Assembly (NCBI GenBank): GCA_002840155.1
Contig: PGZH01000005.1
Location: 62,001 to 126,000, forward strand
Reading direction: 5' to 3'
Length of the DNA: 64,000 bases
From: Gammaproteobacteria bacterium HGW-Gammaproteobacteria-13
Lineage (GTDB): Bacteria; Pseudomonadota; Gammaproteobacteria; Pseudomonadales; Pseudomonadaceae
Positions within the stretch are counted from its first letter, which is position 1. Each line of letters starts with the position of its first letter. Under the pieces are notes generated by a model. The model did not search any database. It was not told the origin of the DNA and saw only the letters and a list, made by a program, of their open reading frames with translations. This document shows, piece after piece, positions 1-64,000 of this stretch. The position numbers were made by a program, and so were the translations under genes.

Positions 1-425
1 TCCTCCCACTCATCCTCGGCCACGCTGTTCTCGCTAAGCATGCGCCCAGCCTGGGAAATCCGCTGTTTGTGCACCTGCTCCGGGTCGCCACAGACCAGGT
101 GATGCCAGAGCAGCAGGTCCTTGCCTTCGCTGACCAGGCGATAGGCGCAGGTCGGTGGTAGCCACTGGAATTGGTCGGCCTGGGCCGGGGTCAACTGGAT
201 GCAATCGGCAACGAATTTGCGCCGGTTGCTGTAGTCGGTGCAGCGGCAGGTCTGTAGATCCAGCAGTTTGCAGGCGATGCGCGTGTAATACACGCTGCCA
301 TCGTCCTCATCCTCAAGCTTTTGCAGGCAGCACAGGCCGCAGCCATCGCACAGCGATTCCCACTCGTCCTGATCCAGCTGTTCGAGGGTTTTACGTTTCC
401 AGAAGGGTTCGACTTTGGCGGCCAT
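1..425 (-). CDS. ycgN: YcgN/UPF0260 family cysteine-cluster protein (3' end outside window)
   Basis: About 141 N-terminal residues are visible and the frame is still open at the window edge, so the C-terminus is cut off. The start is the ATG giving [12 protein letters not shown]. The cysteine cluster CDGCGLCC near residue 30 is followed by further cysteines (IACKLL, TCRCTDY, ADCIQL, PTCAYR), the pattern of the UPF0260/YkgJ-like proteins, which probably bind a metal ion or cluster in the cytoplasm. The molecular role of the family is not established. It lies in the same strand series as the dehydrogenase, ycgL and rnd upstream. Confidence 0.9.
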
Positions 426-509
426 GGCGAGGGTACAGTGAGGGGCGAAAAGGCCGGCAGTCTAGCGGCTGGGGCAACAACGGCCAAGGGCGGCAAGCCG
501 AATGGTTAA

Positions 510-1466
510 TTAATAACCACGGGCAAAGTCCACCTGCCCGCGCAGTGCGTGACCGGCCTGCCAGCACGCCAGATTATCGACAAACAGCTGCACCAGCAGG
601 CGCGGATCAGTTGGCGCCGAGCTGTGCCCGGTGAGCAGCAGACGCGGCGCGTCCCAGAATGGGTGGCCGGCGGGCAGCGGCTCCTCACGGCAGACATCAA
701 TCACCGCGCCGGCCAGTTGCTCTTGTTGCAGCGCACTCACCAGCGCCTGATCGACCACTGCCACGCCGCGCCCGGCGTTGATAAACAGCGCGCTGGGCTT
801 ACAGGCGGCAAACAGCGCGGCGTCATAAATATCGCGGGTAGCCGGAGTATCCGGTAGCAGGTTGATCAGGTAATCAGCCTCGCCCACCAGGCGCGGCAGT
901 TCGTCGAGCCCCGCCACCTGACGGAACGGCGGCAGATTGCGCGGGCTGCTGGCGATACCCAGTAGCTCGATGCCGAACGGCGCCAGAAACTGCGCCACGC
1001 CCAGGCCGATATCACCGGTGCCGACGATCAGCGCCTTGCGCCCGGCCAGGCTACGCGGCAGGCGGTTGCCCCAACGCTGTTCGACCTGGGCAGCCAGTGC
1101 CGCAAACAATTGGCGCTCGTGGGCCAGCAGATGGCACAACACATACTCGGCCATCACCTGGCCAAAGATGCCCACGGCGCGGGTTAACGCGTAATCCGTT
1201 GGCAAGTCCTTGGTCAGCAGCGGCGTAATACCCGCCCAGGTCGATTGCAGCCACTGGGGTTTAACGCCTTGACGCAGCAGCGTCGCAAGCAGATCCGGCT
1301 GGCCCAGCCATAACGGGCAGCTCGCGGCGTATTCGGCTAACTCGGCCGGCCGATCACTGCCAAACAGCTCAAGCTCAGGTGCCTGCTGGCGCAGTAACTC
1401 GGCATACAGCGCGTGTTCGGCTTCGGCAATCAACACACGCACAGGGGCATTCGCAGTGGCGGGCAT
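510..1466 (-). CDS. D-2-hydroxyacid dehydrogenase (NAD(P)-dependent)
   Basis: A 318-residue protein of the D-isomer 2-hydroxyacid dehydrogenase family. The Rossmann glycine motif GTGDIG is near residues 150-155. The catalytic Arg is in NAGRGVAVVD, the Glu in CREEPLP and the His in TGHSSAP, in the family order. Such enzymes reduce 2-oxoacids (glyoxylate, hydroxypyruvate and similar) to D-2-hydroxyacids. The short N-terminal domain without regulatory extensions resembles glyoxylate/hydroxypyruvate reductase A-like members. Substrate cannot be read from sequence. It ends 84 bases before ycgN and starts 5 bases after the ycgL stop, so it probably belongs to the rnd-ycgL transcript. Confidence 0.88.
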   Translation of the reverse strand: MPATANAPVRVLIAEAEHALYAELLRQQAPELELFGSDRPAELAEYAASCPLWLGQPDLLATLLRQGVKPQWLQSTWAGITPLLTKDLPTDYALTRAVGIFGQVMAEYVLCHLLAHERQLFAALAAQVEQRWGNRLPRSLAGRKALIVGTGDIGLGVAQFLAPFGIELLGIASSPRNLPPFRQVAGLDELPRLVGEADYLINLLPDTPATRDIYDAALFAACKPSALFINAGRGVAVVDQALVSALQQEQLAGAVIDVCREEPLPAGHPFWDAPRLLLTGHSSAPTDPRLLVQLFVDNLACWQAGHALRGQVDFARGY

Positions 1467-1471
1467 GACGC

Positions 1472-1765
1472 TTACATCGGGTCGTTACGGCGCAGCAACT
1501 CATCCGGCAGATGCTCGATATATTCATCTTCCGGTGGCGGCATCTGCAGGTGGTAGCCCTGCTCGTCGAGGTTGGCCAACACCTTGTGGATGTCTTCGCG
1601 GGCCAGCACGCGCTCGGGTGTCAGCACCATCTCGAAGGCCAGGGCCGGCGGGCCGAAAGCCAACAGCAGGTTTTCCGGCACGCGCTTGAGGCCATCGCTG
1701 CGCAGCACGTAGAGGTACATCTCGTTCTTACGCGGGCTTTTGTAGATTGAGCAGATACGTTTCAC
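1472..1765 (-). CDS. ycgL: YcgL domain-containing protein
   Basis: A 97-residue protein starting at a GTG that yields [20 protein letters not shown], the characteristic YcgL N-terminus; the length also matches the family. The GTG overlaps the TGA stop of rnd as GTGA, so translation is probably coupled. The N-terminal part contains the compact YcgL alpha/beta fold. The C-terminal residues ([15 protein letters not shown]) are acidic and likely flexible. Biochemical function is unknown. The pairing with RNase D is conserved in pseudomonads from general knowledge and suggests an RNA-related role, which is inference. Confidence 0.88.
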
Positions 1766-2895
1766 GCGGACTCTCCGGTTGCAGCCAGGCAATCAAGCAG
1801 CGCCTGGCCCATCAATTCACGCCGCCAGCCGCGCAGCGACTCCGGCAGCTGGTAAGGCCCATTCGGGTAGCCGGTTTTCAGCAGGGCTTCGAGGGTTTTC
1901 TTGCGCAGCATCAGCTCCGGGGCGATATTCAGCCGCTCACCTTCGCGCTGGCCAATGGCGCGCAGCTTTTTCAGCAGTGACGCTGCTTCCAGCGGCAAGG
2001 GCTCTGGCAGGGCTTCAGGCCACTCTTCAGCCGGGGTGGCTGCGGCCTGCTTGATCAACTGCAGAATAAACTCGCCGTCCTGGCGTACGGTTTTCGGGTG
2101 CATGTCCTCGATCCGCGCCAGGGCCACCAGGTTGTCCGGCTGGGTGCGCGCCAGCGGCCATAGCGAATGCTCGCGGATAATCCGGTTGCGCGGCTGGTTG
2201 CGCTTGCGCGCCTGGCCTTCACGCCAGCTGCACAGCGCTTTCAGCACCGCCAACTGCTGCCGGTTGAGCTTCCAGGCCAGCTTGGCTTCGCGATAGGCCA
2301 GTTCTGGATCGACTTCGCGGCAGAGGTTACTGACCAGCTCGGCGCCATCCTCCAGCACCCAGGCGTATTTCTCGGCCGACAGCTGCGCCTTGAGCTGCGC
2401 ATACACCTCAGCCAGGTGCAGCACGTCTTCGGCCGCATAGCTGACCTGAGTGGCCGACAACGGCCGCTGCAGCCAGTCGGAGCGGGTCTCGCCCTTGGGC
2501 AGTTCGATATTCAGCACCGCCTGCACCAGGCGCGAATATCCCATGGAGAAACCGAGATTGAGATAACCGGCGGCCAGTTGGGTGTCGAACAGCGGCGTGG
2601 GCAGGCTGCCGGTCAGGCGCAGAAAGACTTCCAGGTCCTCGCTGCAGGCATGCAGCACCTTGACCACGGCCGAGTCCTGCAGCAGCTCGGTAAAGGGCGC
2701 CCAGTCGCTGATCAGCAGCGGATCGATCAGATACGCCCGCTCGCCCTCGCTGACCTGCAGTAGCCCGGCAATCGGGTAAAAGGTGTCGACCCGCATAAAC
2801 TCGGTATCCACCGCGACAAAGGCCAGCGTGCGCCAGGTTGCACAATGCTGCGCCAGGCTGGCGTTATCACCAATCCACTGAATATCAATCGCCAC
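1762..2895 (-). CDS. rnd: Ribonuclease D
   Basis: A 377-residue 3'-5' exoribonuclease of the DEDD superfamily that trims tRNA and other small RNA 3' ends. The exonuclease motifs are visible in order: DTEF near residue 30 (Exo I), [10 protein letters not shown] near 82 (Exo II) and YAAEDVLHL near 175 (Exo III, with the DEDDy tyrosine). The C-terminal half contains HRDC-like helices (about residues 210-290) and a second helical domain, as in RNase D. Length matches the family. It heads a minus-strand series with ycgL translationally coupled behind it. Confidence 0.95.
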
Positions 2896-3042
2896 GCGGC
2901 TCTCCCATCAAGAATGCCGCGCAGTATATATGCCCAGGCACTGTGCCGGGCATTTGCTGCCTTGGGCATCACAGATGCGAATGAACCCTGTAATCTGGCC
3001 GGCGCTTGCATCTGCTTACCTTCATCACAGGGAATAAAAACA

Positions 3043-4104
3043 ATGAAGAAACTGCTTGGCCTGCTTGTGGCCTTGATTGCTGCGGCGGCGATCTACCTCG
3101 TCGTCACACCCAGCCCAATTGATCCACTGGCCTGGGAAGCCCCGGCCATCCCGCCGATGACCGGCATACTCGAACCCAACGACACCTTGATGAAGGCCGA
3201 ACTGCTCGGCCGCGGCCAGGTGCATGGCCCGGAAGACACCGCCGTAGATGCCCAGGGTCAAGTGTACGCCGGCCTGCATGACGGCAAGATCGTGCGCATC
3301 AAGGCCGATGGCAGCGTGGAAACCTTCGCTGACACCCAAGGCCGCCCGCTGGGCATGGACTTTGACGCCGCCGGCAACCTGATCGTCGCCGACGCCTACA
3401 AAGGCTTGCTGAGCATCGACGCCCAGGGCCAGATCAAGGTACTGACCACCGAAGCCGAAGGCGTAGCCTTCAAATTCACCGACGATCTGGATATCGCCCG
3501 CGACGGCACCATCTACTTCAGCGATGCCAGCCAGCGCTTCGAACAGCCGGATTACCTGCTCGACCTGCTCGAAGCCCGCCCCCATGGCCGCCTGCTCAGC
3601 TACAACCCGGCAACTGGCGAAACCAAGGTACTGCTCAAGGACCTGTACTTCGCCAACGGCGTGGCGCTGTCGGCCAATGAAGACTTCGTGCTGGTCAACG
3701 AAACCTACCGCTACCGCATCACCCGTTACTGGCTGAGCGGCGACAAGGCTGGCACCCACGACATCTTTATCGACAACCTGCCGGGCCTGCCGGACAACCT
3801 GCAGGGCGACCGCAACGGCACCTTCTGGGTGGCTCTGCCGACCCCGCGCAAAGCCGACGCCGACATGCTGCACCGCTCGCCCTGGGCGAAATCGCAGCTG
3901 GCCAAACTGCCACGTGCCTTCTGGCCCAAGGCTGTGCCTTACGGCTTTGCCATCGCCCTCAATGAACAAGGCGAAATCACCCAGAGCCTGCACGACACCA
4001 GCGGCACCCACCTGCGTATGATCACCTCGGTCAAACCGGTGGGCGACTATCTGTACTTCGGCAGCCTGGATAATGATCGGATCGGTAAGTTGAAAATTCG
4101 CTAA
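3043..4104 (+). CDS. SMP-30/gluconolactonase or strictosidine-synthase-like beta-propeller protein
   Basis: A 353-residue protein whose N-terminus (MKKLLGLLVALIAAAAIYLV) is a signal peptide or membrane anchor. The start is chosen because the sequence AGGGA lies about 8 bases upstream of this ATG. The rest shows repeated beta-propeller blades (for example DTAVDAQGQVYAGLHDGKI, DGTIYFSDAS, GVALSANEDFVLVNETYRYRI), matching the strictosidine synthase/SMP-30 superfamily, whose members are calcium-dependent lactonases or esterases. It probably faces the periplasm. The substrate is unknown. Its TAA stop sits at the edge of the palindromic repeat that follows. Confidence 0.82.
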   Translation: MKKLLGLLVALIAAAAIYLVVTPSPIDPLAWEAPAIPPMTGILEPNDTLMKAELLGRGQVHGPEDTAVDAQGQVYAGLHDGKIVRIKADGSVETFADTQGRPLGMDFDAAGNLIVADAYKGLLSIDAQGQIKVLTTEAEGVAFKFTDDLDIARDGTIYFSDASQRFEQPDYLLDLLEARPHGRLLSYNPATGETKVLLKDLYFANGVALSANEDFVLVNETYRYRITRYWLSGDKAGTHDIFIDNLPGLPDNLQGDRNGTFWVALPTPRKADADMLHRSPWAKSQLAKLPRAFWPKAVPYGFAIALNEQGEITQSLHDTSGTHLRMITSVKPVGDYLYFGSLDNDRIGKLKIR

Positions 4105-4316
4105 GAACCTGCCTCGGATCTGCTGCGCGTCGGCCAAACTGCGTTGAAAACGGCCTCGGCAAGCCGCTTGCGGCTAACGCGCTTTAGCGCGGCCCGAAGG
4201 GCGAGCGAAGCGAGTAATGCTCATGTACAAAAGTACACTCGCGTGCGAGCCCAGTCCGCTTCCTCGGCCTTTTTCGCCTTGTTTTGCTCTAGCTCGCGAG
4301 ATCCGAAACAGGCTCT
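4104..4316. repeat. Long imperfect palindromic repeat, copy 1 (with 56-bp internal insertion)
   Basis: This 213-bp block has near-identical inverted ends: AGAACCTGCCTCGGATCT on the left and, as reverse complement, AGAGCCTGTTTCGGATCT on the right (15 of 18 identical). Its core (GATCTGCTGCGCGTCGG, GTTGAAAACGGCCTCGG, TCCGCTTCCTCGGCC) is shared with a second copy in opposite orientation inside the cobalamin riboswitch near 25.1 kb. Compared with that copy it carries an extra 56 bases (4160-4215). It has no coding capacity and looks like a non-autonomous, MITE-like element. The left end coincides with the stop codon of the preceding gene. Confidence 0.8.
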
Positions 4317-4329
4317 AAGCCGCCCATAC

Positions 4330-4368
4330 AAAAAAGCCCGCGCAACTGCTTAGCTGCGCGGGCTTTTT
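4330..4368. terminator. Bidirectional rho-independent terminator
   Basis: The stem GCCCGCGCA / TGCGCGGGC encloses a short loop and is flanked by an A-run on the left and a T-run on the right. It therefore works in both directions, as expected between the convergent SMP-30-like gene and the spermidine-synthase-like gene. Confidence 0.92.
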
Positions 4369-4384
4369 AATGTTCGCGATTTAC

Positions 4385-5068
4385 CTATTTGATCTTTTCC
4401 GCGATCCAGATGGTGTGCCGGGTGCCCTTGTTGCCATGGGCATAGACCTGCACTTCCTCGACCTTGAAGCCGGCCTTGCGCACCTTGTCGCTGAATACCC
4501 GGTCGGCGCTGGCCGACCACACCGCCAGCACGCCTTTGTTACGCAATGCCTGGTAGCAGCGCTGCAGGCCCTGGGCGGAATACAGCCAGCTATTGCGCTT
4601 CTGGGTCAGGCCTTCGGGGCCGTTGTCGACATCCAGCATGATCGCGTCATAACGCTGGTCGGCGCTCTTCAGGCGATTGGCGACATCGTCCTGAATTACC
4701 CGGGTGCGCGGATCGAGGATCGGATAACCGGCCTTGGCCCCCAACGGGCCGCGGTTCCATTCCACCACCCCAGGCACCAGCTCGGCCACTTCCACTTCGG
4801 CGGTCTTGCCCAGGTTCTGCAAGGCTGCGGCCAGGGTAAAGCCCATGCCCAGGCCACCGATCAGCACCCGCGAATCCGGCCGCCCAGCGACCTTCTTGCA
4901 GGGAATCGCCGCCAGCGCATCTTCAGAGCCATGCATGCGCGTGTTCATCAACTGACCGCCATCGCCGCCGGCAATCTTGATCACAAAATCCTCGCCGTAC
5001 TCGAACAGGCACAGCGCGCCCGAGCCATCGGGAATCGGGGCGGTATCGAGCAATACAAAACGCTTCAT
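4385..5068 (-). CDS. Spermidine synthase-like SAM-dependent protein
   Basis: A 227-residue protein starting MKRFVLLDTAPIPDGSG. The glycine-rich nucleotide motif IGGLGMGFTLAAAL (about residues 70-84), an acidic residue after it (VEVAELVPGVVEWNRG) and DAIMLDVDNGP are those of the spermine/spermidine synthase fold. It is shorter than true spermidine synthases (usually over 280 residues) and lacks their N-terminal beta-strand domain, so putrescine aminopropyltransferase activity is doubtful; it may be a methyltransferase-like relative. A longer reading would need a TTG start directly abutting the ribosome-binding site, which is less likely. Confidence 0.8.
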   Translation of the reverse strand: MKRFVLLDTAPIPDGSGALCLFEYGEDFVIKIAGGDGGQLMNTRMHGSEDALAAIPCKKVAGRPDSRVLIGGLGMGFTLAAALQNLGKTAEVEVAELVPGVVEWNRGPLGAKAGYPILDPRTRVIQDDVANRLKSADQRYDAIMLDVDNGPEGLTQKRNSWLYSAQGLQRCYQALRNKGVLAVWSASADRVFSDKVRKAGFKVEEVQVYAHGNKGTRHTIWIAEKIK

Positions 5069-5229
5069 GGCGTGCGGCAACCTGGGTCAGCTAAAACGGG
5101 GATGCAGCATGCCCATAAACCGGCAAAGATGCAGCGCCCAGCGGGCAGAAATCTTCCAGAACCAGGCTGCGACAGCTCAATAGCAGGGTTTATGATGCCG
5201 GCTGCCCCTTTGCCCACAGGATGACTGGC

Positions 5230-6084
5230 ATGCCCCTCGCCCAACTGATCAGCGCCGCCCAGCTGCAGCGCCGCCTTGATGAGCCCGACCTGCTGATTCT
5301 CGATTGCCGCTTTGCCCTGGATGATCTCGCCTACGGCCAGCGCAGCTACGCCGACGGGCATATCCCCGGCGCGCAGTTTGCCGATCTGGAGCGCGACCTC
5401 TCCGGGCCGATCCATAAAGGCATCACCGGTCGTCATCCCCTGCCGGAGCCTGCACAACTGCTGCAACGCCTGCGCGAGTGGGGCCTGAATAATCACAGCG
5501 AAGTGGTGCTGTACGACGACGGCCCGGGCGCCTTTGCTGCTCGTGCCTGGTGGCTGCTGGCCTGGCTGGGCAAACGTGAGGGCGTGTACCTGCTCGATGG
5601 CGGCCTCAAAGCCTGGCGCGAAGCCGGCGGCGCATTGACTCAGGACCTGCCCACACAGGCTTCTGGCACCTTCAGTGGCAACGCTGATGCCAGCCTGCTG
5701 GTCAGTGCCGCGCAGCTGCAGCAGCGCCTCGGTGATAGCCAACTGACCCTGCTGGATGCTCGAGGCTTGCCGCGTTTCAGGGGCGAAGTCGAACCGATCG
5801 ATCCAGTGGCCGGGCATATCCCTGGCGCGCAGTGCGCGGCGTTCACGGACAACCTCGACAGCGACGGCCACTTCCTCAGCCCAGAGCAGCTGCGCCAGCG
5901 CTTTGCCACGCAGCTTGGTGAGCGTCCGGCCAGCGAGCTGGTGGCCTATTGCGGCTCAGGCGTAACCGCCTGTCATAACCTGTTCGCCCTGTGCCTGGCC
6001 GGCTACCCGTTGGCGCCGCTGTATGCCGGTTCCTGGAGCGAATGGATCACTGACCCAACCCGCCCGGTGACCACTGGCGACTGA
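5230..6084 (+). CDS. sseA: 3-mercaptopyruvate/thiosulfate sulfurtransferase
   Basis: A 284-residue protein with two rhodanese domains. The N-terminal, inactive domain contains DCRFALDD and GHIPGAQFADLERDLSG. The C-terminal domain carries the catalytic loop YCGSGVTA near residue 240. The CGSGVT loop is typical of 3-mercaptopyruvate sulfurtransferases, whereas thiosulfate-preferring rhodaneses usually have CRKGVT. The enzyme moves sulfane sulfur to cyanide or other thiophilic acceptors in the cytoplasm. AGGA about 8 bases upstream supports this ATG over one 9 bases earlier. It is divergent from the preceding minus-strand gene. Confidence 0.92.
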   Translation: MPLAQLISAAQLQRRLDEPDLLILDCRFALDDLAYGQRSYADGHIPGAQFADLERDLSGPIHKGITGRHPLPEPAQLLQRLREWGLNNHSEVVLYDDGPGAFAARAWWLLAWLGKREGVYLLDGGLKAWREAGGALTQDLPTQASGTFSGNADASLLVSAAQLQQRLGDSQLTLLDARGLPRFRGEVEPIDPVAGHIPGAQCAAFTDNLDSDGHFLSPEQLRQRFATQLGERPASELVAYCGSGVTACHNLFALCLAGYPLAPLYAGSWSEWITDPTRPVTTGD

Positions 6085-6320
6085 TTTCAGTTCAGGAAGG
6101 CTGGCCGCGCGGCTAACGCCCATCAGCCTTGGTTAAGCACCAACTGGAATATAGGCAATAACCGAAAGCCGAAAACAATTTAAAAACAGCCCTTTACAGT
6201 GGAAAGGTCGCACTACACTTCAACATGAGCGGCTAACCCCGCTCCCGGTGGGGCCTTTATCAGAATAAGTCGAAGCTGCCAGCGCCCCGGCCCCATCGGT
6301 CACCTTTCGCCGAGGGCTAT

Positions 6321-6800
6321 ATGGGAATTGCCGCCTGCGAGTTAAGCCAGTACGTCATCCGCCCTACCCTGCTCTACCTGGGCCGCCACTCCACCGCCGC
6401 CGAAGCCTTGTTGCTCGGAGCCGCTGCCAGCCAATCAGGGCTCGGCTCAGCTCTCGATGACAAACATGGCCACGGCCTCTATCGCATCGCTGCACTGCGC
6501 CATCAGCAGCTCTGGGATCAGCACCTGGCGCTGGACCCGGATCTCGCCAGCCAAGTACGCGGCCTCGCCAGCCAGCATGCCTTCCTTGCAGCGCCGCACC
6601 TGGAACTGACCGTCAACCTGCGCTACGCCACGGCGATTGCCTGGATGCTGATCGAAGCCGAACACCGCGAACTGCCGGCCGCCGATGATCTGCTGGGCAT
6701 GGCGCAGGTCTGGCGCCGGGTGTTCAAACCGCACGGCCGCACCAAGGACTTTATCGCCGCCTGGCAACGCTGCATCGGCAGCCTCAGCCAAGTGGCCTGA
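6321..6800 (+). CDS. Phage-type lysozyme-like protein, probably domesticated and inactive
   Basis: A 159-residue cytoplasmic protein without a signal peptide. The layout (VIRPTLLYLGRHSTAAEALLLG, HGLYRIAALRHQQLWDQHL, LTVNLRYATAIAWMLI, and a C-terminal segment ending near FIAAWQRCIG) follows a phage protein family with a transglycosylase-like fold, which typically reads QESGL and GLYQIEPATHxDIW at the equivalent places. Here the expected catalytic Glu in QESGL is missing (ASQSGLG), so the enzyme activity may be lost. It stands alone upstream of the FadL-type porin. The family assignment is from memory and moderate. Confidence 0.55.
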   Translation: MGIAACELSQYVIRPTLLYLGRHSTAAEALLLGAAASQSGLGSALDDKHGHGLYRIAALRHQQLWDQHLALDPDLASQVRGLASQHAFLAAPHLELTVNLRYATAIAWMLIEAEHRELPAADDLLGMAQVWRRVFKPHGRTKDFIAAWQRCIGSLSQVA

Positions 6801-6965
6801 ACCCTTCGACAACGACCTACATTGTCCGACAAGATCCAAGCAGCTAGCAGAAAATAGCGTCACGTTAAAGGCATAAAACCGCTCTATCTCGGGAACTTCG
6901 CGGGCTTGGCACGGGTCAGGAAAAGTTGTTAGTTTCCGCCCCCCGTTAAAACCTAGGAGTCCTCC

Positions 6966-8216
6966 GTGACTAGAAGAGTCGTCAAGACCTGCCTGTCCCT
7001 TGCCCTTGCTTCTGCCGCCAGCCATGGCTTTGCCAGTGGTTTTGCCATCAACGAACAAAGCATCAGCAGCATGGGCACCGCCTTCGCCGGCCGCTCCTCC
7101 TCTGCCGATGACGCCAGCACCGTATTCGGCAACCCGGCCGGTATGGCGCGTATCAAGCGTGAACAAGTCAGCGGCGGCATTGCCCTGATCCACGCGAAAA
7201 CCGATATCGACAACGCCAGCGGCTCTGCCAGCGGCAGCAATGATGGCGACATGGTGCCGTTTATCGGCGCGCCCATGGGCTATTACGTCAAACCGCTGGA
7301 TGACAACTGGAGCTTCGGCCTGGGCCTGTACGTACCGTTCGGCCTGGTGACTGATTACGAGCGCAACTTCCAGGGCCGCTATCACGGCGACCGCAGCGAA
7401 GTACGGGTGATCACCCTGCAGCCAACCCTGAGCTATCGCTTCAACGAGCAACTGTCGATCGGTTTTGGCCCAACCATCAACCGCATCGACGGCGAGCTGA
7501 CTTCGGCCATCAACAACCCGATTCCTGGCGCGGGTGACGGCAAGGTCGAAATCAAGGGCGATGACACCGCACTGGGTTACAACCTCGGCGTGCTGTTTGA
7601 GATCACTCCGCAGACGCGTTTCGGCCTGACTTACCATTCCAAGGTGGACTACCGCCTGAAGGGTGACACCACAGTGTCCGGCCCGGGCTTCGTTATTGGT
7701 TCTTCTGCCGGCACCTACGACGCCTCGCTGGAGCTGACCACCCCGGAATCGGTGGATTTCTCGGTCACCCACGAGCTGAATGCCGACTGGACCATCTACG
7801 CCGGCAGCACCTGGACGCGCTGGAGCCGTCTGGAAGAAATCCGCGCAGACAACAAAGGCGTCGGTGGCTTGCTGGCAGGCAACCTCAGCAGCATCAGTGA
7901 GCCGCAGAATTGGCACGACACCTGGGCTCACGCCGTCGGTGCTGCCTACAAGCTGAACTCGCAGTGGACCCTACGTGCGGGCCTGGCCGTCGACCAGTCG
8001 CCAACCAATAACCTCGACCGTTCGCCACGCATCCCCACCGGCGACCGCACCATCCTCAGCCTGGGCACGGCCTGGAGTCCGAATGATGATGTGACCATCG
8101 ATCTGGCCTATTCCTACCTCATGGAAGACGACGCGCACATCGAGCGGAACGACTACCGCGCAACCTACAAAAACACTGCCCACGGCCTGGGCGCACAAGT
8201 GACATACCGCTTCTAA
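6966..8216 (+). CDS. fadL: OmpP1/FadL family outer membrane transporter
   Basis: A 416-residue outer-membrane beta-barrel starting at GTG with AGGAG 7 bases upstream. A signal peptide (to about residue 23, SHGFAS) precedes SGFAINEQSISSMGTAFAGRSS, the N-terminal hatch region characteristic of FadL proteins. Alternating strands continue to a terminal aromatic residue (GAQVTYRF), the usual outer-membrane insertion signal. FadL proteins take up long-chain fatty acids and other hydrophobic compounds. The nearby secreted lipase makes fatty acid uptake a coherent role, but this link is inferred. Confidence 0.92.
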   Translation: MTRRVVKTCLSLALASAASHGFASGFAINEQSISSMGTAFAGRSSSADDASTVFGNPAGMARIKREQVSGGIALIHAKTDIDNASGSASGSNDGDMVPFIGAPMGYYVKPLDDNWSFGLGLYVPFGLVTDYERNFQGRYHGDRSEVRVITLQPTLSYRFNEQLSIGFGPTINRIDGELTSAINNPIPGAGDGKVEIKGDDTALGYNLGVLFEITPQTRFGLTYHSKVDYRLKGDTTVSGPGFVIGSSAGTYDASLELTTPESVDFSVTHELNADWTIYAGSTWTRWSRLEEIRADNKGVGGLLAGNLSSISEPQNWHDTWAHAVGAAYKLNSQWTLRAGLAVDQSPTNNLDRSPRIPTGDRTILSLGTAWSPNDDVTIDLAYSYLMEDDAHIERNDYRATYKNTAHGLGAQVTYRF

Positions 8217-8265
8217 TTCAACCAGCGGTTTGGGTTAAACTCGCGCGGCGCTCACAAAAATAATA

Positions 8266-8904
8266 ATGCCGCCTGAGACAGCCCTTATGACTGCACTCTG
8301 CACTGCCCTGCCCGAACAGCTCAGCCTGTTACTGGTGGATGACCACCGGATCTTTCTCGACGGCCTCAGCCTGGCCCTCGCCCCGCTCTGCGCCGATCTG
8401 CAGATTCGCACCGCCGAATCCGCTGCAGCCGCCGAAGCCTGTCTGCAACACGCCAGCTTCGACCTGATTCTGCTCGACCTGCGCCTGCCTGATATGCCGG
8501 GCCTGGAGTTGCTGCAACGCTGGCAACAACAAGGCCGCATGACCCCAGTGGCGATCCTTAGCGCCAGCGATTCCAACCTGGACGCCCAAGCCGCGCTGGC
8601 CGCCGGCGCGCTGGGCTTTATCCCGAAAAGTGCTAATAGCGATGAACTGCGCCAGGCAGTAACCCGCGTACTGCTGGGTGAAACCCTGCCCGCACCGCAA
8701 ACTGGCGACAAACCGCAGCTCACCCCCCGGCAGATGGAAATCCTCCAGCTACTCGCCGAAGGCTTGCCAAACAAGTCCATCAGCCGTCGGCTGGGCGTCT
8801 CCGAGGACACGGTGAAAACCCATCTGAAATCACTGTTTCAGGAGTTTTCCGTACATACCCGTACGGCTTGCGTTAGTGCGGCGCGGCAGCGGGGCTGGCT
8901 CTGA
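8266..8904 (+). CDS. LuxR/NarL-type response regulator
   Basis: A 212-residue regulator. The receiver domain (about residues 20-135) has the acidic pair in LLVDDHRIFLDGL, the phosphoacceptor Asp in DLILLDLRLPDMPG and the Lys in GFIPKSA. The C-terminal LuxR helix-turn-helix (about 150-205) begins LTPRQMEILQLLAEG and includes SRRLGVSEDTVKTHLKSL. An alternative in-frame ATG 21 bases downstream is possible; neither start has a strong Shine-Dalgarno site. It converges on and overlaps the hybrid kinase gene by 32 bases, so the two are candidate partners. Confidence 0.9.
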   Translation: MPPETALMTALCTALPEQLSLLLVDDHRIFLDGLSLALAPLCADLQIRTAESAAAAEACLQHASFDLILLDLRLPDMPGLELLQRWQQQGRMTPVAILSASDSNLDAQAALAAGALGFIPKSANSDELRQAVTRVLLGETLPAPQTGDKPQLTPRQMEILQLLAEGLPNKSISRRLGVSEDTVKTHLKSLFQEFSVHTRTACVSAARQRGWL

Positions 8905-10651
8905 CCTCTGCCGGCAACAATACCGCCAGGGCCTGGCGCAAACGGGCTGGCAGCAGCGGTTTGCCGAGCAAGGTGACATGGGCGCGGGTGCAGCGCTCCT
9001 GCAGGTCGGCGCTGACATCGGCGGTAATCAGCAATGCCGGCAGCATGCGTCCGGCCTCTTCGCGCAAACGCTCGATAACGCGCAAGCCGTCCTCGGTGGC
9101 CGCCAGCCGATAGTCGCTGATCAGCACCTGCGGCTGCGCCTCGGACAAACACTGCAAAGCCTCGGCTGGATCGGCGCAGGCCCAGACCTCGCAACCCCAG
9201 CGCTGCAGCAAACCGGACAACGCCTCTCGGCCCGCGGCGTCGTCTTCCAGCAATAACACCCGCCCGCTCAATGCTGCGGCAACTGCCGGCGGTGCTTGCC
9301 ACTCGCCGGCTTCAGCCTGCGGCAGTTGCAGGATAAAGCGCGCGCCCGCGCCTGGGCTCGAATCCAGCTGCAACGGATGCCCAAGCAACTGCGCCAGTTG
9401 CTGGACGATGGCCAAGCCCAGACCCAGACCGCGCTCGGCATTACGCCCTGGGTTATCCAGTTGGCGGAACTCTTCAAAGACCTGACTCTGTTCCTCCTCA
9501 CTCAGGCCCTGGCCGTCGTCACCGACCTCCAGCTGCACCACGCCCTGCTCCATACGGGCATGCAGCCAGACATGCCGCGCCTGGGCATGGCGCAAGGCGT
9601 TGCTGAGCAGATTGCGCAGCACGCGCTCGAGCAGCAGCGGATCACTGCGTACCCAGAGCTCTGCACATTGCAGCTGCAGTTCGACACCCTGGGCGTCGGC
9701 CTCGGCGCGGCTTTCACCACTCAGGCGCGCCAGCAAGGGGCGCAAAGCAAACACTTGCAGCTTGGCCTGCACCCCACCAGGCAGGGTCAGACGGGTGTAA
9801 TCAAACAGCGACTGCAACAGCCGGCTGAGCTGCTCCACGGCAATCGCCAGGCGACTGCTGATGCGGTGCACGCCGGGGTCCTGGTTCTGCTCCAGCAAGT
9901 GCTGGGCATACAGGCCCATGGCGTTGAGTGGTTGGCGCAGATCATGGCTGGCGGCGGCCAGCAGGCGCAGCTTGCGTGCATCGTCGGCTTCGGCGCGCTG
10001 CCGCGCCAGATCGAGCAAACGCAGGTTGAGCCAGGCGCCGCGCTGGCCGTGCTCCTGCAGGTAGGCGCCGACACTGCCGATCAGGTTGGCGCAGAACAGA
10101 AACAGGCCCTGATAACCCAGCGCTACGCTGCCACCGGTAGCCACAAGCCCCAACCAGAGGAACAGCCCGCACACGCCCCAGGACGCCAGACTGACGGAGC
10201 GGAACGACACACCCAGCAGCACGTAGCCAAACAGCAGCACCAGAAACAGCCCGTCATAGGGCATGGCTACGCCCAGACTCCAGCACAGATGGATGATTAC
10301 CGCCACGCAAACACCGTTAAGGGCATAAGCGGCCACATAGGCCAGCAAGGCGCGGCGCGGCGGGCTCTGAGGGCGGCGACAGTAGAAGAAGGACAGCAGC
10401 GCACCAAATATGCCCAGCATCCGCACTGGCAGGGTGGCAAGGCTGGCGTTGAGGGGGAGCAGCAACAGATCGAGGACGGTGTAGACCAGCTGAAAGATCA
10501 CCGCGGTGCTGATGATCAGCAGCAGGCGGCGGCGGATACGCTGCACCCGGTGCTCGACAAACTCGTCTTCCAGCACACCAGTAAAACGCAGCCGCCGGTA
10601 GCCGCGGCGCTGCTGGGCCAGTAGCAGCGCTTCCTGACGTTCCAGGCTCAT
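8873..10651 (-). CDS. Membrane hybrid sensor histidine kinase / receiver
   Basis: A 592-residue protein. Six or so hydrophobic segments lie between residues 40 and 200, with no obvious periplasmic sensor domain. The dimerisation H-box is ASHDLRQPLNAM (His near 236), followed by the N-box LLSNALRHA, G1 VGDDGQGLSEE, F-box FEEFRQLDNP and G2 GLGLGLAIV. A C-terminal receiver has LLLEDDAAGREAL, ISDYRLAATEDG and LGKPLLP. It starts 3 bases after the lif stop, so it is very likely cotranscribed with lipA-lif. A role in sensing lipase-related conditions is inference. Confidence 0.9.
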   Translation of the reverse strand: MSLERQEALLLAQQRRGYRRLRFTGVLEDEFVEHRVQRIRRRLLLIISTAVIFQLVYTVLDLLLLPLNASLATLPVRMLGIFGALLSFFYCRRPQSPPRRALLAYVAAYALNGVCVAVIIHLCWSLGVAMPYDGLFLVLLFGYVLLGVSFRSVSLASWGVCGLFLWLGLVATGGSVALGYQGLFLFCANLIGSVGAYLQEHGQRGAWLNLRLLDLARQRAEADDARKLRLLAAASHDLRQPLNAMGLYAQHLLEQNQDPGVHRISSRLAIAVEQLSRLLQSLFDYTRLTLPGGVQAKLQVFALRPLLARLSGESRAEADAQGVELQLQCAELWVRSDPLLLERVLRNLLSNALRHAQARHVWLHARMEQGVVQLEVGDDGQGLSEEEQSQVFEEFRQLDNPGRNAERGLGLGLAIVQQLAQLLGHPLQLDSSPGAGARFILQLPQAEAGEWQAPPAVAAALSGRVLLLEDDAAGREALSGLLQRWGCEVWACADPAEALQCLSEAQPQVLISDYRLAATEDGLRVIERLREEAGRMLPALLITADVSADLQERCTRAHVTLLGKPLLPARLRQALAVLLPAEVRASPAAAPH

Positions 10652-10654
10652 GGC

Positions 10655-11725
10655 TTACAACTCGGGCGGTTGATTGTCCTGCTGCTTGGCGGCAATGGCG
10701 TCATAGGTTTCCACCCGGTGCTGATCTTCGGCGCTGAATAGACGCTGGCGCAAACGCTGCTGCTCCTGCTGCTGATCCGCAGCACTGAGGCCATTGCCCT
10801 GCAAGGCGGCAAGTTCCTGCTGGTAGGTGGCATAGCGTTGTTGCCAGGCGCGCTCGTTACGCTGCTCGCTGAGCAGACGTTCGACCGTGGGCGGATCATA
10901 GGTCAAGGCAAGCAGCTGGCGCACCTGCTCTTCGCTTGCCCCCTCCTGCCAGAGTTTGTCTGTCTGAACCTGCAACGCCTGCGCCTGGGCCTGACGCTCT
11001 TCACTGGCGCGCATGGCTTCGGGGAGCTGAGCACGCAAGCGCTCCTGCGCCTGAGCCTTGGCGTGCTCACTGAGATCAGTACGGGCCATCAGCGCCAGAT
11101 TATCCAGGGTGTAGCGGCCATAAGCCTCTTCCGCACCAAACAGGGCCTCGGCAGCGGCACTGGAAAAATGCGCCCGACGCAACTCTGCCAGCTGCTCGAA
11201 GGCCCGTTGCAAGGCAACCAGCTGGCCATCCGGGGTGCTTTGCTGGGTTGTGCTCAAGGGTTGCTGCAGCAGCGCCAGGCTGGCGCGTTTGTAGTCCATA
11301 TAGTCGCCCAGCAGGCCAATAAACTGGCCCAGAGCGGGTTCCGGCAAACGTCCGCGCGCGTCGGCCAGCATCACCTCGACTACGGTTTCCAGTCCGGCCT
11401 GATCGGCAGCGCTGAGGAAGTAATCCAGGTAATCACGCAGCGCCAGGTTCAGTTGCAGATTGCCGGCACTGTCCGCTTTCAGTTCACCATCCACTTCGGT
11501 GCCCTGCAAACCCGGCAGGCTTGCTGGTGCTCTAGCAGTTGAGGTACCTGGTTTGGCGGTTGCCAGCAGAGGGCTGGGGGCGACGGACAGAGGCGCCGTA
11601 GCGGCAGCAGGAATGGCAGGCGCGACGGGTAACGCAGCGGCTGGCCACTGCCAGTAAAGCGTAAGGCCGGCAACGCTGCCGGCCAGTACCAGGAGAGGAA
11701 CAGTTGAGCGCAACGACAGGGCCAT
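10655..11725 (-). CDS. lifO: Lipase-specific foldase (lipase chaperone Lif)
   Basis: A 356-residue steric chaperone anchored in the inner membrane by an N-terminal segment (about residues 7-24). A long Pro/Ala-rich linker follows (about 25-70). The Lif signature RDYLDYFLSA appears near residue 96, matching the RxxFDYxLSA foldase motif. The rest is helical and charged, as expected for the arm that wraps the lipase. It helps the secreted lipase encoded directly upstream fold in the periplasm before type II secretion. GGAGG lies 5 bases before its ATG. Also called lipH or lipB in other pseudomonads. Confidence 0.93.
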   Translation of the reverse strand: MALSLRSTVPLLVLAGSVAGLTLYWQWPAAALPVAPAIPAAATAPLSVAPSPLLATAKPGTSTARAPASLPGLQGTEVDGELKADSAGNLQLNLALRDYLDYFLSAADQAGLETVVEVMLADARGRLPEPALGQFIGLLGDYMDYKRASLALLQQPLSTTQQSTPDGQLVALQRAFEQLAELRRAHFSSAAAEALFGAEEAYGRYTLDNLALMARTDLSEHAKAQAQERLRAQLPEAMRASEERQAQAQALQVQTDKLWQEGASEEQVRQLLALTYDPPTVERLLSEQRNERAWQQRYATYQQELAALQGNGLSAADQQQEQQRLRQRLFSAEDQHRVETYDAIAAKQQDNQPPEL

Positions 11726-11739
11726 ATGACCTCCAGAAT

Positions 11740-11762
11740 GCGGGCTGCATGGCGCAGCCCGC
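11740..11762 (-). other. Stem-loop between lipA and lif
   Basis: GCGGGCTGC and GCAGCCCGC form a perfect 9-bp stem around a 5-base loop. It starts 10 bases after the lipA stop and ends a few bases before the lif ribosome-binding site. There is no T-run, so it is not a standard terminator. It could stabilise the lipA message or damp translation of lif relative to lipA. That role is inference. Confidence 0.6.
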
Positions 11763-11772
11763 CGGGTGACGG

Positions 11773-12699
11773 TCAGACGCCTTTGCTTTTCAGGCGGTTG
11801 GCATGTTGGCGATACAGTGAAACCGGCTCGGTCCAGCCACGCACGCCGAACAGGTGGTTGATCGCATCCACGTGGTTCATGTTGTAGTCATCACCGATCA
11901 CCTGCCCCAGGTAAGTGGAGCAAACGCCGACCAGGCCATCGTTCTTCTCGCTACCAAAGGCCAGCCCAGTGATGGCGAGAAACGGATCGACCGCATCAAA
12001 GACGTTGGTGTAGGAGGTGTTGCCGGTCCAGGAGTAGTAACGGATGTTGTGCCCGCGCACGTTGTGCACTTCAGTGGACTTGGCGCAGTAGCTGCTGCTG
12101 TTCACGCCCCACGGATGGCGACCATTCAATGCAGTGGTGCCAGCAGTGGTCAGGGTTTTCAGCGCGGCCAGGCCGTTTTGCGGGTTGCTGCTGCCAGACA
12201 GCAGGTTGATCACCGCGCCTATGGCGTTGGCCAGACCATTGGCCCCGCCTTCGATGGCGCTGTTCGGCGGGATCACACCGCGCAGCACATCGGCAACTTT
12301 CGAGCCTTTGTTCACCCCATTGACCGAGGTTACCGAGGCCACCAGATCCGGACGCAACGAGGCGGCAACGCGTGAAGTTGGTGAACCCTGACTGTGGCCG
12401 ATCAGATTGACTTTGCCGCCATTGGCACCGGCCCACGGCACAATCTGCTGCGCCAGGGCGGCGCCGCGCTGTTCGCTGTCATTGAGTGCCGACACACTGG
12501 CCACATAGACCTTGGCGCCATCGCGCTCGAGGTTCCAGGGGATGGTGTGGAAATAGTTGATCAGGCCGCCGATGGTGTCGAAGCCGGTCACCCCGTGCAC
12601 CAGCACGATCGGGTATTTGGTCTTGGTGTAGTTGGCCTGGGCCTCAACCGCGCCGACCAGGGCGCATACAGCTAGAGCAGAAGTAATAACGCGACGCAT
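11773..12699 (-). CDS. lipA: Secreted triacylglycerol lipase (family I)
   Basis: A 308-residue lipase. The start is the ATG behind a strong AAGGAGG site; a signal peptide ends near ...VGAVEAQA, giving mature NYTKTKYPIVLVHG. The oxyanion segment HGVTGFD, the nucleophile elbow GHSQG (Ser near residue 110), the acid in KNDGLVG and the His in MNHVDAINH form the expected catalytic set. Two cysteines (SSYCAKS and VGVCSTY) can form the disulfide seen in Pseudomonas family I lipases. It hydrolyses acylglycerols outside the cell and needs the adjacent Lif for folding. Confidence 0.96.
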   Translation of the reverse strand: MRRVITSALAVCALVGAVEAQANYTKTKYPIVLVHGVTGFDTIGGLINYFHTIPWNLERDGAKVYVASVSALNDSEQRGAALAQQIVPWAGANGGKVNLIGHSQGSPTSRVAASLRPDLVASVTSVNGVNKGSKVADVLRGVIPPNSAIEGGANGLANAIGAVINLLSGSSNPQNGLAALKTLTTAGTTALNGRHPWGVNSSSYCAKSTEVHNVRGHNIRYYSWTGNTSYTNVFDAVDPFLAITGLAFGSEKNDGLVGVCSTYLGQVIGDDYNMNHVDAINHLFGVRGWTEPVSLYRQHANRLKSKGV

Positions 12700-12806
12700 G
12701 GGTGCCTCCTTATTTTTCTTGTTGGCACGCCGGGAAACTGCGTCCGGCGTACTCACAACTCTAAGGAGGTGCTGCGGTATGGGCTATCGCCCAGATGGGT
12801 GATGCC

Positions 12807-13358
12807 TCAATGCTGCGAGGCGATGGCCTGCGCGACGGCAGCCAGCAGTGCCGGGTCATCCGGGGTGGTGCTACTGGGGAAGCTGGCGATCACCTTGCCC
12901 TGGGCGTCGATCACATACTTGGAAAAATTCCAGCGCGGTGCCTGGCTTTGCGCGGCCAGTTCCTTGAACAGCGGCAGCGCATCGCTGCCGGTAACGCGCT
13001 GGGTTTCGCTCATGGGGAAGGTCACGCCGTAATTGACGTAGCAGACCTTGGCAATTTCTTCGCTGTTGTCGGCTTCCTGACGGAAGTCATCGGAAGGCAC
13101 ACCAAGAACCTGCAGCCCCTGCTCCTTGTAGCGCTGGTAGAGCGCTTCCAGGCCTTTGAACTGTGGGGTAAAGCCGCAGAAGCTGGCGGTATTGACCACC
13201 ACCAGCGGCTTACCGGCAAACTGTGCACACAGATCGATGCGCTCCTCGCTGCGCAGCTTCTGCACCTCCCCCTGCAGCAACGCGGGGCATTCGGCAGCCT
13301 GCGTCGGCCCAACCCAGGCACTGAGCAGAGCGACAACCAGCAGGGGAAAACGCCACAT
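12807..13358 (-). CDS. Periplasmic glutathione peroxidase-like protein
   Basis: A 183-residue protein with an N-terminal signal peptide ([15 protein letters not shown]...TQA). The peroxidatic Cys is in [11 protein letters not shown]; the family's Gln and Trp/Asn are in [10 protein letters not shown]. It uses Cys, not selenocysteine, so thioredoxin-like reductants are more likely than glutathione. AAGGTG lies about 8 bases before this ATG; an ATG 6 bases further upstream is too close to that site. It follows the 41-residue peptide and the MFS gene on the same strand. Confidence 0.85.
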
Positions 13359-13398
13359 ACACATCACCTTGAGTAACTGGAACGACAGAGTAACAGCC

Positions 13399-13524
13399 TT
13401 AACATACACCCAAACCCAGCTGCAGAAAGGCCAGGCCACTTTGCAGCCAGCCCCACCAGGCCAGGCCCAGGGCCAACATGCCGCCCATCACCAGCGCGGT
13501 GTTCCAGCCATAGTCGGTATTCAT
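13399..13524 (-). CDS. Small hydrophobic membrane peptide (41 aa), coupled to the MFS gene
   Basis: A 41-codon frame beginning [20 protein letters not shown] and ending QLGLGVC. One strongly hydrophobic helix with several Trp residues ([12 protein letters not shown]) spans the middle. Its ATG overlaps the TGA of the upstream MFS gene as ATGA, the usual sign of translational coupling, and it ends 40 bases before the glutathione peroxidase gene. I do not recognise a family. It could be an accessory subunit of the transporter; this is inference. It is too short for most gene finders. Confidence 0.6.
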
Positions 13525-14729
13525 GCATTCGCCTCCTGTTGTTGCAAGCGGGCCACGGGCAGCTCGCGTACTGGCCAGTTCAGCGCGGCGGCCAGCAGGC
13601 TGAGCAGCACGGCAATCTGCCAGACCAGATCATAACTGCCGGTATGGTCATACAGATAGCCGCCCATCCAGCCGCCGAGAAAAGCCCCCAACTGGTGGAA
13701 CAGAAAGACGATGCCGCCAAGCATCGACAGATTGCGCACACCGAACAGGGTCGCCACCGTGCCATTGGTCAGCGGCACCGTCGACAGCCACAACAGGCCC
13801 ATGGCCACGCCAAAGGCATAGGCGCTCCACACCGTCAGTGGCGTCAGGATAAATGCCACAATCACCACCGCCCGTGCCAGGTACAGCGCGCTGAGCAGGC
13901 GCGGTTTGGACATCCGCCCACCCAGCCAGCCGGCGATATAAGTGCCAAAGATATTGAACAGACCCACCAGCGCCAGCACCGTAGTGCCGACCAGCGCCGG
14001 CAGATGCTGGTCGACCAGATAGGCTGGCAGATGCACGCCGATAAATACCACCTGAAAACCGCAGACGAAAAAGCCCAATGCCAACAGCCAGAAACCGGAA
14101 TGGCTGCAGGCCTCGCGCAAGACCTCACCCAGGGTCTGCTCCTGACCGGTGAGCGGCAGCGGCGTGTCCTTGAGCATCGCCGCCAACGGTATGATCAGCG
14201 CCACCAGCAAGCCCAACGCCATCAACGCCACTGACCAGCCGAGCCAGCTAAGCAACCCCAGGGTGCCGGGGAGCATGGCGAACTGGCCAAAGGAGCCGGC
14301 GGCGGCGGCGATGCCCATGGCCATGCTGCGTTTTTCCATCGGCACGGCGCGGCCCACTGCGCCGAGAATCACCGAGAACGAGGTGCCGGACAAACCAATA
14401 CCGATCAGCAGCCCGGCGCTCAGCGACAGACTCATCGGCGAATCAGCCAGGCCCATGCAGCCGAGGCCAATAGCGTAGAGAATGCCGCCAACAATCACCG
14501 TGCGTTTGGCGCCGAAGCGGTCGGCCAGGGCGCCGGTAAAGGGCTGGGTCAGGCCCCAGATCAGGTTCTGCAAGGCAATGGCAAAGGCAAATACCTCACG
14601 GCCCCAGCCAAACTCGGCGCTCATCGGTGGCAGGAACAGACCAAAACCATGGCGAATACCCAGCGACAGCGCCAGAACCAGCGATGCGCCCAGCATTAAC
14701 CAGCCACTGGTGCGCCATAACGAAGTCAT
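13521..14729 (-). CDS. MFS transporter (monocarboxylate/OFA-like)
   Basis: A 402-residue protein with about twelve hydrophobic segments. The N-terminal half has GALADRFGAKRTVIVGG, the MFS loop 2-3 signature, and a central cytoplasmic loop separates two six-helix bundles (around TPLPLTGQEQTLGEV). Its start (LGIRHGFGLFLPPMSAEFGW) resembles putative oxalate/monocarboxylate:proton antiporters. The substrate is unknown. Its stop overlaps the start of the 41-residue membrane peptide, and the glutathione peroxidase gene follows, suggesting one transcript. Confidence 0.88.
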   Translation of the reverse strand: MTSLWRTSGWLMLGASLVLALSLGIRHGFGLFLPPMSAEFGWGREVFAFAIALQNLIWGLTQPFTGALADRFGAKRTVIVGGILYAIGLGCMGLADSPMSLSLSAGLLIGIGLSGTSFSVILGAVGRAVPMEKRSMAMGIAAAAGSFGQFAMLPGTLGLLSWLGWSVALMALGLLVALIIPLAAMLKDTPLPLTGQEQTLGEVLREACSHSGFWLLALGFFVCGFQVVFIGVHLPAYLVDQHLPALVGTTVLALVGLFNIFGTYIAGWLGGRMSKPRLLSALYLARAVVIVAFILTPLTVWSAYAFGVAMGLLWLSTVPLTNGTVATLFGVRNLSMLGGIVFLFHQLGAFLGGWMGGYLYDHTGSYDLVWQIAVLLSLLAAALNWPVRELPVARLQQQEANA

Positions 14730-14942
14730 AGGTTGTCCTTTACGGGTAGCGACCCGCTTATCAAGAAATCGGCAATATGGCGCAGATATATACCGCTACC
14801 CGCTCAAGTGACAGCTACAGCTGTTCGGCAATCCAGTGCTACAGATTGCACCTTGAGCTAGCCATGCTGGCAAGCCGACCATCGGCTAACAGGCCGCTGA
14901 GAACATCATCTGCGAGGGTAAGCCTGCGTTGAGAACGGCCGG

Positions 14943-15839
14943 CTAATCGAACAGCAGCGGCGCGGCACTGGCGCGCTGAGCGAAGAACGCCAGCAACTGC
15001 TTGTGGTAGTGGCTGTACACCTCGGGCGGCAGCCAACGCTGGTAGATCGCCAGGGTGCTGGCGGGCGTAGCAGAAAGCTCACGAATGGCCCGGTCGAGAC
15101 GCCCAGCCATGCGCGCGCCCCATGGCGTGCGTGAGCAGTAGATGCCCACCGTCACCAGTTCGGCGTTTTCCCGCAGCGGCACGCTGACCAGCGCATCACT
15201 GAGGCTGAAATGACGCATCACCTCGGTGTAGATCACCGGGTAATCGAAGGCATAATCCAGACGGTGATGGCTGACCATCAGCAGCAGGTTTTCCCCACCC
15301 TGGCTGCCACCCAGCTCGGGGAGATGCCCTGCGGCGTGCGCCTGCAGCAGGCGTTCACGAATCGACGCGGGATAGACCCGACTCTTGGCCAGAGCACCAC
15401 GTAGATAGGGATTGCCGAACAGCCAGTCGAGGCTGACCTGGCCGTCTTCGATCAGCAGTTGATCGCGGGTTTGCCGGCGGACCAGCACATGGATCGGCGT
15501 GGTCGCCACATAGGGTACGAAGTAACCCTGCTGATCACGCTCGGGGCTCTGCAGCTGGCCGCTGCTGCACATTTCGCTCTGCTCGCCCATGCGCTGTTCG
15601 ACGCGCGCCATGGGCAATACTTCATAGCGCATCTGCAGCTCGGGCAGGCGTGCAGCCAACAGTTGCATGGCCTCGAACAGCACACCATCAACCACCTGAC
15701 CCTCGCGCACATTGAAGACACCCGGGATCGGCACAACGCCCCACACCAGCTCCTCGGCCTGCAATACGTCAGCACAGGGCAAGGCCCCGAGCAATGCCGC
15801 CAACAGCGTCGAGTAAAACGACCTGCGCACCATATACAT
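14943..15839 (-). CDS. Periplasmic solute-binding-like protein (amino-acid-binding fold)
   Basis: A 298-residue protein with a cleavable signal peptide (MYMVRRSFYSTLLAALLGAL...QA). The mature part begins ELVWGVVPIPGVFNVREGQ, and the two-lobe pattern (GVLFEAMQLLAARLPEL, GGENLLLMVSHHRLDYAF, AIYQRWLPPEVY) fits family 3 solute-binding proteins that have been uncoupled from a transporter. No permease or ATPase gene is nearby, so a sensing or orphan role is more likely than transport. It stands alone between the MFS unit and the cob operon. Confidence 0.72.
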   Translation of the reverse strand: MYMVRRSFYSTLLAALLGALPCADVLQAEELVWGVVPIPGVFNVREGQVVDGVLFEAMQLLAARLPELQMRYEVLPMARVEQRMGEQSEMCSSGQLQSPERDQQGYFVPYVATTPIHVLVRRQTRDQLLIEDGQVSLDWLFGNPYLRGALAKSRVYPASIRERLLQAHAAGHLPELGGSQGGENLLLMVSHHRLDYAFDYPVIYTEVMRHFSLSDALVSVPLRENAELVTVGIYCSRTPWGARMAGRLDRAIRELSATPASTLAIYQRWLPPEVYSHYHKQLLAFFAQRASAAPLLFD

Positions 15840-15867
15840 CCCTGCTACGTCTTGCTGTCCTTACACG

Positions 15868-16593
15868 CTAGCAGGCCAAGGCCACCAGCACCGCGCACTC
15901 GGCTATTTCCAGCAGAGCTCCGGCGGTATCACCGGTGGTGCCATCCAAACGTTTGAGCATCAAGCTGCGCAGCCAGATAAACACGCCACCGGCTACCAAC
16001 AAGGCCAGCAGCGCCGGCCAGCCAAACAGCAACATGGCCAGCGCATTGGCGGCCAGCACCCAAGGCAGTTGCCGGCGTGGCAGATGCTCAGCCAGCGCTT
16101 GGCCCAGGCCGCCGGCACGCACATAGGGCGTGGTCATAAACAGCAGCGGCAGCAGACAGCGCGCCAGCCAGGGCACCAGTAACAGCAACAACCCGGAGCC
16201 GCTCTCCAGCAAGGCCACCAGCGCGGCAAACTTGAGCAATAGCAGCAGTACCAGCACCACCACCGCAATCGGCCCGCTGCGTGGGTCTTTCATAATGGCC
16301 AGGGTGCGCTGTTTATCGCCGAAGCCGCCAACCCAGGCATCGGCGCTGTCGGCCAGGCCATCCAGATGCAAACCGCCACTGATGCCCACCCACAGCGTCA
16401 GCAGCAGCGCCGCCTGCAACAGCACCGCGCTATCGCCCAGCAGTTGCTGCGCCGCGAGCAGCAACCCACCGATCAGCAGCCCCACCAGCGGGTAGAACAG
16501 CAGCGAACGGCCGACCTGCTCAGGCGTAGGCATGCCGACCAGGGTCACTGGCAGGCGGGTAAGGAATTGCAGGGCAATCCACCAGGGCGTCAT
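15868..16593 (-). CDS. cobS: Adenosylcobinamide-GDP ribazoletransferase (cobalamin synthase)
   Basis: A 241-residue inner-membrane enzyme, also called CobV, that joins alpha-ribazole (or its phosphate) to adenosylcobinamide-GDP, the last assembly step of cobalamin. It begins [16 protein letters not shown], the family N-terminus. The acidic cluster HLDGLADSADAWVGG binds Mg2+ in this family. Several hydrophobic segments follow. Its ATG overlaps the cobC stop as ATGA. It is the last gene of the cob operon. Confidence 0.95.
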   Translation of the reverse strand: MTPWWIALQFLTRLPVTLVGMPTPEQVGRSLLFYPLVGLLIGGLLLAAQQLLGDSAVLLQAALLLTLWVGISGGLHLDGLADSADAWVGGFGDKQRTLAIMKDPRSGPIAVVVLVLLLLLKFAALVALLESGSGLLLLLVPWLARCLLPLLFMTTPYVRAGGLGQALAEHLPRRQLPWVLAANALAMLLFGWPALLALLVAGGVFIWLRSLMLKRLDGTTGDTAGALLEIAECAVLVALAC

Positions 16594-17165
16594 GCGCGCT
16601 CCCACAGTTGCCCCTGTTCATCCAGGCACAGTTGATAGCGCTCGGCATGGCCGACCGCTACCTGCAGCAGATCATTGCGCGGCAAACCACGGGCACGCGC
16701 CAGCAGCAGGCGGATCACCCCGCCGTGGGTGACCAGCAGCAAGCGCTCGCCGGCATGCAGAGCCTGCAAGTGCTGCAAGGCGCCTAATATCCGCGCTTCG
16801 AAGGCCAGCAGCGTCTCGCCTTCGGGCGGGGTAAAGCCATAGGGATCGCTCCAGAAACGGCCCAAATCTTCTGCGCTGGTCTGCATCAGTTCGGCGGTAC
16901 TGCGCCCTTCCCACGCGCCGAAATGCAGCTCCTGCAGATCCGGCTCCAGACTGAGTGGCACACCGTGCTGCGTCGCCAGCTCTTCGGCAAAGCGCGCGCA
17001 GCGCTGCAAGGGCGAGCTGATAAGCCGATCCCAGCGGCTGCCATCAGCCACCGCCGCGCGTAGCTGCGCCCAGCCGGTTTCGGTCAGGGCATCGTCGAGG
17101 CTACCGCGCAGGCCACCGCCCAATTCGGTTTCACCGTGGCGCAGCAGCTCCAGGTAGACCGTCAT
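16590..17165 (-). CDS. cobC: Alpha-ribazole phosphatase, histidine phosphatase family
   Basis: A 191-residue enzyme with the phosphohistidine motif LLRHGETE at residues 7-14 and the second catalytic His in [12 protein letters not shown]. It removes the 5' phosphate from alpha-ribazole phosphate (or from the cobalamin phosphate) in nucleotide-loop assembly. Its ATG overlaps the cobT stop, and its own stop overlaps the cobS start. This should not be confused with the P. denitrificans CobC name used for the aminotransferase-like gene further upstream. Confidence 0.92.
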
Positions 17166-18217
17166 GCCGGGCGCTCGGCCACCGCCGCCTCGGCAAAGGT
17201 GGCCATATCGTTGTGCAGGCTGCAGGCCAGTTGCAGCAAAGGCACCGCCAAGGCCGCCCCACTGCCCTCACCCAGACGCAGGCCCAGGTCGAGCAGCGGC
17301 TCAGCCTGCAGCGCCTTAAGCACCCGCTGATGGCCAGGCTCGGCGCCGCTGTGGGCAAACAGCAGCCAGTTGCGACAATCCGGATTCAGCTGTACCGCCA
17401 GCAAGGCGGCAACACTGCATATATAACCATCCACCAAGGCGGTGATGCCCTGCTGCGCACAGGCCAGGTAGGCACCGCTCAGCGCGGCAATCTCGAAGCC
17501 ACCGAGGCGCTGCAGGATATCGATGGGTTCGCTGAGCGCCGGGCGGTGCAATTCCAGCGCCGCCTCGATCACCTCGGCTTTATGCGCCACGCCCGCGCTA
17601 TCCAGACCGGTGCCAGGGCCGACCAGCTCCAGCGCCGGACACTCCAGCAGCAGGCAGGCCATGGCCGTGGCGGCAGTGGTATTGCCAATGCCCATTTCGC
17701 CGCCAATAAACAGTTGGCTGCCGGCCTCACGGGCGCGCTGCACGCTGGCCTGGCCGGCCTCCAGGGCCAGCAGCAACTGCGCGGCGGTCATCGCCGGGCC
17801 CTGGGCGAAGTTCGCCGTGCCCGCACCGATATGCAGATGACGCACGCCGCGCAGCGGCTCCAGCGGCAGCGCGGTGCCCAGGTCGATGACCTCCAGCGTC
17901 GCGCCCAGCTGCTTGGCCAATACGCTGATCGCCGCGCCGCCATTGACGAAATTGCGCAGCATCTGCCCGGTAACCGCCTGGGGAAACGCCGATACACCTT
18001 CGGCGACCACGCCGTGGTCACCGGCAAAAATACTGATCCACAGCTGCTCAATCTGCGGCCGCTGACTGCCTTGCATAGCCGCCAGCTCAATCGCCAACTG
18101 CTCCAGCTGGCCGAGCGAGCCGGCCGGCTTGGTCAGTTCGAGCTGACGCGCCTGGGCCTTGCTGCGCGCGGGCATATCCAGCGCCTGACAGCCCTGTTGC
18201 CACCATTGCTCACTCAT
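17162..18217 (-). CDS. cobT: Nicotinate-nucleotide--dimethylbenzimidazole phosphoribosyltransferase
   Basis: A 351-residue enzyme that moves phosphoribose from nicotinate mononucleotide to 5,6-dimethylbenzimidazole, making the lower ligand nucleotide. Family motifs include [27 protein letters not shown] and the catalytic Glu in [11 protein letters not shown] near residue 317. Length matches the family. It is called cobU in the P. denitrificans scheme. The start overlaps the cobU stop as ATGA. The presence of bluB in the same operon supplies its base substrate. Confidence 0.95.
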
Positions 18218-18735
18218 AGCGCTTTCCCCTTGAGAACCATCGGCAACCCCGCCACGGTAAACACCACACGCTCACAACGCTCGGCCAGGGCCTGGTGCAG
18301 CCAGCCTGCCTCATCGACATAGCGGCGGGTCAGCTCGCCCAGCGGCACCACGCCCAGGCCGGTTTCATTGCTGACCAGCAGAATCCGCCCCGGCAAGCCG
18401 CTCACACAGTCCAGCAACGCATCGCGCTCGGCGCTCAGGCGCGCCGGGTTATCCAGCATTAACAGATTGGTCAGCCACAGGGTCAGGCAATCGACCAACA
18501 GACACTTATCCGCGCCCGCCTGCTCGCGCAGTACCTTAGCCAGGGCCAGCGGTTCTTCCACCAGCCCCCAAGCCGCTGGACGACGTTCGCGGTGGTGTTG
18601 AATGCGCGCATTCATCTCGCCATCCAGCGGCTGGCTGGTGGCGATATAGGTGACCGCCAGGCCGCACTCGGCCGCCAGTCGCTCGGCCAGACGGCTTTTG
18701 CCGGAACGGGCACCGCCAAGAATCAGTTCATGCAT
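18214..18735 (-). CDS. cobU: Adenosylcobinamide kinase / adenosylcobinamide-phosphate guanylyltransferase
   Basis: A 173-residue bifunctional enzyme (CobP in the alternative scheme) that phosphorylates adenosylcobinamide and then adds GMP. The P-loop GGARSGKS is at residues 7-14, the guanylylated His region is in [13 protein letters not shown], and [11 protein letters not shown] follows. Cytoplasmic. It starts about 200 bases after the cobQ stop, the only real gap inside the operon, and that gap is filled by two families of palindromic repeats. Confidence 0.95.
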
Positions 18736-18767
18736 GGTTCACCTTTGTTCGAATTCAGTACCACGGA

Positions 18768-18846
18768 CCGCGGGAGGGGCTTTAGCCGCGACACTTCTAG
18801 GCCAGCCAATCGCGGCTAAAGCGGATCGCCGCCCGGCCCCTCCCAC
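18768..18846. repeat. Palindromic repeat with GGGAGGGGCTTTAGCCGCGA ends
   Basis: The ends are inverted: GGGAGGGGCTTTAGCCGCGA on the left, and GCGGCTAAAG with CCCCTCCCAC towards the right. The same family occurs near 53.6 kb. It lies in the cobQ-cobU gap, upstream of a REPIN. Repeats of this type are common between genes in Pseudomonas. Confidence 0.75.
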
Positions 18847-18874
18847 AAAAGCCCCGCATACAAGCGCGTGCTTC

Positions 18875-18942
18875 GTAGCCCGGATGCAATCCGGGAGCGA
18901 TCTTATGCCCGCCACAGCTGTCCCGGATTTCATCCGGGCTAC
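18875..18942. repeat. REPIN (two inverted REP palindromes)
   Basis: GTAGCCCGGATGCAATCCGGG and the inverted CCCGGATTTCATCCGGGCTAC frame a 25-base spacer. The same arrangement is seen near 40.5 and 55.1 kb. The last TAC of the element, read on the minus strand as GTAG, supplies the TAG stop codon of cobQ. Confidence 0.88.
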
Positions 18943-20390
18943 AGGTTACAAAGCTCACGTAACTTCTTCGTATCCAGATGCGCCTCGACCAGATCGGCCA
19001 GACGCTCGATATCACGCTCGCGCAGGGCGTGGTAATCCACTGCCTGCACCTCGCGCAGGCCGGCCCAGCGCAGCAGTGCGCTACAGGCTTCGCTGCTTTC
19101 AAACAAACCATGCAGATAGGTGCCAAGCACCTGGCCATCGGCACTCAGCGCGCCGTCGCTACGGCCATCATCCAGTTGCACCGCCGCCGCATCCAGGGCT
19201 ACGCCACTGCTGACACCGGCATGAATCTCGTAACCGCTGACCGGCACATCTTCCAGGCACAGCTGGCCGTGCACATTGCGCAGCTGCTTCTCCGGCTCCA
19301 GCACGGTGCGGAAATCCAACAGCCCCAGCCCTGGGCTGGAACCCGCCGCGCCTTCCAGGCCATGGGGATCGTCTATCTGCGTGCCGAGCATCTGCAGCCC
19401 GCCGCAGATGCCCAGCAGCTTGCCGCCATAGCGCAGGTGCTTATCGATAGCCGCCGGCCAGCCTTGCTGTCGCAGAAAGGCCAGATCGCTGCGCACGCTT
19501 TTCGAGCCGGGCAGGATAATCAGGTCAGCCGCAGGAATCGCCTGGCCGGGGCCGACAAAGCACAGCTCGACCTGCGGATGCAGGCGCAGCGGGTCGAAAT
19601 CGGTGTGGTTGCTGATGCGGGGCAACACCGGCACCACCACTTTGATCCGCTCGGCCGCCTTGGCGCTCTGGCGAATATCGATGGCGTCCTCGGCTTCCAG
19701 GTGGAAATCCATCAGGTAGGGCAATACGCCCAGTACCGGTTTGCCGGTGCGCTGCTCCAACCAATCCAGCCCTGGTTGCAACAGGGCGATATCACCGCGA
19801 AAACGGTTGATGACAAAACCCTGCACCCGCGCCTGCTCGCTTTCAGAGAGCAACGCCAGGGTGCCGACCAGGTGAGCAAATACCCCGCCCTTGTCGATAT
19901 CGGCAATCAGGATCACCGGGCAGTCCACCGCCTCGGCAAAACCCATATTGGCGATATCGCCGGCGCGCAGGTTGATCTCCGCCGGCGACCCCGCACCCTC
20001 CACCATCACCACCGGATAAGCGGCGCTCAAGCGCTGGTGCGATTGCAGCACCGCCTGCATCGCCACCTTCTTGTAGTCGTGATAAGCCACGGCATCCATG
20101 CTGCTCAGCGCGCGGCCATGGATGATCACCTGGGCGCCGGTATCGCTATTGGGCTTGAGCAGCACCGGGTTCATATCGGTATGCGGCGCCAGTCCGGCGG
20201 CCTGGGCCTGCACGGCCTGGGCGCGGCCGATCTCGCCACCGTCGGCGGTAACCGCTGAGTTGAGCGCCATATTCTGCGGTTTAAACGGCACCACGCTCAC
20301 ACCCTGGCGCTTAAGCCAGCGGCACAGCGCGGTGACCAGGGTGCTTTTGCCGGCATCCGAGGTGGTGCCCTGCACCATCAGTGTGGTCAT
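18939..20390 (-). CDS. cobQ: Cobyric acid synthase
   Basis: A 483-residue glutamine-dependent amidase that converts adenosylcobyrinate a,c-diamide to adenosylcobyric acid. The N-terminal P-loop-like segment is [17 protein letters not shown] (residues 5-21), with the family motif [10 protein letters not shown] soon after. The class I glutaminase Cys is in [11 protein letters not shown] near residue 333 and the His is in YLHGLFES. The start overlaps the cobD stop as ATGA. The TAG stop lies inside the conserved tip of a REP sequence. Confidence 0.96.
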
Positions 20391-21379
20391 GGCAACTCTC
20401 CAGCGAAGACCGCCAGCGCTTGCTGCAAACGCTGCCAGCCGGCTTCATCCGGCGGCAGACCAAAACGCAGGCTCAGCGGCTGTTCAAACAGGCGGGTAAG
20501 AATCCCCTGCAGGGCGAGAAACTCATGCAGCAAGGCGGCCTGCGGTGTGCAGCAGAACTGGAACAGCGCACAACCGCCTGTAGGACTGAGGCCATGCGCA
20601 GTCAGCAGCGCCGCCAGACGTTCGCCATCGGCCAGCAACCGCTCACGTTGCACCTGCTGGCCGGCCATATCCTGCAATAACGCCGTGGCCACCACCCGGC
20701 TCGGCCCACTGATGGCCCAAGGCCCGAGTAACTCGGCCAATTGCGCCAGCAACTGCGGCTGCGCCAGGACAAAGCCCAGGCGAATACCCGCCAAGCCGAA
20801 AAACTTGCCAAACGAGCGCAGCACGATCAGCCCCGGCAACTCGCTGAACGCCGCCAGACTGAAGGCGGGCGTGCAGTCGATAAAGGCCTCGTCTACCACC
20901 AGCCAGCCGCCCCGTTCGGCCAACCGCCGATGCCACTCCAGCAAACGCGCAGGTTCGACGCAGCGCCCGGTGGGGTTGTTCGGATTGACCAGCAGCAAGA
21001 CATCAATGCGCTCCAGCGCCCGCTCAATCGCTCCTTCGCTGAGTTCCAGCAGACGGTGCCCTTCACGCTGCCAGGCCGCCGCATGCTCGGCATAAGCCGG
21101 CGAAACGATACCCACCGTGACGTGGCGCAGCAGACGCGGCAGCGCCTGGATCGCGGCTTGCGAACCGGCTACCGGCAGCAGATTGCTCACGCCGTAGTAA
21201 TCGCGGGCGGCGATTTCCAGGCCATCCTGCTGCTCGGGCAGGCGTGCCCAGGCGCTGGCAGGAATTGCCGGCAGCGGCCAACCGTAAGGCGCGATGCCCG
21301 TGGACAAATCCAGCCAATCCGCCAAAGCAATGCCATAACGCAGCGAGGCCGCGCGCAAGCGACCGCCGTGCTCAAGCAT
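20387..21379 (-). CDS. cobD: Threonine-phosphate decarboxylase (PLP enzyme)
   Basis: A 330-residue PLP enzyme (CobC in the P. denitrificans scheme) that makes (R)-1-amino-2-propanol phosphate, the linker of the nucleotide loop. It begins [16 protein letters not shown], then [13 protein letters not shown]; the PLP lysine is in [16 protein letters not shown] and NPNNPTGR binds substrate. A GTG 12 bases upstream overlaps the cbiB stop as GTGA and could be the real start, fitting the coupling pattern of the operon; the ATG is chosen because it gives the standard N-terminus. Confidence 0.93.
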
Positions 21380-21387
21380 TAGAAGGT

Positions 21388-22296
21388 TCACGCATAAAAA
21401 GCCCCCCACAACAGCAGCAGCGCCAACCACAGCAGCACACCGCCGTTGACCAGATTGAGTGCCCGTTCGATATCCCGCGCCTTGGGTTGCGGCCCCGCGC
21501 CCAGTTCAGGGCGTATATGCAGCTCGCCATGATATTCCGCCGCGCCGCCCAGGCTCACGCCCAGCGCCCCTGCACCAGCCGCCATCACCGGGCCGGCATT
21601 GGGGCTGTCCCACAGCGGTGCCTGGGTACGCCAGCAGCGCAACGCCAGAGTAGTTTTGCCGAGCAGCGCGTAGGTCAAGGCGACCAGCCGCGCAGGCAGA
21701 TAGTTGAGTGCATCGTCGATCTTCGCCGCGGCCCAGCCGAAGCGTTCAAAGCGCTCATTGCGATAGCCCCACATGGCGTCCAGGGTATTACTCAGGCGGT
21801 AAAGCACCACGCCCGGCGCACCGGCAATCACAAACCAGAACAATGCAGCAAACACCGCATCGCTGCCGTTTTCCAGCACCGACTCGCTGCCAGCGCGGGC
21901 CACACCCGTGGCGTCCAGCTGCGCGGTATTGCGGCTGACCATATAACCGACCCGCTCGCGCGCCAGGCGCAGATCGCCCAGGCGCAGCGCCTGGGCCACC
22001 GGCATGGCATGCTCGCCCAGGCTTTTCAGGCCAAGCGCGGCGTACAGCGCAAGAATTTCCACCGCCCAACCCAGCCCGCTGATCTGGCTCAACAGCCAGG
22101 CCAGCAGGGTCAGCGGCAATACCGCCAGGCACCAGGCGCTGACGCCATGGCTGCGCCAACCGCCGCCCGCCGGATTGAAGCGCTGCTCGATACGCTCAGC
22201 CATACGACCAAAGGCCACTAGCGGATGCCAGCCCTTGGACTCGCCAAAAATTGCATCCAGGGCGACCCCGGCGCAGGTGCTGAGAACCAGGCTCAT
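21388..22296 (-). CDS. cbiB: Adenosylcobinamide-phosphate synthase
   Basis: A 302-residue inner-membrane protein (CobD in the alternative scheme) that couples the aminopropanol phosphate linker to cobyric acid. It starts [20 protein letters not shown] and soon shows [12 protein letters not shown], the family signature (HPxxxxG). Motifs [19 protein letters not shown] and [15 protein letters not shown] are also typical. The ATG overlaps the bluB stop as ATGA. Confidence 0.95.
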
Positions 22297-22940
22297 GGCG
22301 TGCCCCACTGGTTCTCAAACAGCAACTCACTGAGCGGTCGTGGCTCGGCCCAGCCTTGCTGCACCAGCATCGGCGCCTCATAGAACTCCGTCACTGGCCC
22401 CAGGCACAGCACCGCCAGCGGCTTGCTGCCGGCCGGCATGTTGAGCAGATCCGCCAGGGATTGGGGCTCAAACAGCGACACCCAGCCCATACCCAGCCCT
22501 TCGGCGCGGGCAGCCAGCCAGAGGTTCTGAATGGCGCAAGCCAGGGACGCCAGGTCCATTTCCGGCAAGGTGCGTCGGCCAAACACATGGGCCTCGCGGC
22601 CGTCCATCAGGGCCACCACCAGCAGCTCGGCGCAGTCGCGGATGCCCTCGACCTTGAGCTGCATAAATTCGTCGCTGCGCTCGCCCAATGCTTCGGCGGT
22701 GCGCAGGCGCTCCTCCTCCACCAGGCCGTGAATCGCCTCACGCAGGGCCGGGCGGGTGATGCGAATAAACCGCCAAGGCTGCATCAGGCCGACGCTGGGG
22801 GCCTGATGGGCGGCTTCGAGCATACGCGCAAGCAACTCGGGCGCCACTTCACCGCCGCTGAAATGGCGCATATCGCGGCGCTCGGCGATGGCGCGATACA
22901 CCGCCGCACGCTCCTCAAGGCTGAAGGCCTGCTCGCTCAT
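22293..22940 (-). CDS. bluB: 5,6-dimethylbenzimidazole synthase
   Basis: A 215-residue flavin enzyme of the nitroreductase fold that fragments FMNH2 with oxygen to make 5,6-dimethylbenzimidazole, the lower ligand of cobalamin. The N-terminus [16 protein letters not shown] has the Arg residues that hold [17 protein letters not shown] and [10 protein letters not shown] are BluB-specific. Its presence shows the cell makes the DMB ligand itself under aerobic conditions and supplies CobT. Both ends overlap neighbouring genes by 4 bases. Confidence 0.95.
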
Positions 22941-24244
22941 ACCGGCGCTCCGGGGCGAAACAGTGCGGCGGCGGCAGCCGGATCGGACGGCAGATAGAAG
23001 TGGATATAGGAGGCGGTCATCCGGCCCTGGCGATAGACCGCCTCACTGGTGCGCTTGTAGTTCGGGCATTCGCCACGGGTCAACGGTTGCAGCTCGCTGC
23101 TTAACGCTGAGTAGTGAAAACTGTGGCCGCGCAGCAGCCCTTCTGGCAGTTCCGCCTGCTGTAAAGCCATGGCGGTCATGCGCGGCTGCAGGGTCGCCTC
23201 GCCGTTTAACAAGCCAAGCATCTGCCCGCTGGCACCCTGTTTGTCGGTCAGTTTGTCGAGCAGATAGAGCATGCCGCCGCACTCGGCATGAATCGGCTTG
23301 CCGGCTGCATGGTGCGCGCGAATCGACGCGGCCATGGGCTGGTTGGCCTCAAGCGTGGGCAGATGCAACTCTGGGTAGCCGCCGGGCAGATACAGGCTGT
23401 CGATATCGGGCAATTGCTGATCGCTGAGCGGGGAAAAGAACGTCAATTCAGCGCCCAGTTCGCGCAGCAGATCGAGGTTGGCCTGGTAGAGAAAGGCAAA
23501 GGCGCTGTCGCGCGCCACGCCAATCCGCACGCCCTTAAGCAACGGCTCAATGCCGCAAGACTCAGGTGCGGCAAAGCTGACTGGCGGCGGCAGGCTGGTA
23601 TCGGCACTGGCGGCCAAGGCATCGGCGGCGGCGTCCAGGCGCGCATCCAGGTCGACCAACTCGCCCGCCTGCACCAGGCCCAGATGGCGACTCGGCAAGC
23701 CGACTTCGGCGCTGCGCGGCAAAGCGCCGTACCAGCGAATCGAGGCTGGTAGCGCGTCGCGCAATATCTCGCCATGCCGCGCACTGCCAACCCGATTGCC
23801 GAGCACCCCGGAGAACGGCAGATCAGGCTGAAAGGTCGCCAGGCCATGGGCCATGGCACCGAAGGTCTGCGCCATGGCCGAGCCGTCGATCACCGCCAGC
23901 ACCGGCACGCCGAAATGCCGGGCCAGGTCGGCAGCCGATGGCGTGCCATCGAACAGGCCCATCACCCCTTCGATCAGAATCAGATCAGCTTCACCTGCGG
24001 CTTCCCAGAGCAGCTTGCGGCTCTGCGCTGCGCCGACCATCCACAGGTCGAGCTGATACACCGGCGCGCCGCTGGCGCGGGCGAGAATCATCGGATCGAG
24101 AAAATCCGGGCCGCACTTGAACACCCGTACGCGCTTGCCCTGACGCGCATGCAAACGCGCCAAGGCGGCGGTCACCGTAGTCTTGCCTTGGCCGGAAGCC
24201 GGTGCGGCGATCAATAACGCCGGGCATGAACGAGCGCTGGTCAA
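22937..24244 (-). CDS. cobB: Cobyrinate a,c-diamide synthase
   Basis: A 435-residue glutamine-dependent amidase acting on the corrin side chains a and c. The P-loop APASGQGKTTVTAAL is near residues 14-28, followed by FKCGPDFLDP. The glutaminase Cys is in HAECGGMLYLLD. No in-frame ATG or GTG precedes the P-loop; the frame begins at a TTG that overlaps the cobO stop as TTGA and has AAGGGGG about 9 bases upstream, so a rare TTG start is the best reading. Confidence 0.94.
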   Translation of the reverse strand: MTSARSCPALLIAAPASGQGKTTVTAALARLHARQGKRVRVFKCGPDFLDPMILARASGAPVYQLDLWMVGAAQSRKLLWEAAGEADLILIEGVMGLFDGTPSAADLARHFGVPVLAVIDGSAMAQTFGAMAHGLATFQPDLPFSGVLGNRVGSARHGEILRDALPASIRWYGALPRSAEVGLPSRHLGLVQAGELVDLDARLDAAADALAASADTSLPPPVSFAAPESCGIEPLLKGVRIGVARDSAFAFLYQANLDLLRELGAELTFFSPLSDQQLPDIDSLYLPGGYPELHLPTLEANQPMAASIRAHHAAGKPIHAECGGMLYLLDKLTDKQGASGQMLGLLNGEATLQPRMTAMALQQAELPEGLLRGHSFHYSALSSELQPLTRGECPNYKRTSEAVYRQGRMTASYIHFYLPSDPAAAAALFRPGAPV

Positions 24245-24852
24245 AACTCGACCCCCTTCTGCGCCTTAACCCCGGCCTTGAACGCATGCTTGACCAGGCT
24301 CATCTCGGTGACGGTATCCGCCGCCTCAATCATCCCCGGCAGCGCGCCGCGACCGGTTACCACCACATGCTGCAGCAACGGCCGCGCTTCGATATCGGCG
24401 AGCACCGCGTCGAGTTCCAGATAGCCGTATTTCAACGCGATATTCAGCTCGTCGAGCACCACCAGGCCGATGGCAGGGTCATTCAGCAGCTGCGCCGCCA
24501 CCGCCCAGGCTTCGCGGGCCTTGTCGATATCGCGCTGGCGATCCTGCGTCTCCCAGGTAAAGCCCTCGCCCATTACGTGGTAGCTGACTTCATCGGGGAA
24601 ACGGCGGAAGAAGCTTTCCTCGCCGGTGCTGGCTGCACCCTTGATAAATTGCACCACGCCGACCTTGAGGCCGTGACCCAGGGCGCGGGCGACCATGCCA
24701 AAAGCGCTACTGCTCTTGCCCTTGCCATTGCCGCTGTGCACCAGCAGCAGACCGTACTCGTCCTGGGCCTGGGCAATCTTTTCATCGATCAGGGCTTTCT
24801 TGCGGGCCATGCGCGCCTTGTGCCGGGCGTCACGTTCAATCGATTCAGTCAT
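24241..24852 (-). CDS. cobO: Cob(I)alamin/corrinoid adenosyltransferase
   Basis: A 203-residue ATP:corrinoid adenosyltransferase (BtuR/CobA family) that attaches the upper adenosyl ligand. The start MTESIERDARHKARMARKKA is the usual N-terminus. The unusual P-loop GNGKGKSSSAFG is near residue 43, and VVLDELNIAL and VTGRGALPGMIEAADTVTEM are family motifs. It is the first gene of the cob operon, with the cobalamin riboswitch leader directly upstream. Confidence 0.95.
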   Translation of the reverse strand: MTESIERDARHKARMARKKALIDEKIAQAQDEYGLLLVHSGNGKGKSSSAFGMVARALGHGLKVGVVQFIKGAASTGEESFFRRFPDEVSYHVMGEGFTWETQDRQRDIDKAREAWAVAAQLLNDPAIGLVVLDELNIALKYGYLELDAVLADIEARPLLQHVVVTGRGALPGMIEAADTVTEMSLVKHAFKAGVKAQKGVEF

Positions 24853-24969
24853 CGCATGCTCCACCGCCACAGGGCGATCTGGCTGGAAAAAGCATGCGGA
24901 GATAGGGAAAGCGCGGGCCTGCGCACAGCGCACACCACACGCCAGCCATCGCCCTCCGCGATGCCGTGG

Positions 24970-25318
24970 ACTGCAACAGGCCGGTCTCCGGGCTTGTGAG
25001 CGAACCTTAAGGTTCTCAGAACCTACTTATGATCTAGCGAGCTAGAGATAAACGGTGGCGAAAATGGCCGAGGAAGCGGAGTTTACTGATTGTAAATGAG
25101 CATTCCGAGGCCGTTTTCAACGCCGTTTAGCCGACGCGCAGCAGATCATAAAAGGTTCTAAGCCGCGCCTTCCCATGCAAACAGCACAGTGGCAATAGCG
25201 GCGTTTGACTCACTTACCGTTGCGGGGGCAGCGTCGGAATAGTTGGCGTAAATGCACAACGCACCGACTTCCCAGTTTCACCCCGCACACGCACAGCGTT
25301 GGGGGCACCTGTTACAAG
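24970..25318 (-). promoter_or_regulatory. Cobalamin riboswitch, interrupted by a repeat
   Basis: Read on the minus strand, all conserved blocks of the AdoCbl aptamer are present in order: ACAGGTGCC, GTGAAACTGGGAA, GCTGCCCCCGCAACGGTAAG, GAGTC, GCCACTG, GGGAAGGCG, and the B12 box AAGCCCGGAGACCGGCCTG. The outer stem pairs GTAACAGG with CCTGTTGC. A 142-bp palindromic repeat sits between GGGAAGGCG and the B12 box; without it the aptamer would be about 207 nt, a normal size. The leader continues for about 115 bases to the cobO start, so it should control the whole cob operon by coenzyme B12. Confidence 0.93.
25018..25159. repeat. Long imperfect palindromic repeat, copy 2 (inside the riboswitch)
   Basis: The left end AGAACCTACTTATGATCT and the reverse complement of the right end, AGAACCTTTTATGATCT, are nearly identical. 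The core matches copy 1 near 4.1 kb in opposite orientation but lacks its 56-bp insertion. It has no coding capacity. The position within the riboswitch corresponds to a peripheral, length-variable arm, so the paired ends may extend that arm instead of breaking the aptamer core. Confidence 0.85.
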
Positions 25319-25390
25319 GCGCGAAGGGTAGAGAGTTCGCGATTAAGCGTCAAACGAATGCGCGGCATGCAGCCGTGAATCAGGGGCAGC

Positions 25391-25711
25391 TCAATGTCTG
25401 GGCATAAAGCCTGCAGGCTTGCTGGCCAGCCACTCGACAAAGGTACGCAGGCGTTCATCACTGAGCAGACTGTCGCGGTTGTTGTAGGTCAGCGCCAGCT
25501 CCTTTTCGCTGAACAGCCGGTGGATCTGGTTGTGACAGGCGCGGCAGACCCAGAGCGTGGCGCTGATGCGCTCGCTTTTGCCGAAGCGTTTCTGCACATA
25601 GACCTTGTTGTGCAGCGCCTTGGGGATCAGGTGATGGCGCGTCAGAGCGGTCGCTCGGGCGCAAAGTTCGCAGGCATCAGGTTGATCGGGCAGACGAATC
25701 GGTTCGGGCAT
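25391..25711 (-). CDS. HNH endonuclease-domain protein
   Basis: A 106-residue protein. CELCAR at residues 14-19 and CRACHNQIH near 70 form two zinc-binding pairs around LTRHHLIPKAL, the HNH beta-beta-alpha-metal core with the double His. Short stand-alone HNH proteins of this type occur widely in pseudomonads with no proven role. It starts 6 bases after the O-methyltransferase stop and is probably cotranscribed with it. It is the last gene before the cobalamin riboswitch on the same strand. Confidence 0.85.
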   Translation of the reverse strand: MPEPIRLPDQPDACELCARATALTRHHLIPKALHNKVYVQKRFGKSERISATLWVCRACHNQIHRLFSEKELALTYNNRDSLLSDERLRTFVEWLASKPAGFMPRH

Positions 25712-25717
25712 ACGGGC

Positions 25718-26380
25718 TCAGCGTTTACGGCACAGGCTCAGGCCGTCACCTAACGGCAGCAGGGACAGGTCGATACGCGGATCATCGCGCAACGCCAGGT
25801 TGAGCGCCTGAATCGCCCGGGTGTCGTCGCTCTCAGGTTTTTCCTCAAGCACACGCCCGCTCCACAGGGTGTTATCGAACAGGATCAGCCCGCCCTGGCG
25901 CACCAGGCGCAGGGCATGTTCCAGATAGGCTGGGTAATTGGCCTTGTCTGCGTCAATAAACAGCAGATCAATACTGCCTGCCAGGCCTTCAGCCTCCAGT
26001 ACCGCAAGGGTTTGTAACGCGGGGGCCAGGCGCTGTTCGATACGCGAGCTTAGCCCTGCTTCGCGCCAGTAACACTCGGCCGTGGCGTTGTACTCGCCGG
26101 GGATGTCACAGCAGATCAGTCGACCACCTTCAGGCATGGCTTGGGCCATGCAGATGGTGCTGTAGCCGGTAAAGGTGCCCACTTCGACAATCCGCCGCGC
26201 ACCAGTCAGCTGCACCAGCAAGGCCATAAACTGCCCCTGCTCGGGGGCGATCTGCCAACGCGCCATGCTCAGATGCGCGGTTTCCTCACGCAGACGCTTG
26301 AGCAGCGGTGTTTCACGCAGGGATACATCCAGCAGGTATTGATACAGGGCGGAATCGAGATTGAGCGTTCGATTGGTCAT
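25718..26380 (-). CDS. Class I SAM-dependent O-methyltransferase (CCoAOMT-like)
   Basis: A 220-residue cytoplasmic enzyme. Motif I is VEVGTFTGYSTICMAQAMP (about residues 62-80); motif II/III includes LLFIDADKANYPAYLEHAL and FDNTLWSGRV with metal-binding Asp residues, as in caffeoyl-CoA-like cation-dependent O-methyltransferases. Length fits. The natural acceptor is unknown. Cotranscription with the HNH gene is likely from the 6-base gap. Confidence 0.9.
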   Translation of the reverse strand: MTNRTLNLDSALYQYLLDVSLRETPLLKRLREETAHLSMARWQIAPEQGQFMALLVQLTGARRIVEVGTFTGYSTICMAQAMPEGGRLICCDIPGEYNATAECYWREAGLSSRIEQRLAPALQTLAVLEAEGLAGSIDLLFIDADKANYPAYLEHALRLVRQGGLILFDNTLWSGRVLEEKPESDDTRAIQALNLALRDDPRIDLSLLPLGDGLSLCRKR

Positions 26381-26407
26381 GCCTACTCCCTCTGCAAATA
26401 ATCGCTA

Positions 26408-26932
26408 TCAGGGGTTACGCGCCAACTCCGGGGTGAACACGCGCTTGGCATTCAGATAAGTGCGTTGCCAGTATGTATTGCTCAGGCTGTCCAGGCGTAC
26501 GGTGCCGCCGCTGGAAGGCGCATGCACGAAACGGCCATCGCCGACATAGATACCGGCGTGACTGACCTGACTGCCGCCATTGGTAGCGAAGAACACCAGA
26601 TCGCCACTTTGCAGGCGGTCGCGACCGACAGCCGGGGCGCGCATGCTGATCAGCTCACGGGTCGAGCGCGGCAGACTGATACCCGCCGCATCGCGGTACA
26701 CATAGCCAATCAGACCACTGCAATCAAAGCCGCCATCCGGGGTATTGCCGCCGTAGCGATAGGGTGTGCCGACCAAGCCGAGGGCGCGAAACAGCACATC
26801 ATCGGCATTGCCGTTAAAGCTGCCGATTGGCGCATGCACAACAGGTTGCGGGGTTGGCGTGGGGGCATGGCTGGCACAGGCGCTAAGCAGCGCGGCAAGC
26901 ACAATCAAGCTGAGACGGGCGATAGCGGTCAT
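26408..26932 (-). CDS. NlpC/P60 family lipoprotein peptidase
   Basis: A 174-residue protein. It starts with a lipoprotein signal peptide, MTAIARLSLIVLAALLSAC, with the lipobox Cys at residue 19. The NlpC/P60 domain follows: catalytic Cys in FDCSGLIGYVY (near residue 71), His in SHAGIYVGDGRFVHAPSSG. Such enzymes cleave peptide cross-links or stems in peptidoglycan. It is the second of two tandem paralogues on this strand. A longer frame upstream lacks a ribosome-binding site. Confidence 0.9.
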   Translation of the reverse strand: MTAIARLSLIVLAALLSACASHAPTPTPQPVVHAPIGSFNGNADDVLFRALGLVGTPYRYGGNTPDGGFDCSGLIGYVYRDAAGISLPRSTRELISMRAPAVGRDRLQSGDLVFFATNGGSQVSHAGIYVGDGRFVHAPSSGGTVRLDSLSNTYWQRTYLNAKRVFTPELARNP

Positions 26933-27092
26933 GGACGAGCGATCCTGAGCCGGGATGCGCCCTACTCTGCCGGCTTGCACATCGTAGTGCAAGCTTTAGC
27001 TTTGCTTGGCAGGTTATTGAAAACTATCGAGATGCGCCTGGATTATCGATTAATCGCAGCGACCGAACTGATTCAGCCGCCACTCACAGGGC

Positions 27093-27707
27093 TCAAGGGT
27101 GGCGTACAACCGACTCGCTTGGAGCCAGCGCCAGGGCGCGCTTGGCCTCGATAAAGGTGCGCGACCAGTAGCGATCATCCAGGCTATCGACCCGCACGCC
27201 ACCGCTGCGGCTGCTGCTGGAGTGGATAAACTGGTTATCGCCCATGTAGATGCCGGCATGGCTGACGCGGTTACGGCCATTGGTGCTGAAGAACAGCAAA
27301 TCGCCCGGTTCCAAGTCATCACGCGACACCAGCGGTGCGTCGATATTGATCATGTCGCGGGACGAGCGCGGCAGTTGCATGCCCAGCTCTTCCTTGAACA
27401 GATAACCGATAAAGCCGCTGCAATCGAAGCCGGACTTCACCGAACTGCCGCCGTAACGATAACGGGTGCCCACCAGCGACAGGCCATGAGTCAGGATGCT
27501 GTCAGCCAGTTCTGGCAGTTTGTAGGATTTGTCTTCAGTGAAGTCGCCCAGAGCTGCTTCTTTGGCTTGTTCGTCAAACTCGGCAAGGTCTGTCGAGGAG
27601 AACACTGCAGGCTGGGTTACCAGCTGCGGCTGTGGGGCATGGTTGGCACAGGCGGCCAGAACCATGGAGAGTGCGATAGGCACGAGGGGTGCGAGGCGTT
27701 TGAGCAT
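27093..27707 (-). CDS. NlpC/P60 family lipoprotein peptidase (paralogue)
   Basis: A 204-residue protein starting MLKRLAPLVPIALSMVLAAC, a lipoprotein signal with lipobox Cys at residue 20. The catalytic Cys is in FDCSGFIGYLFKEELG and the His in SHAGIYMGDNQFIHSSSS. The domain layout and many residues match the downstream paralogue, but it has a longer linker (about residues 25-65) after the lipobox. A GTG 27 bases upstream is an alternative start; neither has a clear Shine-Dalgarno site. The pair probably arose by tandem duplication. Confidence 0.88.
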   Translation of the reverse strand: MLKRLAPLVPIALSMVLAACANHAPQPQLVTQPAVFSSTDLAEFDEQAKEAALGDFTEDKSYKLPELADSILTHGLSLVGTRYRYGGSSVKSGFDCSGFIGYLFKEELGMQLPRSSRDMINIDAPLVSRDDLEPGDLLFFSTNGRNRVSHAGIYMGDNQFIHSSSSRSGGVRVDSLDDRYWSRTFIEAKRALALAPSESVVRHP

Positions 27708-27783
27708 GGGCACGACCGTGTCGGTGAATTTCACAAGAGCGCGACTATGCCCTCTATGGCATGCATTTGCAAATTCTATGGCT

Positions 27784-28542
27784 CTAGATGTGACTCAGTA
27801 GTTCTGGCAAAACATCTAACGCCCGCCCTTGTAGATGCACATCCACCCGAGCGCTCAAGTCGGTGCGCTGCGGGTTGATTTCCACGGTAAAGCCGCCCGC
27901 CTGGCGCGTGCGCAGCAGCGGCTCGACGATATAGGGGAAGCTCGCGCTAGTACCAATGCTGATCACCACCTCAAAGCCTTTGCGCACCTCGCAATAGAGC
28001 GTGTCGATAGCCTGCTCGGGGAGCATTTCCTCGAACAGCACCACCGGCGGGCGCAGCACTCCGGCGCACTGGCGGCATTTGGGTGGCAGCGGGCGCTCAA
28101 GATGCTCCGCCAGCTCGGCGTCGACTGCGCCACAGGACTGGCAATACAACGGTGCCAGCTCGCCATGAATCTCGATCACCCGCTCCATCGGGCTGCCAGC
28201 AGCGCGGTGGTAGCCGTCGATATTCTGGGTCAGCAGCCAGCACTGCGGCTTTCTGCGCTGCAGCTCGGCAATCGCATAGTGCCCCGCATTGGCCTGGGCA
28301 CCCAGGCAAGCCTTGCCCAGCTCCGCCAGGTATTTCCAGCACAACGCCGGATCGCGCTGCAGCATCGGGCCGGACAGCGCTTCCTCAATCGGCAAGCCTT
28401 CGGCGGTGTGACCGTTGTACAGGCCGCCAAGGCCGCGATAGGTGGGCAAACCGGAGTCGGCGGACAGCCCGGCACCAGTGATCAGCAGGATGCGCTCAGC
28501 CTGTTTGATTGCTTGGGCAACACGGGCAATGACCTTGTCCAT
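27784..28542 (-). CDS. NAD-dependent protein deacylase (sirtuin)
   Basis: A 252-residue class III deacylase. NAD-binding motif ITGAGLSADSGLPTYRG (residues 21-37), TQNIDGYH, catalytic His in EIHGELAPLYC, and zinc cysteines in YCQSCG and KCRQCAG are all visible, as is ISIGTSASFPYIV. The residues after GLPTYRG (GLGGLYNGHTAEGLP) lack the Tyr/Arg pair expected for a CobB-type desuccinylase in its usual place, but specificity cannot be read safely. It should not be confused with the cobyrinate synthase cobB in this window. Confidence 0.92.
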   Translation of the reverse strand: MDKVIARVAQAIKQAERILLITGAGLSADSGLPTYRGLGGLYNGHTAEGLPIEEALSGPMLQRDPALCWKYLAELGKACLGAQANAGHYAIAELQRRKPQCWLLTQNIDGYHRAAGSPMERVIEIHGELAPLYCQSCGAVDAELAEHLERPLPPKCRQCAGVLRPPVVLFEEMLPEQAIDTLYCEVRKGFEVVISIGTSASFPYIVEPLLRTRQAGGFTVEINPQRTDLSARVDVHLQGRALDVLPELLSHI

Positions 28543-28555
28543 CTCGATCCCTCAT

Positions 28556-28631
28556 GCGTAGGGTGGACGACGCTCTTTTCGTCCACCGCAACAGCGCCAT
28601 GGTGGATGGAAAAGCGTCATCCACCCTACAC
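28556..28631. repeat. GTAGGGTGG-type inverted repeat
   Basis: GCGTAGGGTGGACGACGC on the left pairs with GCGTCATCCACCCTACAC on the right around a partly palindromic middle (TCGTCCACCGC / GGTGGATGGA). It fills the gap between the sirtuin gene and the glycosylase gene. Related GTAGGRTGG elements are near 42.4, 46.3, 47.1 and 55.2 kb. Confidence 0.75.
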
Positions 28632-28639
28632 CGACCTGC

Positions 28640-29311
28640 TCAGTGGTTGACCGTATGCGCCAGCATCACTGACAGCTGACACAGCGGCCGCCCGCTCTGC
28701 TCGTGCCATTGGTTGAACGCGGCTTGCACGGCAGCCAGCTCTTTCAGGCTGGTGGGCGCCTTGTCGATGATCTTCTGCGCCTTGAGTGCAGCGACCATGT
28801 CATCGCTGGGCACAAAGGTGTCCTTGCCGACCATGCGCAGAAAACGCGGTGCGGACAGCCCGCCGAGTTGGCTGCCGTGCTTGGCCAGATACTTCCACAG
28901 ACCAACCACGTCGCTCTCCGGCCAGTCGGCGATCAGCGCGCCGAAGCTGCCCTTCTCTTTCTGCACATCAAGGATGAACTGGGCGTTGCGTGGCACGCTC
29001 TTGAGCTTGCCGAGGTGACGGATGATGCGCGCATCCTGCATCAGGTTTTCCAGACGCTCGGCACCCATTAGCACGACTTTCTCCGGATCAAAACCGAAGA
29101 ACACCTGCTCGAAGGCCGGCCACTTGGCATCCACCAGGCTGTGTTTGAGGCCGGCGCGGAAAATCCGCAGGCTGAGCACCGACAGGTAGCGATCATCACT
29201 GATCGCGCGCAACTCCTCGGCGCTGCGCGGCTGCGGCAGGATCGACTCCAGCTCGGCGACCGAGCCAAAGCGGTTCAGGCAGTATTCGTTAAGCCATTTG
29301 TAATCGTGCAT
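28640..29311 (-). CDS. DNA-3-methyladenine glycosylase I-like protein
   Basis: A 223-residue protein of the helix-hairpin-helix Tag superfamily: RYLSVLSLRIFRAGLKHSLVDAKWPAFEQVFFGF matches the Tag substrate-pocket region in spacing, and GLSAPRFLRMVGKDTFVPSDD resembles the hairpin and catalytic segment. Canonical Tag zinc ligands (Cys near the N-terminus, His/Cys near the C-terminus) are not all evident, so this is the divergent Tag-like subgroup and activity on 3-methyladenine is not assured. It starts 31 bases after the ttcA stop. Confidence 0.72.
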   Translation of the reverse strand: MHDYKWLNEYCLNRFGSVAELESILPQPRSAEELRAISDDRYLSVLSLRIFRAGLKHSLVDAKWPAFEQVFFGFDPEKVVLMGAERLENLMQDARIIRHLGKLKSVPRNAQFILDVQKEKGSFGALIADWPESDVVGLWKYLAKHGSQLGGLSAPRFLRMVGKDTFVPSDDMVAALKAQKIIDKAPTSLKELAAVQAAFNQWHEQSGRPLCQLSVMLAHTVNH

Positions 29312-29342
29312 CGGGCAATCCTTGAGCCGGGAAACCGCAGGA

Positions 29343-30167
29343 TCAGAGGTTCATCACGTCGAGAAAGCGCGGCGTGGCGCCGTCATCAATTTTCAGGCTC
29401 TGGAAGTCAAACAGGTTGCGGTCAGCCAGCTGTGACGGCACCACGTTCTGCAGCGCGCGGAACATGATCTCGGTGCGGCCCGGCGACTTGCGCTCCCAGT
29501 CCTGCAGCATTTCCTTGACCACCTGGCGCTGCAGGTTTTCCTGGGAGCCGCAGAGGTTGCACGGGATGATCGGGAATTCCTTGAGCTGGCTGTAAGCCTC
29601 GATATCCGCCTCGTTGCAGTAAGCCAGCGGACGAATCACCACGTTACGGCCGTCGTCGGCACGCAGCTTGGGCGGCATAGCCTTGAGCGTGCCGCCGTAG
29701 AACATATTGAGGAAGAAGGTTTCCAGAATATCGTCGCGGTGGTGCCCCAGGGCCATCTTGGTCGCGCCGATCTCATCGGCAAAGGTGTACAGGGTGCCGC
29801 GGCGCAGGCGTGAACACAGCGAACAGGTGGTCTTGCCTTCCGGAATCTTCTCCTTGACCACCGAATAGGTGTCCTTCTCGACGATGTGATACGGCACACC
29901 GATGGACTCCAGATAAGCCGGCAACACATGCTCTGGGAAGCCGGGCTGCTTCTGGTCCATGTTTACCGCAACAATCTCGAACTTGATCGGCGCGACCTTC
30001 TGCAGGTGCAGCAGCACGTCGAGCATGGTGTAGCTGTCCTTGCCGCCGGACAGGCAGACCATGACCTTGTCGCCATCCTCGATCATGTTGAAGTCGGCAA
30101 CGGCTTCGCCGGCCTGGCGACGCAGGCGTTTTTGCAGTTTGTTCTGATTGACCGAGAGGGTGCCCAT
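29343..30167 (-). CDS. ttcA: tRNA 2-thiocytidine(32) biosynthesis protein
   Basis: A 274-residue tRNA thiolase. The ATP PP-loop SGGKDS is near residue 40. The Fe-S cluster cysteines are in [11 protein letters not shown], with a third Cys in PCNLCGS, matching TtcA. It inserts sulfur at cytidine 32 of certain tRNAs. [19 protein letters not shown] is another family signature. It is divergent from the DnaJ-like gene, with a 97-base shared promoter gap. Confidence 0.96.
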
Positions 30168-30264
30168 GGTGCGCTGGAGTCCGGAAGTCGTTGAGGATGC
30201 GGCATTTTACGCAGAAAGCGTGACGCGCCCTACCCCAATCAAAGTGAAATGCTAGGCTGCGCCG

Positions 30265-30855
30265 ATGAACGACGATTTCGACCTGCCTGAACAACTGCAC
30301 CAGCTGCTGCGCGCAGCCCCTGACGGCCTTGGCGAATACCAGCTGATCCAGCTGCTGAAAGCCCGCCAATGTGCGCATATCCCCAATCTGCCGTTGACGG
30401 ACAAGCTGGCGCTGTTTCGCACGCACTTTCTGCTGTTCAACGCCCTCTACCGCCTGCGTGAACAGCTGTGGGCGGCGCAGAGCGGGCATCTGCAGATCAG
30501 TGCACTGCATATCCAGTTGCTGCCCTACCAGCCCGGCAGCAGCGAGCTGAGCGAGCACGACCCGCTGCGCGACTATTACCTCGACCTTAGCCAGCTCAAC
30601 GACACCGACGAGCAGGATGTGGCGAAACTGCTGCTGAGTTTCTGGACGCGCATGCACGGCAGCGAAGAGAAGCAGGCGGCGCTGGAACTGTTCGAGCTTG
30701 AAGGCCGTGAGCAGACGCTCAATCTCGCCACTATCAAGCACCGCTACCGCCAACTGGTGAGCCTGCATCACCCTGATCGTGGCGGTAACACGGCGCGCCT
30801 ACAGTCGATCAACAAGGCTATGGAAATCCTCGAACGCTATTACGGACGTGCTTGA
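30265..30855 (+). CDS. DnaJ-related J-domain protein
   Basis: A 196-residue protein. The N-terminal part (residues 1-130) is the DNAJ-related domain (LPEQLHQLLRAAPDGLGEYQLIQLL). The C-terminal J-domain fragment carries the HPD motif in LVSLHHPDRGGN near residue 175, so it can probably stimulate an Hsp70 ATPase. The J-domain is at the C-terminus, unlike classical DnaJ, and zinc fingers are absent. The client is unknown. Confidence 0.88.
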   Translation: MNDDFDLPEQLHQLLRAAPDGLGEYQLIQLLKARQCAHIPNLPLTDKLALFRTHFLLFNALYRLREQLWAAQSGHLQISALHIQLLPYQPGSSELSEHDPLRDYYLDLSQLNDTDEQDVAKLLLSFWTRMHGSEEKQAALELFELEGREQTLNLATIKHRYRQLVSLHHPDRGGNTARLQSINKAMEILERYYGRA

Positions 30856-31013
30856 GAGTCCGATTTGCTCTAAAGCCGCGCCTTTGTCCTCATTAATGGC
30901 TGCCTATACTGCGACATACGGTCGCATAGGTTCGGCCTTGTACCTGATAACGCTGCACACGCGAATCAGGCGCTGCGCTGGGGGGCGACCGCTATAACAA
31001 GAGGAGGTCTGGC

Positions 31014-31613
31014 ATGATCCATCACGTTTGGGGGCTATTCACCCATCCCGACCAGGAATGGCAGGAAATCCGTGGCGAAGAAGAAACCATCAGCCACATG
31101 TATCTCACCCACGTACTGATTCTCGCGGCAATTCCCGCAGTCTCAGCCTATATCGGCACCACCCAGGTCGGCTGGGCAATCGGCGATCGAGCGCCGGTGA
31201 TGCTGACCGAGGCCAGTGCGTTGCAAATGACCGTCATGACCTACCTGGCAATGCTTGCCGGGATCGCAGTGATGGGCGCGTTTATCCACTGGATGGCACG
31301 CACCTACGATGCCAGCCCAAACCTCACGCAATGCGTGGTATTTGCGGCCTACACCGCTACACCGCTGTTTATCGGCGGGCTGGCGGCGCTCTATCCACAT
31401 CTCTGGCTGGCCATGGTGGTGGGCACGGCAGCCATCTGCTACACGGTGTACCTGCTCTACGTCGGCATACCGACCTTTATGGGCATCCCCGAGGATGAAG
31501 GCTTTATGTTCTCCAGCTCGGTGCTCGCGGTAGGCCTGGTGGTACTGGTGGCGATGATCGCCAGCTCGGTGATTCTCTGGGGCTTTGGGGTCGGCCCGGT
31601 GTACACCAGCTAA
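31014..31613 (+). CDS. Yip1 family inner-membrane protein
   Basis: A 199-residue protein beginning MIHHVWGLFTHPDQEWQEIR, the N-terminal WGLFxxPxxEWxxI motif of bacterial Yip1-like (DUF1282-type) proteins. Five hydrophobic segments follow (roughly 30-48, 65-88, 105-125, 130-152 and 170-192). AGAGGAGG-like sequence lies 7 bases before the ATG. No enzymatic motif is seen and function is unknown. A strong terminator follows. Confidence 0.85.
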   Translation: MIHHVWGLFTHPDQEWQEIRGEEETISHMYLTHVLILAAIPAVSAYIGTTQVGWAIGDRAPVMLTEASALQMTVMTYLAMLAGIAVMGAFIHWMARTYDASPNLTQCVVFAAYTATPLFIGGLAALYPHLWLAMVVGTAAICYTVYLLYVGIPTFMGIPEDEGFMFSSSVLAVGLVVLVAMIASSVILWGFGVGPVYTS

Positions 31614-31634
31614 GGCAACACCTGATGACACACA

Positions 31635-31660
31635 ACGAAACCACCTGCGGGTGGTTTCGT
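31635..31660 (+). terminator. Hairpin terminator after the Yip1-type gene
   Basis: ACGAAACCACC and GGTGGTTTCGT form an 11-bp stem with a 4-base loop. The T-run after it is short (CGTTTC), so efficiency is uncertain. Confidence 0.75.
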
Positions 31661-31727
31661 CGTTTCAGGGCTGCGGGCACTGCCGGCCTTGGGCATAATC
31701 GCTGCCCCCATCTTGATCGCCGCACTT

Positions 31728-32222
31728 ATGTCCGAACACCTTCTGAGCCGCGTAGAGCAGTGCTACCAGCAGGCTGAAGCCTTTTTCAAACGCCCCTTTG
31801 CCCGCGCCGAGGTGAGTTTCAAGCTGCGCGGACAAAAAGCCGGCGTGGCGCACCTGACGGAAAACAAGCTGCGCTTCAACCCGCAGCTGTACCGGGAAAA
31901 CCGCGAAGACTTCCTCAAGCAGACCGTACCCCACGAAGTGGCGCACCTGATCGCCCATCAGCTATTCGGCCTGAAGATTCAGCCCCATGGTGAGGAGTGG
32001 CAGCTGATCATGCGTGGCGTGTATGAGCTGCCGCCCAATCGCTGCCATAACTATGCGGTACAGCGGCGCACGGTCAGCCGCTATATCTACCGTTGCAGCT
32101 GTCCACAGGGCGAATTCCCCTTCTCGGCCCAGCGCCATGCGCTGGTCAGCAAAGGCCGGCGCTACTACTGCCGGCGTTGCAAAGTGACCTTGAGCTATAC
32201 CGGTGAACAGCGCGTCGAATAA
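31728..32222 (+). CDS. sprT: SprT family zinc metalloprotease
   Basis: A 164-residue protein starting MSEHLLSRVEQCYQQA. The zinc protease motif HEVAHLIAHQ is near residue 71. The C-terminal zinc ribbon has paired cysteines in YRCSC and YCRRC. The layout matches SprT, the bacterial relative of eukaryotic SPRTN. The substrate in bacteria is not established. A longer frame exists upstream without a ribosome-binding site. Confidence 0.93.
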   Translation: MSEHLLSRVEQCYQQAEAFFKRPFARAEVSFKLRGQKAGVAHLTENKLRFNPQLYRENREDFLKQTVPHEVAHLIAHQLFGLKIQPHGEEWQLIMRGVYELPPNRCHNYAVQRRTVSRYIYRCSCPQGEFPFSAQRHALVSKGRRYYCRRCKVTLSYTGEQRVE

Positions 32223-32233
32223 CCGACCGGGGA

Positions 32234-32851
32234 TTACAGGACGTAACGCAGCACCGCAACAAAGTGCATCAAGCTGCCGCCCATGACGAACAGGTGCCAG
32301 ATGCCGTGCCAATGGCGGAAGCGGCTGTCATAGGCGAAGAAAATGATGCCCACGGTGTACAACACCCCGCCGCCGGCCAGCCAGATAAACCCGGCCATGC
32401 CCAGTGCGGCAATCAGCGGTTTGACCGCGATCAGCACAATCCAGCCCATCACGGCGTAGATCACAATCGACAGCACGCGCGCCTCGGAGCGTGGCTTGAT
32501 CTCCTGCAGCATGCCGATGATTGCCAGCGTCCAGACGATGCCGAACAGCGTCCAGCCCCAGGTTCCTTCCAGGGTGATCAGGCAGAACGGCGTATAACTG
32601 CCCGCGATCAGCAGGTAGATCGACAGGTGATCGAGCTTGCGCATCAGCACTTTCGCCCGCCCCTGCACGCTGTGGTAAAGCGTGGAGATGCTGTACAGCA
32701 GCACCAGGGTCAGGCCGTAGATTGCCACACTGATAATCTTGCGCAGCTCACCATCCAGGCTCGCCAGCACCAGTAACCATACTGCCCCCGCGCAAGCCAG
32801 AAGCGCCCCGACCAGATGGGTCCAGGCGTTGAAGCGTTCCCCGTGATACAT
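32234..32851 (-). CDS. Hemolysin III / PAQR family membrane protein
   Basis: A 205-residue seven-helix protein starting MYHGERFNAWTHLVGALLAC. The conserved acidic/His residues of the family are in NAWTHLVG, STLYHSVQGRAKVLMRKLDHLSIYLLIAGSY split by a helix, and the C-terminal HWHGIWHLFVMGGSLMHF. These form a probable metal site. GGAACGGA lies upstream of the chosen ATG. Despite the name, most members are not proven toxins and may act in lipid homeostasis. Confidence 0.9.
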   Translation of the reverse strand: MYHGERFNAWTHLVGALLACAGAVWLLVLASLDGELRKIISVAIYGLTLVLLYSISTLYHSVQGRAKVLMRKLDHLSIYLLIAGSYTPFCLITLEGTWGWTLFGIVWTLAIIGMLQEIKPRSEARVLSIVIYAVMGWIVLIAVKPLIAALGMAGFIWLAGGGVLYTVGIIFFAYDSRFRHWHGIWHLFVMGGSLMHFVAVLRYVL

Positions 32852-32978
32852 ATTTTCCGTTCCCAAGCCGCCCACTGGCGCGAATGCATCAGGCTTATGC
32901 CGGAAAAAAGCCTATTTGACGAGCACCACGTTGCCGCCCCGCATAAAGTACGGCGCGAATCACACGCTCAGGATCTGC

Positions 32979-34415
32979 TCAGGCGCGCGGCAGGCTGACG
33001 CGAATCACACAACTCTCGCCGTCATCTTCCTGCTGCACATCGCCGCCCTGGGCGCGGGCCAACGCGCGGGCGGCGGCCAGCGGTTTATTGCTGGCCGGAC
33101 GCGCAGGCAGTAGCAGTTTCACCTGCGCCGGGCTCTCATCAATCATCACCAGGCTCAGCTGGCTGCCCACCGGGCAAGCGCCATGGGCGTGTTTGAGCAC
33201 GCGGTAGAGCAAGGCATGGCAAAGCCCGGGATCGGCCATCACCGCAGTACTGCTGCCCAGCGCGGTTTCCAGCTGGATATCGACGCCACGGTCGCCATAG
33301 CGCTGCCGCAACTCGCCGATCAGTTCACGCAGCAGCGGGTTCAGCCGAATGCTTTCAGGGCGCAATTCACGCTGTCCGGCTTCGAGGGACAGCTGCTCGC
33401 CCGCCAGCTCCAGCAGCTCCTTCATCTGCTGGCTACTTTGTGTGGCCAATTGCACCTGCTGTTTCTGCGCCGGATTGAGCGCGGCATCCTGCGTCAGGCT
33501 CTGCAATGCTTCGGCGCACTGGTTAAGCGGCTGCTGCAGCTCATGACTGATCAGGTGCAGCATGTCGGCACGTAAAGCAGCCAGTTCCAGCAACTGATCC
33601 AGGTCGGTCTGCAGCTGCCGGCGATGTTCGACGTAGCGCATCAGGTTGCGCACACGAATGCGCAGCAGGGTTGGGTCAATCGGTTTGAACACATAGTCCA
33701 CCGCGCCCAGCGACAGCCCTTGCTCACGGGAGCGTTCATCGCTCAGGGCGGTGACGAAAATAATCGGGATATGCTCCGAAGCATGGTGCTGACGCAGCCG
33801 GCGCGCCACCTCGAAGCCGTCCATGTCGGGCATCATCACATCCAGCAGGATCAGGTCCGGCGGGTTGTCTGAATGGCAGATGGCGATAGCTTTCTCGCCG
33901 TTGTGCGCCAGCTTTACCTTGAACTGATCGCGAAACAGCCCGGCCAGCAACTGCAGGTTCTCCGGCGTGTCATCGACCACCAGAATGCTCGCGCGCTCTT
34001 CGCCTTGCGGCAGGCTGGCTTGCACCAGCAGATCGTCGCGCTGCAGGGAGCGCTGCACGCGTTCCAGCAAGCGCTGGGTAGTAAAGGGTTTGACCAGCAG
34101 ATCGCGGATACCCAGTTGAATGGCGCGTTGCACATCCTGGCGCTGCATGGCGCTGGACATCAGCACAAAGGGAATCTCCGCCAGCGCTTCATCGCTGCGC
34201 ATGCCTTCAAACAGCGCCAGCCCGGTTGAACCGGCCAGGTTCTGTTCACTGAGCACCAGCGACACCGGTGTTTGCCGCAGCTGCTGCAGTGCGCTCGCCA
34301 CATCGTTGGCCTGCAGCACCTGAGCCACGCCATGGCGCTGCAACTCCTCAACCAGGGCGCGGGTCAGCACCGGATCGCTATCGACAACTAACAGCGTGGT
34401 GGCATTGTTCGACAT
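32979..34415 (-). CDS. Dual-receiver protein with histidine kinase-like C-terminus (both degenerate in part)
   Basis: A 478-residue protein starting MSNNATTLLVVDSDP, with AGAGG 11 bases upstream. Receiver 1 (residues 7-125) keeps the acidic pair and LLVKPF Lys but has Glu at the phosphoacceptor position (LVLSEQNLAG, about residue 57). Receiver 2 (about 145-265) is canonical (LILLDVMMPDMDG). The C-terminal part has an H-box-like LISHELQQPLNQ, but the ATP-binding region lacks N, G1 and G2 boxes. It is the last gene of a four-gene signalling unit, 15 bases behind the HD-GYP gene. Confidence 0.85.
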   Translation of the reverse strand: MSNNATTLLVVDSDPVLTRALVEELQRHGVAQVLQANDVASALQQLRQTPVSLVLSEQNLAGSTGLALFEGMRSDEALAEIPFVLMSSAMQRQDVQRAIQLGIRDLLVKPFTTQRLLERVQRSLQRDDLLVQASLPQGEERASILVVDDTPENLQLLAGLFRDQFKVKLAHNGEKAIAICHSDNPPDLILLDVMMPDMDGFEVARRLRQHHASEHIPIIFVTALSDERSREQGLSLGAVDYVFKPIDPTLLRIRVRNLMRYVEHRRQLQTDLDQLLELAALRADMLHLISHELQQPLNQCAEALQSLTQDAALNPAQKQQVQLATQSSQQMKELLELAGEQLSLEAGQRELRPESIRLNPLLRELIGELRQRYGDRGVDIQLETALGSSTAVMADPGLCHALLYRVLKHAHGACPVGSQLSLVMIDESPAQVKLLLPARPASNKPLAAARALARAQGGDVQQEDDGESCVIRVSLPRA

Positions 34416-34430
34416 ACAGCACGACACCTC

Positions 34431-35549
34431 TTACTCGTTGGAAGCCGGCTCATCACTGTATTGCCGGGCGATCTGGGCGAAGGCTTCGCTGATCTGTTCA
34501 AAGCCATCGACGATATCCGGGTCAAAATGACTGCCGCGCCCCTCGCGGATGATCTCCAGGGCTTTTTCATGGCTAAAGGGCGGCTTGTACACCCGCCGCG
34601 AGATCAGCGCGTCATACACATCGGCCAGGGCCATCAAGCGCGCCGACAGCGGGATCGCCTCCCCCACCAAGCCTTGTGGGTATCCGCTGCCGTCCCATTT
34701 TTCCTGGTGGCTAAGCGCAATTTCCTTGGCGTGGCGTAAAAAGGCGATGGACTCGCCCAGCTCCTGCTCGGCATGCACGATGGCGTCGCGGCCCAAGGTG
34801 GTGTGAGTTTTCATGATTTCAAACTCGTCAAAGTCGAGTTTGCCCGGTTTGAGCAGGATGCTGTCGGGAATGCCGACCTTGCCGATGTCATGCAACGGCG
34901 CCGATTTGAATATCGACTGAATCGTGTCTGCGGTTAGTTCAGCGCTAAACCGTGGGTGCGTCTGCAGATGCTCGGCCAGCACCTTGACATAGAACTGGGT
35001 GCGGCGAATGTGGTTGCCGGTTTCGTTGTCGCGGGTTTCCGCCAGGGAAGTAATCGCCCGAATGGTCACATCCTGAATTGCCATCACTTCACGGGTGCGC
35101 TTTTCCACCTCGTGCTCAAGGAAAACATTCTGGTTCTGCAGCAAATCACGGGCGAACTTCAGTTGCAGCTGGGTGTGCACGCGGGCCAGAACAATCGCCG
35201 GGTTGATCGGCTTGCTGATGTAATCAACGGCGCCCAGGTCCAGGCCAATTTTCTCATCCTCGGCAGCGGTCATGGCGGTGAGGAAAATCACCGGAATCGT
35301 CGCAGTAGCAACATCCTGCTGCAGACGGCGCAGCACCTCGTAGCCATCCAGCCCCGGCATCATGATGTCGAGCAGAATCAGATCGGGCTTGGCCTCACCG
35401 CTGACAATCTGCAGCGCACGTTCGCCGCTGGGTGCCAGCTTGACCTTGTAGTCCTCGCGTAACAAACCGCTCATCAACGAAAGGTTATCGGGGGTGTCGT
35501 CCACCACCAGAATCGTCGGTTTTTCTCTGCCGGCCAGTAGCCTATCCAT
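34431..35549 (-). CDS. REC-HD-GYP response regulator (cyclic di-GMP phosphodiesterase)
   Basis: A 372-residue protein. The receiver (residues 10-130) has ILVVDDTPDNLSLM and LILLDIMMPGLDG. A coiled linker leads to an HD-GYP domain (about 165-360) with ETGNHIRRTQ, HDIGKVGIPD, HQEKWDGSGYP and LMALADVYDAL, all the metal and GYP residues. It should hydrolyse c-di-GMP when phosphorylated. Its ATG overlaps the TAA of the hybrid kinase gene by one base (TAATG), so the pair is coupled and likely a cognate kinase-effector set. Confidence 0.95.
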   Translation of the reverse strand: MDRLLAGREKPTILVVDDTPDNLSLMSGLLREDYKVKLAPSGERALQIVSGEAKPDLILLDIMMPGLDGYEVLRRLQQDVATATIPVIFLTAMTAAEDEKIGLDLGAVDYISKPINPAIVLARVHTQLQLKFARDLLQNQNVFLEHEVEKRTREVMAIQDVTIRAITSLAETRDNETGNHIRRTQFYVKVLAEHLQTHPRFSAELTADTIQSIFKSAPLHDIGKVGIPDSILLKPGKLDFDEFEIMKTHTTLGRDAIVHAEQELGESIAFLRHAKEIALSHQEKWDGSGYPQGLVGEAIPLSARLMALADVYDALISRRVYKPPFSHEKALEIIREGRGSHFDPDIVDGFEQISEAFAQIARQYSDEPASNE

Positions 35550-38500
35550 TACGTCGCGTCCTTACTCAGTGCCGGATTGCTGTGTATCGCCGCCCGTAAA
35601 ACCGCCAGGGCGTCGTCCAGAATATAACTGTTGATAGCCCGCTCCAGCGCCGCAAAACCCGAGCCCAGCACCGCCTTGAACAAGGCCGCCTCCTGCTGGA
35701 ACAACTCAATGGCATCGGCATCGTCATCACCGAGCAAGTACTCCAGGCGAGCCACCAACTGGCGTACACGCGGCCAGTCGATAGCACCGGCGGCGGCCTC
35801 CGTCACGGCTTGCGCGGGCAGCACCGCCTGCAGACGCGCGATCAACTCGGCGCAGCTTTCGCCCAGTGCGCTGAGCTGCGCATCAAACTGACTATCCGGC
35901 GGCCCTAGCCTGAGGCGGTCTTCCAGCACGCCGGCCTGTTCGGCCAGGCCATTGGCGCCGATGGTCGCGGCCGTGCCCTTAAGCGTATGCAGGGCACGCA
36001 GGGCATCCTCGTGCAGGCCTTCGGCAAGCAGGCGCCGCGTCTGCTCGGCGGCATCGGCCTGACCCTGGACAAATTTGCGCAGCATCGATTCATAGGCCGT
36101 GCGCTTGTTGAGTACCCGGCGCAAGCCGCCCTGCACATCCACGCCGGCAATTTCGGGAAAGCCTGCTTCAGCCTGGGCAGGCGCCCGCGCAACGGGCACC
36201 GCGCTGCCCGTGTCAGCCGCCGCTGGCAGCCATTTCAGCAACAGCGCGAACAGCTCGTCCGGGTCGATGGGTTTGGCCAGATGCGCATTCATACCGGCGG
36301 CCAGGCACCGCTCGCGGTCGCTGCTCATGGCGTTGGCAGTCATGGCCAACACCGGCAGCTCAGCCCAACTCGGGTTGGCGCGGATCTGCTGGGTGGCGGT
36401 CAGGCCATCCATCACCGGCATCTGCATATCCATCAGCACCAGCTGGTAATCGTGAGCGGCCAGCATATCCAGGGCGACCTGGCCATTTTCAGCCACGGCA
36501 ACGCAAACCCCGGCGGCCTCCAACAGGTCACGGCCAACCTGCTGGTTCAGCTCGTTATCATCCACCAGCAGCACCTGCGCGCCCTGCAGCGCACTGAGGT
36601 CCTGCACGCTGACGTTACTGGCCGGGCGCAGGCTGCTCTCACTGGCGCTGCTGCCGCCAAGAGCGCGAATCGCCGCATCAAACAGCAACGACGGGCTCAC
36701 CGGTTTGACCAGCAGCAAGGCAATCCCGGCCTGCTCAGCCTCATGGAAGACTTCTTCGCGACCATAAGCCGTAACGATCACCGGCTGCGGCGCAGGGTCG
36801 AGCAAGGCCAGCTGGCGGCAGGTTTCCAGGCCATTGATGCCGGGCATTTTCCAATCAACAAAGGCTGCCTCAAAGGGTGTGCCGGCAGCGCAGGCCTTGG
36901 CAGCAAGCTCCAGCGCCTGCTCGCCGCAGTCGGCTTCCGCCACCTGAAAACTCATGGAGCGCAGCAGGCTGGCATGGATATGCAGGGCCTGCGGGTTATC
37001 GTCCACCACCAGCACCCGGCGGTTGCGCAAATCCGGGGTTGGCAGCAGCGACAGCACAGGTTTTGGCGCAGCAACCACGCCCAGATGAGCGGTAAACCAG
37101 AAGGTGCTGCCCTGCCCCAACAGGCTGTCGACGCCGACTTCGCCATGCATCAGCTCGGCCAGCTTGCGCGAAATCGCCAGGCCCAGCCCGGTGCCGCCGT
37201 ACTTGCGCGTGGTCGAACTGTCGGCCTGCTGGAATGACTGAAACAGCCGCGCCTGTTGTTCGGGCGAGAGGCCGATACCGGAGTCCTCGACCTCAAAGCG
37301 TACCTGAACACCCTTGGCATCCTGCGCCAGCAGCCGCGCACGAATCACCACGCCGCCCTGTTCGGTGAACTTGACCGCATTATTGGCGTAGTTGATCAGC
37401 ACCTGGCCCAGGCGCAGCGGGTCGCCGATAAAACTCCCGGGCAGTTGCGGGTCAATGTCGAAGATCAGTTCCAGATCCTTAGCAGCGCATTTCTCACCGA
37501 TCAGGCTGGCCATGTTTTCCAGCACTGTGTGCAACTCGAACGGCACCGACTCGACATCCAGCTTACCGGCCTCGATCTTGCTCAGGTCGAGGATGTCGTT
37601 GATCAGCCCCAGCAGATGCTGGCCCGAACGCTGAATCTTCTCCACATAGTCGCGCTGCTTGGCAGTCAAGTCGCTGCTCAGCACCAAGTGGCTCATGCCG
37701 ATTACCGCATTCATCGGCGTGCGAATCTCGTGGCTCATATTGGCCAGGAAGTCCGACTTCAGCTGCGATGCGCTTTCGGCCTTGGTCCGGGCGATCTGCA
37801 GTTCTTTTTCGTGTTCACGCAGCGTCTGGTTGGCCTCGGCCAGCTCCTGAGTGCGTTGCTGCACGCGCCCTTCAAGCACCTCTTCATTTTCCTGCAGGGC
37901 TTCCACCAACTTGCCCTGCGCCGCCAGCAGCTCGCGCTGGGCGCGCACGCGCTGGCGGGTCTGGCGCAGCATGGCGAGACCAAACATCAGAGTGAGAAAG
38001 CCTTGAAACAGGGTCAACGCCGTGGTGACCACAACCTGGGAGCGCAACTCGGCGTTGCGCCCATCGACGGTACGCGCCGCCAGTTGCGCCGAGGTGTAGA
38101 CGAGATCCTGAATATCGAACTGGAGCAGTTGCAGCTGCTCACGCAGCAAGCTGGCATTCAGCGGCGTGCCACGTCGAACAAAGTCTTCAAGTGCCGCATC
38201 GGCCGTGCGGATAAAGCTTTCCAAGGCTTGCAGGGTTTGCTGGTAGATCGCCTCATCGCCCATCAGGCGCTGCGCCGACTCGGTCTGGATGGTGCTGACG
38301 CGACTGACGAAGATGTCGTAACGCAGTTGCAGCTCATCAATGCCGATACTGCCAAGCTGGTCAGACGCCTGATTGCGGCGCGACCTCACCGGATCAAGGA
38401 TGTAGGTGTGCAGCGCATGATCAAAGCGCTGGTACTCGGTGCTCATCTGGGCAAAGGCCCACAGCGCGTTGTCGTCACCACTGCGCATAACCTCACTGAG

Positions 38501-38593
38501 GCTGCGGTACTGGTGAGCGAGAATCGCTCCGATTGCCACGTATAGCAGCACCAGGCTGATGATCAACAGCCATAACAGGCGGAACTTGCGCAT
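35549..38593 (-). CDS. Hybrid sensor histidine kinase with two receivers and Hpt domain
   Basis: A 1014-residue protein. An N-terminal membrane segment (about 6-27) and a second one (about 185-208) flank a helical periplasmic sensor. A coiled coil precedes the kinase: H-box [19 protein letters not shown] (His near 288), ATPase with [13 protein letters not shown] and GTGLGLAI. Receiver 1 has [12 protein letters not shown], receiver 2 has [14 protein letters not shown], and a C-terminal Hpt carries [13 protein letters not shown]. This is a complete BarA-like phosphorelay chain. It starts 2 bases after the periplasmic molybdopterin-fold protein. Confidence 0.95.
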
Positions 38594-38595
38594 GG

Positions 38596-39105
38596 CTATT
38601 TGATCTGCAGGGCGCGCAGTTGCCAGGCCGAGCGATTGTAAAAAGTCGCAGCCTGCAGCTCGGCTTTGCTATCGAACGGGTACACCAGAAACAGCGGGCC
38701 CTTTTCGCGCACAGGCATGGGCTGGCCATTCATCAGAATGGCCACAATCAGGTCGTATTTAATCGCGTCGCTGAAGGGAATCTCGGTGCGGTAGTCATTC
38801 AGGGCAATCGCGGTAATGCCCTCGCCTTTGGCCCCGGCGGCGGCCAGCACATCACGCAGCAAGGGACCTGTGAACGTCACCGGTTCGGCATACCAGGGTG
38901 TTTGCGTGGTGAAACTGCGCTGCGGCAAGGCTTGCAGCATCGCCATATCGAACACGGCTTGCTGCTGCATATTCGGCTGTGTCACCAACCCGGAAATACT
39001 CAGCACAGCAGGCCCAATGGGCTTGTCGAGCGCCAGACTCAGGCCCGAAAACAGTAGCAATGTGCTCAGCGCAAGCGCCTGCAGGTGATAGTGGCTGGTA
39101 GACAC
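38596..39105 (-). CDS. Periplasmic oxidoreductase molybdopterin-binding-fold protein
   Basis: About 169 residues with a signal peptide ([15 protein letters not shown]). The body ([78 protein letters not shown]) is the sulfite-oxidase/molybdopterin-binding fold, but without the Cys that ligates molybdenum, so it is probably a sensor or binding module. The GTG start is preferred because AGGGG is 7 bases upstream; ATG codons 6 and 18 bases earlier are alternatives. It heads the signalling unit. Confidence 0.75.
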
Positions 39106-39298
39106 AGGCATTCCCCTCAACATCCATTATTCGGAGATGACACGGCAGGCAGCAGCACTGTCCATGACAACCATTCGTGCAGAGCAGCGAATGATTCTCG
39201 AAGCGTAGAACAGTTGCTCGCCACCAGCCGTGTTTGTGCCGATTAATGCATGAGTTTGAGAGGCACGCCAGCACTTTGGCGATGCCTGCCGGCCTGAA

Positions 39299-40480
39299 TC
39301 AGGCCACCACTTTGGCCGCCTTGAGCTGGGCGATCTGCTCGGCGTTGTAGCCCAGCTCTATCAGCACCTCGCTGGTGTGCGCGCCCAGGGTTGCACCGAT
39401 ATGCCGGGGCGCGGGCAAGCCGCTGGAAAACTTGATCGGGCAGGCGATCTGCGCCTGTGGGCCACTGCCCACACGCGGCACGTCGGTGACCAGGCCGCGA
39501 GCCTTTATCTGCGGGTGTTCGACCGCCTCGCTGAGGTTAAGCATGGGCTCCACGCAGGCATCCAGGCCGGCGAACACCTGACTCCATTCAGCGAAATCGC
39601 GTTTCTCGAACTCGATTTCGATCTCACGCTTGAGCGCCTGCTGATCCTCGGGCTTCTGCGACAGGCCACGCGCGGCCAGCTCCGGGCGGCCGATGGCGGA
39701 GCAAAACTGCTGCATAAACTGCGGCTCCAAGCTGCCGACCGAGAACCAGCGGCCGTCGCGGGTGCGGTAGTAGTCGTAGAAGCTGCCGCCGTTGAGCGCC
39801 TGGTTTTCCATCGCCGGCTCCACGCCAGCCGCCAGATAACCCGCACCGGCCATGCCGTGCAGGCTAAAAGCGCAGTCGGTCATGCTGATATCCACCTGCT
39901 GGCCCTGCCCCGTGGCCTGACGCTGGATCACCGCCGCGAGCAGGCCGATTACCCCATGCAGCGAGCCGCCGGCGATATCCGCCGCCTGAATGCCCAACGG
40001 CAGCGGCCCGCTTTCACGGCGGCCGGTGTAACTGGCGATACCGGCCAGGGCCAGGTAATTGATGTCGTGGCCGGCGCGGTCTTTGTACGGCCCGCTCTGG
40101 CCGTAGCCTGTGATCGACACGTAGATCAGCCTGGGGTTGATCGCCTTCAGCGCTTCATAACCGACACCGAGCTTGTCCATCACCCCAGGACGGAATTGCT
40201 CCAGCACGATGTCGTACTCGGCCACCAGCTGTTTGACCATTTCCACCGCCTCGGCCTGTTTCAGGTCCAGGGCGATGCAGCGCTTGTTGCGATTGAGATA
40301 CGCATGGCTGGCCGATACGCCGCCATCGTGCGGCGGCAGTACGCGCACCAGATCCATGCGCGAAGGCGACTCGACCCGCAGCACCTCGGCGCCCATGTCA
40401 GCTAGCAGCAGCGAGGCAAACGGCCCGGGCAACAGGGTGGAGAAATCCAGCACTTTCAGTGACGACAGCGGGCCTTGCAT
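39299..40480 (-). CDS. CaiB/BaiF family CoA-transferase or alpha-methylacyl-CoA racemase
   Basis: A 393-residue class III CoA-transferase. It begins MQGPLSSLKVLDFSTLLPGPFASLLLADMGAE split by the usual strand-helix pattern; NRNKRCIALDLK and GHDINYLALAG are family motifs. The sequence style (AGHDINYLALAG, DMGAEVLRVE) is close to alpha-methylacyl-CoA racemases, where His and Asp act in the active site. AGAGGAG is 6 bases before the ATG. It lies with an acyl-CoA ligase and an acyl-CoA dehydrogenase, which suggests breakdown of a branched or unusual acyl chain. Confidence 0.9.
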   Translation of the reverse strand: MQGPLSSLKVLDFSTLLPGPFASLLLADMGAEVLRVESPSRMDLVRVLPPHDGGVSASHAYLNRNKRCIALDLKQAEAVEMVKQLVAEYDIVLEQFRPGVMDKLGVGYEALKAINPRLIYVSITGYGQSGPYKDRAGHDINYLALAGIASYTGRRESGPLPLGIQAADIAGGSLHGVIGLLAAVIQRQATGQGQQVDISMTDCAFSLHGMAGAGYLAAGVEPAMENQALNGGSFYDYYRTRDGRWFSVGSLEPQFMQQFCSAIGRPELAARGLSQKPEDQQALKREIEIEFEKRDFAEWSQVFAGLDACVEPMLNLSEAVEHPQIKARGLVTDVPRVGSGPQAQIACPIKFSSGLPAPRHIGATLGAHTSEVLIELGYNAEQIAQLKAAKVVA

Positions 40481-40506
40481 AACAGCTCCTCTGGGAACTC
40501 AATCCC

Positions 40507-40563
40507 GTAGCCCGGACGCAATCCGGGGAATATCAACAGATTCCCGGATTACATCCGGGCTAC
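40507..40563. repeat. REPIN
   Basis: GTAGCCCGGACGCAATCCGGG and CCCGGATTACATCCGGGCTAC are inverted around a 15-base spacer. It fills the gap between the acyl-CoA ligase and the CaiB-type gene. Confidence 0.88.
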
Positions 40564-40570
40564 CCAACGT

Positions 40571-42208
40571 TCACTGCCAATGCAGCGGCTGCTTGGCATC
40601 CAGCTCGCTGAGCTGGTCGGCAAAGCGTGCTTCCAGTACGTTGCGGCGGATTTTCATGGTCGGCGTCATGCAGCCGTTGTCCACGGTCCAGGCCTCGCGA
40701 ACCAGTACAAAGTGGCTAAGCCGCTCGTGAGCCTCAAGCTGGGCATTGAGCTGCTGCAAAGTCTGCGCAAGGTCAGCCGCCACCTGCTCGCGGGCCTGCT
40801 CACGGGCCGCTGGCGACAGTTCGATCAACGCCAATGGCTGATCCATATTGCTGCCCATCAGGCACACCTGCTCGACCCAGAGGTTCTTGGCGATCTCGCC
40901 TTCAATCGGTGCCGGGGCGATGTACTTGCCCTTGCTGGTCTTGAAGATGTCCTTCACCCGCCCGGTTATTTTCAGGTAACCGGCCGCATCCACCTCGCCC
41001 TTGTCGCCGGTGTGCAGCCAGCCATCGGTGATGGTTTCGGCGGTTTTCTCCGGGTCCTGGTAATAGCCCAGCATCAGGCTCGGGCAGCGCAGGAGAATTT
41101 CGCCATTCTCGGCGATACGCAGTTCATTACCCGGCATCGGTCGGCCCACGGTGCCAAAACGCACCTGCCCCGGCCGGTTGAAACAGCCATAGGCCAGGTG
41201 CTCGGTCATGCCGTAGCCCTCGCAGATGGTGATGCCGATGCTCTGATACCAGTCGAGCAACGCGCGCGGAATCGCCGCCGCACCGCTGACCAGAATGCGC
41301 GCACGGTCCAGCCCCAGGCCCTTGCGAATCTTGCGCGCGACCAGGCCGCCGATCAGCGGAATACCCAGCAGCCGCGCCAGCTTGGGCTGCGGCAGCTTCT
41401 CCAGCACGCCCTGCTGAAAGCGCGTCCACAGCCGTGGCACGGAGAAGAATACGGTCGGCCGTACATGGCGCAGGTCGCTGGCAAAGGTTTCCAGCGACTC
41501 GACAAAAGCCACCCGCCCGCCGCTGTACAGCGCATTCATTTCCACCAGAAAACGCTCGGCGGCATGCGACAGCGGCAGATAGGAGAAGTACTGATCCTGT
41601 TCGGTAATCTGCAGTTCTTTAACCGAGCGCCCACCGGCAATGGCAAAGGCCCTGGCCGAGAGCATCACGCCCTTGGGCTGGCCGGTGGTGCCGGAGGTAT
41701 AGAGGATGCTCAGCAACTCATCCGGCGACTGCATGTGGCCATCGCGTAACGGCTGATGCGCTGCCAGCAAGGCATGCCAGCCGTGACTGGCTTCGATGGT
41801 CGGATATGGCATGGAGATCCGCATAACTTCAGCGGGGATGCCCGGCGCCAGCTTGGCCGGCTCATCCAGCTTGCCGAGGAAGATTGCCTTGCACTGCGAA
41901 TGGCGCAGCACGTAGTCGATGCTCTCGGCCGACTGCAACGGATACAGGGGCACGCTGATCAGCCCGGCGAGCATGATCGCCATATCAGCGATGATCCACT
42001 CGGCGCAGTTCTTCGCCAAGAGCGCCACCCGATCCCCCGGCACGCAACCCAGCGCGTGCAAGGCCGTGGCCATGCGCCGCGCCTGGTCGTCCACCTGGGC
42101 CCAGGTGAAGTCATGCCACTGGCCGTTTACCGGCTGGCTGAGCCAGACCGCATCGGGGCGTTTCTCAACCCAGAGCGCCAGGCGCTCCAGGGGCAGTTGA
42201 TCGGTCAT
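40571..42208 (-). CDS. AMP-dependent long-chain acyl-CoA synthetase
   Basis: A 545-residue adenylate-forming enzyme. The P-loop SILYTSGTTGQPKGVMLS (about residues 165-182), EGYGMTEHLAYG and LHTGDKGEVDAAGYLKITGRVKD split around the hinge are all in place. The C-terminal catalytic Lys region follows IFKTSKGKYIAPAPIE. It activates fatty or related carboxylic acids with ATP and CoA. GAGGGA precedes its ATG. The exact chain preference is unknown; neighbours suggest a dedicated acid degradation cluster. Confidence 0.92.
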   Translation of the reverse strand: MTDQLPLERLALWVEKRPDAVWLSQPVNGQWHDFTWAQVDDQARRMATALHALGCVPGDRVALLAKNCAEWIIADMAIMLAGLISVPLYPLQSAESIDYVLRHSQCKAIFLGKLDEPAKLAPGIPAEVMRISMPYPTIEASHGWHALLAAHQPLRDGHMQSPDELLSILYTSGTTGQPKGVMLSARAFAIAGGRSVKELQITEQDQYFSYLPLSHAAERFLVEMNALYSGGRVAFVESLETFASDLRHVRPTVFFSVPRLWTRFQQGVLEKLPQPKLARLLGIPLIGGLVARKIRKGLGLDRARILVSGAAAIPRALLDWYQSIGITICEGYGMTEHLAYGCFNRPGQVRFGTVGRPMPGNELRIAENGEILLRCPSLMLGYYQDPEKTAETITDGWLHTGDKGEVDAAGYLKITGRVKDIFKTSKGKYIAPAPIEGEIAKNLWVEQVCLMGSNMDQPLALIELSPAAREQAREQVAADLAQTLQQLNAQLEAHERLSHFVLVREAWTVDNGCMTPTMKIRRNVLEARFADQLSELDAKQPLHWQ

Positions 42209-42588
42209 CGCAATCCCTCGTTCTTATTGTTTTGCAGACATGAACGTTAGCGCTTGAACAACAATCCGGTACTCGCTCGGATTAACTCCTGGGAAACTAA
42301 ATATTGTGCGTTGTCCCAATTAGATGTCGTACGCAGCTTATGTAGGGTGGGTTAGCGACACTGAACGCTGTTCGAAAATCCAAATGCGATAGCGGCGCGG
42401 CGCGTAACCCACCAGGCGATAGAACGCGTTGCGCCGATGGTGGGTTACGCCGCAGCCCGAGTGGCGTGATGCTTGGCAGTGCTGACATGCGGCTAACCCA
42501 CCCTACGCATTACTGCGTTCTAGACATCGTGGCAGGCCCGCACGATTCAACACATAACGGGGGCGTTGCCTTTGTAAAACCCCGTTGT
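42209..42588. other. Repeat-bearing intergenic region (380 bp)
   Basis: No gene is seen. From 42341 to 42509 it holds a large inverted repeat of the GTAGGGTGGGTTAGC type: TGTAGGGTGGGTTAGCG on the left and GGCTAACCCACCCTACGCA on the right, with internal copies of TGGGTTACGC and GCGTAACCCACC. This is related to the repeat near 28.6 kb. The remaining bases upstream of the ligase show nothing recognisable. Confidence 0.7.
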
Positions 42589-43728
42589 TCAAAGCTTCAT
42601 CCCACGGCTGATGATCTCTTTCATGATCTCCGAGGTGCCGGCGAAGATGCGCTGGATGCGCGCGTTCGCGTACATCTTGCAGATCGGGTATTCCCACATA
42701 TAACCCCAGCCGCCGTGCAGTTGCACACCCTCATCGACCACCTTGCACAGCAGTTCGGTGGTGAACAGCTTGGCCTCGGCGGCCACTTCCGGGGTGAGTT
42801 TCTTCTCGTTGTGGTCAGTGACGCAGCGGTCGACAAACACCTGCGCCACGTCGATCTGCGTGCGCATTTCCGCCAGCTTGAAACGGGTGTTCTGGAAGTG
42901 CGAGATCGGCCGGTCGAAGGCCTTGCGTTCTTTCACGTAATCGATGGTGGTCTGCAGCGCCGCCTCGGCCGCCGCCACTGCGCCGCAGGCATTGGTCAGG
43001 CGTTCCTGGGCGAGCATATTCATCAGGTAGAAGAAGCCGCCCTTGGCGTCGCCCAGCAGGTTAGCCTTGGGCACCTTGACGTTATTGAAGAACAGCTCAG
43101 CGGTGTCCTGGCTCTTCATGCCGAGTTTTTCCAGGTTCTTGCCGCGCTCGAAACCTTCCATCCCGCGCTCAACCAGGAACAGGCCCATGGCGTGCTTGTT
43201 GGCCGGGTCGGTCTTGGCCGCAACGATCACCACATCGGCCAGCAAACCGTTGGAGATAAACACCTTGGAGCCGTTAAGCACGTAGTGATCACCCTGATCC
43301 ACCGCGCTGGTGCGCATGCCAGCCAGATCCGAGCCGGCGCTCGGTTCGGTCATCGCCACCGCGAGAATCAGCTCACCGCTGATAATCCCCGGCATAAAGC
43401 GCGCCTTCTGCTCGGCATTGCCGTACTCGGCGATATAGGGGCCGCATAGCGCCGAGTGCAGCGGCAACATAAAACCCGGCTCGTTAATCTTCGCCAGCTC
43501 CTCACACATGATCTGCTCGTAACGGAAGTCCTTGAGCCCGGCGCCGCCGTACTCCTCATCCGCCCACGGCAGCAGAAAGCCCATGTCGCCGGCCTTCTTC
43601 CACACCTCGCGGCTGACCACACCAGCTGCTTCCCATTCATCCTGATGTGGCACCACTTCCTTTTTCAGAAAGGCGGCGAAAGCGTCGCGAAACATGTTGT
43701 GTTCGGTGTCGAAAATAAGGCGCTGCAT
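42589..43728 (-). CDS. Acyl-CoA dehydrogenase
   Basis: A 379-residue FAD flavoenzyme. FAD/substrate motifs AVAMTEPSAGSDLAGMRTSA and the C-terminal YGWGYMWEYPICKMYANARI-type segment with RIFAGTSEIMKEIISR are present. The catalytic Glu in this family usually sits just before the YP in this segment; WEYP offers that residue. It introduces an alpha-beta double bond in an acyl-CoA. It is divergent from the AraC-type regulator, which is a candidate controller. Confidence 0.92.
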   Translation of the reverse strand: MQRLIFDTEHNMFRDAFAAFLKKEVVPHQDEWEAAGVVSREVWKKAGDMGFLLPWADEEYGGAGLKDFRYEQIMCEELAKINEPGFMLPLHSALCGPYIAEYGNAEQKARFMPGIISGELILAVAMTEPSAGSDLAGMRTSAVDQGDHYVLNGSKVFISNGLLADVVIVAAKTDPANKHAMGLFLVERGMEGFERGKNLEKLGMKSQDTAELFFNNVKVPKANLLGDAKGGFFYLMNMLAQERLTNACGAVAAAEAALQTTIDYVKERKAFDRPISHFQNTRFKLAEMRTQIDVAQVFVDRCVTDHNEKKLTPEVAAEAKLFTTELLCKVVDEGVQLHGGWGYMWEYPICKMYANARIQRIFAGTSEIMKEIISRGMKL

Positions 43729-43888
43729 GCGGGTGTGCTCCCTGAGCTGAAGTCGTGCAGCAGGTTAGGCCCCGCGCCCCTGCCGCCTCAATGACCCATG
43801 CGCTCAGCCTGGATTGACCCAATCGCTCGACCGGCTTGTCGGCAGCGCAGTCAGCTGCCTACCATCGGCTTACTTTCAAGGAGCCGTC

Positions 43889-44887
43889 ATGCGCGAACGC
43901 ACCATCGCCAGCCACTTTGTCCGCGCTGCCTTGCGCGGCGCCGAACGCCAGGGCCACGACTGCACGCCGTTGCTGCGCCAACTGAGCATCCAACCGGCGC
44001 TGCTCGACGAACCGCGCGCACGGGTCGCCCCCGAACAGTTCGCCCGTTTAGTGCAACTGTTGTGGGAAAGCCTCGACGACGAATACCTGGGTTTCGGCCG
44101 CCTGCGCAGCAAGCGCGGCACCTTCGCCATGATGTGTTACGCAATCATCCACTGCCATTCACTGGAAAAAGCCCTGGGCCGTGGCGCGCTGTTCTACAGC
44201 CTGTTCCCCGAAGCCCCGGCCATCAGCATCCAGCGCGAAGGCGACTGGGCACGGCTGAGCGTGGACGACTCCACCCTGTGGGACCCCGATCACTTTCTGG
44301 TGGAAAGCCTGCTGGTGATCTGGCATCGCCTCGGCAGCTGGCTGATCGGCCAGCGCATCCGCCTGGAAGAAGCCACCTTCACCTATGCCCAACCCGCCCA
44401 CGCCGGCGAATACGAACTGCTATTCCCCTGCACCCGGCGTTTCACAGCCGGGCGCACCAGCCTGCTGTTCCATGCGCGCTACCTGGCCATGCCGCTGCTG
44501 CAGGATGAACGCACCCTCAAGCAATTCCTCCAGCACTCCCCCGCCGACCTGCTGGCCCGCCCGGATGGCGGCGACAGCCTGATCAGCCAAATCCGCCGCC
44601 TGCTAGGGCGCGACTGCAGCAACTGGCCGGATCTGGATGCCGTCGCCCAGCAACTGCATATGAGCCCGCAAACCCTGCGCCGGCACTTGCGCGAGGAAGG
44701 GTCGAGTTTTCAGGAATTGAAGGATCACCTGCGCCGGGATTTGGCGATTTACCACCTGGGGCGCGATGAGCTGGCGATTCAGGATATTGCCGAGCAACTG
44801 GGGTTTTCCGAACCGTCGGCGTTTCATCGGGCGTTTAAGAAATGGACGGGGCTAACGCCGGGGGCTTATCGGGCGCAGGAGGGGTGA
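43889..44887 (+). CDS. AraC family transcriptional regulator
   Basis: A 332-residue regulator starting MRERTIASHFVRAALRG with AAGGAG 6 bases upstream. The N-terminal 200 residues match the arabinose-binding-like domain of OruR/ArgR-type AraC regulators. The C-terminal double helix-turn-helix (about 225-330) includes LHMSPQTLRRHLREEGSSF and DIAEQLGFSEPSAFHRAFKKW. It is divergent from the acyl-CoA dehydrogenase and probably regulates the acyl-CoA genes. It is the last gene before the AT-rich island. Confidence 0.92.
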   Translation: MRERTIASHFVRAALRGAERQGHDCTPLLRQLSIQPALLDEPRARVAPEQFARLVQLLWESLDDEYLGFGRLRSKRGTFAMMCYAIIHCHSLEKALGRGALFYSLFPEAPAISIQREGDWARLSVDDSTLWDPDHFLVESLLVIWHRLGSWLIGQRIRLEEATFTYAQPAHAGEYELLFPCTRRFTAGRTSLLFHARYLAMPLLQDERTLKQFLQHSPADLLARPDGGDSLISQIRRLLGRDCSNWPDLDAVAQQLHMSPQTLRRHLREEGSSFQELKDHLRRDLAIYHLGRDELAIQDIAEQLGFSEPSAFHRAFKKWTGLTPGAYRAQEG

Positions 44888-45016
44888 GGTTGGGTGGACT
44901 GTTTGCAGTAGCGAAAAATAGTCGCTATCCGCGACATAGGAATTTATGCGACAGGTGTCGTATGCAAGCGCAATACCCATGCCAAAAATTAGTAGCTATT
45001 TTTAAAAAGGCAAACT

Positions 45017-46240
45017 ATGACGCTGCTTAGCCTAATAAATGAGATTATAAATTTATCTGAAATCGGAGACTATTTCGGCAACCGAGATATATCACTACAG
45101 AGTTTCGGCTTCGGCAACAACGCAATTAATTTCATCAACGAAAACAAGGTTAAATATTCAGACGCCGTCTCAAATGCATTTAGCATAGACTCTGAAATTG
45201 AAAAAACGTACACACTAAAGAAATTCGAGCAACTACTTATAGGACACTTTAGTGAGTTCATGCAGAACAAAACAGTCGCCAAAAATGACGATATACAAAA
45301 ATTTCGAAACAACCTATTAAACGAAGAGAAAAAACTATTCTCCGTATACAGAGACATACATGGCATAACCCTGAACAACCCCCAAAAACCCTTACATCTT
45401 GGCAGATACACAATCTATGATTTTCAGCACCAAAAAAACAGTATTGAATCAAAAACAAAATTATTACCAAAGTATATTTGGCATGGCGACTCCCCAAAGT
45501 ACCTAATTGAATGGCAGGCAGAAGCTAGACATTTTGAAAAAGCAACTGAAATTGCAGACCAAAAATTTGATCAATTTGAGCTAATACTAAGATACTTTAT
45601 TGGAACTCCTAACTCACGCTTTGAGGTCGGCGTATTAAATTATCAAGGCTGGAGAAATAGGCGTGCATATATCTTCTCAGAAGATGGCCAAGTATCTAGC
45701 TCATCTAGCAACCATGGCGCTATAGAATCGATACCGCTGGACGACCCATATTTCACAAACGCCAAATCCGGTTACAAACACGTATGGGATATTTTAAGCA
45801 GAGAAAATCTCAACAAATTCGAAAAGAGAATACTCTTAGCTATTGAGTGGATCGGCCAGGCAATAGCAGACCCACTGCCACAAAGCGCATTCATTAAATC
45901 CGCAATAGCCATTGAAATAATATTTACTTATAGCGAAAAATCCATAATCAACCCTTCTATTCTTAATCAAATATCAGAAGGTGCTGCACTTATTTTAGGT
46001 TCAACAGTGCAGGAAAGGCTGGAAATCGAAGCACAGCTAAAAAAGCTATATGGATTACGATCAGCGATTGTTCACTCAGGAAACAAGAACATCTGCACAG
46101 CCGACTATCAAAACATGCTCAACACATCAAGATCCGTCATTAAAAAACTAATAACTTCAGAAGCGCTGCTAAGTATTGACTCAGTTGAAAAATTCTATGA
46201 ACTCCTCAAAAGCACAAAATATTCAGGAAACACAATATAA
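45017..46240 (+). CDS. AT-rich HEPN-domain protein (possible defence RNase)
   Basis: A 407-residue protein with base composition clearly richer in A and T than all neighbours, a sign of transfer. The C-terminal 150 residues are helical and contain LYGLRSAIVHSGNK, an R-x4-H motif typical of HEPN ribonucleases, in a setting like the Apea-like HEPN family (preceded by SAIAIEIIFTYSEKS). The N-terminal 250 residues are unrecognised. AAAGG lies 6 bases before the ATG. No partner gene (nucleotidyltransferase, helicase, antitoxin) is adjacent. A role in phage defence is inference. Confidence 0.7.
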   Translation: MTLLSLINEIINLSEIGDYFGNRDISLQSFGFGNNAINFINENKVKYSDAVSNAFSIDSEIEKTYTLKKFEQLLIGHFSEFMQNKTVAKNDDIQKFRNNLLNEEKKLFSVYRDIHGITLNNPQKPLHLGRYTIYDFQHQKNSIESKTKLLPKYIWHGDSPKYLIEWQAEARHFEKATEIADQKFDQFELILRYFIGTPNSRFEVGVLNYQGWRNRRAYIFSEDGQVSSSSSNHGAIESIPLDDPYFTNAKSGYKHVWDILSRENLNKFEKRILLAIEWIGQAIADPLPQSAFIKSAIAIEIIFTYSEKSIINPSILNQISEGAALILGSTVQERLEIEAQLKKLYGLRSAIVHSGNKNICTADYQNMLNTSRSVIKKLITSEALLSIDSVEKFYELLKSTKYSGNTI

Positions 46241-46764
46241 AATCTAAGTGCAAGGAATGGTCTGAAGTAGCCATGTATTTCTGGCTGACTCAGCCCGTAG
46301 GATGGGTTGAGCAACGCGATACCCATCAAATCGCAGTGGTGGAAAACGCTTTGCGGTTTTCCATCCTACAAATGGCCACGCGGCCGTTGCTTTTGGTTCA
46401 ACCACACAAAGCGCGCAGACGACGCCAACCGCCCCTTCAGGAGGGTGAACAGAATCGTTGTGTAGAGGGGTGAGCCGCATGGATGCGGCGAAAGGCGTAA
46501 AGGGCCAGGGACGGCCCTTGTACGCCGACCCTCGGAGCAATGATGGCGTGAACGTACCCTGCCGCAGGCAGGGCCGGATGTCGGGGCTAGACCTTTTGGT
46601 TCCTTTTGGGGCAATTGCCAAAAGGGACTCGCCCGTAAGGCCCGAACAAAGCAAAAACGACTAAAGCCCCTCCTACGAAGCCGGCGTTATGCCTTCAGAA
46701 GAAAAGTGTCGAACCCGGAACGATGGACGCCCTCTAAAACTATCTCTACTGGAGGAAATGTCTT
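46241..46764. other. Repeat-rich non-coding region (524 bp)
   Basis: An inverted repeat with GTAGGATGG and CCATCCTAC ends spans 46297-46369. The following 300 bases (for example GCCGCATGGATGCGGCGAAAGG and ACCTTTTGGTTCCTTTTGGG) have the look of a dispersed Pseudomonas intergenic sequence that is often miscalled as hypothetical proteins. The short open frames here have no ribosome-binding sites and are not supported as genes. Confidence 0.6.
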
Positions 46765-47016
46765 ATGTCCCAGCTACCCGAGCCCGTTCTGCAGGCCATG
46801 CAGCGCGGCGATCACGACCAGGCCATTCGCATGCTCAGCCTGAACCAGGGCATCAGCCCGGAGGCCGCCCAAGAGCAGATGAACCTCTACCTCGAAGAAA
46901 ACCCGCCGATTCGCTTGCGCGGTGCCGGCATCGTCGGCCTGAGCAGGACCAACGCCCTGGTTTGGCTGGGCCTGATTGTGCTGATGGTGGTGGTTTATCT
47001 GGTGCTGGCGAGCTGA
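46765..47016 (+). CDS. Small membrane protein with L7/L12-like N-terminal helix pair
   Basis: An 83-residue protein. Residues 1-45 (VLQAMQRGDHDQAIRMLSL, GISPEAAQEQMN) resemble the helical segment of the ribosomal L7/L12 C-terminal domain that is reused in small bacterial proteins. A single transmembrane helix (about 62-82, ALVWLGLIVLMVVVYLVLA) ends the protein. GGAGG lies about 9 bases upstream of the ATG. Function is unknown. It is convergent with phoQ. Confidence 0.75.
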   Translation: MSQLPEPVLQAMQRGDHDQAIRMLSLNQGISPEAAQEQMNLYLEENPPIRLRGAGIVGLSRTNALVWLGLIVLMVVVYLVLAS

Positions 47017-47057
47017 AGGGCGAGTCGTGCAGCAATAACCCTCACCACATCGGCGGC

Positions 47058-47087
47058 ATGGGTATCGCTGCGCTCAACCCATCCTAC
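47058..47087. repeat. Partial GTAGGATGG-type repeat
   Basis: CATGGGTATCGCTGCGCTCA followed by ACCCATCCTAC matches the conserved arm of the repeats near 46.3 and 55.2 kb. It lies between the small membrane protein gene and phoQ. Confidence 0.6.
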
Positions 47088-47114
47088 GGACTGAGCATCC
47101 ACACCCGGTTTGCC

Positions 47115-48497
47115 TCACTCGCTCAGCCGCACCCGAAAACTCGCGCCGCCCAACGCCGAATCCTCCAGCAACAGTTCACCACCGTAGCTTTCGATGATGT
47201 CCTTGACCACCGCCGTACCAATACCCTGCCCCGGATGCTGGGCATCCAGCCGCTCGCCACGGCGCAGAATGCGTTCGCGCTGATCGGCCGGCACCCCGGG
47301 ACCGTCGTCTTCCACGCAAAGCTCAAGCACACCGCCCTGTTGACGCACGCTCACGCGTACCTGTCCGAGGCACAGGCGGTAGGCGTTTTCCAGCAGGTTG
47401 CCGAGCAATTCCAGCAGCGCGCCGCGTTCCATCGGCAGGTGCTGTTCAGCGGCAAAGTCGCGCAGCACTTGCACCTGTTTGTCGCGGTAGACCTTGTCAA
47501 GCGCGCCGCAGAGGGTGTCGAGCAAGGGGGCCAGACGCGCGCTATGGCGGATCAGCCCGCTTTTGCGCAGGCTGGCGCGCTGCAGCTGGTAGCCGATCTG
47601 CTGGCTCATGCGCTCGATCTGCTGTTGCAGCACCTGCGACTGTTCGCGGTTCTGCGGCTGCTTGTCGATCACTTCGGCCACGCTTTGCAGCACGGCCAAG
47701 GGGGTTTTCAGGCTGTGCGCCAGGTCATCCAGCGAATGCCGGTAGCGCTCGCGCTGCTGGCGTTCACTTTCCAGCAGGCGGTTGAGCGAGCCGGTCAGGC
47801 GCAGCAGCTCGCGCGGGTGCTCCTCACTCAAGCCGGCGCGGGTGCCCGCCTCGACCTGGTCTAGCTCGGCGCTAAGCCCGCGCAGGCTGCGAAAGCCCCA
47901 GGTCAGGCCAAACCACAGCAGCCCGAGCAGCACCAGCAGCGCGCCACCGAGCCAGAGGTAGAGCTGCCCCATAAAGCCGTCGTACATGGCCTGGTAATCA
48001 CTGGCCGGCTGCATGGTGACCACGCTGAAGGCGGCGCTCTGCCCACGCAGCAGGTCGATTTCCACGTCGTAGACAAAGAACTCGCGGCCCTGAGCATCGG
48101 TGATGCGCACAAACTCGTGGCCACGGCCGTCGTAGCGCGGGCGGTAGCTGACGCTTTCATCCAGCGAGGAGCGCGACTGCCAGACCAGTGTGCCCTGGCG
48201 GTCGTAGATAAAGCCCAGCAGCTTGGCTTCCAGCGTGTCGAATTCTTCATCCGGCAATTTGTCAGGCATGGTCAGCCGACCGTCTACGGTGCGCGCCGCC
48301 GAGACCAAGGCAGTGGCATCCGAAGCCAGGCGTTTTTCGATGGATTGCTCCAGGGCAATCACAAAAGCGCCGCGCAAGGCCGGCAGCAGCGCCAGCATAA
48401 ACAGCACGGCCAGCACCGCAGTGCCGAGCATCAGCCGTAGGCGCAGGGACTCGCCACGACGGCGGGCGGCCGGTGTGCTCAGCTCGGCATCGCTCAT
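47115..48497 (-). CDS. phoQ: Sensor histidine kinase PhoQ
   Basis: A 460-residue membrane kinase. Two membrane segments (about 23-48 and 182-205) flank a periplasmic sensor with an acidic stretch (LPDEEFDTLE) suited to Mg2+ sensing. HAMP, then H-box LDDLAHSLKTPLAVLQS, N-box LGNLLENAYRL, G1 VEDDGPGVPADQ and G2 GQGIGTAVV follow. It phosphorylates PhoP under low Mg2+ or cationic peptide stress. Its ATG overlaps the phoP stop as ATGA. Gene order oprH-phoP-phoQ confirms identity. Confidence 0.95.
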   Translation of the reverse strand: MSDAELSTPAARRRGESLRLRLMLGTAVLAVLFMLALLPALRGAFVIALEQSIEKRLASDATALVSAARTVDGRLTMPDKLPDEEFDTLEAKLLGFIYDRQGTLVWQSRSSLDESVSYRPRYDGRGHEFVRITDAQGREFFVYDVEIDLLRGQSAAFSVVTMQPASDYQAMYDGFMGQLYLWLGGALLVLLGLLWFGLTWGFRSLRGLSAELDQVEAGTRAGLSEEHPRELLRLTGSLNRLLESERQQRERYRHSLDDLAHSLKTPLAVLQSVAEVIDKQPQNREQSQVLQQQIERMSQQIGYQLQRASLRKSGLIRHSARLAPLLDTLCGALDKVYRDKQVQVLRDFAAEQHLPMERGALLELLGNLLENAYRLCLGQVRVSVRQQGGVLELCVEDDGPGVPADQRERILRRGERLDAQHPGQGIGTAVVKDIIESYGGELLLEDSALGGASFRVRLSE

Positions 48498-49171
48498 CGG
48501 CAGCGCTCGGTAAACAGGTAGCCCTGGCCGCGTACGGTTTCGATGGGTTTGAAATCCAGCTGGCCTTCAAGCTTGCGGCGCAGCCGGCCGACCAGCACCT
48601 CGATCACGTTGGGGTCGCGCTCTTCGTCGTCCGGGTAGAGCTGCTCGATCAGCCGCTCCTTGGCCACCACCTGCTGCTGGTGGCGCATCAGGTATTCGAG
48701 AATGCGGTACTCGTAGGCGGTCAGTTGCAGGGCTTCGCCATCGAGCAGCGCCTGTTTACGATTGAGATCGAGCACGAGCGGGCCAGCGGCAATACTCGCC
48801 TGGGTAAAGCCCGAGGCGCGGCGCAGCAAGGCGTTCAGGCGCGCTTCCAGCTCTTCGAATTGAAAGGGTTTGACCACGTAATCGTCGGCACCGGCGGCCA
48901 GGCCTTCGACCTTATCCTGCCAGTTGCCACGGGCAGTGAGGATCAGAATGGGGAAGCTCTTGTCCTGACTGCGCAACTGGCGAATCAGGTCCAGCCCGCT
49001 CATGCCTGGCAGACCGAGGTCGATCACCGCCAGGTCATGGTTGTATTCGGCAGCGCGGTACAGTGCTTCTTCAGCATTGGCCACGGCATCGACCACATGG
49101 CCCTGCTCGCCCAACCGGCTATAGAGGTGGTGACGCAGCAGCGCTTCATCTTCCACGACCAACAGTTTCAT
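48494..49171 (-). CDS. phoP: Response regulator PhoP
   Basis: A 225-residue OmpR-type regulator starting MKLLVVEDEALLRHHLYSRL with GGAGG 10 bases upstream. Phosphoacceptor Asp is in LAVIDLGLPGMSG, Lys in DYVVKPF. The C-terminal winged helix includes LTAYEYRILEYLMRHQQ and DPNVIEVLVGRLRRKL. It controls Mg2+-limitation and polymyxin-resistance genes. Its own operon promoter, upstream of oprH, carries four tandem candidate binding half-sites, so autoregulation is expected. Confidence 0.96.
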   Translation of the reverse strand: MKLLVVEDEALLRHHLYSRLGEQGHVVDAVANAEEALYRAAEYNHDLAVIDLGLPGMSGLDLIRQLRSQDKSFPILILTARGNWQDKVEGLAAGADDYVVKPFQFEELEARLNALLRRASGFTQASIAAGPLVLDLNRKQALLDGEALQLTAYEYRILEYLMRHQQQVVAKERLIEQLYPDDEERDPNVIEVLVGRLRRKLEGQLDFKPIETVRGQGYLFTERCR

Positions 49172-49234
49172 CCTGCAAATTCCTCCAATAAAGCGGCCGG
49201 GCATTGTGCCCGGCCCTTTTGGCCTACCTGCTGT

Positions 49235-49840
49235 TTAGAACTTGTAGTTGGCACCCAGGTAAAGCTGGCCGCTGCTGTGCAGGTCAAGCGAGCCGGCTTT
49301 GCCTGCGCCGTGTGGCGCCATTTCGGTGCTGGCATTGGTGCGCAGGTAGCGGTAGCCCGCCTCAATCGAGGCATTCTGGTTGATGTCTTGCAGAATGCCA
49401 GCCTGCAGGCCGAGGGCATAGCCGATATCGCTGTCACGCTTGAAGCCTTTGCTCTCCTGCTCCAGCTTGACCAGGCCGGCGGTAGCGCCGCCGAACAGTT
49501 TGGTGTTGTAGTCGCCAATCGGCAGGAACACATCGTAGCTACCCAGCAGGTTCTGCTGACGCAGCTTGTTGCCGCTATCGGTGTCCGAGACATTCTCGTA
49601 GGTCATGTAGTAACGGTTTGTCTCGCTGACCTGACCGGCACGCACGCCCCAGGTGCCAGTGTCGTTGATCACCTTGTCGAGCTTGGGGTTGTTCAGGTTG
49701 CTGTTGAGCGCGCTGGACTTCTGAATGTTGTTATCGGTCTGACCCCAGGTCAGGCCAACAAAGTTGTCGCCGGCATTGGCCGCAGCCGCAGCGAAGGTCA
49801 GGGAAGTAGCCAGGGCCAGTTTGCTAAGAGTGCGGTTCAT
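49235..49840 (-). CDS. oprH: Outer membrane protein OprH
   Basis: A 201-residue small beta-barrel. After the signal peptide (ending near ANA), the mature part GDNFVGLTWGQTDNNIQKS and the segments SGNKLRQQNLLGSYDVFLPI and ASIEAGYRYLRTNAS closely follow P. aeruginosa OprH as I remember it. The terminal LYLGANYKF has the outer-membrane insertion aromatic. OprH cross-bridges lipopolysaccharide when Mg2+ is scarce. First gene of oprH-phoP-phoQ; GAGGA precedes its ATG. Confidence 0.96.
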   Translation of the reverse strand: MNRTLSKLALATSLTFAAAAANAGDNFVGLTWGQTDNNIQKSSALNSNLNNPKLDKVINDTGTWGVRAGQVSETNRYYMTYENVSDTDSGNKLRQQNLLGSYDVFLPIGDYNTKLFGGATAGLVKLEQESKGFKRDSDIGYALGLQAGILQDINQNASIEAGYRYLRTNASTEMAPHGAGKAGSLDLHSSGQLYLGANYKF

Positions 49841-49901
49841 GGTGTGTCCTCAGTGGTTAGTCGGTGTTGCTTAACTCGAGGTCCATGTTGCCTACCCCAA
49901 G

Positions 49902-49940
49902 CTGAACGCCCACTGAACCCTTGCTGAACAAATGCTGAAC
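49902..49940 (-). promoter_or_regulatory. Four tandem PhoP half-sites upstream of oprH
   Basis: On the minus strand GTTCAG occurs four times with exactly 5 bases between copies (period 11), ending 61 bases before the oprH ATG. PhoP boxes are direct hexamer repeats with 5-base spacing, so this can hold two PhoP dimers. The array lies partly against the end of the neighbouring MFS gene. Confidence 0.88.
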
Positions 49941-49947
49941 GACCCTC

Positions 49948-51132
49948 TTACAACTTGCGTGCACTGACTCCCGCAGCGACAAATAGCGCGGCCAACACCG
50001 CCAGCATCGGCAGCCAGCCCGCATGCTCCCAGATATACCCGGCAGCGTAGCCAATCACGCTGGAACCCAGGTAGTAGGCGCACAGGTACAACGCCGAAGC
50101 CTGCGCCTTGGCGCCATGCGCGCGCTGCCCCACCTGGCCGCTGGCCACCGCATGGGCGGCAAAGAAGCCCAGGGTGAACAAGGCCAGACCCGCCACCGCC
50201 GCGCTCAGCCAGGGTGTGGCACACAGCGCCACACCCAGCAGCATGATGACAATGCCGCCCTGCATCACCTGGCGCGCGCCCAGGCGCGGCACCAGTCGCC
50301 CCGCCCAACCGGCGCTGACGATGCCCAACAGGTACACGGTAAACAGCAAGCCGATCAGGCTGGAAGACAGATTGAACGGCGCCGCGGCCAGGCGAAAGCC
50401 GACATAGTTGAACAGCGCGACAAAGCCGCCCATCAACAGAAATGCCAGGAGAAACAGGCGGCGCAACTCGCCATTACCCAGGTGCAAGGCAAAGTTGCGC
50501 AGCAGGCCGCGTAGCGACAGCGACTGCGCGGTGAAATGCCGCGACGGTGGCAGCAACCAGACAAACAGCCCCAGCGCCAGCAAGCCCATGCCGGCAATCC
50601 CGGCCAAGGCCAGCGGCCAGCCGCCGAGATCACTGAGCAAGCCAGCCAGCAGCCGCCCGAGCAGGCCGCCCAATGCGGTGCCGCCGATATACAGGCCCAT
50701 CGCCGCCGGCAGCGCCTCGGGGTCGAACTCCTCGCCAACATAAGCCATGGCCAGCGCCGGCAATCCGCTCAAGGCCAGGCCAAGCAAGGCGCGCAGCCAG
50801 AGCAGATGATCCCAGCTATCCACCAGCGCGCAGGCAATCCCCAACAGCGACGCAAGACCCAGCGCGGCCACCATCACCGGCTTGCGCCCCCAGCTCTCGG
50901 CCAGCGCACCGGATACCAGCAGGCAGACGGCCAGGCTCAGGGTAGTCAGCGATAACGCCAGGCTGCTGCCCGCCGCCGACACGGAGAAATGCGCCGCCAG
51001 CAGCGGCAACAGCGGCTGCACGCAGTAGAGCAAGGCAAAGGTGGCAAACCCGGCGCAGAACAGCGCCAGGGTCGCGCGCCGGTAGGCGGCAGTGCCGCGC
51101 ATCAGGTGCACAGAGGAATCGGCAGCAGGCAT
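49948..51132 (-). CDS. MFS efflux transporter (YnfM/arabinose-efflux-like)
   Basis: A 394-residue protein with about twelve transmembrane segments. The loop 2-3 signature is GALAESWGRKPVMVAALG. The central loop (about 198-215, PPSRHFTAQSLSLRGLL) splits the two halves. The N-terminal FCAGFATFALLYCVQPLLPLL is typical of the YnfM group of drug/sugar exporters. The substrate is unknown. It lies directly upstream of the PhoP-controlled operon on the same strand, but the PhoP sites are after its stop. Confidence 0.88.
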   Translation of the reverse strand: MPAADSSVHLMRGTAAYRRATLALFCAGFATFALLYCVQPLLPLLAAHFSVSAAGSSLALSLTTLSLAVCLLVSGALAESWGRKPVMVAALGLASLLGIACALVDSWDHLLWLRALLGLALSGLPALAMAYVGEEFDPEALPAAMGLYIGGTALGGLLGRLLAGLLSDLGGWPLALAGIAGMGLLALGLFVWLLPPSRHFTAQSLSLRGLLRNFALHLGNGELRRLFLLAFLLMGGFVALFNYVGFRLAAAPFNLSSSLIGLLFTVYLLGIVSAGWAGRLVPRLGARQVMQGGIVIMLLGVALCATPWLSAAVAGLALFTLGFFAAHAVASGQVGQRAHGAKAQASALYLCAYYLGSSVIGYAAGYIWEHAGWLPMLAVLAALFVAAGVSARKL

Positions 51133-51496
51133 CGGCAGGCTCGCAAAAAGGCTCTAAATCGGCCGTTTTGGCAGATTAGCACGCAGCCAGCGGCACTGGT
51201 TTTGCGCGCCGTGCATAGCCGTTGTGCGTGTTCAAGCAGCTATTCGCTGGGCAAAGCCGTTCATCACCCCGTGCCGCAGTTTTTTGTTGCACCTGAGCAG
51301 TGGAACTAGCCTGACTAGCAGGCGAAAAAAGACGCAACCGGGAGCGGCGCTGTAGCGACCACGGCTTAGCGTTGCTTGCCGCCCACCCAGTGATTTCGGC
51401 ACGCAAGCCGACTGGGCCTTATCGGCTCAGATACGCCAGCCAGGTCGTAGACGCAGCGCATGGAGCCACTTGTGCAACAGCCAAGGAGTACTCGCG
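51133..51496. other. Divergent intergenic region (364 bp)
   Basis: No gene is supported. It must hold the promoters of the MFS gene and the alpha/beta hydrolase gene. Two hairpins are visible: GCCTG-ACTAG-CAGGC near 51309, and a longer one at 51386-51416 formed by CCCAGT/ACTGGG with inner CGGC/GCCG. Neither has a T-run. Nothing else was recognised. Confidence 0.5.
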
Positions 51497-52495
51497 ATGA
51501 ACGACTTTGTAGTCAGCGCCCGCCGTGTCAAACAAGCCGCGTTCGAGGCAGAACCCGGCCCCTCACATATGCTGCTGGTGCCTGCGGATGCCAAAGAGCC
51601 CATCCCCAAACACGGACGCATGGGTGAAACCTGGGTCAAGGCCTGGGTGCAACAGTTGCTGGCCGAGGCCATCTGGGGCACGGATGAGCGCACCGGCGCC
51701 GAGCGCGGCGACATCCTGGTTTACGTGCATGGCTACAACAACAGCGCCCCTGAAGTACTTAAACGCCATCGCCAATTGCAGAGCGACCTCAAGGCCCTGG
51801 GCTGGAAAGGCGTTGTGGTGTCGTTCGACTGGCCCAGCGACAACAAGACCGTTGGCTATCTGGAAGACCGTCACGACGCCAAGCTCAGCGCCATGCAGCT
51901 GGTTACCGACCTGATCGCCCTGCTGGCCGCCAAGCAGACCCCGGACTGCGCGGTAAACACGCACATTCTTGCCCACTCCATGGGCACCTACGTGGTGCGC
52001 GAGGCTTTCGACGACGCCGACGACGCACGGCTGGAAAACAACAGTTGGATGATCAGCCAACTGTGCTTTATCGGCGCCGATGTCTCGGCCTCATCGTTGA
52101 GCCAGGGCCATGCCAGCAGTGATTCGCTGTACCGCCACTGCACGCGCTTGACCAACTACTTCAGCTTTGGCGACAGCGTGCTGAAACTGTCCAACGTCAA
52201 ACGCGCCGGCGTCGCGCCCCGCGCCGGCCGGGTGGGCTTGCCAGATAACGCGCCGGACTCGACAGCCGATGTCGACTGCACCGCTTACCATCAGCTGCTG
52301 CTGAGCGATAAAGCCCTGCAGGCCCGCGACCAACCGCAGAGTTTCCTCGGCAGCAAGGATCACTCCTGGTACATCGGCAACCGCGTGTTCACCCGCGACC
52401 TGTTCGAAACCCTCAAGGGCGATCTGGACCGCAGCATCATTGCCACGCGCAGCCCGATACCTGGCAGTAGACGTTTAAGCCTGGTGGGCAAATAG
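51497..52495 (+). CDS. Alpha/beta hydrolase (DUF900-like)
   Basis: A 332-residue protein starting MNDFVVSARRVKQAAFEAEP with AAGGAG 8 bases upstream. LVYVHGYNNSAPE provides the oxyanion strand, VVSFDWPSDNK follows, and the nucleophile motif is LAHSMGTYVVREAF (Ser near residue 160). These are the marks of the DUF900 alpha/beta hydrolase group. No signal peptide, so it is probably cytoplasmic. Substrate unknown. Two terminator-like hairpins follow. Confidence 0.82.
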   Translation: MNDFVVSARRVKQAAFEAEPGPSHMLLVPADAKEPIPKHGRMGETWVKAWVQQLLAEAIWGTDERTGAERGDILVYVHGYNNSAPEVLKRHRQLQSDLKALGWKGVVVSFDWPSDNKTVGYLEDRHDAKLSAMQLVTDLIALLAAKQTPDCAVNTHILAHSMGTYVVREAFDDADDARLENNSWMISQLCFIGADVSASSLSQGHASSDSLYRHCTRLTNYFSFGDSVLKLSNVKRAGVAPRAGRVGLPDNAPDSTADVDCTAYHQLLLSDKALQARDQPQSFLGSKDHSWYIGNRVFTRDLFETLKGDLDRSIIATRSPIPGSRRLSLVGK

Positions 52496-52540
52496 CGCAG
52501 CAACGGCCGATAGGGTGGCCAGCATCGAAGGCGGGCCATA

Positions 52541-52563
52541 AAAAATTGCCTGGAGCAATTTTT
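52541..52563 (+). terminator. Rho-independent terminator after the alpha/beta hydrolase
   Basis: AAAAATTGC and GCAATTTTT form a 9-bp stem around CTGGA; the T-run is within the 3' arm and continues briefly. It is 46 bases after the stop. Confidence 0.8.
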
Positions 52564-52620
52564 AACGTCGCGCAGCGACGGCCCGAAGGGTGGCCGCCAT
52601 GGATGGCAGGCCATAAAAAA

Positions 52621-52644
52621 ACGGGAGCCCAAACGGGCTCCCGT
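52621..52644 (-). terminator. Strong hairpin with a T-run on the minus strand
   Basis: ACGGGAGCCC and GGGCTCCCGT form a 10-bp stem. On the minus strand it is followed by seven T residues, a canonical intrinsic terminator. No minus-strand gene is known to its right, since the next gene is on the plus strand. This leaves open a small minus-strand transcript from the 52.65-52.84 kb interval. Confidence 0.8.
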
Positions 52645-52841
52645 ACTCATTCTCTGAGAAATGCCGGAACAAGCCTCACGCCTGCGCCAGCTACAACCTC
52701 ACCTGCGTCCCCGAAGAAACGCATGCCGCAGTGTGGCAAAAAAGCCTGGGCAACTCCGTTTAGCTTTGTTGCCGCTTTGCAAAGAAATGTAAACGCCCGC
52801 AGCGGCTGGCCGTACAAACCGCCGCGCGGCAGAATAGGCCG

Positions 52842-53552
52842 ATGAATACAGCCTACTTGCCATCCTGTTGCAGCCCGCTGAATGACCACTGGCCGCTGCC
52901 GCATACGCTACCGGCCGTGCAGTTGATCAGCACCCGCTTTACTCCCGAGCTGCTGGACGCAGCGGATTTCAGCCGCTGCGCTGTCGAGCCGGTGCGTGGC
53001 GTGGCCAAACGCCAAGCCGAATACCTGGCCGGACGCCTGTGTGCGCGTGAAGCCTTGCTGCGCTTGACTGGCACAGCGACCGTTCCGGCCTGTGGTGAAG
53101 ATCGCGCGCCGCAGTGGCCAGCCGGCATGCTCGGTTCAATCACCCACGGCAGCGGCTGGGCCGGCGCCGTGGTGGGTAACAGCACGGAGTGGCGCGGCCT
53201 GGGCTTGGATATCGAGCAGATCATGCCAGCCAGCCGCGCCGAACGCCTGGCAGCGGAAATCCTCACCCCCGCCGAACTGTTCCGTCTGGAAGACTTGCCG
53301 AGCGAACAGCGCGCGCAACGCATCAGCCTGACCTTCTCGCTTAAGGAAAGCCTGTTCAAGGCGCTTTACCCGCAGGTATTGCAGCACTTCTACTTTCAGG
53401 ATGCCGAGCTGCTCAGCGTCGACGCCGACAATAAAGTGCGTATGCGTCTGCTGATTGACCTGCATGCCGACTGGCCCGCCGGCAGCGAGCTGGAAGGCCA
53501 GTTCGCCGAGTTCGACGGTTATCTGCTGAGCCTGGTCAGCATCCCGAGCTAA
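52842..53552 (+). CDS. pcpS: 4'-phosphopantetheinyl transferase (EntD/PcpS type)
   Basis: A 236-residue Sfp-superfamily enzyme that moves phosphopantetheine from CoA to carrier proteins. The Mg2+/CoA motifs are GLGLDIEQIM (about residue 122) and FSLKESLFKALYPQV (about 166). KRQAEYLAGRLCAREAL and GSITHGSGWAGAVV are typical of the EntD-type subgroup. Pseudomonads often rely on one such enzyme (PcpS) for both fatty-acid and siderophore synthesis; whether this is the only one cannot be told from the window. Confidence 0.9.
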   Translation: MNTAYLPSCCSPLNDHWPLPHTLPAVQLISTRFTPELLDAADFSRCAVEPVRGVAKRQAEYLAGRLCAREALLRLTGTATVPACGEDRAPQWPAGMLGSITHGSGWAGAVVGNSTEWRGLGLDIEQIMPASRAERLAAEILTPAELFRLEDLPSEQRAQRISLTFSLKESLFKALYPQVLQHFYFQDAELLSVDADNKVRMRLLIDLHADWPAGSELEGQFAEFDGYLLSLVSIPS

Positions 53553-53597
53553 GCGATTGCCTACCTGCAATGCTGGTAGGTAATCGCAGTCCTGAAA

Positions 53598-53686
53598 GAT
53601 CGCCGCTAAAGCGCCTCCCACAGCCCCAGGCTGCAGCTCATCTGAGCAGCCTGAAGCAAAACCGTGGGAGGGGCTTCAGCCGCGAC
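53598..53686. repeat. Palindromic repeat with GTGGGAGGGGCTTCAGCCGC end
   Basis: ATCGCCGCTAAAGCGCCTCC on the left and GTGGGAGGGGCTTCAGCCGC on the right are inverted; an inner stem CAGGCTGC / GCAGCCTG lies between them. Same family as the repeat near 18.8 kb. Confidence 0.75.
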
Positions 53687-53789
53687 AAACACCTCGCGCC
53701 CATGCGATTGGCCTGACAAGCAGCGTTGCGGCACAACAGCGCCTTTAGCAAATCCGCTAAACTCGGCCGATTGCCGTCTGGAGTGCCCT

Positions 53790-55079
53790 ATGCGCGAAGA
53801 TTTGAATCAAGGCCTGATCGAGTTCCTCAAGGCCTCGCCAACCCCTTTTCATGCCACCGCCAGCCTGGCACTGCGCCTTGAAGCGGCCGGTTTTCAGCAC
53901 CTGGACGAGCGCGCCAGTTGGCACACCGAGGCCGGCGGCCGCTATTACGTGACGCGCAACGACTCCTCGATCATCGCCTTCAAGCTGGGCAAGCGCGCGC
54001 CGCTGGAAGGCGGCATTCGCCTGGTTGGCGCGCACACCGACAGCCCGTGCCTGCGGGTAAAACCGCAGCCTGAGCTGCAGCAACAGGGCTTTTTCCAGCT
54101 CGGCGTTGAGGTGTACGGCGGCGCATTGCTGGCGCCCTGGTTCGACCGCGACCTGTCACTGGCCGGTCGGGTGACCTATCGCCGCGACGGCAAGGTGGAA
54201 AGCCAGCTGATCGACTTCCAGAAACCGATTGCGATCATTCCCAACCTGGCCATTCACCTCAACCGTGAAGCCAACCAGGGCTGGGCGATCAACCAGCAGA
54301 TCGAGCTGCCACCGATCCTGGCGCAGCTATCCGGCGATGAGCCGGCCGATTTCCGCGCGCTGATTACCGATCAACTGGCCCGCGAGCACGACTTCAGCGC
54401 CGATGCAGTGCTCGATTACGAGCTGAGCTTCTACGACACCCAGAGCGCGGCGGTGATTGGCCTGAATGGCGACTTTATCGCCGGCGCACGGCTGGACAAC
54501 CTGCTGTCCTGCTACGCCGGGTTGCAGGCGCTGCTGGCGGCGCCGGATGAAGAAAGCTGCGTGCTGGTCTGTACCGACCACGAGGAAGTCGGCTCCTGCT
54601 CGGCCTGCGGCGCCGACGGGCCGATGCTCGAACAGGTGCTGCGTCGCGTGCTGCCAGACGGCGACGCCTTCGTCCGGACCATCCAACGCTCGCTGCTGGT
54701 CTCGGCGGACAACGCCCACGGCGTACACCCCAACTACGCCGACAGGCATGACCAGAACCACGGCCCAAAACTCAACGCCGGCCCGGTGATCAAGATCAAC
54801 AGCAACCAGCGCTACGCCACCAACAGCGAAACCGCCGGGTTCTTCCGTCATCTGTGCCTGGAAAATGAAGTGCCGGTGCAGAGCTTTGTCACCCGCAGCG
54901 ACATGGGATGCGGCTCGACCATCGGCCCGATCACCGCCAGCCAGCTGGGCGTACGCACCGTGGATATCGGCCTGCCGACCTTCGCCATGCACTCGATCCG
55001 CGAACTAGCCGGCAGCCATGACCTGGCCCACCTGGTGAAAGTGCTGACGGCGTTTTACGCCAGCGCCGAGCTGCCGTGA
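53790..55079 (+). CDS. apeB: M18 family aminopeptidase 2
   Basis: A 429-residue zinc aminopeptidase starting [20 protein letters not shown]. Metal ligands are in [15 protein letters not shown] (His-x-Asp), [16 protein letters not shown] (Asp), [18 protein letters not shown] (Glu-Glu) and the C-terminal [11 protein letters not shown] (His). Length and all motifs match ApeB/DAP. It removes N-terminal, often acidic, residues from peptides in the cytoplasm. Its own ATG is preferred over upstream codons because the family N-terminus starts here. Confidence 0.95.
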
Positions 55080-55092
55080 TCCCGATAAACAG

Positions 55093-55159
55093 GTAGCCCG
55101 GATGCAATCCGGGTGCTGCTTGAGTGGCGCTAGGAATTCCCGGATTTCATCCGGGCTAC
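55093..55159. repeat. REPIN
   Basis: GTAGCCCGGATGCAATCCGGG and CCCGGATTTCATCCGGGCTAC are inverted around a 25-base spacer. It sits between the convergent apeB and GntR genes. Confidence 0.88.
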
Positions 55160-55201
55160 AGCTTTGCCAACCCATCATCGCGGTGTACCCACTAATGCCT
55201 T

Positions 55202-55233
55202 GATGGGTATCGCTTCGCTCGACGCCATCCTAC
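55202..55233. repeat. Partial GTAGGATGG-type repeat
   Basis: GATGGGTATCGCTTCGCTCG followed by ACGCCATCCTAC matches the arm of the repeats near 46.3 and 47.1 kb. It lies next to the end of the GntR gene. Confidence 0.6.
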
Positions 55234-55252
55234 GAGCAGCGGTTGAAACCCC

Positions 55253-55969
55253 CTACTCCGGCACCTCGACGCTTACATGCAGGGCGTCGTGGCGCCAAAA
55301 CTCCAGATCGCAATCAATCAGTCGGCCATGCTGGTCTCGGTTGATCCGCACAATGCGCAGCGCCGGGCTGCCCACCGCCACTTTCAATGCCGACGCGGCT
55401 TCGCTGTGCAACGCCGTGGGCACCATATCGAAGCGCACACGGCCGTAATGAATACCGTATTCACTGGCGTACAGCTCAGTCAGCGAGCGGGTCAGGTCGA
55501 AATCCAGAATGCCGGCAAAGTAATTCGGGTTGAGATAGTGCTCGACGTACAGCACCAGACGCCCGTCAATCCGCCGTGCGCGGCGAATCTGATAGACGCT
55601 GGACAGAGCCGGCAAGGCCAGTAGCTGGCAGATCTCGGCGCTGGCTGGGATCAGTTTGGCACTAAGCACTTCGGTGGCCGGCACCCGGCCCTGCTCGCCC
55701 ACCATCGCGTGGAAGTGGCTGCGCACCAGCGGGTTGTAGGCCACGCGCGGCGGCGAAACAAACCAGCCGCGACGCTCCTCGCGGTAGATCAGCCCCTGGG
55801 CCTCAAGCTGACCCAGCGCCTCACGCAGGGTGATGCGCGTGGTATCGAATACCTCGCTGAGCTTGCGCTCGGCCGGCAACTGACTTCCCGATGGCAACAG
55901 GCCGTGTTCGATCTGTTCTTCCAATGCCCGGCATATTGCTGTGACTGCCCGCGGCGCTTCATCGCGCAT
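55253..55969 (-). CDS. GntR family regulator (HutC/PhnF-like, UTRA domain)
   Basis: A 238-residue regulator. GGAGG lies 5 bases before the ATG giving MRDEAPRAVTAICRALEEQI. The winged helix (about residues 8-75) contains LPSGSQLPAERKLSEVFDTTRITLREAL in two halves, as in GntR. The rest is a UTRA ligand-binding domain (VYQIRRARRIDGRLVLYVEH). HutC/PhnF-type members respond to the compound handled by the operon they control. It is divergent from the ABC-importer operon and a matching palindrome lies in each promoter. Confidence 0.9.
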   Translation of the reverse strand: MRDEAPRAVTAICRALEEQIEHGLLPSGSQLPAERKLSEVFDTTRITLREALGQLEAQGLIYREERRGWFVSPPRVAYNPLVRSHFHAMVGEQGRVPATEVLSAKLIPASAEICQLLALPALSSVYQIRRARRIDGRLVLYVEHYLNPNYFAGILDFDLTRSLTELYASEYGIHYGRVRFDMVPTALHSEAASALKVAVGSPALRIVRINRDQHGRLIDCDLEFWRHDALHVSVEVPE

Positions 55970-55984
55970 CAAGACCTCCATAAT

Positions 55985-55996
55985 TGGACTAGTCCA
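55985..55996. promoter_or_regulatory. Candidate GntR operator at its own promoter
   Basis: TGGACTAGTCCA is a perfect 12-base palindrome 15 bases upstream of the gntR start codon, next to its ribosome-binding site. It resembles TGATCTAGACCA upstream of the divergent operon. Both fit TGRWCTAGWCCA. Autorepression is the simplest reading. Confidence 0.65.
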
Positions 55997-56209
55997 GCCC
56001 CATTTCGGGGCATCAACCTGTGAGTGCAGCGGTAAAAACCATGTTTCAAGTTTAAGCAGTCTTGATGACCACGCCATGACAACTTTCTTTCAGCGCCAGT
56101 AAAAGCTGATAAAACTTGGCTTGCAGACCATACATGACTGAATTTGTTCATGGTCTACGCTAGTGGTGCGCCAGTTTGTGCAACCCGGCTTGAGCCGGTA
56201 AATGACCAG

Positions 56210-56227
56210 CGTACATAAAACTGTCAT
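56210..56227 (+). promoter_or_regulatory. Candidate Pho box
   Basis: CGTACATAAAACTGTCAT matches the 18-base Pho box CTGTCATAAAACTGTCAT at 15 of 18 positions, with the second half-site perfect. It lies 84 bases before the start of the substrate-binding protein gene, a normal position for PhoB activation. Confidence 0.7.
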
Positions 56228-56257
56228 TTAACAAGCCTAAATTGGCCTGGGTCTTGC

Positions 56258-56269
56258 TGATCTAGACCA
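56258..56269. promoter_or_regulatory. Candidate GntR operator of the importer operon
   Basis: TGATCTAGACCA (within CTGATCTAGACCAG) is a near-palindrome centred on CTAG, like the site at the gntR promoter. It lies between the Pho box and the first gene of the operon, a position suited to repression. Confidence 0.6.
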
Positions 56270-56311
56270 GAACTTTTCACTGCACGCACTTCAATCGCAA
56301 AGGAGTTTCCA

Positions 56312-57370
56312 ATGAAACAACTGCTGCTGGCTTCACTGATGGGCTCAGCCATCGCCCTGGCCACCTCGGCCATGGCTGCTGAAACGGACTTGCAAGCACT
56401 GGAAAAGGCCGCGCGCGCTGAAGGCGCGGTGAACAGTGTGGGCATGCCGGACAGCTGGGCCAACTGGAAGGACACCTGGGTTGACCTGAACAAGCTGTAT
56501 GGCCTGAAGCATATGGACACCGACATGAGCTCGGCCCAGGAAATCGCCAAGTTCGCCGCCGAGAAAGAAAACGCCACCGCCGATATCGGCGACGTGGGTG
56601 CGGCCTTCGGCCCCATCGCCGTGCAGCAGGGTGTTACCCAGCCCTACAAGCCGAGCACCTGGGAGCAGATTCCAGCCTGGGCCAAGGACACCGACGGCCA
56701 CTGGATGCTCGCCTACACCGGCTCCATCGCCTTTATCGTCAACAAGCAACTGGTCAAGGACATCCCGCGCTCCTGGGCTGACCTGAAAAAGGGCACCTAC
56801 AAAGTCTCTGCCGGCGATGTCAGCACCGCCGCACAAGCCGTCAACGGCGTACTGGCTGCCGCCATCGCCATGGGCGGTAATGAAAGCAACGTGCAACCGG
56901 CGCTGGATTTCTACGGTGAACTGGCCAAGCAAGGTCGCCTGTCGCTGGCCAACCCAACCATCCAGACCCTGGAAAAAGGCGAAGTGGAAGTGGGCGTGGT
57001 ATGGGACTTCAACGGCCTGAGCTACCGCGACCAGATCGACCCAAGCCGCTTCGAAGTGCTGATCCCTTCCGATGGTTCGGTGATCTCCGGCTACAGCACC
57101 ATCATCAACAAGTGGGCGAAAAACCCCAACGCGGCCAAACTGGCGCGTGAGTACATCTTGAGCGACGCCGGCCAGATCAACCTGGCTAAAGGCAACGCCC
57201 GGCCGATCCGCGCCGAGCACCTGACCCTGCCAGCCGAAGTACAAGCCAAGCTGCTGCCGCAGGAGCAATACGCCAAGGTTCAGCCGATCAAGGATGCTGC
57301 TGCCTGGGAAGCCACTTCCAAAGCACTGCCGCGCCTGTGGCAGGAACACGTCATCATCAATATGAACTAA
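56312..57370 (+). CDS. ABC transporter substrate-binding protein (organophosphorus importer)
   Basis: A 352-residue periplasmic binding protein with signal peptide MKQLLLASLMGSAIALATSAMA cut near AMA. AAAGGAG is 5 bases before the ATG. The two-lobe pattern (ENATADIGDVGAAFGPIAV, AYTGSIAFIVNKQLVKDIPRSWADL split, VWDFNGLSYRDQ) fits the iron/putrescine/2-aminoethylphosphonate-type family. Genes for two permeases, an ATPase and two phosphohydrolases follow. A Pho box upstream supports a phosphorus-containing ligand. The exact ligand is unknown. Confidence 0.88.
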   Translation: MKQLLLASLMGSAIALATSAMAAETDLQALEKAARAEGAVNSVGMPDSWANWKDTWVDLNKLYGLKHMDTDMSSAQEIAKFAAEKENATADIGDVGAAFGPIAVQQGVTQPYKPSTWEQIPAWAKDTDGHWMLAYTGSIAFIVNKQLVKDIPRSWADLKKGTYKVSAGDVSTAAQAVNGVLAAAIAMGGNESNVQPALDFYGELAKQGRLSLANPTIQTLEKGEVEVGVVWDFNGLSYRDQIDPSRFEVLIPSDGSVISGYSTIINKWAKNPNAAKLAREYILSDAGQINLAKGNARPIRAEHLTLPAEVQAKLLPQEQYAKVQPIKDAAAWEATSKALPRLWQEHVIINMN

Positions 57371-57426
57371 TGCAATCTGGCCCCGGATACACTCCGGGGC
57401 CGATTCGGTTGCTAAGGCTTTCAATC

Positions 57427-58233
57427 ATGTCGCACAACGTCATCCTCGTGGTTCTGGATGGCTTGAGCTATCAGGTGGCTCAGCATGCGCTGGGGCATCT
57501 GCAGGCTTACTGCCAGGCTGGACGCGCCGCGCTGTATAAGCTCGACTGTGAACTCCCGGCCCTGTCACGCCCGCTCTATGAAGCGATTCTGACCGGTGTT
57601 GCGCCTATCGACAGCGGCATCGTCAATAACGATGTAGTGCGCCTGTCGACCCAGCGCAGCATGTTCCACTACGCCCGCGACGCTGGGCTGATTACCGCTG
57701 CGGCGGCCTATCACTGGGTCAGCGAGCTGTATAATCGCTCGCCATTTCAGGCGGCGCGCGACCGTCATACAGCAGACGCCAACCTGCCGATTCAATACGG
57801 CCACTTCTACTACGCCGATCATTACCCGGATTCGCACCTATTTGCCGACGCAGAAAGCCTGCGCCTGCGCCATGCGCCCAACCTGCTGCTGGTGCACCCG
57901 ATGAATATCGACGACGCCGGCCACAAGCACGGCCTCGACAGCGCGCAGTACCGCAACAGCGCGCGTATGGCCGATGTGCTGCTGGCCGAATATATCCAGC
58001 CCTGGCTCGACGCCGGCTACCAGATTCTGGTGACCGCCGACCACGGCATGAACAACGACCGCAGCCACAACGGCCTGCTGCCGGAAGAACGCGAAGTGCC
58101 GTTGCTGGTACTTGGCAGTGCCTTCAGCCTCAACCCCAACGCCCAGCCGAAACAGCTGGAGTTGTGCGGTACGGTCTGCGAACTGCTCGGCGTGGCCCAC
58201 GACAAACCTGTCTGCCGGGAGCTCCTCGCATGA
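57427..58233 (+). CDS. Alkaline phosphatase superfamily phosphodiesterase-like enzyme
   Basis: A 268-residue cytoplasmic enzyme (no signal peptide) of the alkaline phosphatase/NPP fold: first metal Asp in VILVVLDGLSYQ, nucleophile region LSRPLYEAILTGVAPIDSG, second site ligands in NIDDAGHKHG and VTADHGMNND. It is far shorter than PhoA or phosphonoacetate hydrolase. Placed between the binding protein and permease genes, it probably hydrolyses the imported ester or phosphonate. Its stop overlaps the first permease start as ATGA. Confidence 0.82.
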   Translation: MSHNVILVVLDGLSYQVAQHALGHLQAYCQAGRAALYKLDCELPALSRPLYEAILTGVAPIDSGIVNNDVVRLSTQRSMFHYARDAGLITAAAAYHWVSELYNRSPFQAARDRHTADANLPIQYGHFYYADHYPDSHLFADAESLRLRHAPNLLLVHPMNIDDAGHKHGLDSAQYRNSARMADVLLAEYIQPWLDAGYQILVTADHGMNNDRSHNGLLPEEREVPLLVLGSAFSLNPNAQPKQLELCGTVCELLGVAHDKPVCRELLA

Positions 58234-59072
58234 TCTCTGCCCTGCGCGGCAAATGGCTGGCGCTGCTGTGCCTGCTGCCCTTTGCCCTGTTCTTTATCGC
58301 CTTTCAGATCGCCCCGCTGCTCTGGGTTGCCAGTAACAGCCTGCACACCAGTGAGGGCTGGGGCCTGGGCAACTTCCAGCAGGCCTTCGCCTCGCCGTTC
58401 TACCGTCAGGCCATGCGCCACAGCCTGGAAGTGGCGTTCTGGTCGAGCCTGATCGGCATCAGCATCGCCATTCTCGGCAGCTACTCGCTGCGTCAGGTCG
58501 ATAGCCGGCTGCGCGACTTCGTCATGGCGTTTTCCAACATGACCAGCAACTTCTCCGGGGTGCCGCTGGCCTTCGCCTTTATCATCCTGCTGGGTTTTAA
58601 CGGCGCGCTGACCATCCTGCTCAAGCAGGCGGGGATCATCGAGGATTTCAACCTCTACTCGAAAACCGGCCTGATCGTGCTCTACACCTACTTCCAGATT
58701 CCATTGGGGGTGCTGCTGCTCTACCCGGCTTTCGACGCCCTGCGTGAAGACTGGCGCGAATCGGCCGAATTACTCGGCGCAAGTAACTGGCAGTTCTGGC
58801 GGCATATCGGCCTGCCGGTGCTGACCCCGGCGCTGCTCGGCACCTTCGTGATTCTGCTGGCCAACGCCCTTGGCGCCTACGCCACGGTGTATGCACTGAC
58901 CACCGGCAACTTCAATATCCTGCCGATTCGGATTGCCGCCATGGTTTCCGGCGACATCTTCCTCGACCCGAATATGGCCAGTGCCCTGGCGATGATTCTG
59001 GTTGGTTTGATGACCCTGATCACCATCGTTCACCAATGGCTGCTGCGCCGGAGCTACCATGTCCCACGCTGA
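58230..59072 (+). CDS. ABC transporter permease 1
   Basis: A 280-residue inner-membrane protein with about six hydrophobic segments starting MISALRGKWLALLCLLPFAL. The EAA loop is ESAELLGASNWQFWRHIGLP near residue 190, which contacts the ATPase. It belongs to the binding-protein-dependent permease family of the spermidine/2-AEP type. Its end overlaps the next permease gene by 14 bases. Confidence 0.93.
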   Translation: MISALRGKWLALLCLLPFALFFIAFQIAPLLWVASNSLHTSEGWGLGNFQQAFASPFYRQAMRHSLEVAFWSSLIGISIAILGSYSLRQVDSRLRDFVMAFSNMTSNFSGVPLAFAFIILLGFNGALTILLKQAGIIEDFNLYSKTGLIVLYTYFQIPLGVLLLYPAFDALREDWRESAELLGASNWQFWRHIGLPVLTPALLGTFVILLANALGAYATVYALTTGNFNILPIRIAAMVSGDIFLDPNMASALAMILVGLMTLITIVHQWLLRRSYHVPR

Positions 59073-59853
59073 AAAACGCTCGCCGCTGTTCCACCAGTTG
59101 GTGGTCTACAGCCTGCTGCTGATCCTCTTGCTGCCGCTGCTCGGCACCCTGCTCTACTCGTTCTCCACCAGTTGGTCGGCCAGCGTGCTGCCCAGCGGGC
59201 TGACCTTCAAGTGGTACCTGGCGCTGTGGAGCGATGCGCGCTTTCTCGCCGCGTTTGGCCGCTCACTGCTGGTCTGCCTGGCCGCTTTGGCGCTGTCATT
59301 GGTGTTGATTCTGCCGCTGCTGTTTGTGGTCAGTTATCACTTCCCCAAGCTCGATGCGGTGATGAACGTGCTGATCCTGCTGCCGTTCGCCATCCCGCCG
59401 GTGGTGTCCTCGGTCGGTCTGATGCAGCTATTCGCCGGCGGCCCGCTGCCGATCCTCGGTACGCCGTGGATTCTGATTGGCTGCTTCTTCACCATCGCCC
59501 TGCCGTTTATGTACCGGGCCATCAGTAACAACCTGCAGGCGATCAACCTGCGCGACCTGATGGACGCCGCCCACCTGCTCGGCGCCAGCACCTGGCGCGC
59601 GGCCTTTATGGTGGTGCTGCCCAACCTGCGCAAGGGTCTGATGGTCTCGGTGTTTCTCTCCTTCAGCTTCCTGTTCGGTGAATTCGTCTTCGCCAACCTG
59701 CTGGTCGGCAGCCGTTATGAAACCCTGCAGGTGTACCTCTACAACATGCGCAACGACAGCGGCCACTTCACCAGCGCCCTGGTGATTTCCTACTTCATGT
59801 TCGTGCTGCTGATGACCTGGGCGGCCAACCGCCTGAATAAGGACAAGTCATGA
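59059..59853 (+). CDS. ABC transporter permease 2
   Basis: A 264-residue partner permease with about six membrane segments. The EAA loop is MDAAHLLGASTWRAAFMVVL near residue 170. It forms a heterodimer with permease 1. Its stop overlaps the ATPase start as ATGA. Confidence 0.93.
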   Translation: MSHAEKRSPLFHQLVVYSLLLILLLPLLGTLLYSFSTSWSASVLPSGLTFKWYLALWSDARFLAAFGRSLLVCLAALALSLVLILPLLFVVSYHFPKLDAVMNVLILLPFAIPPVVSSVGLMQLFAGGPLPILGTPWILIGCFFTIALPFMYRAISNNLQAINLRDLMDAAHLLGASTWRAAFMVVLPNLRKGLMVSVFLSFSFLFGEFVFANLLVGSRYETLQVYLYNMRNDSGHFTSALVISYFMFVLLMTWAANRLNKDKS

Positions 59854-60839
59854 GTTATCTGAGTATTCAAGGCCTGCACAAAAGCTACGGCGATACCGCG
59901 ATCTTCAGCGATATCAACTGCGAGATCGGCAAGGGCGAATTCATCACCCTGCTCGGCCCGTCCGGCTGTGGCAAATCCACCCTGCTGCGCTGCATCGCCG
60001 GCCTAACCGGAGTGAATGGCGGGCAGATTCTGCTCGACGGCGAGGACCTGGTGCCGGTCGCCCCGCAAAAGCGTGGCATTGGCATGGTGTTCCAGAGCTA
60101 CGCGCTGTTCCCCAATATGACCGTGCAGCAGAACGTCGCCTTTGGCCTGCGCATGCAGAAGGTCAAAGGCAGCGAAGCCGAACAGCGGGTCAAGGAGGTG
60201 CTGGAGCTGGTCGAGCTGAATGACTTCGCCGGCCGTTACCCGCAGCAACTGTCCGGCGGCCAGTGCCAACGCGTGGCTCTGGCCCGTTCGCTGGTCACCC
60301 GCCCGCGCCTGCTGCTGCTCGACGAGCCGTTGTCGGCGCTGGATGCGCGGATTCGCAAACACCTGCGCGAGCAGATCCGCAGCATCCAGCAAGAGCTGGG
60401 CCTGACCACCATCTTCGTCACCCATGATCAGGAAGAAGCGCTGGTCATGAGCGACCGTATCTTCCTGATGAACGCCGGCAAGATCGTCCAGAGCGGCGAC
60501 GCGGAAACCCTCTACACCGCCCCCGCCGATGCCTTTGCCGCCGGCTTTATCGGCAACTACAACCTGCTCGACGCCGATGCCGCCAGCCGTCTGTTGCTAC
60601 GCCCGGTCAACAGCCGTGTGGCGATCCGTCCAGAGGCCATCCAGATTGGCGCCCAGGGCAGCATCGAAGGGCAGATCCGCAGCCATCGCCTGCTCGGCAA
60701 CGTGATCCGTTACCGCATCGAGGCGCGCGGCGTCGAACTGCTGGTGGACGTGCTCAACCGCTCCCCGGCGGATCTGCACGCCAGCGGGCAGCGCATCAAC
60801 CTGAACATTGAAGACAACGCAATCTGTGAGGTGGCCTGA
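59850..60839 (+). CDS. ABC transporter ATP-binding protein
   Basis: A 329-residue ATPase. Walker A GPSGCGKSTLLR (about residue 36), Q-loop MVFQSYALFPNM, signature LSGGQCQRVALARSL, Walker B LLLLDEPLSALD and switch His in VTHDQEEAL are intact. The C-terminal 90 residues form a TOBE regulatory domain. It powers the importer with the two permeases. Its stop overlaps the HAD gene start as TGATG. Confidence 0.95.
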   Translation: MSYLSIQGLHKSYGDTAIFSDINCEIGKGEFITLLGPSGCGKSTLLRCIAGLTGVNGGQILLDGEDLVPVAPQKRGIGMVFQSYALFPNMTVQQNVAFGLRMQKVKGSEAEQRVKEVLELVELNDFAGRYPQQLSGGQCQRVALARSLVTRPRLLLLDEPLSALDARIRKHLREQIRSIQQELGLTTIFVTHDQEEALVMSDRIFLMNAGKIVQSGDAETLYTAPADAFAAGFIGNYNLLDADAASRLLLRPVNSRVAIRPEAIQIGAQGSIEGQIRSHRLLGNVIRYRIEARGVELLVDVLNRSPADLHASGQRINLNIEDNAICEVA

Positions 60840-61492
60840 TGGCCCTGGCAATTTTCGACCTGGACGAAACCCTGATCGGCGGCGACTGCGCCAGCCTGTG
60901 GACCCAGGAAATGGTCAAGCTCGGCTGGGCCGACGCCGACAGTTTTATCGCCCATGAACAGGAGCTGATGCGCCAATACGCCGCCGGCAGCCTGGCCATG
61001 GAAGACTACATGGCCTTCACCTTGTCGCCGCTGGTGGGCCGCACGCCGGAAGAAGTCGCCCATGTGGTCGAGCCCTTTGTCGAAGACGTGATCGAGCCGA
61101 TTTTCTACAGCGACGCCACCCGCTGCCTGGCTAACCACCGCGCCGCCGGTGACCGGGTGCTGGTGATTTCCGCCTCGGCGCATTTTCTGGTCAGTGCCGT
61201 TGCCGCACGCTTGAAGATCGAAGAAGTGCTGGCCATCGACCTGGAAGTTCAACACGGCCACTACAGCGGCCGTACCCAGGGCGTAATGACCTACCGCGAA
61301 GGCAAGGTCACGCGCCTGCGTGATTGGCTGCAGGAGCACGGCGAAGTCCTCGACGGCGCCTACTTCTACTCCGACTCACGCAACGACCTGCCGCTGCTGC
61401 AGGTGGTCGACAAGCCTTACGTGGTCAACCCCGATCCCACTCTGCTTGCGCACGCACAGCAGGCCGGCTGGCCGATTCTGAACTGGCGCTGA
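60839..61492 (+). CDS. HAD-IB family phosphatase (SerB-like)
   Basis: A 217-residue haloacid dehalogenase-type hydrolase. The nucleophile motif is AIFDLDETLIGGD (Asp near residue 7), motif II is ISASAHFLV, and motif III/IV is FYSDSRNDLPLL. The subclass is that of phosphoserine phosphatase and related small-molecule phosphatases. As the last gene of a Pho-boxed importer operon with an alkaline phosphatase-fold enzyme, it probably releases phosphate from the monoester formed. That reaction order is inference. Confidence 0.9.
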   Translation: MALAIFDLDETLIGGDCASLWTQEMVKLGWADADSFIAHEQELMRQYAAGSLAMEDYMAFTLSPLVGRTPEEVAHVVEPFVEDVIEPIFYSDATRCLANHRAAGDRVLVISASAHFLVSAVAARLKIEEVLAIDLEVQHGHYSGRTQGVMTYREGKVTRLRDWLQEHGEVLDGAYFYSDSRNDLPLLQVVDKPYVVNPDPTLLAHAQQAGWPILNWR

Positions 61493-61508
61493 TGGCGCTT
61501 GGTTGACT

Positions 61509-61538
61509 GCAAAAGACCCACAGCTGTGGGTCTTTTGC
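61509..61538. terminator. Perfect palindromic terminator
   Basis: GCAAAAGACCCACAG and CTGTGGGTCTTTTGC form a perfect 30-base palindrome with an A-run on one side and T-run on the other. It ends the importer operon. Confidence 0.9.
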
Positions 61539-61600
61539 ACTGCGCTCGGGTAAAGTGCCAGCGCGACGCTGACCCGATTACCTCGCCCAGATGGACGCCC

Positions 61601-62035
61601 ATGAACCTTTACCGTCACCCGCCGGCTGCGGCTGCCAAGGCGTTGCTGGCCGCCGCCGGGCTGCCAACGGCCGACCTTGCAGCCGAACACTTCACGCACT
61701 TTATCGCCAGCGGCCCGACGCACGCGCCCGAGGCGCTGATTGGCTTGCAGCCTTATGGCGAGGTGGCGCTGCTGCGTTCACTGGTGGTCAGCCCTGCGAC
61801 GCGCGGCACCGGTTATGGCAGCGCGCTGGTTGCCGAGATCGAAGCCTATGCACAGCAACTCGGTGTACGCGAGCTGTACCTGCTAACCAACAGCGCTGAA
61901 ACTTTCTTCAGCCACCGTGGTTACAGCAGCATCGAGCGAGCCAGCGTGCCTGAAGTGATTCGCCAGACAGCCGAATTCTCCAGCCTCTGCCCTGCCAGCG
62001 CGGTGTGTATGCACAAGTGGATCGAGGCGCGCTGA
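61601..62035 (+). CDS. GNAT N-acetyltransferase (ArsN2-like)
   Basis: A 144-residue GNAT enzyme. The acetyl-CoA loop is VSPATRGTGYGSALV (about residues 64-78). The surroundings, VALLRSLVV, LYLLTNSAETFFSHRGY and SLCPASAVCMHKW, fit the ArsN2 group annotated in arsenic clusters, but no ars gene is adjacent. The acceptor is unknown. Its TGA overlaps the ATG of the ZapE-like gene by one base, so the two are coupled. Confidence 0.82.
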   Translation: MNLYRHPPAAAAKALLAAAGLPTADLAAEHFTHFIASGPTHAPEALIGLQPYGEVALLRSLVVSPATRGTGYGSALVAEIEAYAQQLGVRELYLLTNSAETFFSHRGYSSIERASVPEVIRQTAEFSSLCPASAVCMHKWIEAR

Positions 62036-63156
62036 TGGACTGCAGCTCCCCGCTCGCCGCCTACCAGCAGGCCATCGACCGCGACGGTTTTAAATCCGAC
62101 CCGGCGCAGTGGCAGGCCGCCCAAGGCCTGCATGATTGTCATCAGGCCTTGCACCAGGGCGAACCAACGCATCCGATCAGCGGGGTGTATCTGTGGGGGC
62201 CGGTTGGCCGTGGCAAGACCTGGCTGATGGACAGCTTTTACAAGGGCCTGAAGGTCCCGGCGCGACGCCAGCACTTTCACCACTTTATGCGCTGGGTGCA
62301 TAGGCGCCTGTTTCAGCTCACCGGCACGCCGGACCCGTTGCAGGTGCTGGCCGTGGAGCTGAGCCGCGAGGTGCGCGTGCTGTGCTTCGATGAGCTGTTT
62401 GTCAGCGATATCGGCGATGCGATTATTCTCGGCCGGCTGTTCCAGGTGATGTTCGAACAGGGCGTGGTGCTGGTCGCCACCTCCAATCAGCCGCCCGAAC
62501 TGCTGTATGCCGAAGGCTTTAACCGCGAGCGCTTTCTACCTGCGGTGGCCGCCCTGCAACGGCATATGCAGGTGGTAAGCATCAACGGCGAGGAAGACCA
62601 TCGCCTGCACCCAGGCGCCGCGCATGCCCGTTACTGGGTTGCCACGCCGGGACTGCCCAGTGTGCTGAGCCGGACCTTTAGCCAGCTGGCTGCAGGTAAG
62701 CCCAACAGTGATCAACCGCTCACGCTCGGTAACCGCAGCATGCAGACCCTGCGCCACTGCGACGGCGTGCTCTGGTGCCGCTTTGCCGATCTGTGCGAGC
62801 AGCCATTGGCCGCGCCGGACTTTATCGCCCTGTGCGACCGCTTCCAGGCCATTCTGCTCAGCGAAGTACCTAACCTGAGCAGCCCGCAACGCGCGGCGAA
62901 AATCGCCCGTGGCACCGAAGATGGCGTGGAACGGGTGCAGGCCGGTGACCGCCAGCTGCCCGCCCTATCGGTCAAGGATGACAGCGTGCGACGCTTTATC
63001 GCCCTGGTGGATGAGTGCTACGACCGCAAGGTGCCGCTATACCTCGAAGCCCAGGTGCCGCTGGCCGAACTCTATACCGAGGGCTACCTGAGCTTCGCCT
63101 TTCGCCGCACCCTCAGCCGTTTGCAGGAGATGCAGTTGCAGCGCTTTGGCGCTTAA
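62035..63156 (+). CDS. zapE: ZapE/AFG1 family ATPase
   Basis: A 373-residue AAA-type ATPase starting MDCSSPLAAYQQAIDRDGFK. Walker A is GPVGRGKTWLMDSF near residue 56, Walker B is LCFDELFVSDIGDA, followed by TSNQPPELLY with the sensor Asn. These are the marks of ZapE (division-associated) and mitochondrial AFG1. Pseudomonads can carry more than one paralogue, so this may be a second copy. Its end overlaps lpd by 3 bases on the opposite strand. Confidence 0.9.
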   Translation: MDCSSPLAAYQQAIDRDGFKSDPAQWQAAQGLHDCHQALHQGEPTHPISGVYLWGPVGRGKTWLMDSFYKGLKVPARRQHFHHFMRWVHRRLFQLTGTPDPLQVLAVELSREVRVLCFDELFVSDIGDAIILGRLFQVMFEQGVVLVATSNQPPELLYAEGFNRERFLPAVAALQRHMQVVSINGEEDHRLHPGAAHARYWVATPGLPSVLSRTFSQLAAGKPNSDQPLTLGNRSMQTLRHCDGVLWCRFADLCEQPLAAPDFIALCDRFQAILLSEVPNLSSPQRAAKIARGTEDGVERVQAGDRQLPALSVKDDSVRRFIALVDECYDRKVPLYLEAQVPLAELYTEGYLSFAFRRTLSRLQEMQLQRFGA

Positions 63157-64000
63157 GCCTGCATGGCCCAGCCATGCACACTCATCGCCGCCTGGCGCAG
63201 GGCTTCCGAGCGGGTTGGGTGCGGATGGCAGATCAGTGCGATGTCTTCGGCCGAAGCGCTGAACTCCAGTGCCACGCAGTACTCGCCGATCAGCTCGCCG
63301 GCGCTGGGGCCGATGATATGCACGCCGAGAATCTGGTCGGTGCGCTCATCGGCCAGCACTTTGACGAAGCCTTCGGCCTCGTGGTTGATCTTCGCCCGGC
63401 TGTTGGCGGTAAAGGGAAACTTGCCGACCTTGTAGGCGCGCCCTTCGGCCTTCAACTGCTCCTCGGTCTTGCCGACGGTGGCGACTTCCGGCTTGGTGTA
63501 GATCACTCCGGGAATCGCCTCGTAATTGACCTCGGCGGCATGCCCGGCAATCCGTTCGATACAGGCGATGGCCTCATCTTCGGCCTTGTGCGCCAGCATC
63601 GGCCCGGAAGTCACGTCACCGATAATCCAGATGCCCGGCACGCCGCTTTTGTGCTGCTGGTTTTCCAGCATGCCGCGCTTGTCGGTGGCCAGGCCCACGG
63701 TTTCCAAACCCAGGCCGGCGGTATAGGGACGGCGACCGATGGCGACCAGCACATAGTCAGCCTGTAATTGCTCAACAGCGCCGCCGGCAGCCGGCTGCAG
63801 GTCAAGGGTCACGCCTTTGGCCGTGGCCTTGGCGGCGCTGACCTTGGTGGCCAGTTTGAAATTCATGCCCTGCTTGCTCAGGGTGCGCTGCAGGGTTTTC
63901 GCGGTTTCGTTGTCCAGGCCTGGGCAAATGCGGTCGAGGTATTCCACCACCGTCACTTCGCTGCCCAAACGCCGCCACACCGAACCCAGCTCCAGGCCGA
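63153..64000 (-). CDS. lpd: Dihydrolipoyl dehydrogenase (5' part outside window)
   Basis: The C-terminal about 282 residues are present; the frame runs off the right edge. NAD domain remnants GLELGSVWRRLGSEVTVVEY, FAD motif WIIGDVTSGPMLAHKAEDE, and the dimer-domain catalytic His in ICHPHPTRSEALRQAA with its Glu partner are intact. This E3 flavoprotein reoxidises lipoamide in 2-oxoacid dehydrogenase complexes or the glycine system. Which complex it serves cannot be told here. Convergent with the ZapE-like gene. Confidence 0.94.
   Translation of the reverse strand, partial: GLELGSVWRRLGSEVTVVEYLDRICPGLDNETAKTLQRTLSKQGMNFKLATKVSAAKATAKGVTLDLQPAAGGAVEQLQADYVLVAIGRRPYTAGLGLETVGLATDKRGMLENQQHKSGVPGIWIIGDVTSGPMLAHKAEDEAIACIERIAGHAAEVNYEAIPGVIYTKPEVATVGKTEEQLKAEGRAYKVGKFPFTANSRAKINHEAEGFVKVLADERTDQILGVHIIGPSAGELIGEYCVALEFSASAEDIALICHPHPTRSEALRQAAMSVHGWAMQA

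Follow-up and report, generated by a model that had tools for sequence, protein, structure and literature searches.

MITEs are short elements with terminal inverted repeats. In bacteria they have been treated as a class in a review that, in the excerpts used here, calls riboswitch formation by MITEs conceivable and does not mention insertion into an aptamer (PMC10969869). Palindromic repeats inside other structured RNAs are known. The Rickettsia palindromic elements (RPE), repeats of 105 to 146 bp, are found in tmRNA and in the M1 RNA of RNase P, and the extract of the review cited here states that their effect in structured RNA genes may be neutral (PMC2229807). In the trp leader of pneumococcus, according to the section cited, two T-box riboswitches are separated by a BOX element (PMC3049150). 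Cobalamin riboswitches have a P6 accessory region, which the consulted portion of the literature describes as varying greatly in length and in number of stems (PMC9600662). Among the matches listed from the open-licence full-text literature, to the extent of the text available, we found no report of a mobile element or MITE inside a riboswitch aptamer. Here we describe a palindromic element within the cobalamin riboswitch of a cobO leader. We consider it likely that this is a MITE insertion that is tolerated as an extra arm, with core pairing and B12 control kept.

The cobO leader and its inserted element

An Rfam scan of the window, by which we mean the whole 64-kb stretch of DNA analyzed, gave a single RNA family match, a cobalamin riboswitch, which scored well above the gathering score of RF00174 (82.8 versus 31.5 bits). 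The alignment spans model positions 1 to 189, the full model length, with the conserved core blocks and the B12 box in order on the minus strand, as the first-pass annotation had stated for the AdoCbl aptamer. A long insert follows model position 151, which agrees with its further statement that a repeat separates the GGGAAGGC block from the B12 box. The covariance model, the downstream gene, and the anatomy all identify the leader as a cobalamin riboswitch (Table 1). Because of its place between these two blocks, we assign the insertion to the P6 accessory region; this name and those of the arms P3, P4, and P13 are our own assignments, based on the Rfam consensus and the usual nomenclature. 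The start codon of cobO is at 24852-24850. Of the downstream hairpins, that at 24945-24964 is presumably P13/L13, the kissing-loop partner of L5 in this class, and the probable hairpin over the ribosome-binding site is likewise present in two other cobO leaders, L078 and L091, where one of its pairs is preserved despite a change on one side (U-G to U-A). Sequences similar by eye to the promoter-like TTGACG-17-TACCCT are present in the cobO leaders of relatives; a consensus scan of the window leader detected no promoter, this one included, and no terminator, and thus neither of the two within the element.

Table 1. Positions of the riboswitch, the inserted element, and associated features in the window
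Feature	Position	Strand	Basis
Cobalamin (adenosylcobalamin-type) riboswitch aptamer, element-occupied	24962..25327	-	RF00174, 82.8 bits, model 1-189
Palindromic MITE-like element, 140 bp, between GGGAAGGC block and B12 box	25019..25158	-	Genome repeat family, L064 copy, empty sites, fold
TTA, upstream flank of element (putative TNA-type target duplication)	25159..25161	-	Sequence reading; family TNA pattern
TGA, downstream flank of element, imperfect partner of TTA	25016..25018	-	Sequence reading
Native small hairpin GAACC-UUAA-GGUUC, directly 3' of element	25002..25015	-	Found in empty orthologues
Probable P13/L13 hairpin GCATCGCGGAGGGCGATGGC	24945..24964	-	Sequence reading
Probable hairpin hiding the cobO ribosome-binding site GGUGGAG, GATCGCCCTGTGGCGGTGGAGC	24858..24879	-	Sequence reading
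Probable promoter upstream of whole aptamer, TTGACG, 17 nt, TACCCT, read by eye	25325..25353	-	Sequence reading
cobO, corrinoid adenosyltransferase, gene downstream of riboswitch	24241..24852	-	Pfam PF02572, E 3.8e-62
Second family member, 211 bp, TAA on both sides	4105..4315	+	No Rfam match at that place

The inserted repeat belongs to a real repeat family, but its limits are slightly tighter than the 142 bp first proposed, and it has the inverted ends GAACC..GGTTC. In the window's genome, the family has at least 40 matches (40 of 119 first-look candidates scored), and the aligned copies have in common a palindromic core and the ends GARCC..GGYTC beside TNA. The end motif GARCCTGYTTANGATCT was matched 68 times with up to two mismatches, compared to 5 times for a reversed control. 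Both ends were recognized in 14 of 30 family copies, and among these 14, TNA was present on both sides in 6 and the flanks were identical in 5. TNA or YTAR duplications are typical of IS5-like elements. Exact TTA/TTA flanks were seen at L195 and L309. None of the 68 end matches belonged to an autonomous partner with the same ends, and no inverted pair at insertion-sequence distance was seen, as the inverted pairs, matched by eye, all lay within about 260 bp; since such a partner may have been lost or may have diverged ends, this absence does not exclude the MITE class. On the strength of its ends, copies, flanks, and presence/absence polymorphism, the element is MITE-like. The repeat previously noted near 4.1 kb is indeed a family member, but it is longer and matches the riboswitch copy in parts only (43 nt at 95% and 66 nt at 80%). 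The TAA upstream of this second copy may belong to the gene before it, as its stop codon.

The suggestion that the repeat folds on itself was supported by prediction: the RNA of 25018-25162 has a folding energy of -57.5 kcal/mol (z = -8.3), which none of 200 shuffled sequences reached. The effect of the element on the aptamer was calculated at the level of secondary structure as the mean ensemble probability of 41 canonical consensus pairs taken from the Rfam alignment. This value was 0.748 for the empty (joined) aptamer and 0.749 with the element in place, compared to 0.530 ± 0.137 when dinucleotide shuffles of the element (n = 100) took its place, none of them as good. Forcing all 41 pairs cost 40.2 kcal/mol in the empty and 40.3 kcal/mol in the occupied leader; with shuffled inserts, the mean cost was 42.4 kcal/mol, and 14 of the 100 did as well or better. 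Similar values with and without the insertion were obtained for L195 (0.573 in both states; 0/60 shuffles as good) and L144 (0.644 empty and 0.643 occupied; 0/60), and L145 was the one weak case of the four (0.553 empty and 0.513 occupied; 21/60). When the element was placed at successive positions of the empty aptamer, the core was held within 0.02 at 98 of 224 of them, including an unbroken stretch around the observed insertion site; by secondary structure alone, many sites besides the observed one would therefore be permissible. The element thus appears self-contained in the predicted fold, leaving the aptamer pairs as they are without it.

Occupied and empty leaders in related species

A search with CobO yielded 80 named loci, with Pseudomonas peli and several MAGs being closest, and a B12 box was present within 900 nt upstream in 40 of the 80. 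One of these loci, L064, comes from a sister lineage with a separate assembly and has the same junctions and an insertion 100% identical to that of the window. The site is empty in L063 (P. peli), L066, and L067 (P. guineae). The Rfam scores of these empty orthologues are 106.9, 106.6, and 105.4 bits, and a near-empty leader, L065, scores 100.5 bits, compared to 80.2 to 84.5 bits for the four leaders occupied at the window's site (window, L064, L078, and L091). The first-pass annotation had named a gain in score on removal of the repeat as support for an insertion, and natural relatives, used here in place of edited sequence, provide this gain. It had also stated that the insertion reading would fail if every sister strain carried unrelated sequence of equal length there; this did not occur, and the three empty sites, together with the folding test, are in line with its proposal of an extra arm at a place that tolerates length variation. 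The insertion reading draws on these empty sites and the score difference and on the inverted ends, the TNA flanks, and the folding test. In a tree built from cobO and downstream DNA, the window groups with L064 and adjoins L063, L065, and L066. As judged from these sequences, the window's species and the sister lineage most likely inherited the insertion from a common ancestor.

P. cuatrocienegasensis (L078) and L091 carry another family member at the same place and in the same orientation as the window. Since position and orientation are equal in neighboring clades, one shared ancestral insertion, instead of two separate ones there, has to be considered. We regard this as doubtful. Between these elements, 22 of 135 positions differ and there are 10 gap columns, compared to 11 of 124 positions with 12 gap columns in the leader tail, whereas orthologous copies elsewhere evolve at a lower rate than the DNA flanking them. 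Furthermore, each element is closer to other family copies than to its counterpart, and empty leaders stand between the window and L078/L091 in the tree. Gene conversion could, however, blur the distinction between one event and two.

Some leaders of the P. mendocina group carry, between CCCCGCAAC and GCCACTG, a distinct palindromic element whose core is of the same kind and whose typical ends are GCAGACC..GTCTGC. It is present in L080, L086, L088, L089, L094, L096, and L098, left as a remnant in L085, and absent from L087, L090, L095, L099, and L100. Occupied and empty leaders are interleaved in both groups of the tree. Three occupied aptamers of the mendocina group score only 33.2 to 33.5 bits against the cutoff of 31.5, and similar ones may therefore escape annotation.

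Insertions and their remnants across the genus

The survey covered 398 genomes of the window's genus, which is Pseudomonas to judge by the named CobO relatives, and targeted five places, in loops, the P6 accessory region, and the linker, with three gap patterns (148 to 180 nt) and one family end after the B12 box. Insertions in cobalamin leaders were found in 15 of the 398 genomes. They represent 12 separate events, or 11 if the cobO insertions of the window's genome (G000) and of G154 are one. The insertion of an element into the aptamer stands as first read, with the qualification that it is not a unique event. Every occupied aptamer scanned exceeds the Rfam gathering score. The survey covered only the gap lengths, places, and ends named here and would have overlooked insertions in core helices.

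The pattern from GGGAAGGY to the B12 box (gap of 148 to 178 nt) matched six genomes, five of which carry insertions (G000, G154, G195, G123, and G305); the sixth, G368 (L143), proved on reading to be a chance match. The pattern from CCCCGCAAC to GCCACTG (gap of 150 to 180 nt) was unspecific: 103 genomes matched, and all except G260 and G084, the latter with the mendocina-group insertion, were judged unrelated, by the first 80 letters or, for L198 and L199, by the sequence at the locus. From the 30 genomes that matched GGGAA to GCTGCCCCCGCAAC (gap of 148 to 178 nt), G001, G415, G379, G185, G187, and G130 were kept, and the others were judged unrelated by the start of the match. The first four of these apparently have one P4-loop insertion in common, which in G001 precedes a gene that encodes sulfite-reductase domains and is probably cobG. 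This insertion of the probable cobG leader was observed in four species (L061 at 1834-2182, L191, L193, and L194), and in its outer stem, as compared by eye, a C-G pair changed to G-C and a T-A pair changed to G-C on both sides. G187 has another insertion, with exact TTA/TTA flanks, and that of G130 is located in the P3 loop. Finally, one family end within 32 nt after the B12 box was matched in 30 genomes, of which G000, G175, G279, and G305 were kept and the others were rejected on the printed match.

With this last pattern, a second cobalamin riboswitch was identified in the window's genome (L309 at 4042-4430; G000:C22:183041-183430). Here, a MITE with exact TTA/TTA flanks lies between the aptamer and a P13-like hairpin, upstream of a receptor-like gene (a btuB-type leader; TonB type by eye), and the genome has two occupied cobalamin leaders, those of cobO and of the btuB-type gene. 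In G305, the insertion after the B12 box is upstream of a gene resembling cobW. It is of note that this 86%-complete genome also has two occupied cobalamin leaders (L331 and L148), one of them in the P6 accessory region and one in the linker.

The ends of the inserted elements vary, with GAACCTG beside TNA, a GGGTTTGTACGAAAAGT-like type with CTAG flanks in L144, GCAGACC, and GAAAGGACGTGC, but the elements have a palindromic core in common. We observed the core GAGTTTAC..GTAAATGAGC and close variants with at least three sets of terminal repeats (L144, L145, L148, L196, and L088), as if one core had been captured by several transposases.

FMN riboswitches had no insert of this size among the 118 matches listed from 116 of 119 genomes (3 being without a match), and RNase P had none in 119 matches from 119 genomes. 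The longest FMN match, 208 nt in G062 (G062:C1:800908-801115) compared to 142 to 173 nt in the others listed, suggests a smaller insert. Because insertions are infrequent in cobalamin leaders as well, their absence from these two RNAs does not mark cobalamin riboswitches as special. Specific targeting of riboswitches was considered and set aside. A rough neutral estimate, based on about 100 copies, an assumed 0.5 Mb or so of intergenic DNA, and six aptamers of 0.2 kb, would be about 0.25 insertions per genome, against the 2 in the window's genome.

Two insertion sites were also found in a collapsed state, reduced to 15 to 16 nt made of element tips. In the cobO leader of L065, only GAGCCTGCTAGGTTC is present (GAGCCTG-C-TAGGTTC), which resembles two element tips, and in the btuB-type leaders of G175 and P. 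peli (G279), the site equivalent to that of L309 is reduced to the 16-nt GAGCCTGAATAGGTTC (GAGCCTG-AA-TAGGTTC). A search for GAGCCTG within 8 nt of AGGTTCTNA in 11 genome entries, apparently 10 different genomes, gave matches in 6 of the 11. Two P. peli entries (G279 and G422) have an identical btuB-type locus, and the matches in G425 and G130 were discarded as coding sequence in orthologous genes. The matches outside coding sequence are those of G175, P. peli, and L065, so that compact remnants, in the one form searched, lie in cobalamin leaders. A 31-nt piece from G175 is predicted to fold into a 12-bp hairpin; the result for a 42-nt piece from L065 is less clear, as its predicted fold takes in the native hairpin and is equaled by 9 of 200 shuffles.

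The native hairpin directly 3' of the element in the window itself resembles the ends of the inserted element. A GARCC..GGYTC hairpin of this kind was present in 20 of 36 cobO-leader segments and in none of 24 segments from riboswitch loci L031 to L060, taken irrespective of gene context. Its likeness to the element ends may be due to chance or to descent, and an earlier collapse may account for the GAACC-N4-GGTTC hairpin that is present in many Pseudomonas cobO leaders. We put forward only tentatively that variable arms of cobalamin riboswitches could be born from mobile palindromes, with a MITE entering a tolerant site as a complete stem and then being shortened by internal deletion to a short hairpin of its two tips.

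Probable tolerance of the element and comparison with known systems

In light of the presence/absence pattern and the predicted folds, a nonautonomous palindromic MITE most likely entered the cobO riboswitch by transposition, at a TNA site within the P6 accessory region. Transcribed with the leader, the element would fold as its own hairpin, like an extra arm, and the core, the B12 box, and the downstream hairpins would pair as before, so that B12 control would continue. The element would then be tolerated rather than recruited, as a selfish insertion where the riboswitch already varies. The same self-folding property would let related elements settle elsewhere in variable places of this riboswitch class, and later internal deletions would shrink the inserted elements to small hairpins. 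Points that speak against this reading are the shuffles that equal the element when all 41 pairs are forced, the weak case of L145, the restriction of the folding test to secondary structure, the imperfect TTA/TGA flanks of the window copy, and the lack of an autonomous partner among the end matches; cutting of the long RNA duplex by RNase III could also break the leader.

Rather than being tolerated, the element could have been recruited, that is, kept by selection as an extra arm that retunes switching, stability, or the insulation of the leader. Insertions are common to several species in more than one clade, two double changes that, by eye, preserve pairing are seen in the shared P4-loop insertion, and the elements within pairs of relatives are nearly identical. 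Between the window and L064, the element has 0 differences in 140 positions, the rest of the aptamer has 6 in 176, and the third codon positions of cobO have 22 in 203. The corresponding values for L078 and L091 are 0 in 140 for the element and 24 in 203 for cobO third positions, and between L088 and L089 the element differs at 1 of 142 positions (2 of 142 with other locus limits) and the tail at 26 of 205. However, orthologous copies outside riboswitches also change slowly. Six such copies compared between the window's genome and that of L064 differ at 15 of 740 positions and their flanks at 67 of 1,774, with 0 of 159 and 13 of 299 for the riboswitch copy in the same comparison; four copies from the L088 and L089 genomes differ at 16 of 493 positions and their flanks at 87 of 1,197, with 2 of 142 and 22 of 297 for the riboswitch copy. 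Slow change is thus a general trait of these elements, and we set aside the conservation of the element as proof of function after these controls. It is not clearly specific to riboswitches, as far as these alignments go, and a small extra constraint on the element within them is possible. In addition, self-templating can produce double changes in a palindrome, sister species without the insert keep an intact riboswitch, and the two sites with collapsed remnants suggest that an insert of full length is dispensable. Recruitment is, in our view, unlikely.

A still less probable explanation is that the insertion damages the riboswitch and leaves cobO unregulated or weakly regulated in this lineage. 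The lower Rfam score of the occupied leader, the presence of a 140-nt duplex in it, and the collapsed forms, which suggest that shortening is favored, would agree with damage. On the other hand, the core and the B12 box are intact, and outside the element, the window and L064 aptamers differ by 6 substitutions and 1 gap, all of which lie in or directly at three terminal loops. Moreover, insertions persist in several species, and the aptamer is more conserved than its surroundings (11 of 159 positions differing between L088 and L089, against 26 of 205 in the tail). Lastly, an assembly artifact or a chance fold deserves practically no credence, as the same junctions are present in the separate assembly of L064, a similar insertion is present in L078 and L091, and the z-score of the fold is -8.3.

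The gain and loss of peripheral arms in structured RNAs have so far mostly been inferred from alignments of distant species. Here, a single genus offers the occupied, empty, and collapsed states of one leader, together with a traceable source of the added stem. With this, it becomes a testable question how large an arm an aptamer tolerates before its response to the ligand shifts, and another is whether new RNA arms commonly originate from mobile palindromes.

Like the RPE, the element described here is a palindromic repeat inside a structured RNA. The hosts of the RPE, however, are a ribozyme and tmRNA, whereas the host here is a metabolite sensor, and collapse to scar hairpins, which we see as remnants at two sites, is not mentioned for the RPE in the cited extract, the likeness being drawn from description only (PMC2229807). 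Similar to the pneumococcal BOX element, it is a MITE-like repeat that would be cotranscribed with a riboswitch, and in the pneumococcal case the riboswitches still appear to work, according to the section cited (PMC3049150). While the BOX element lies between two T-boxes, as described there, the Pseudomonas element is located inside one aptamer. Taken together, what distinguishes this leader from ordinary variation of the P6 accessory region is that the added arm is a traceable mobile element.
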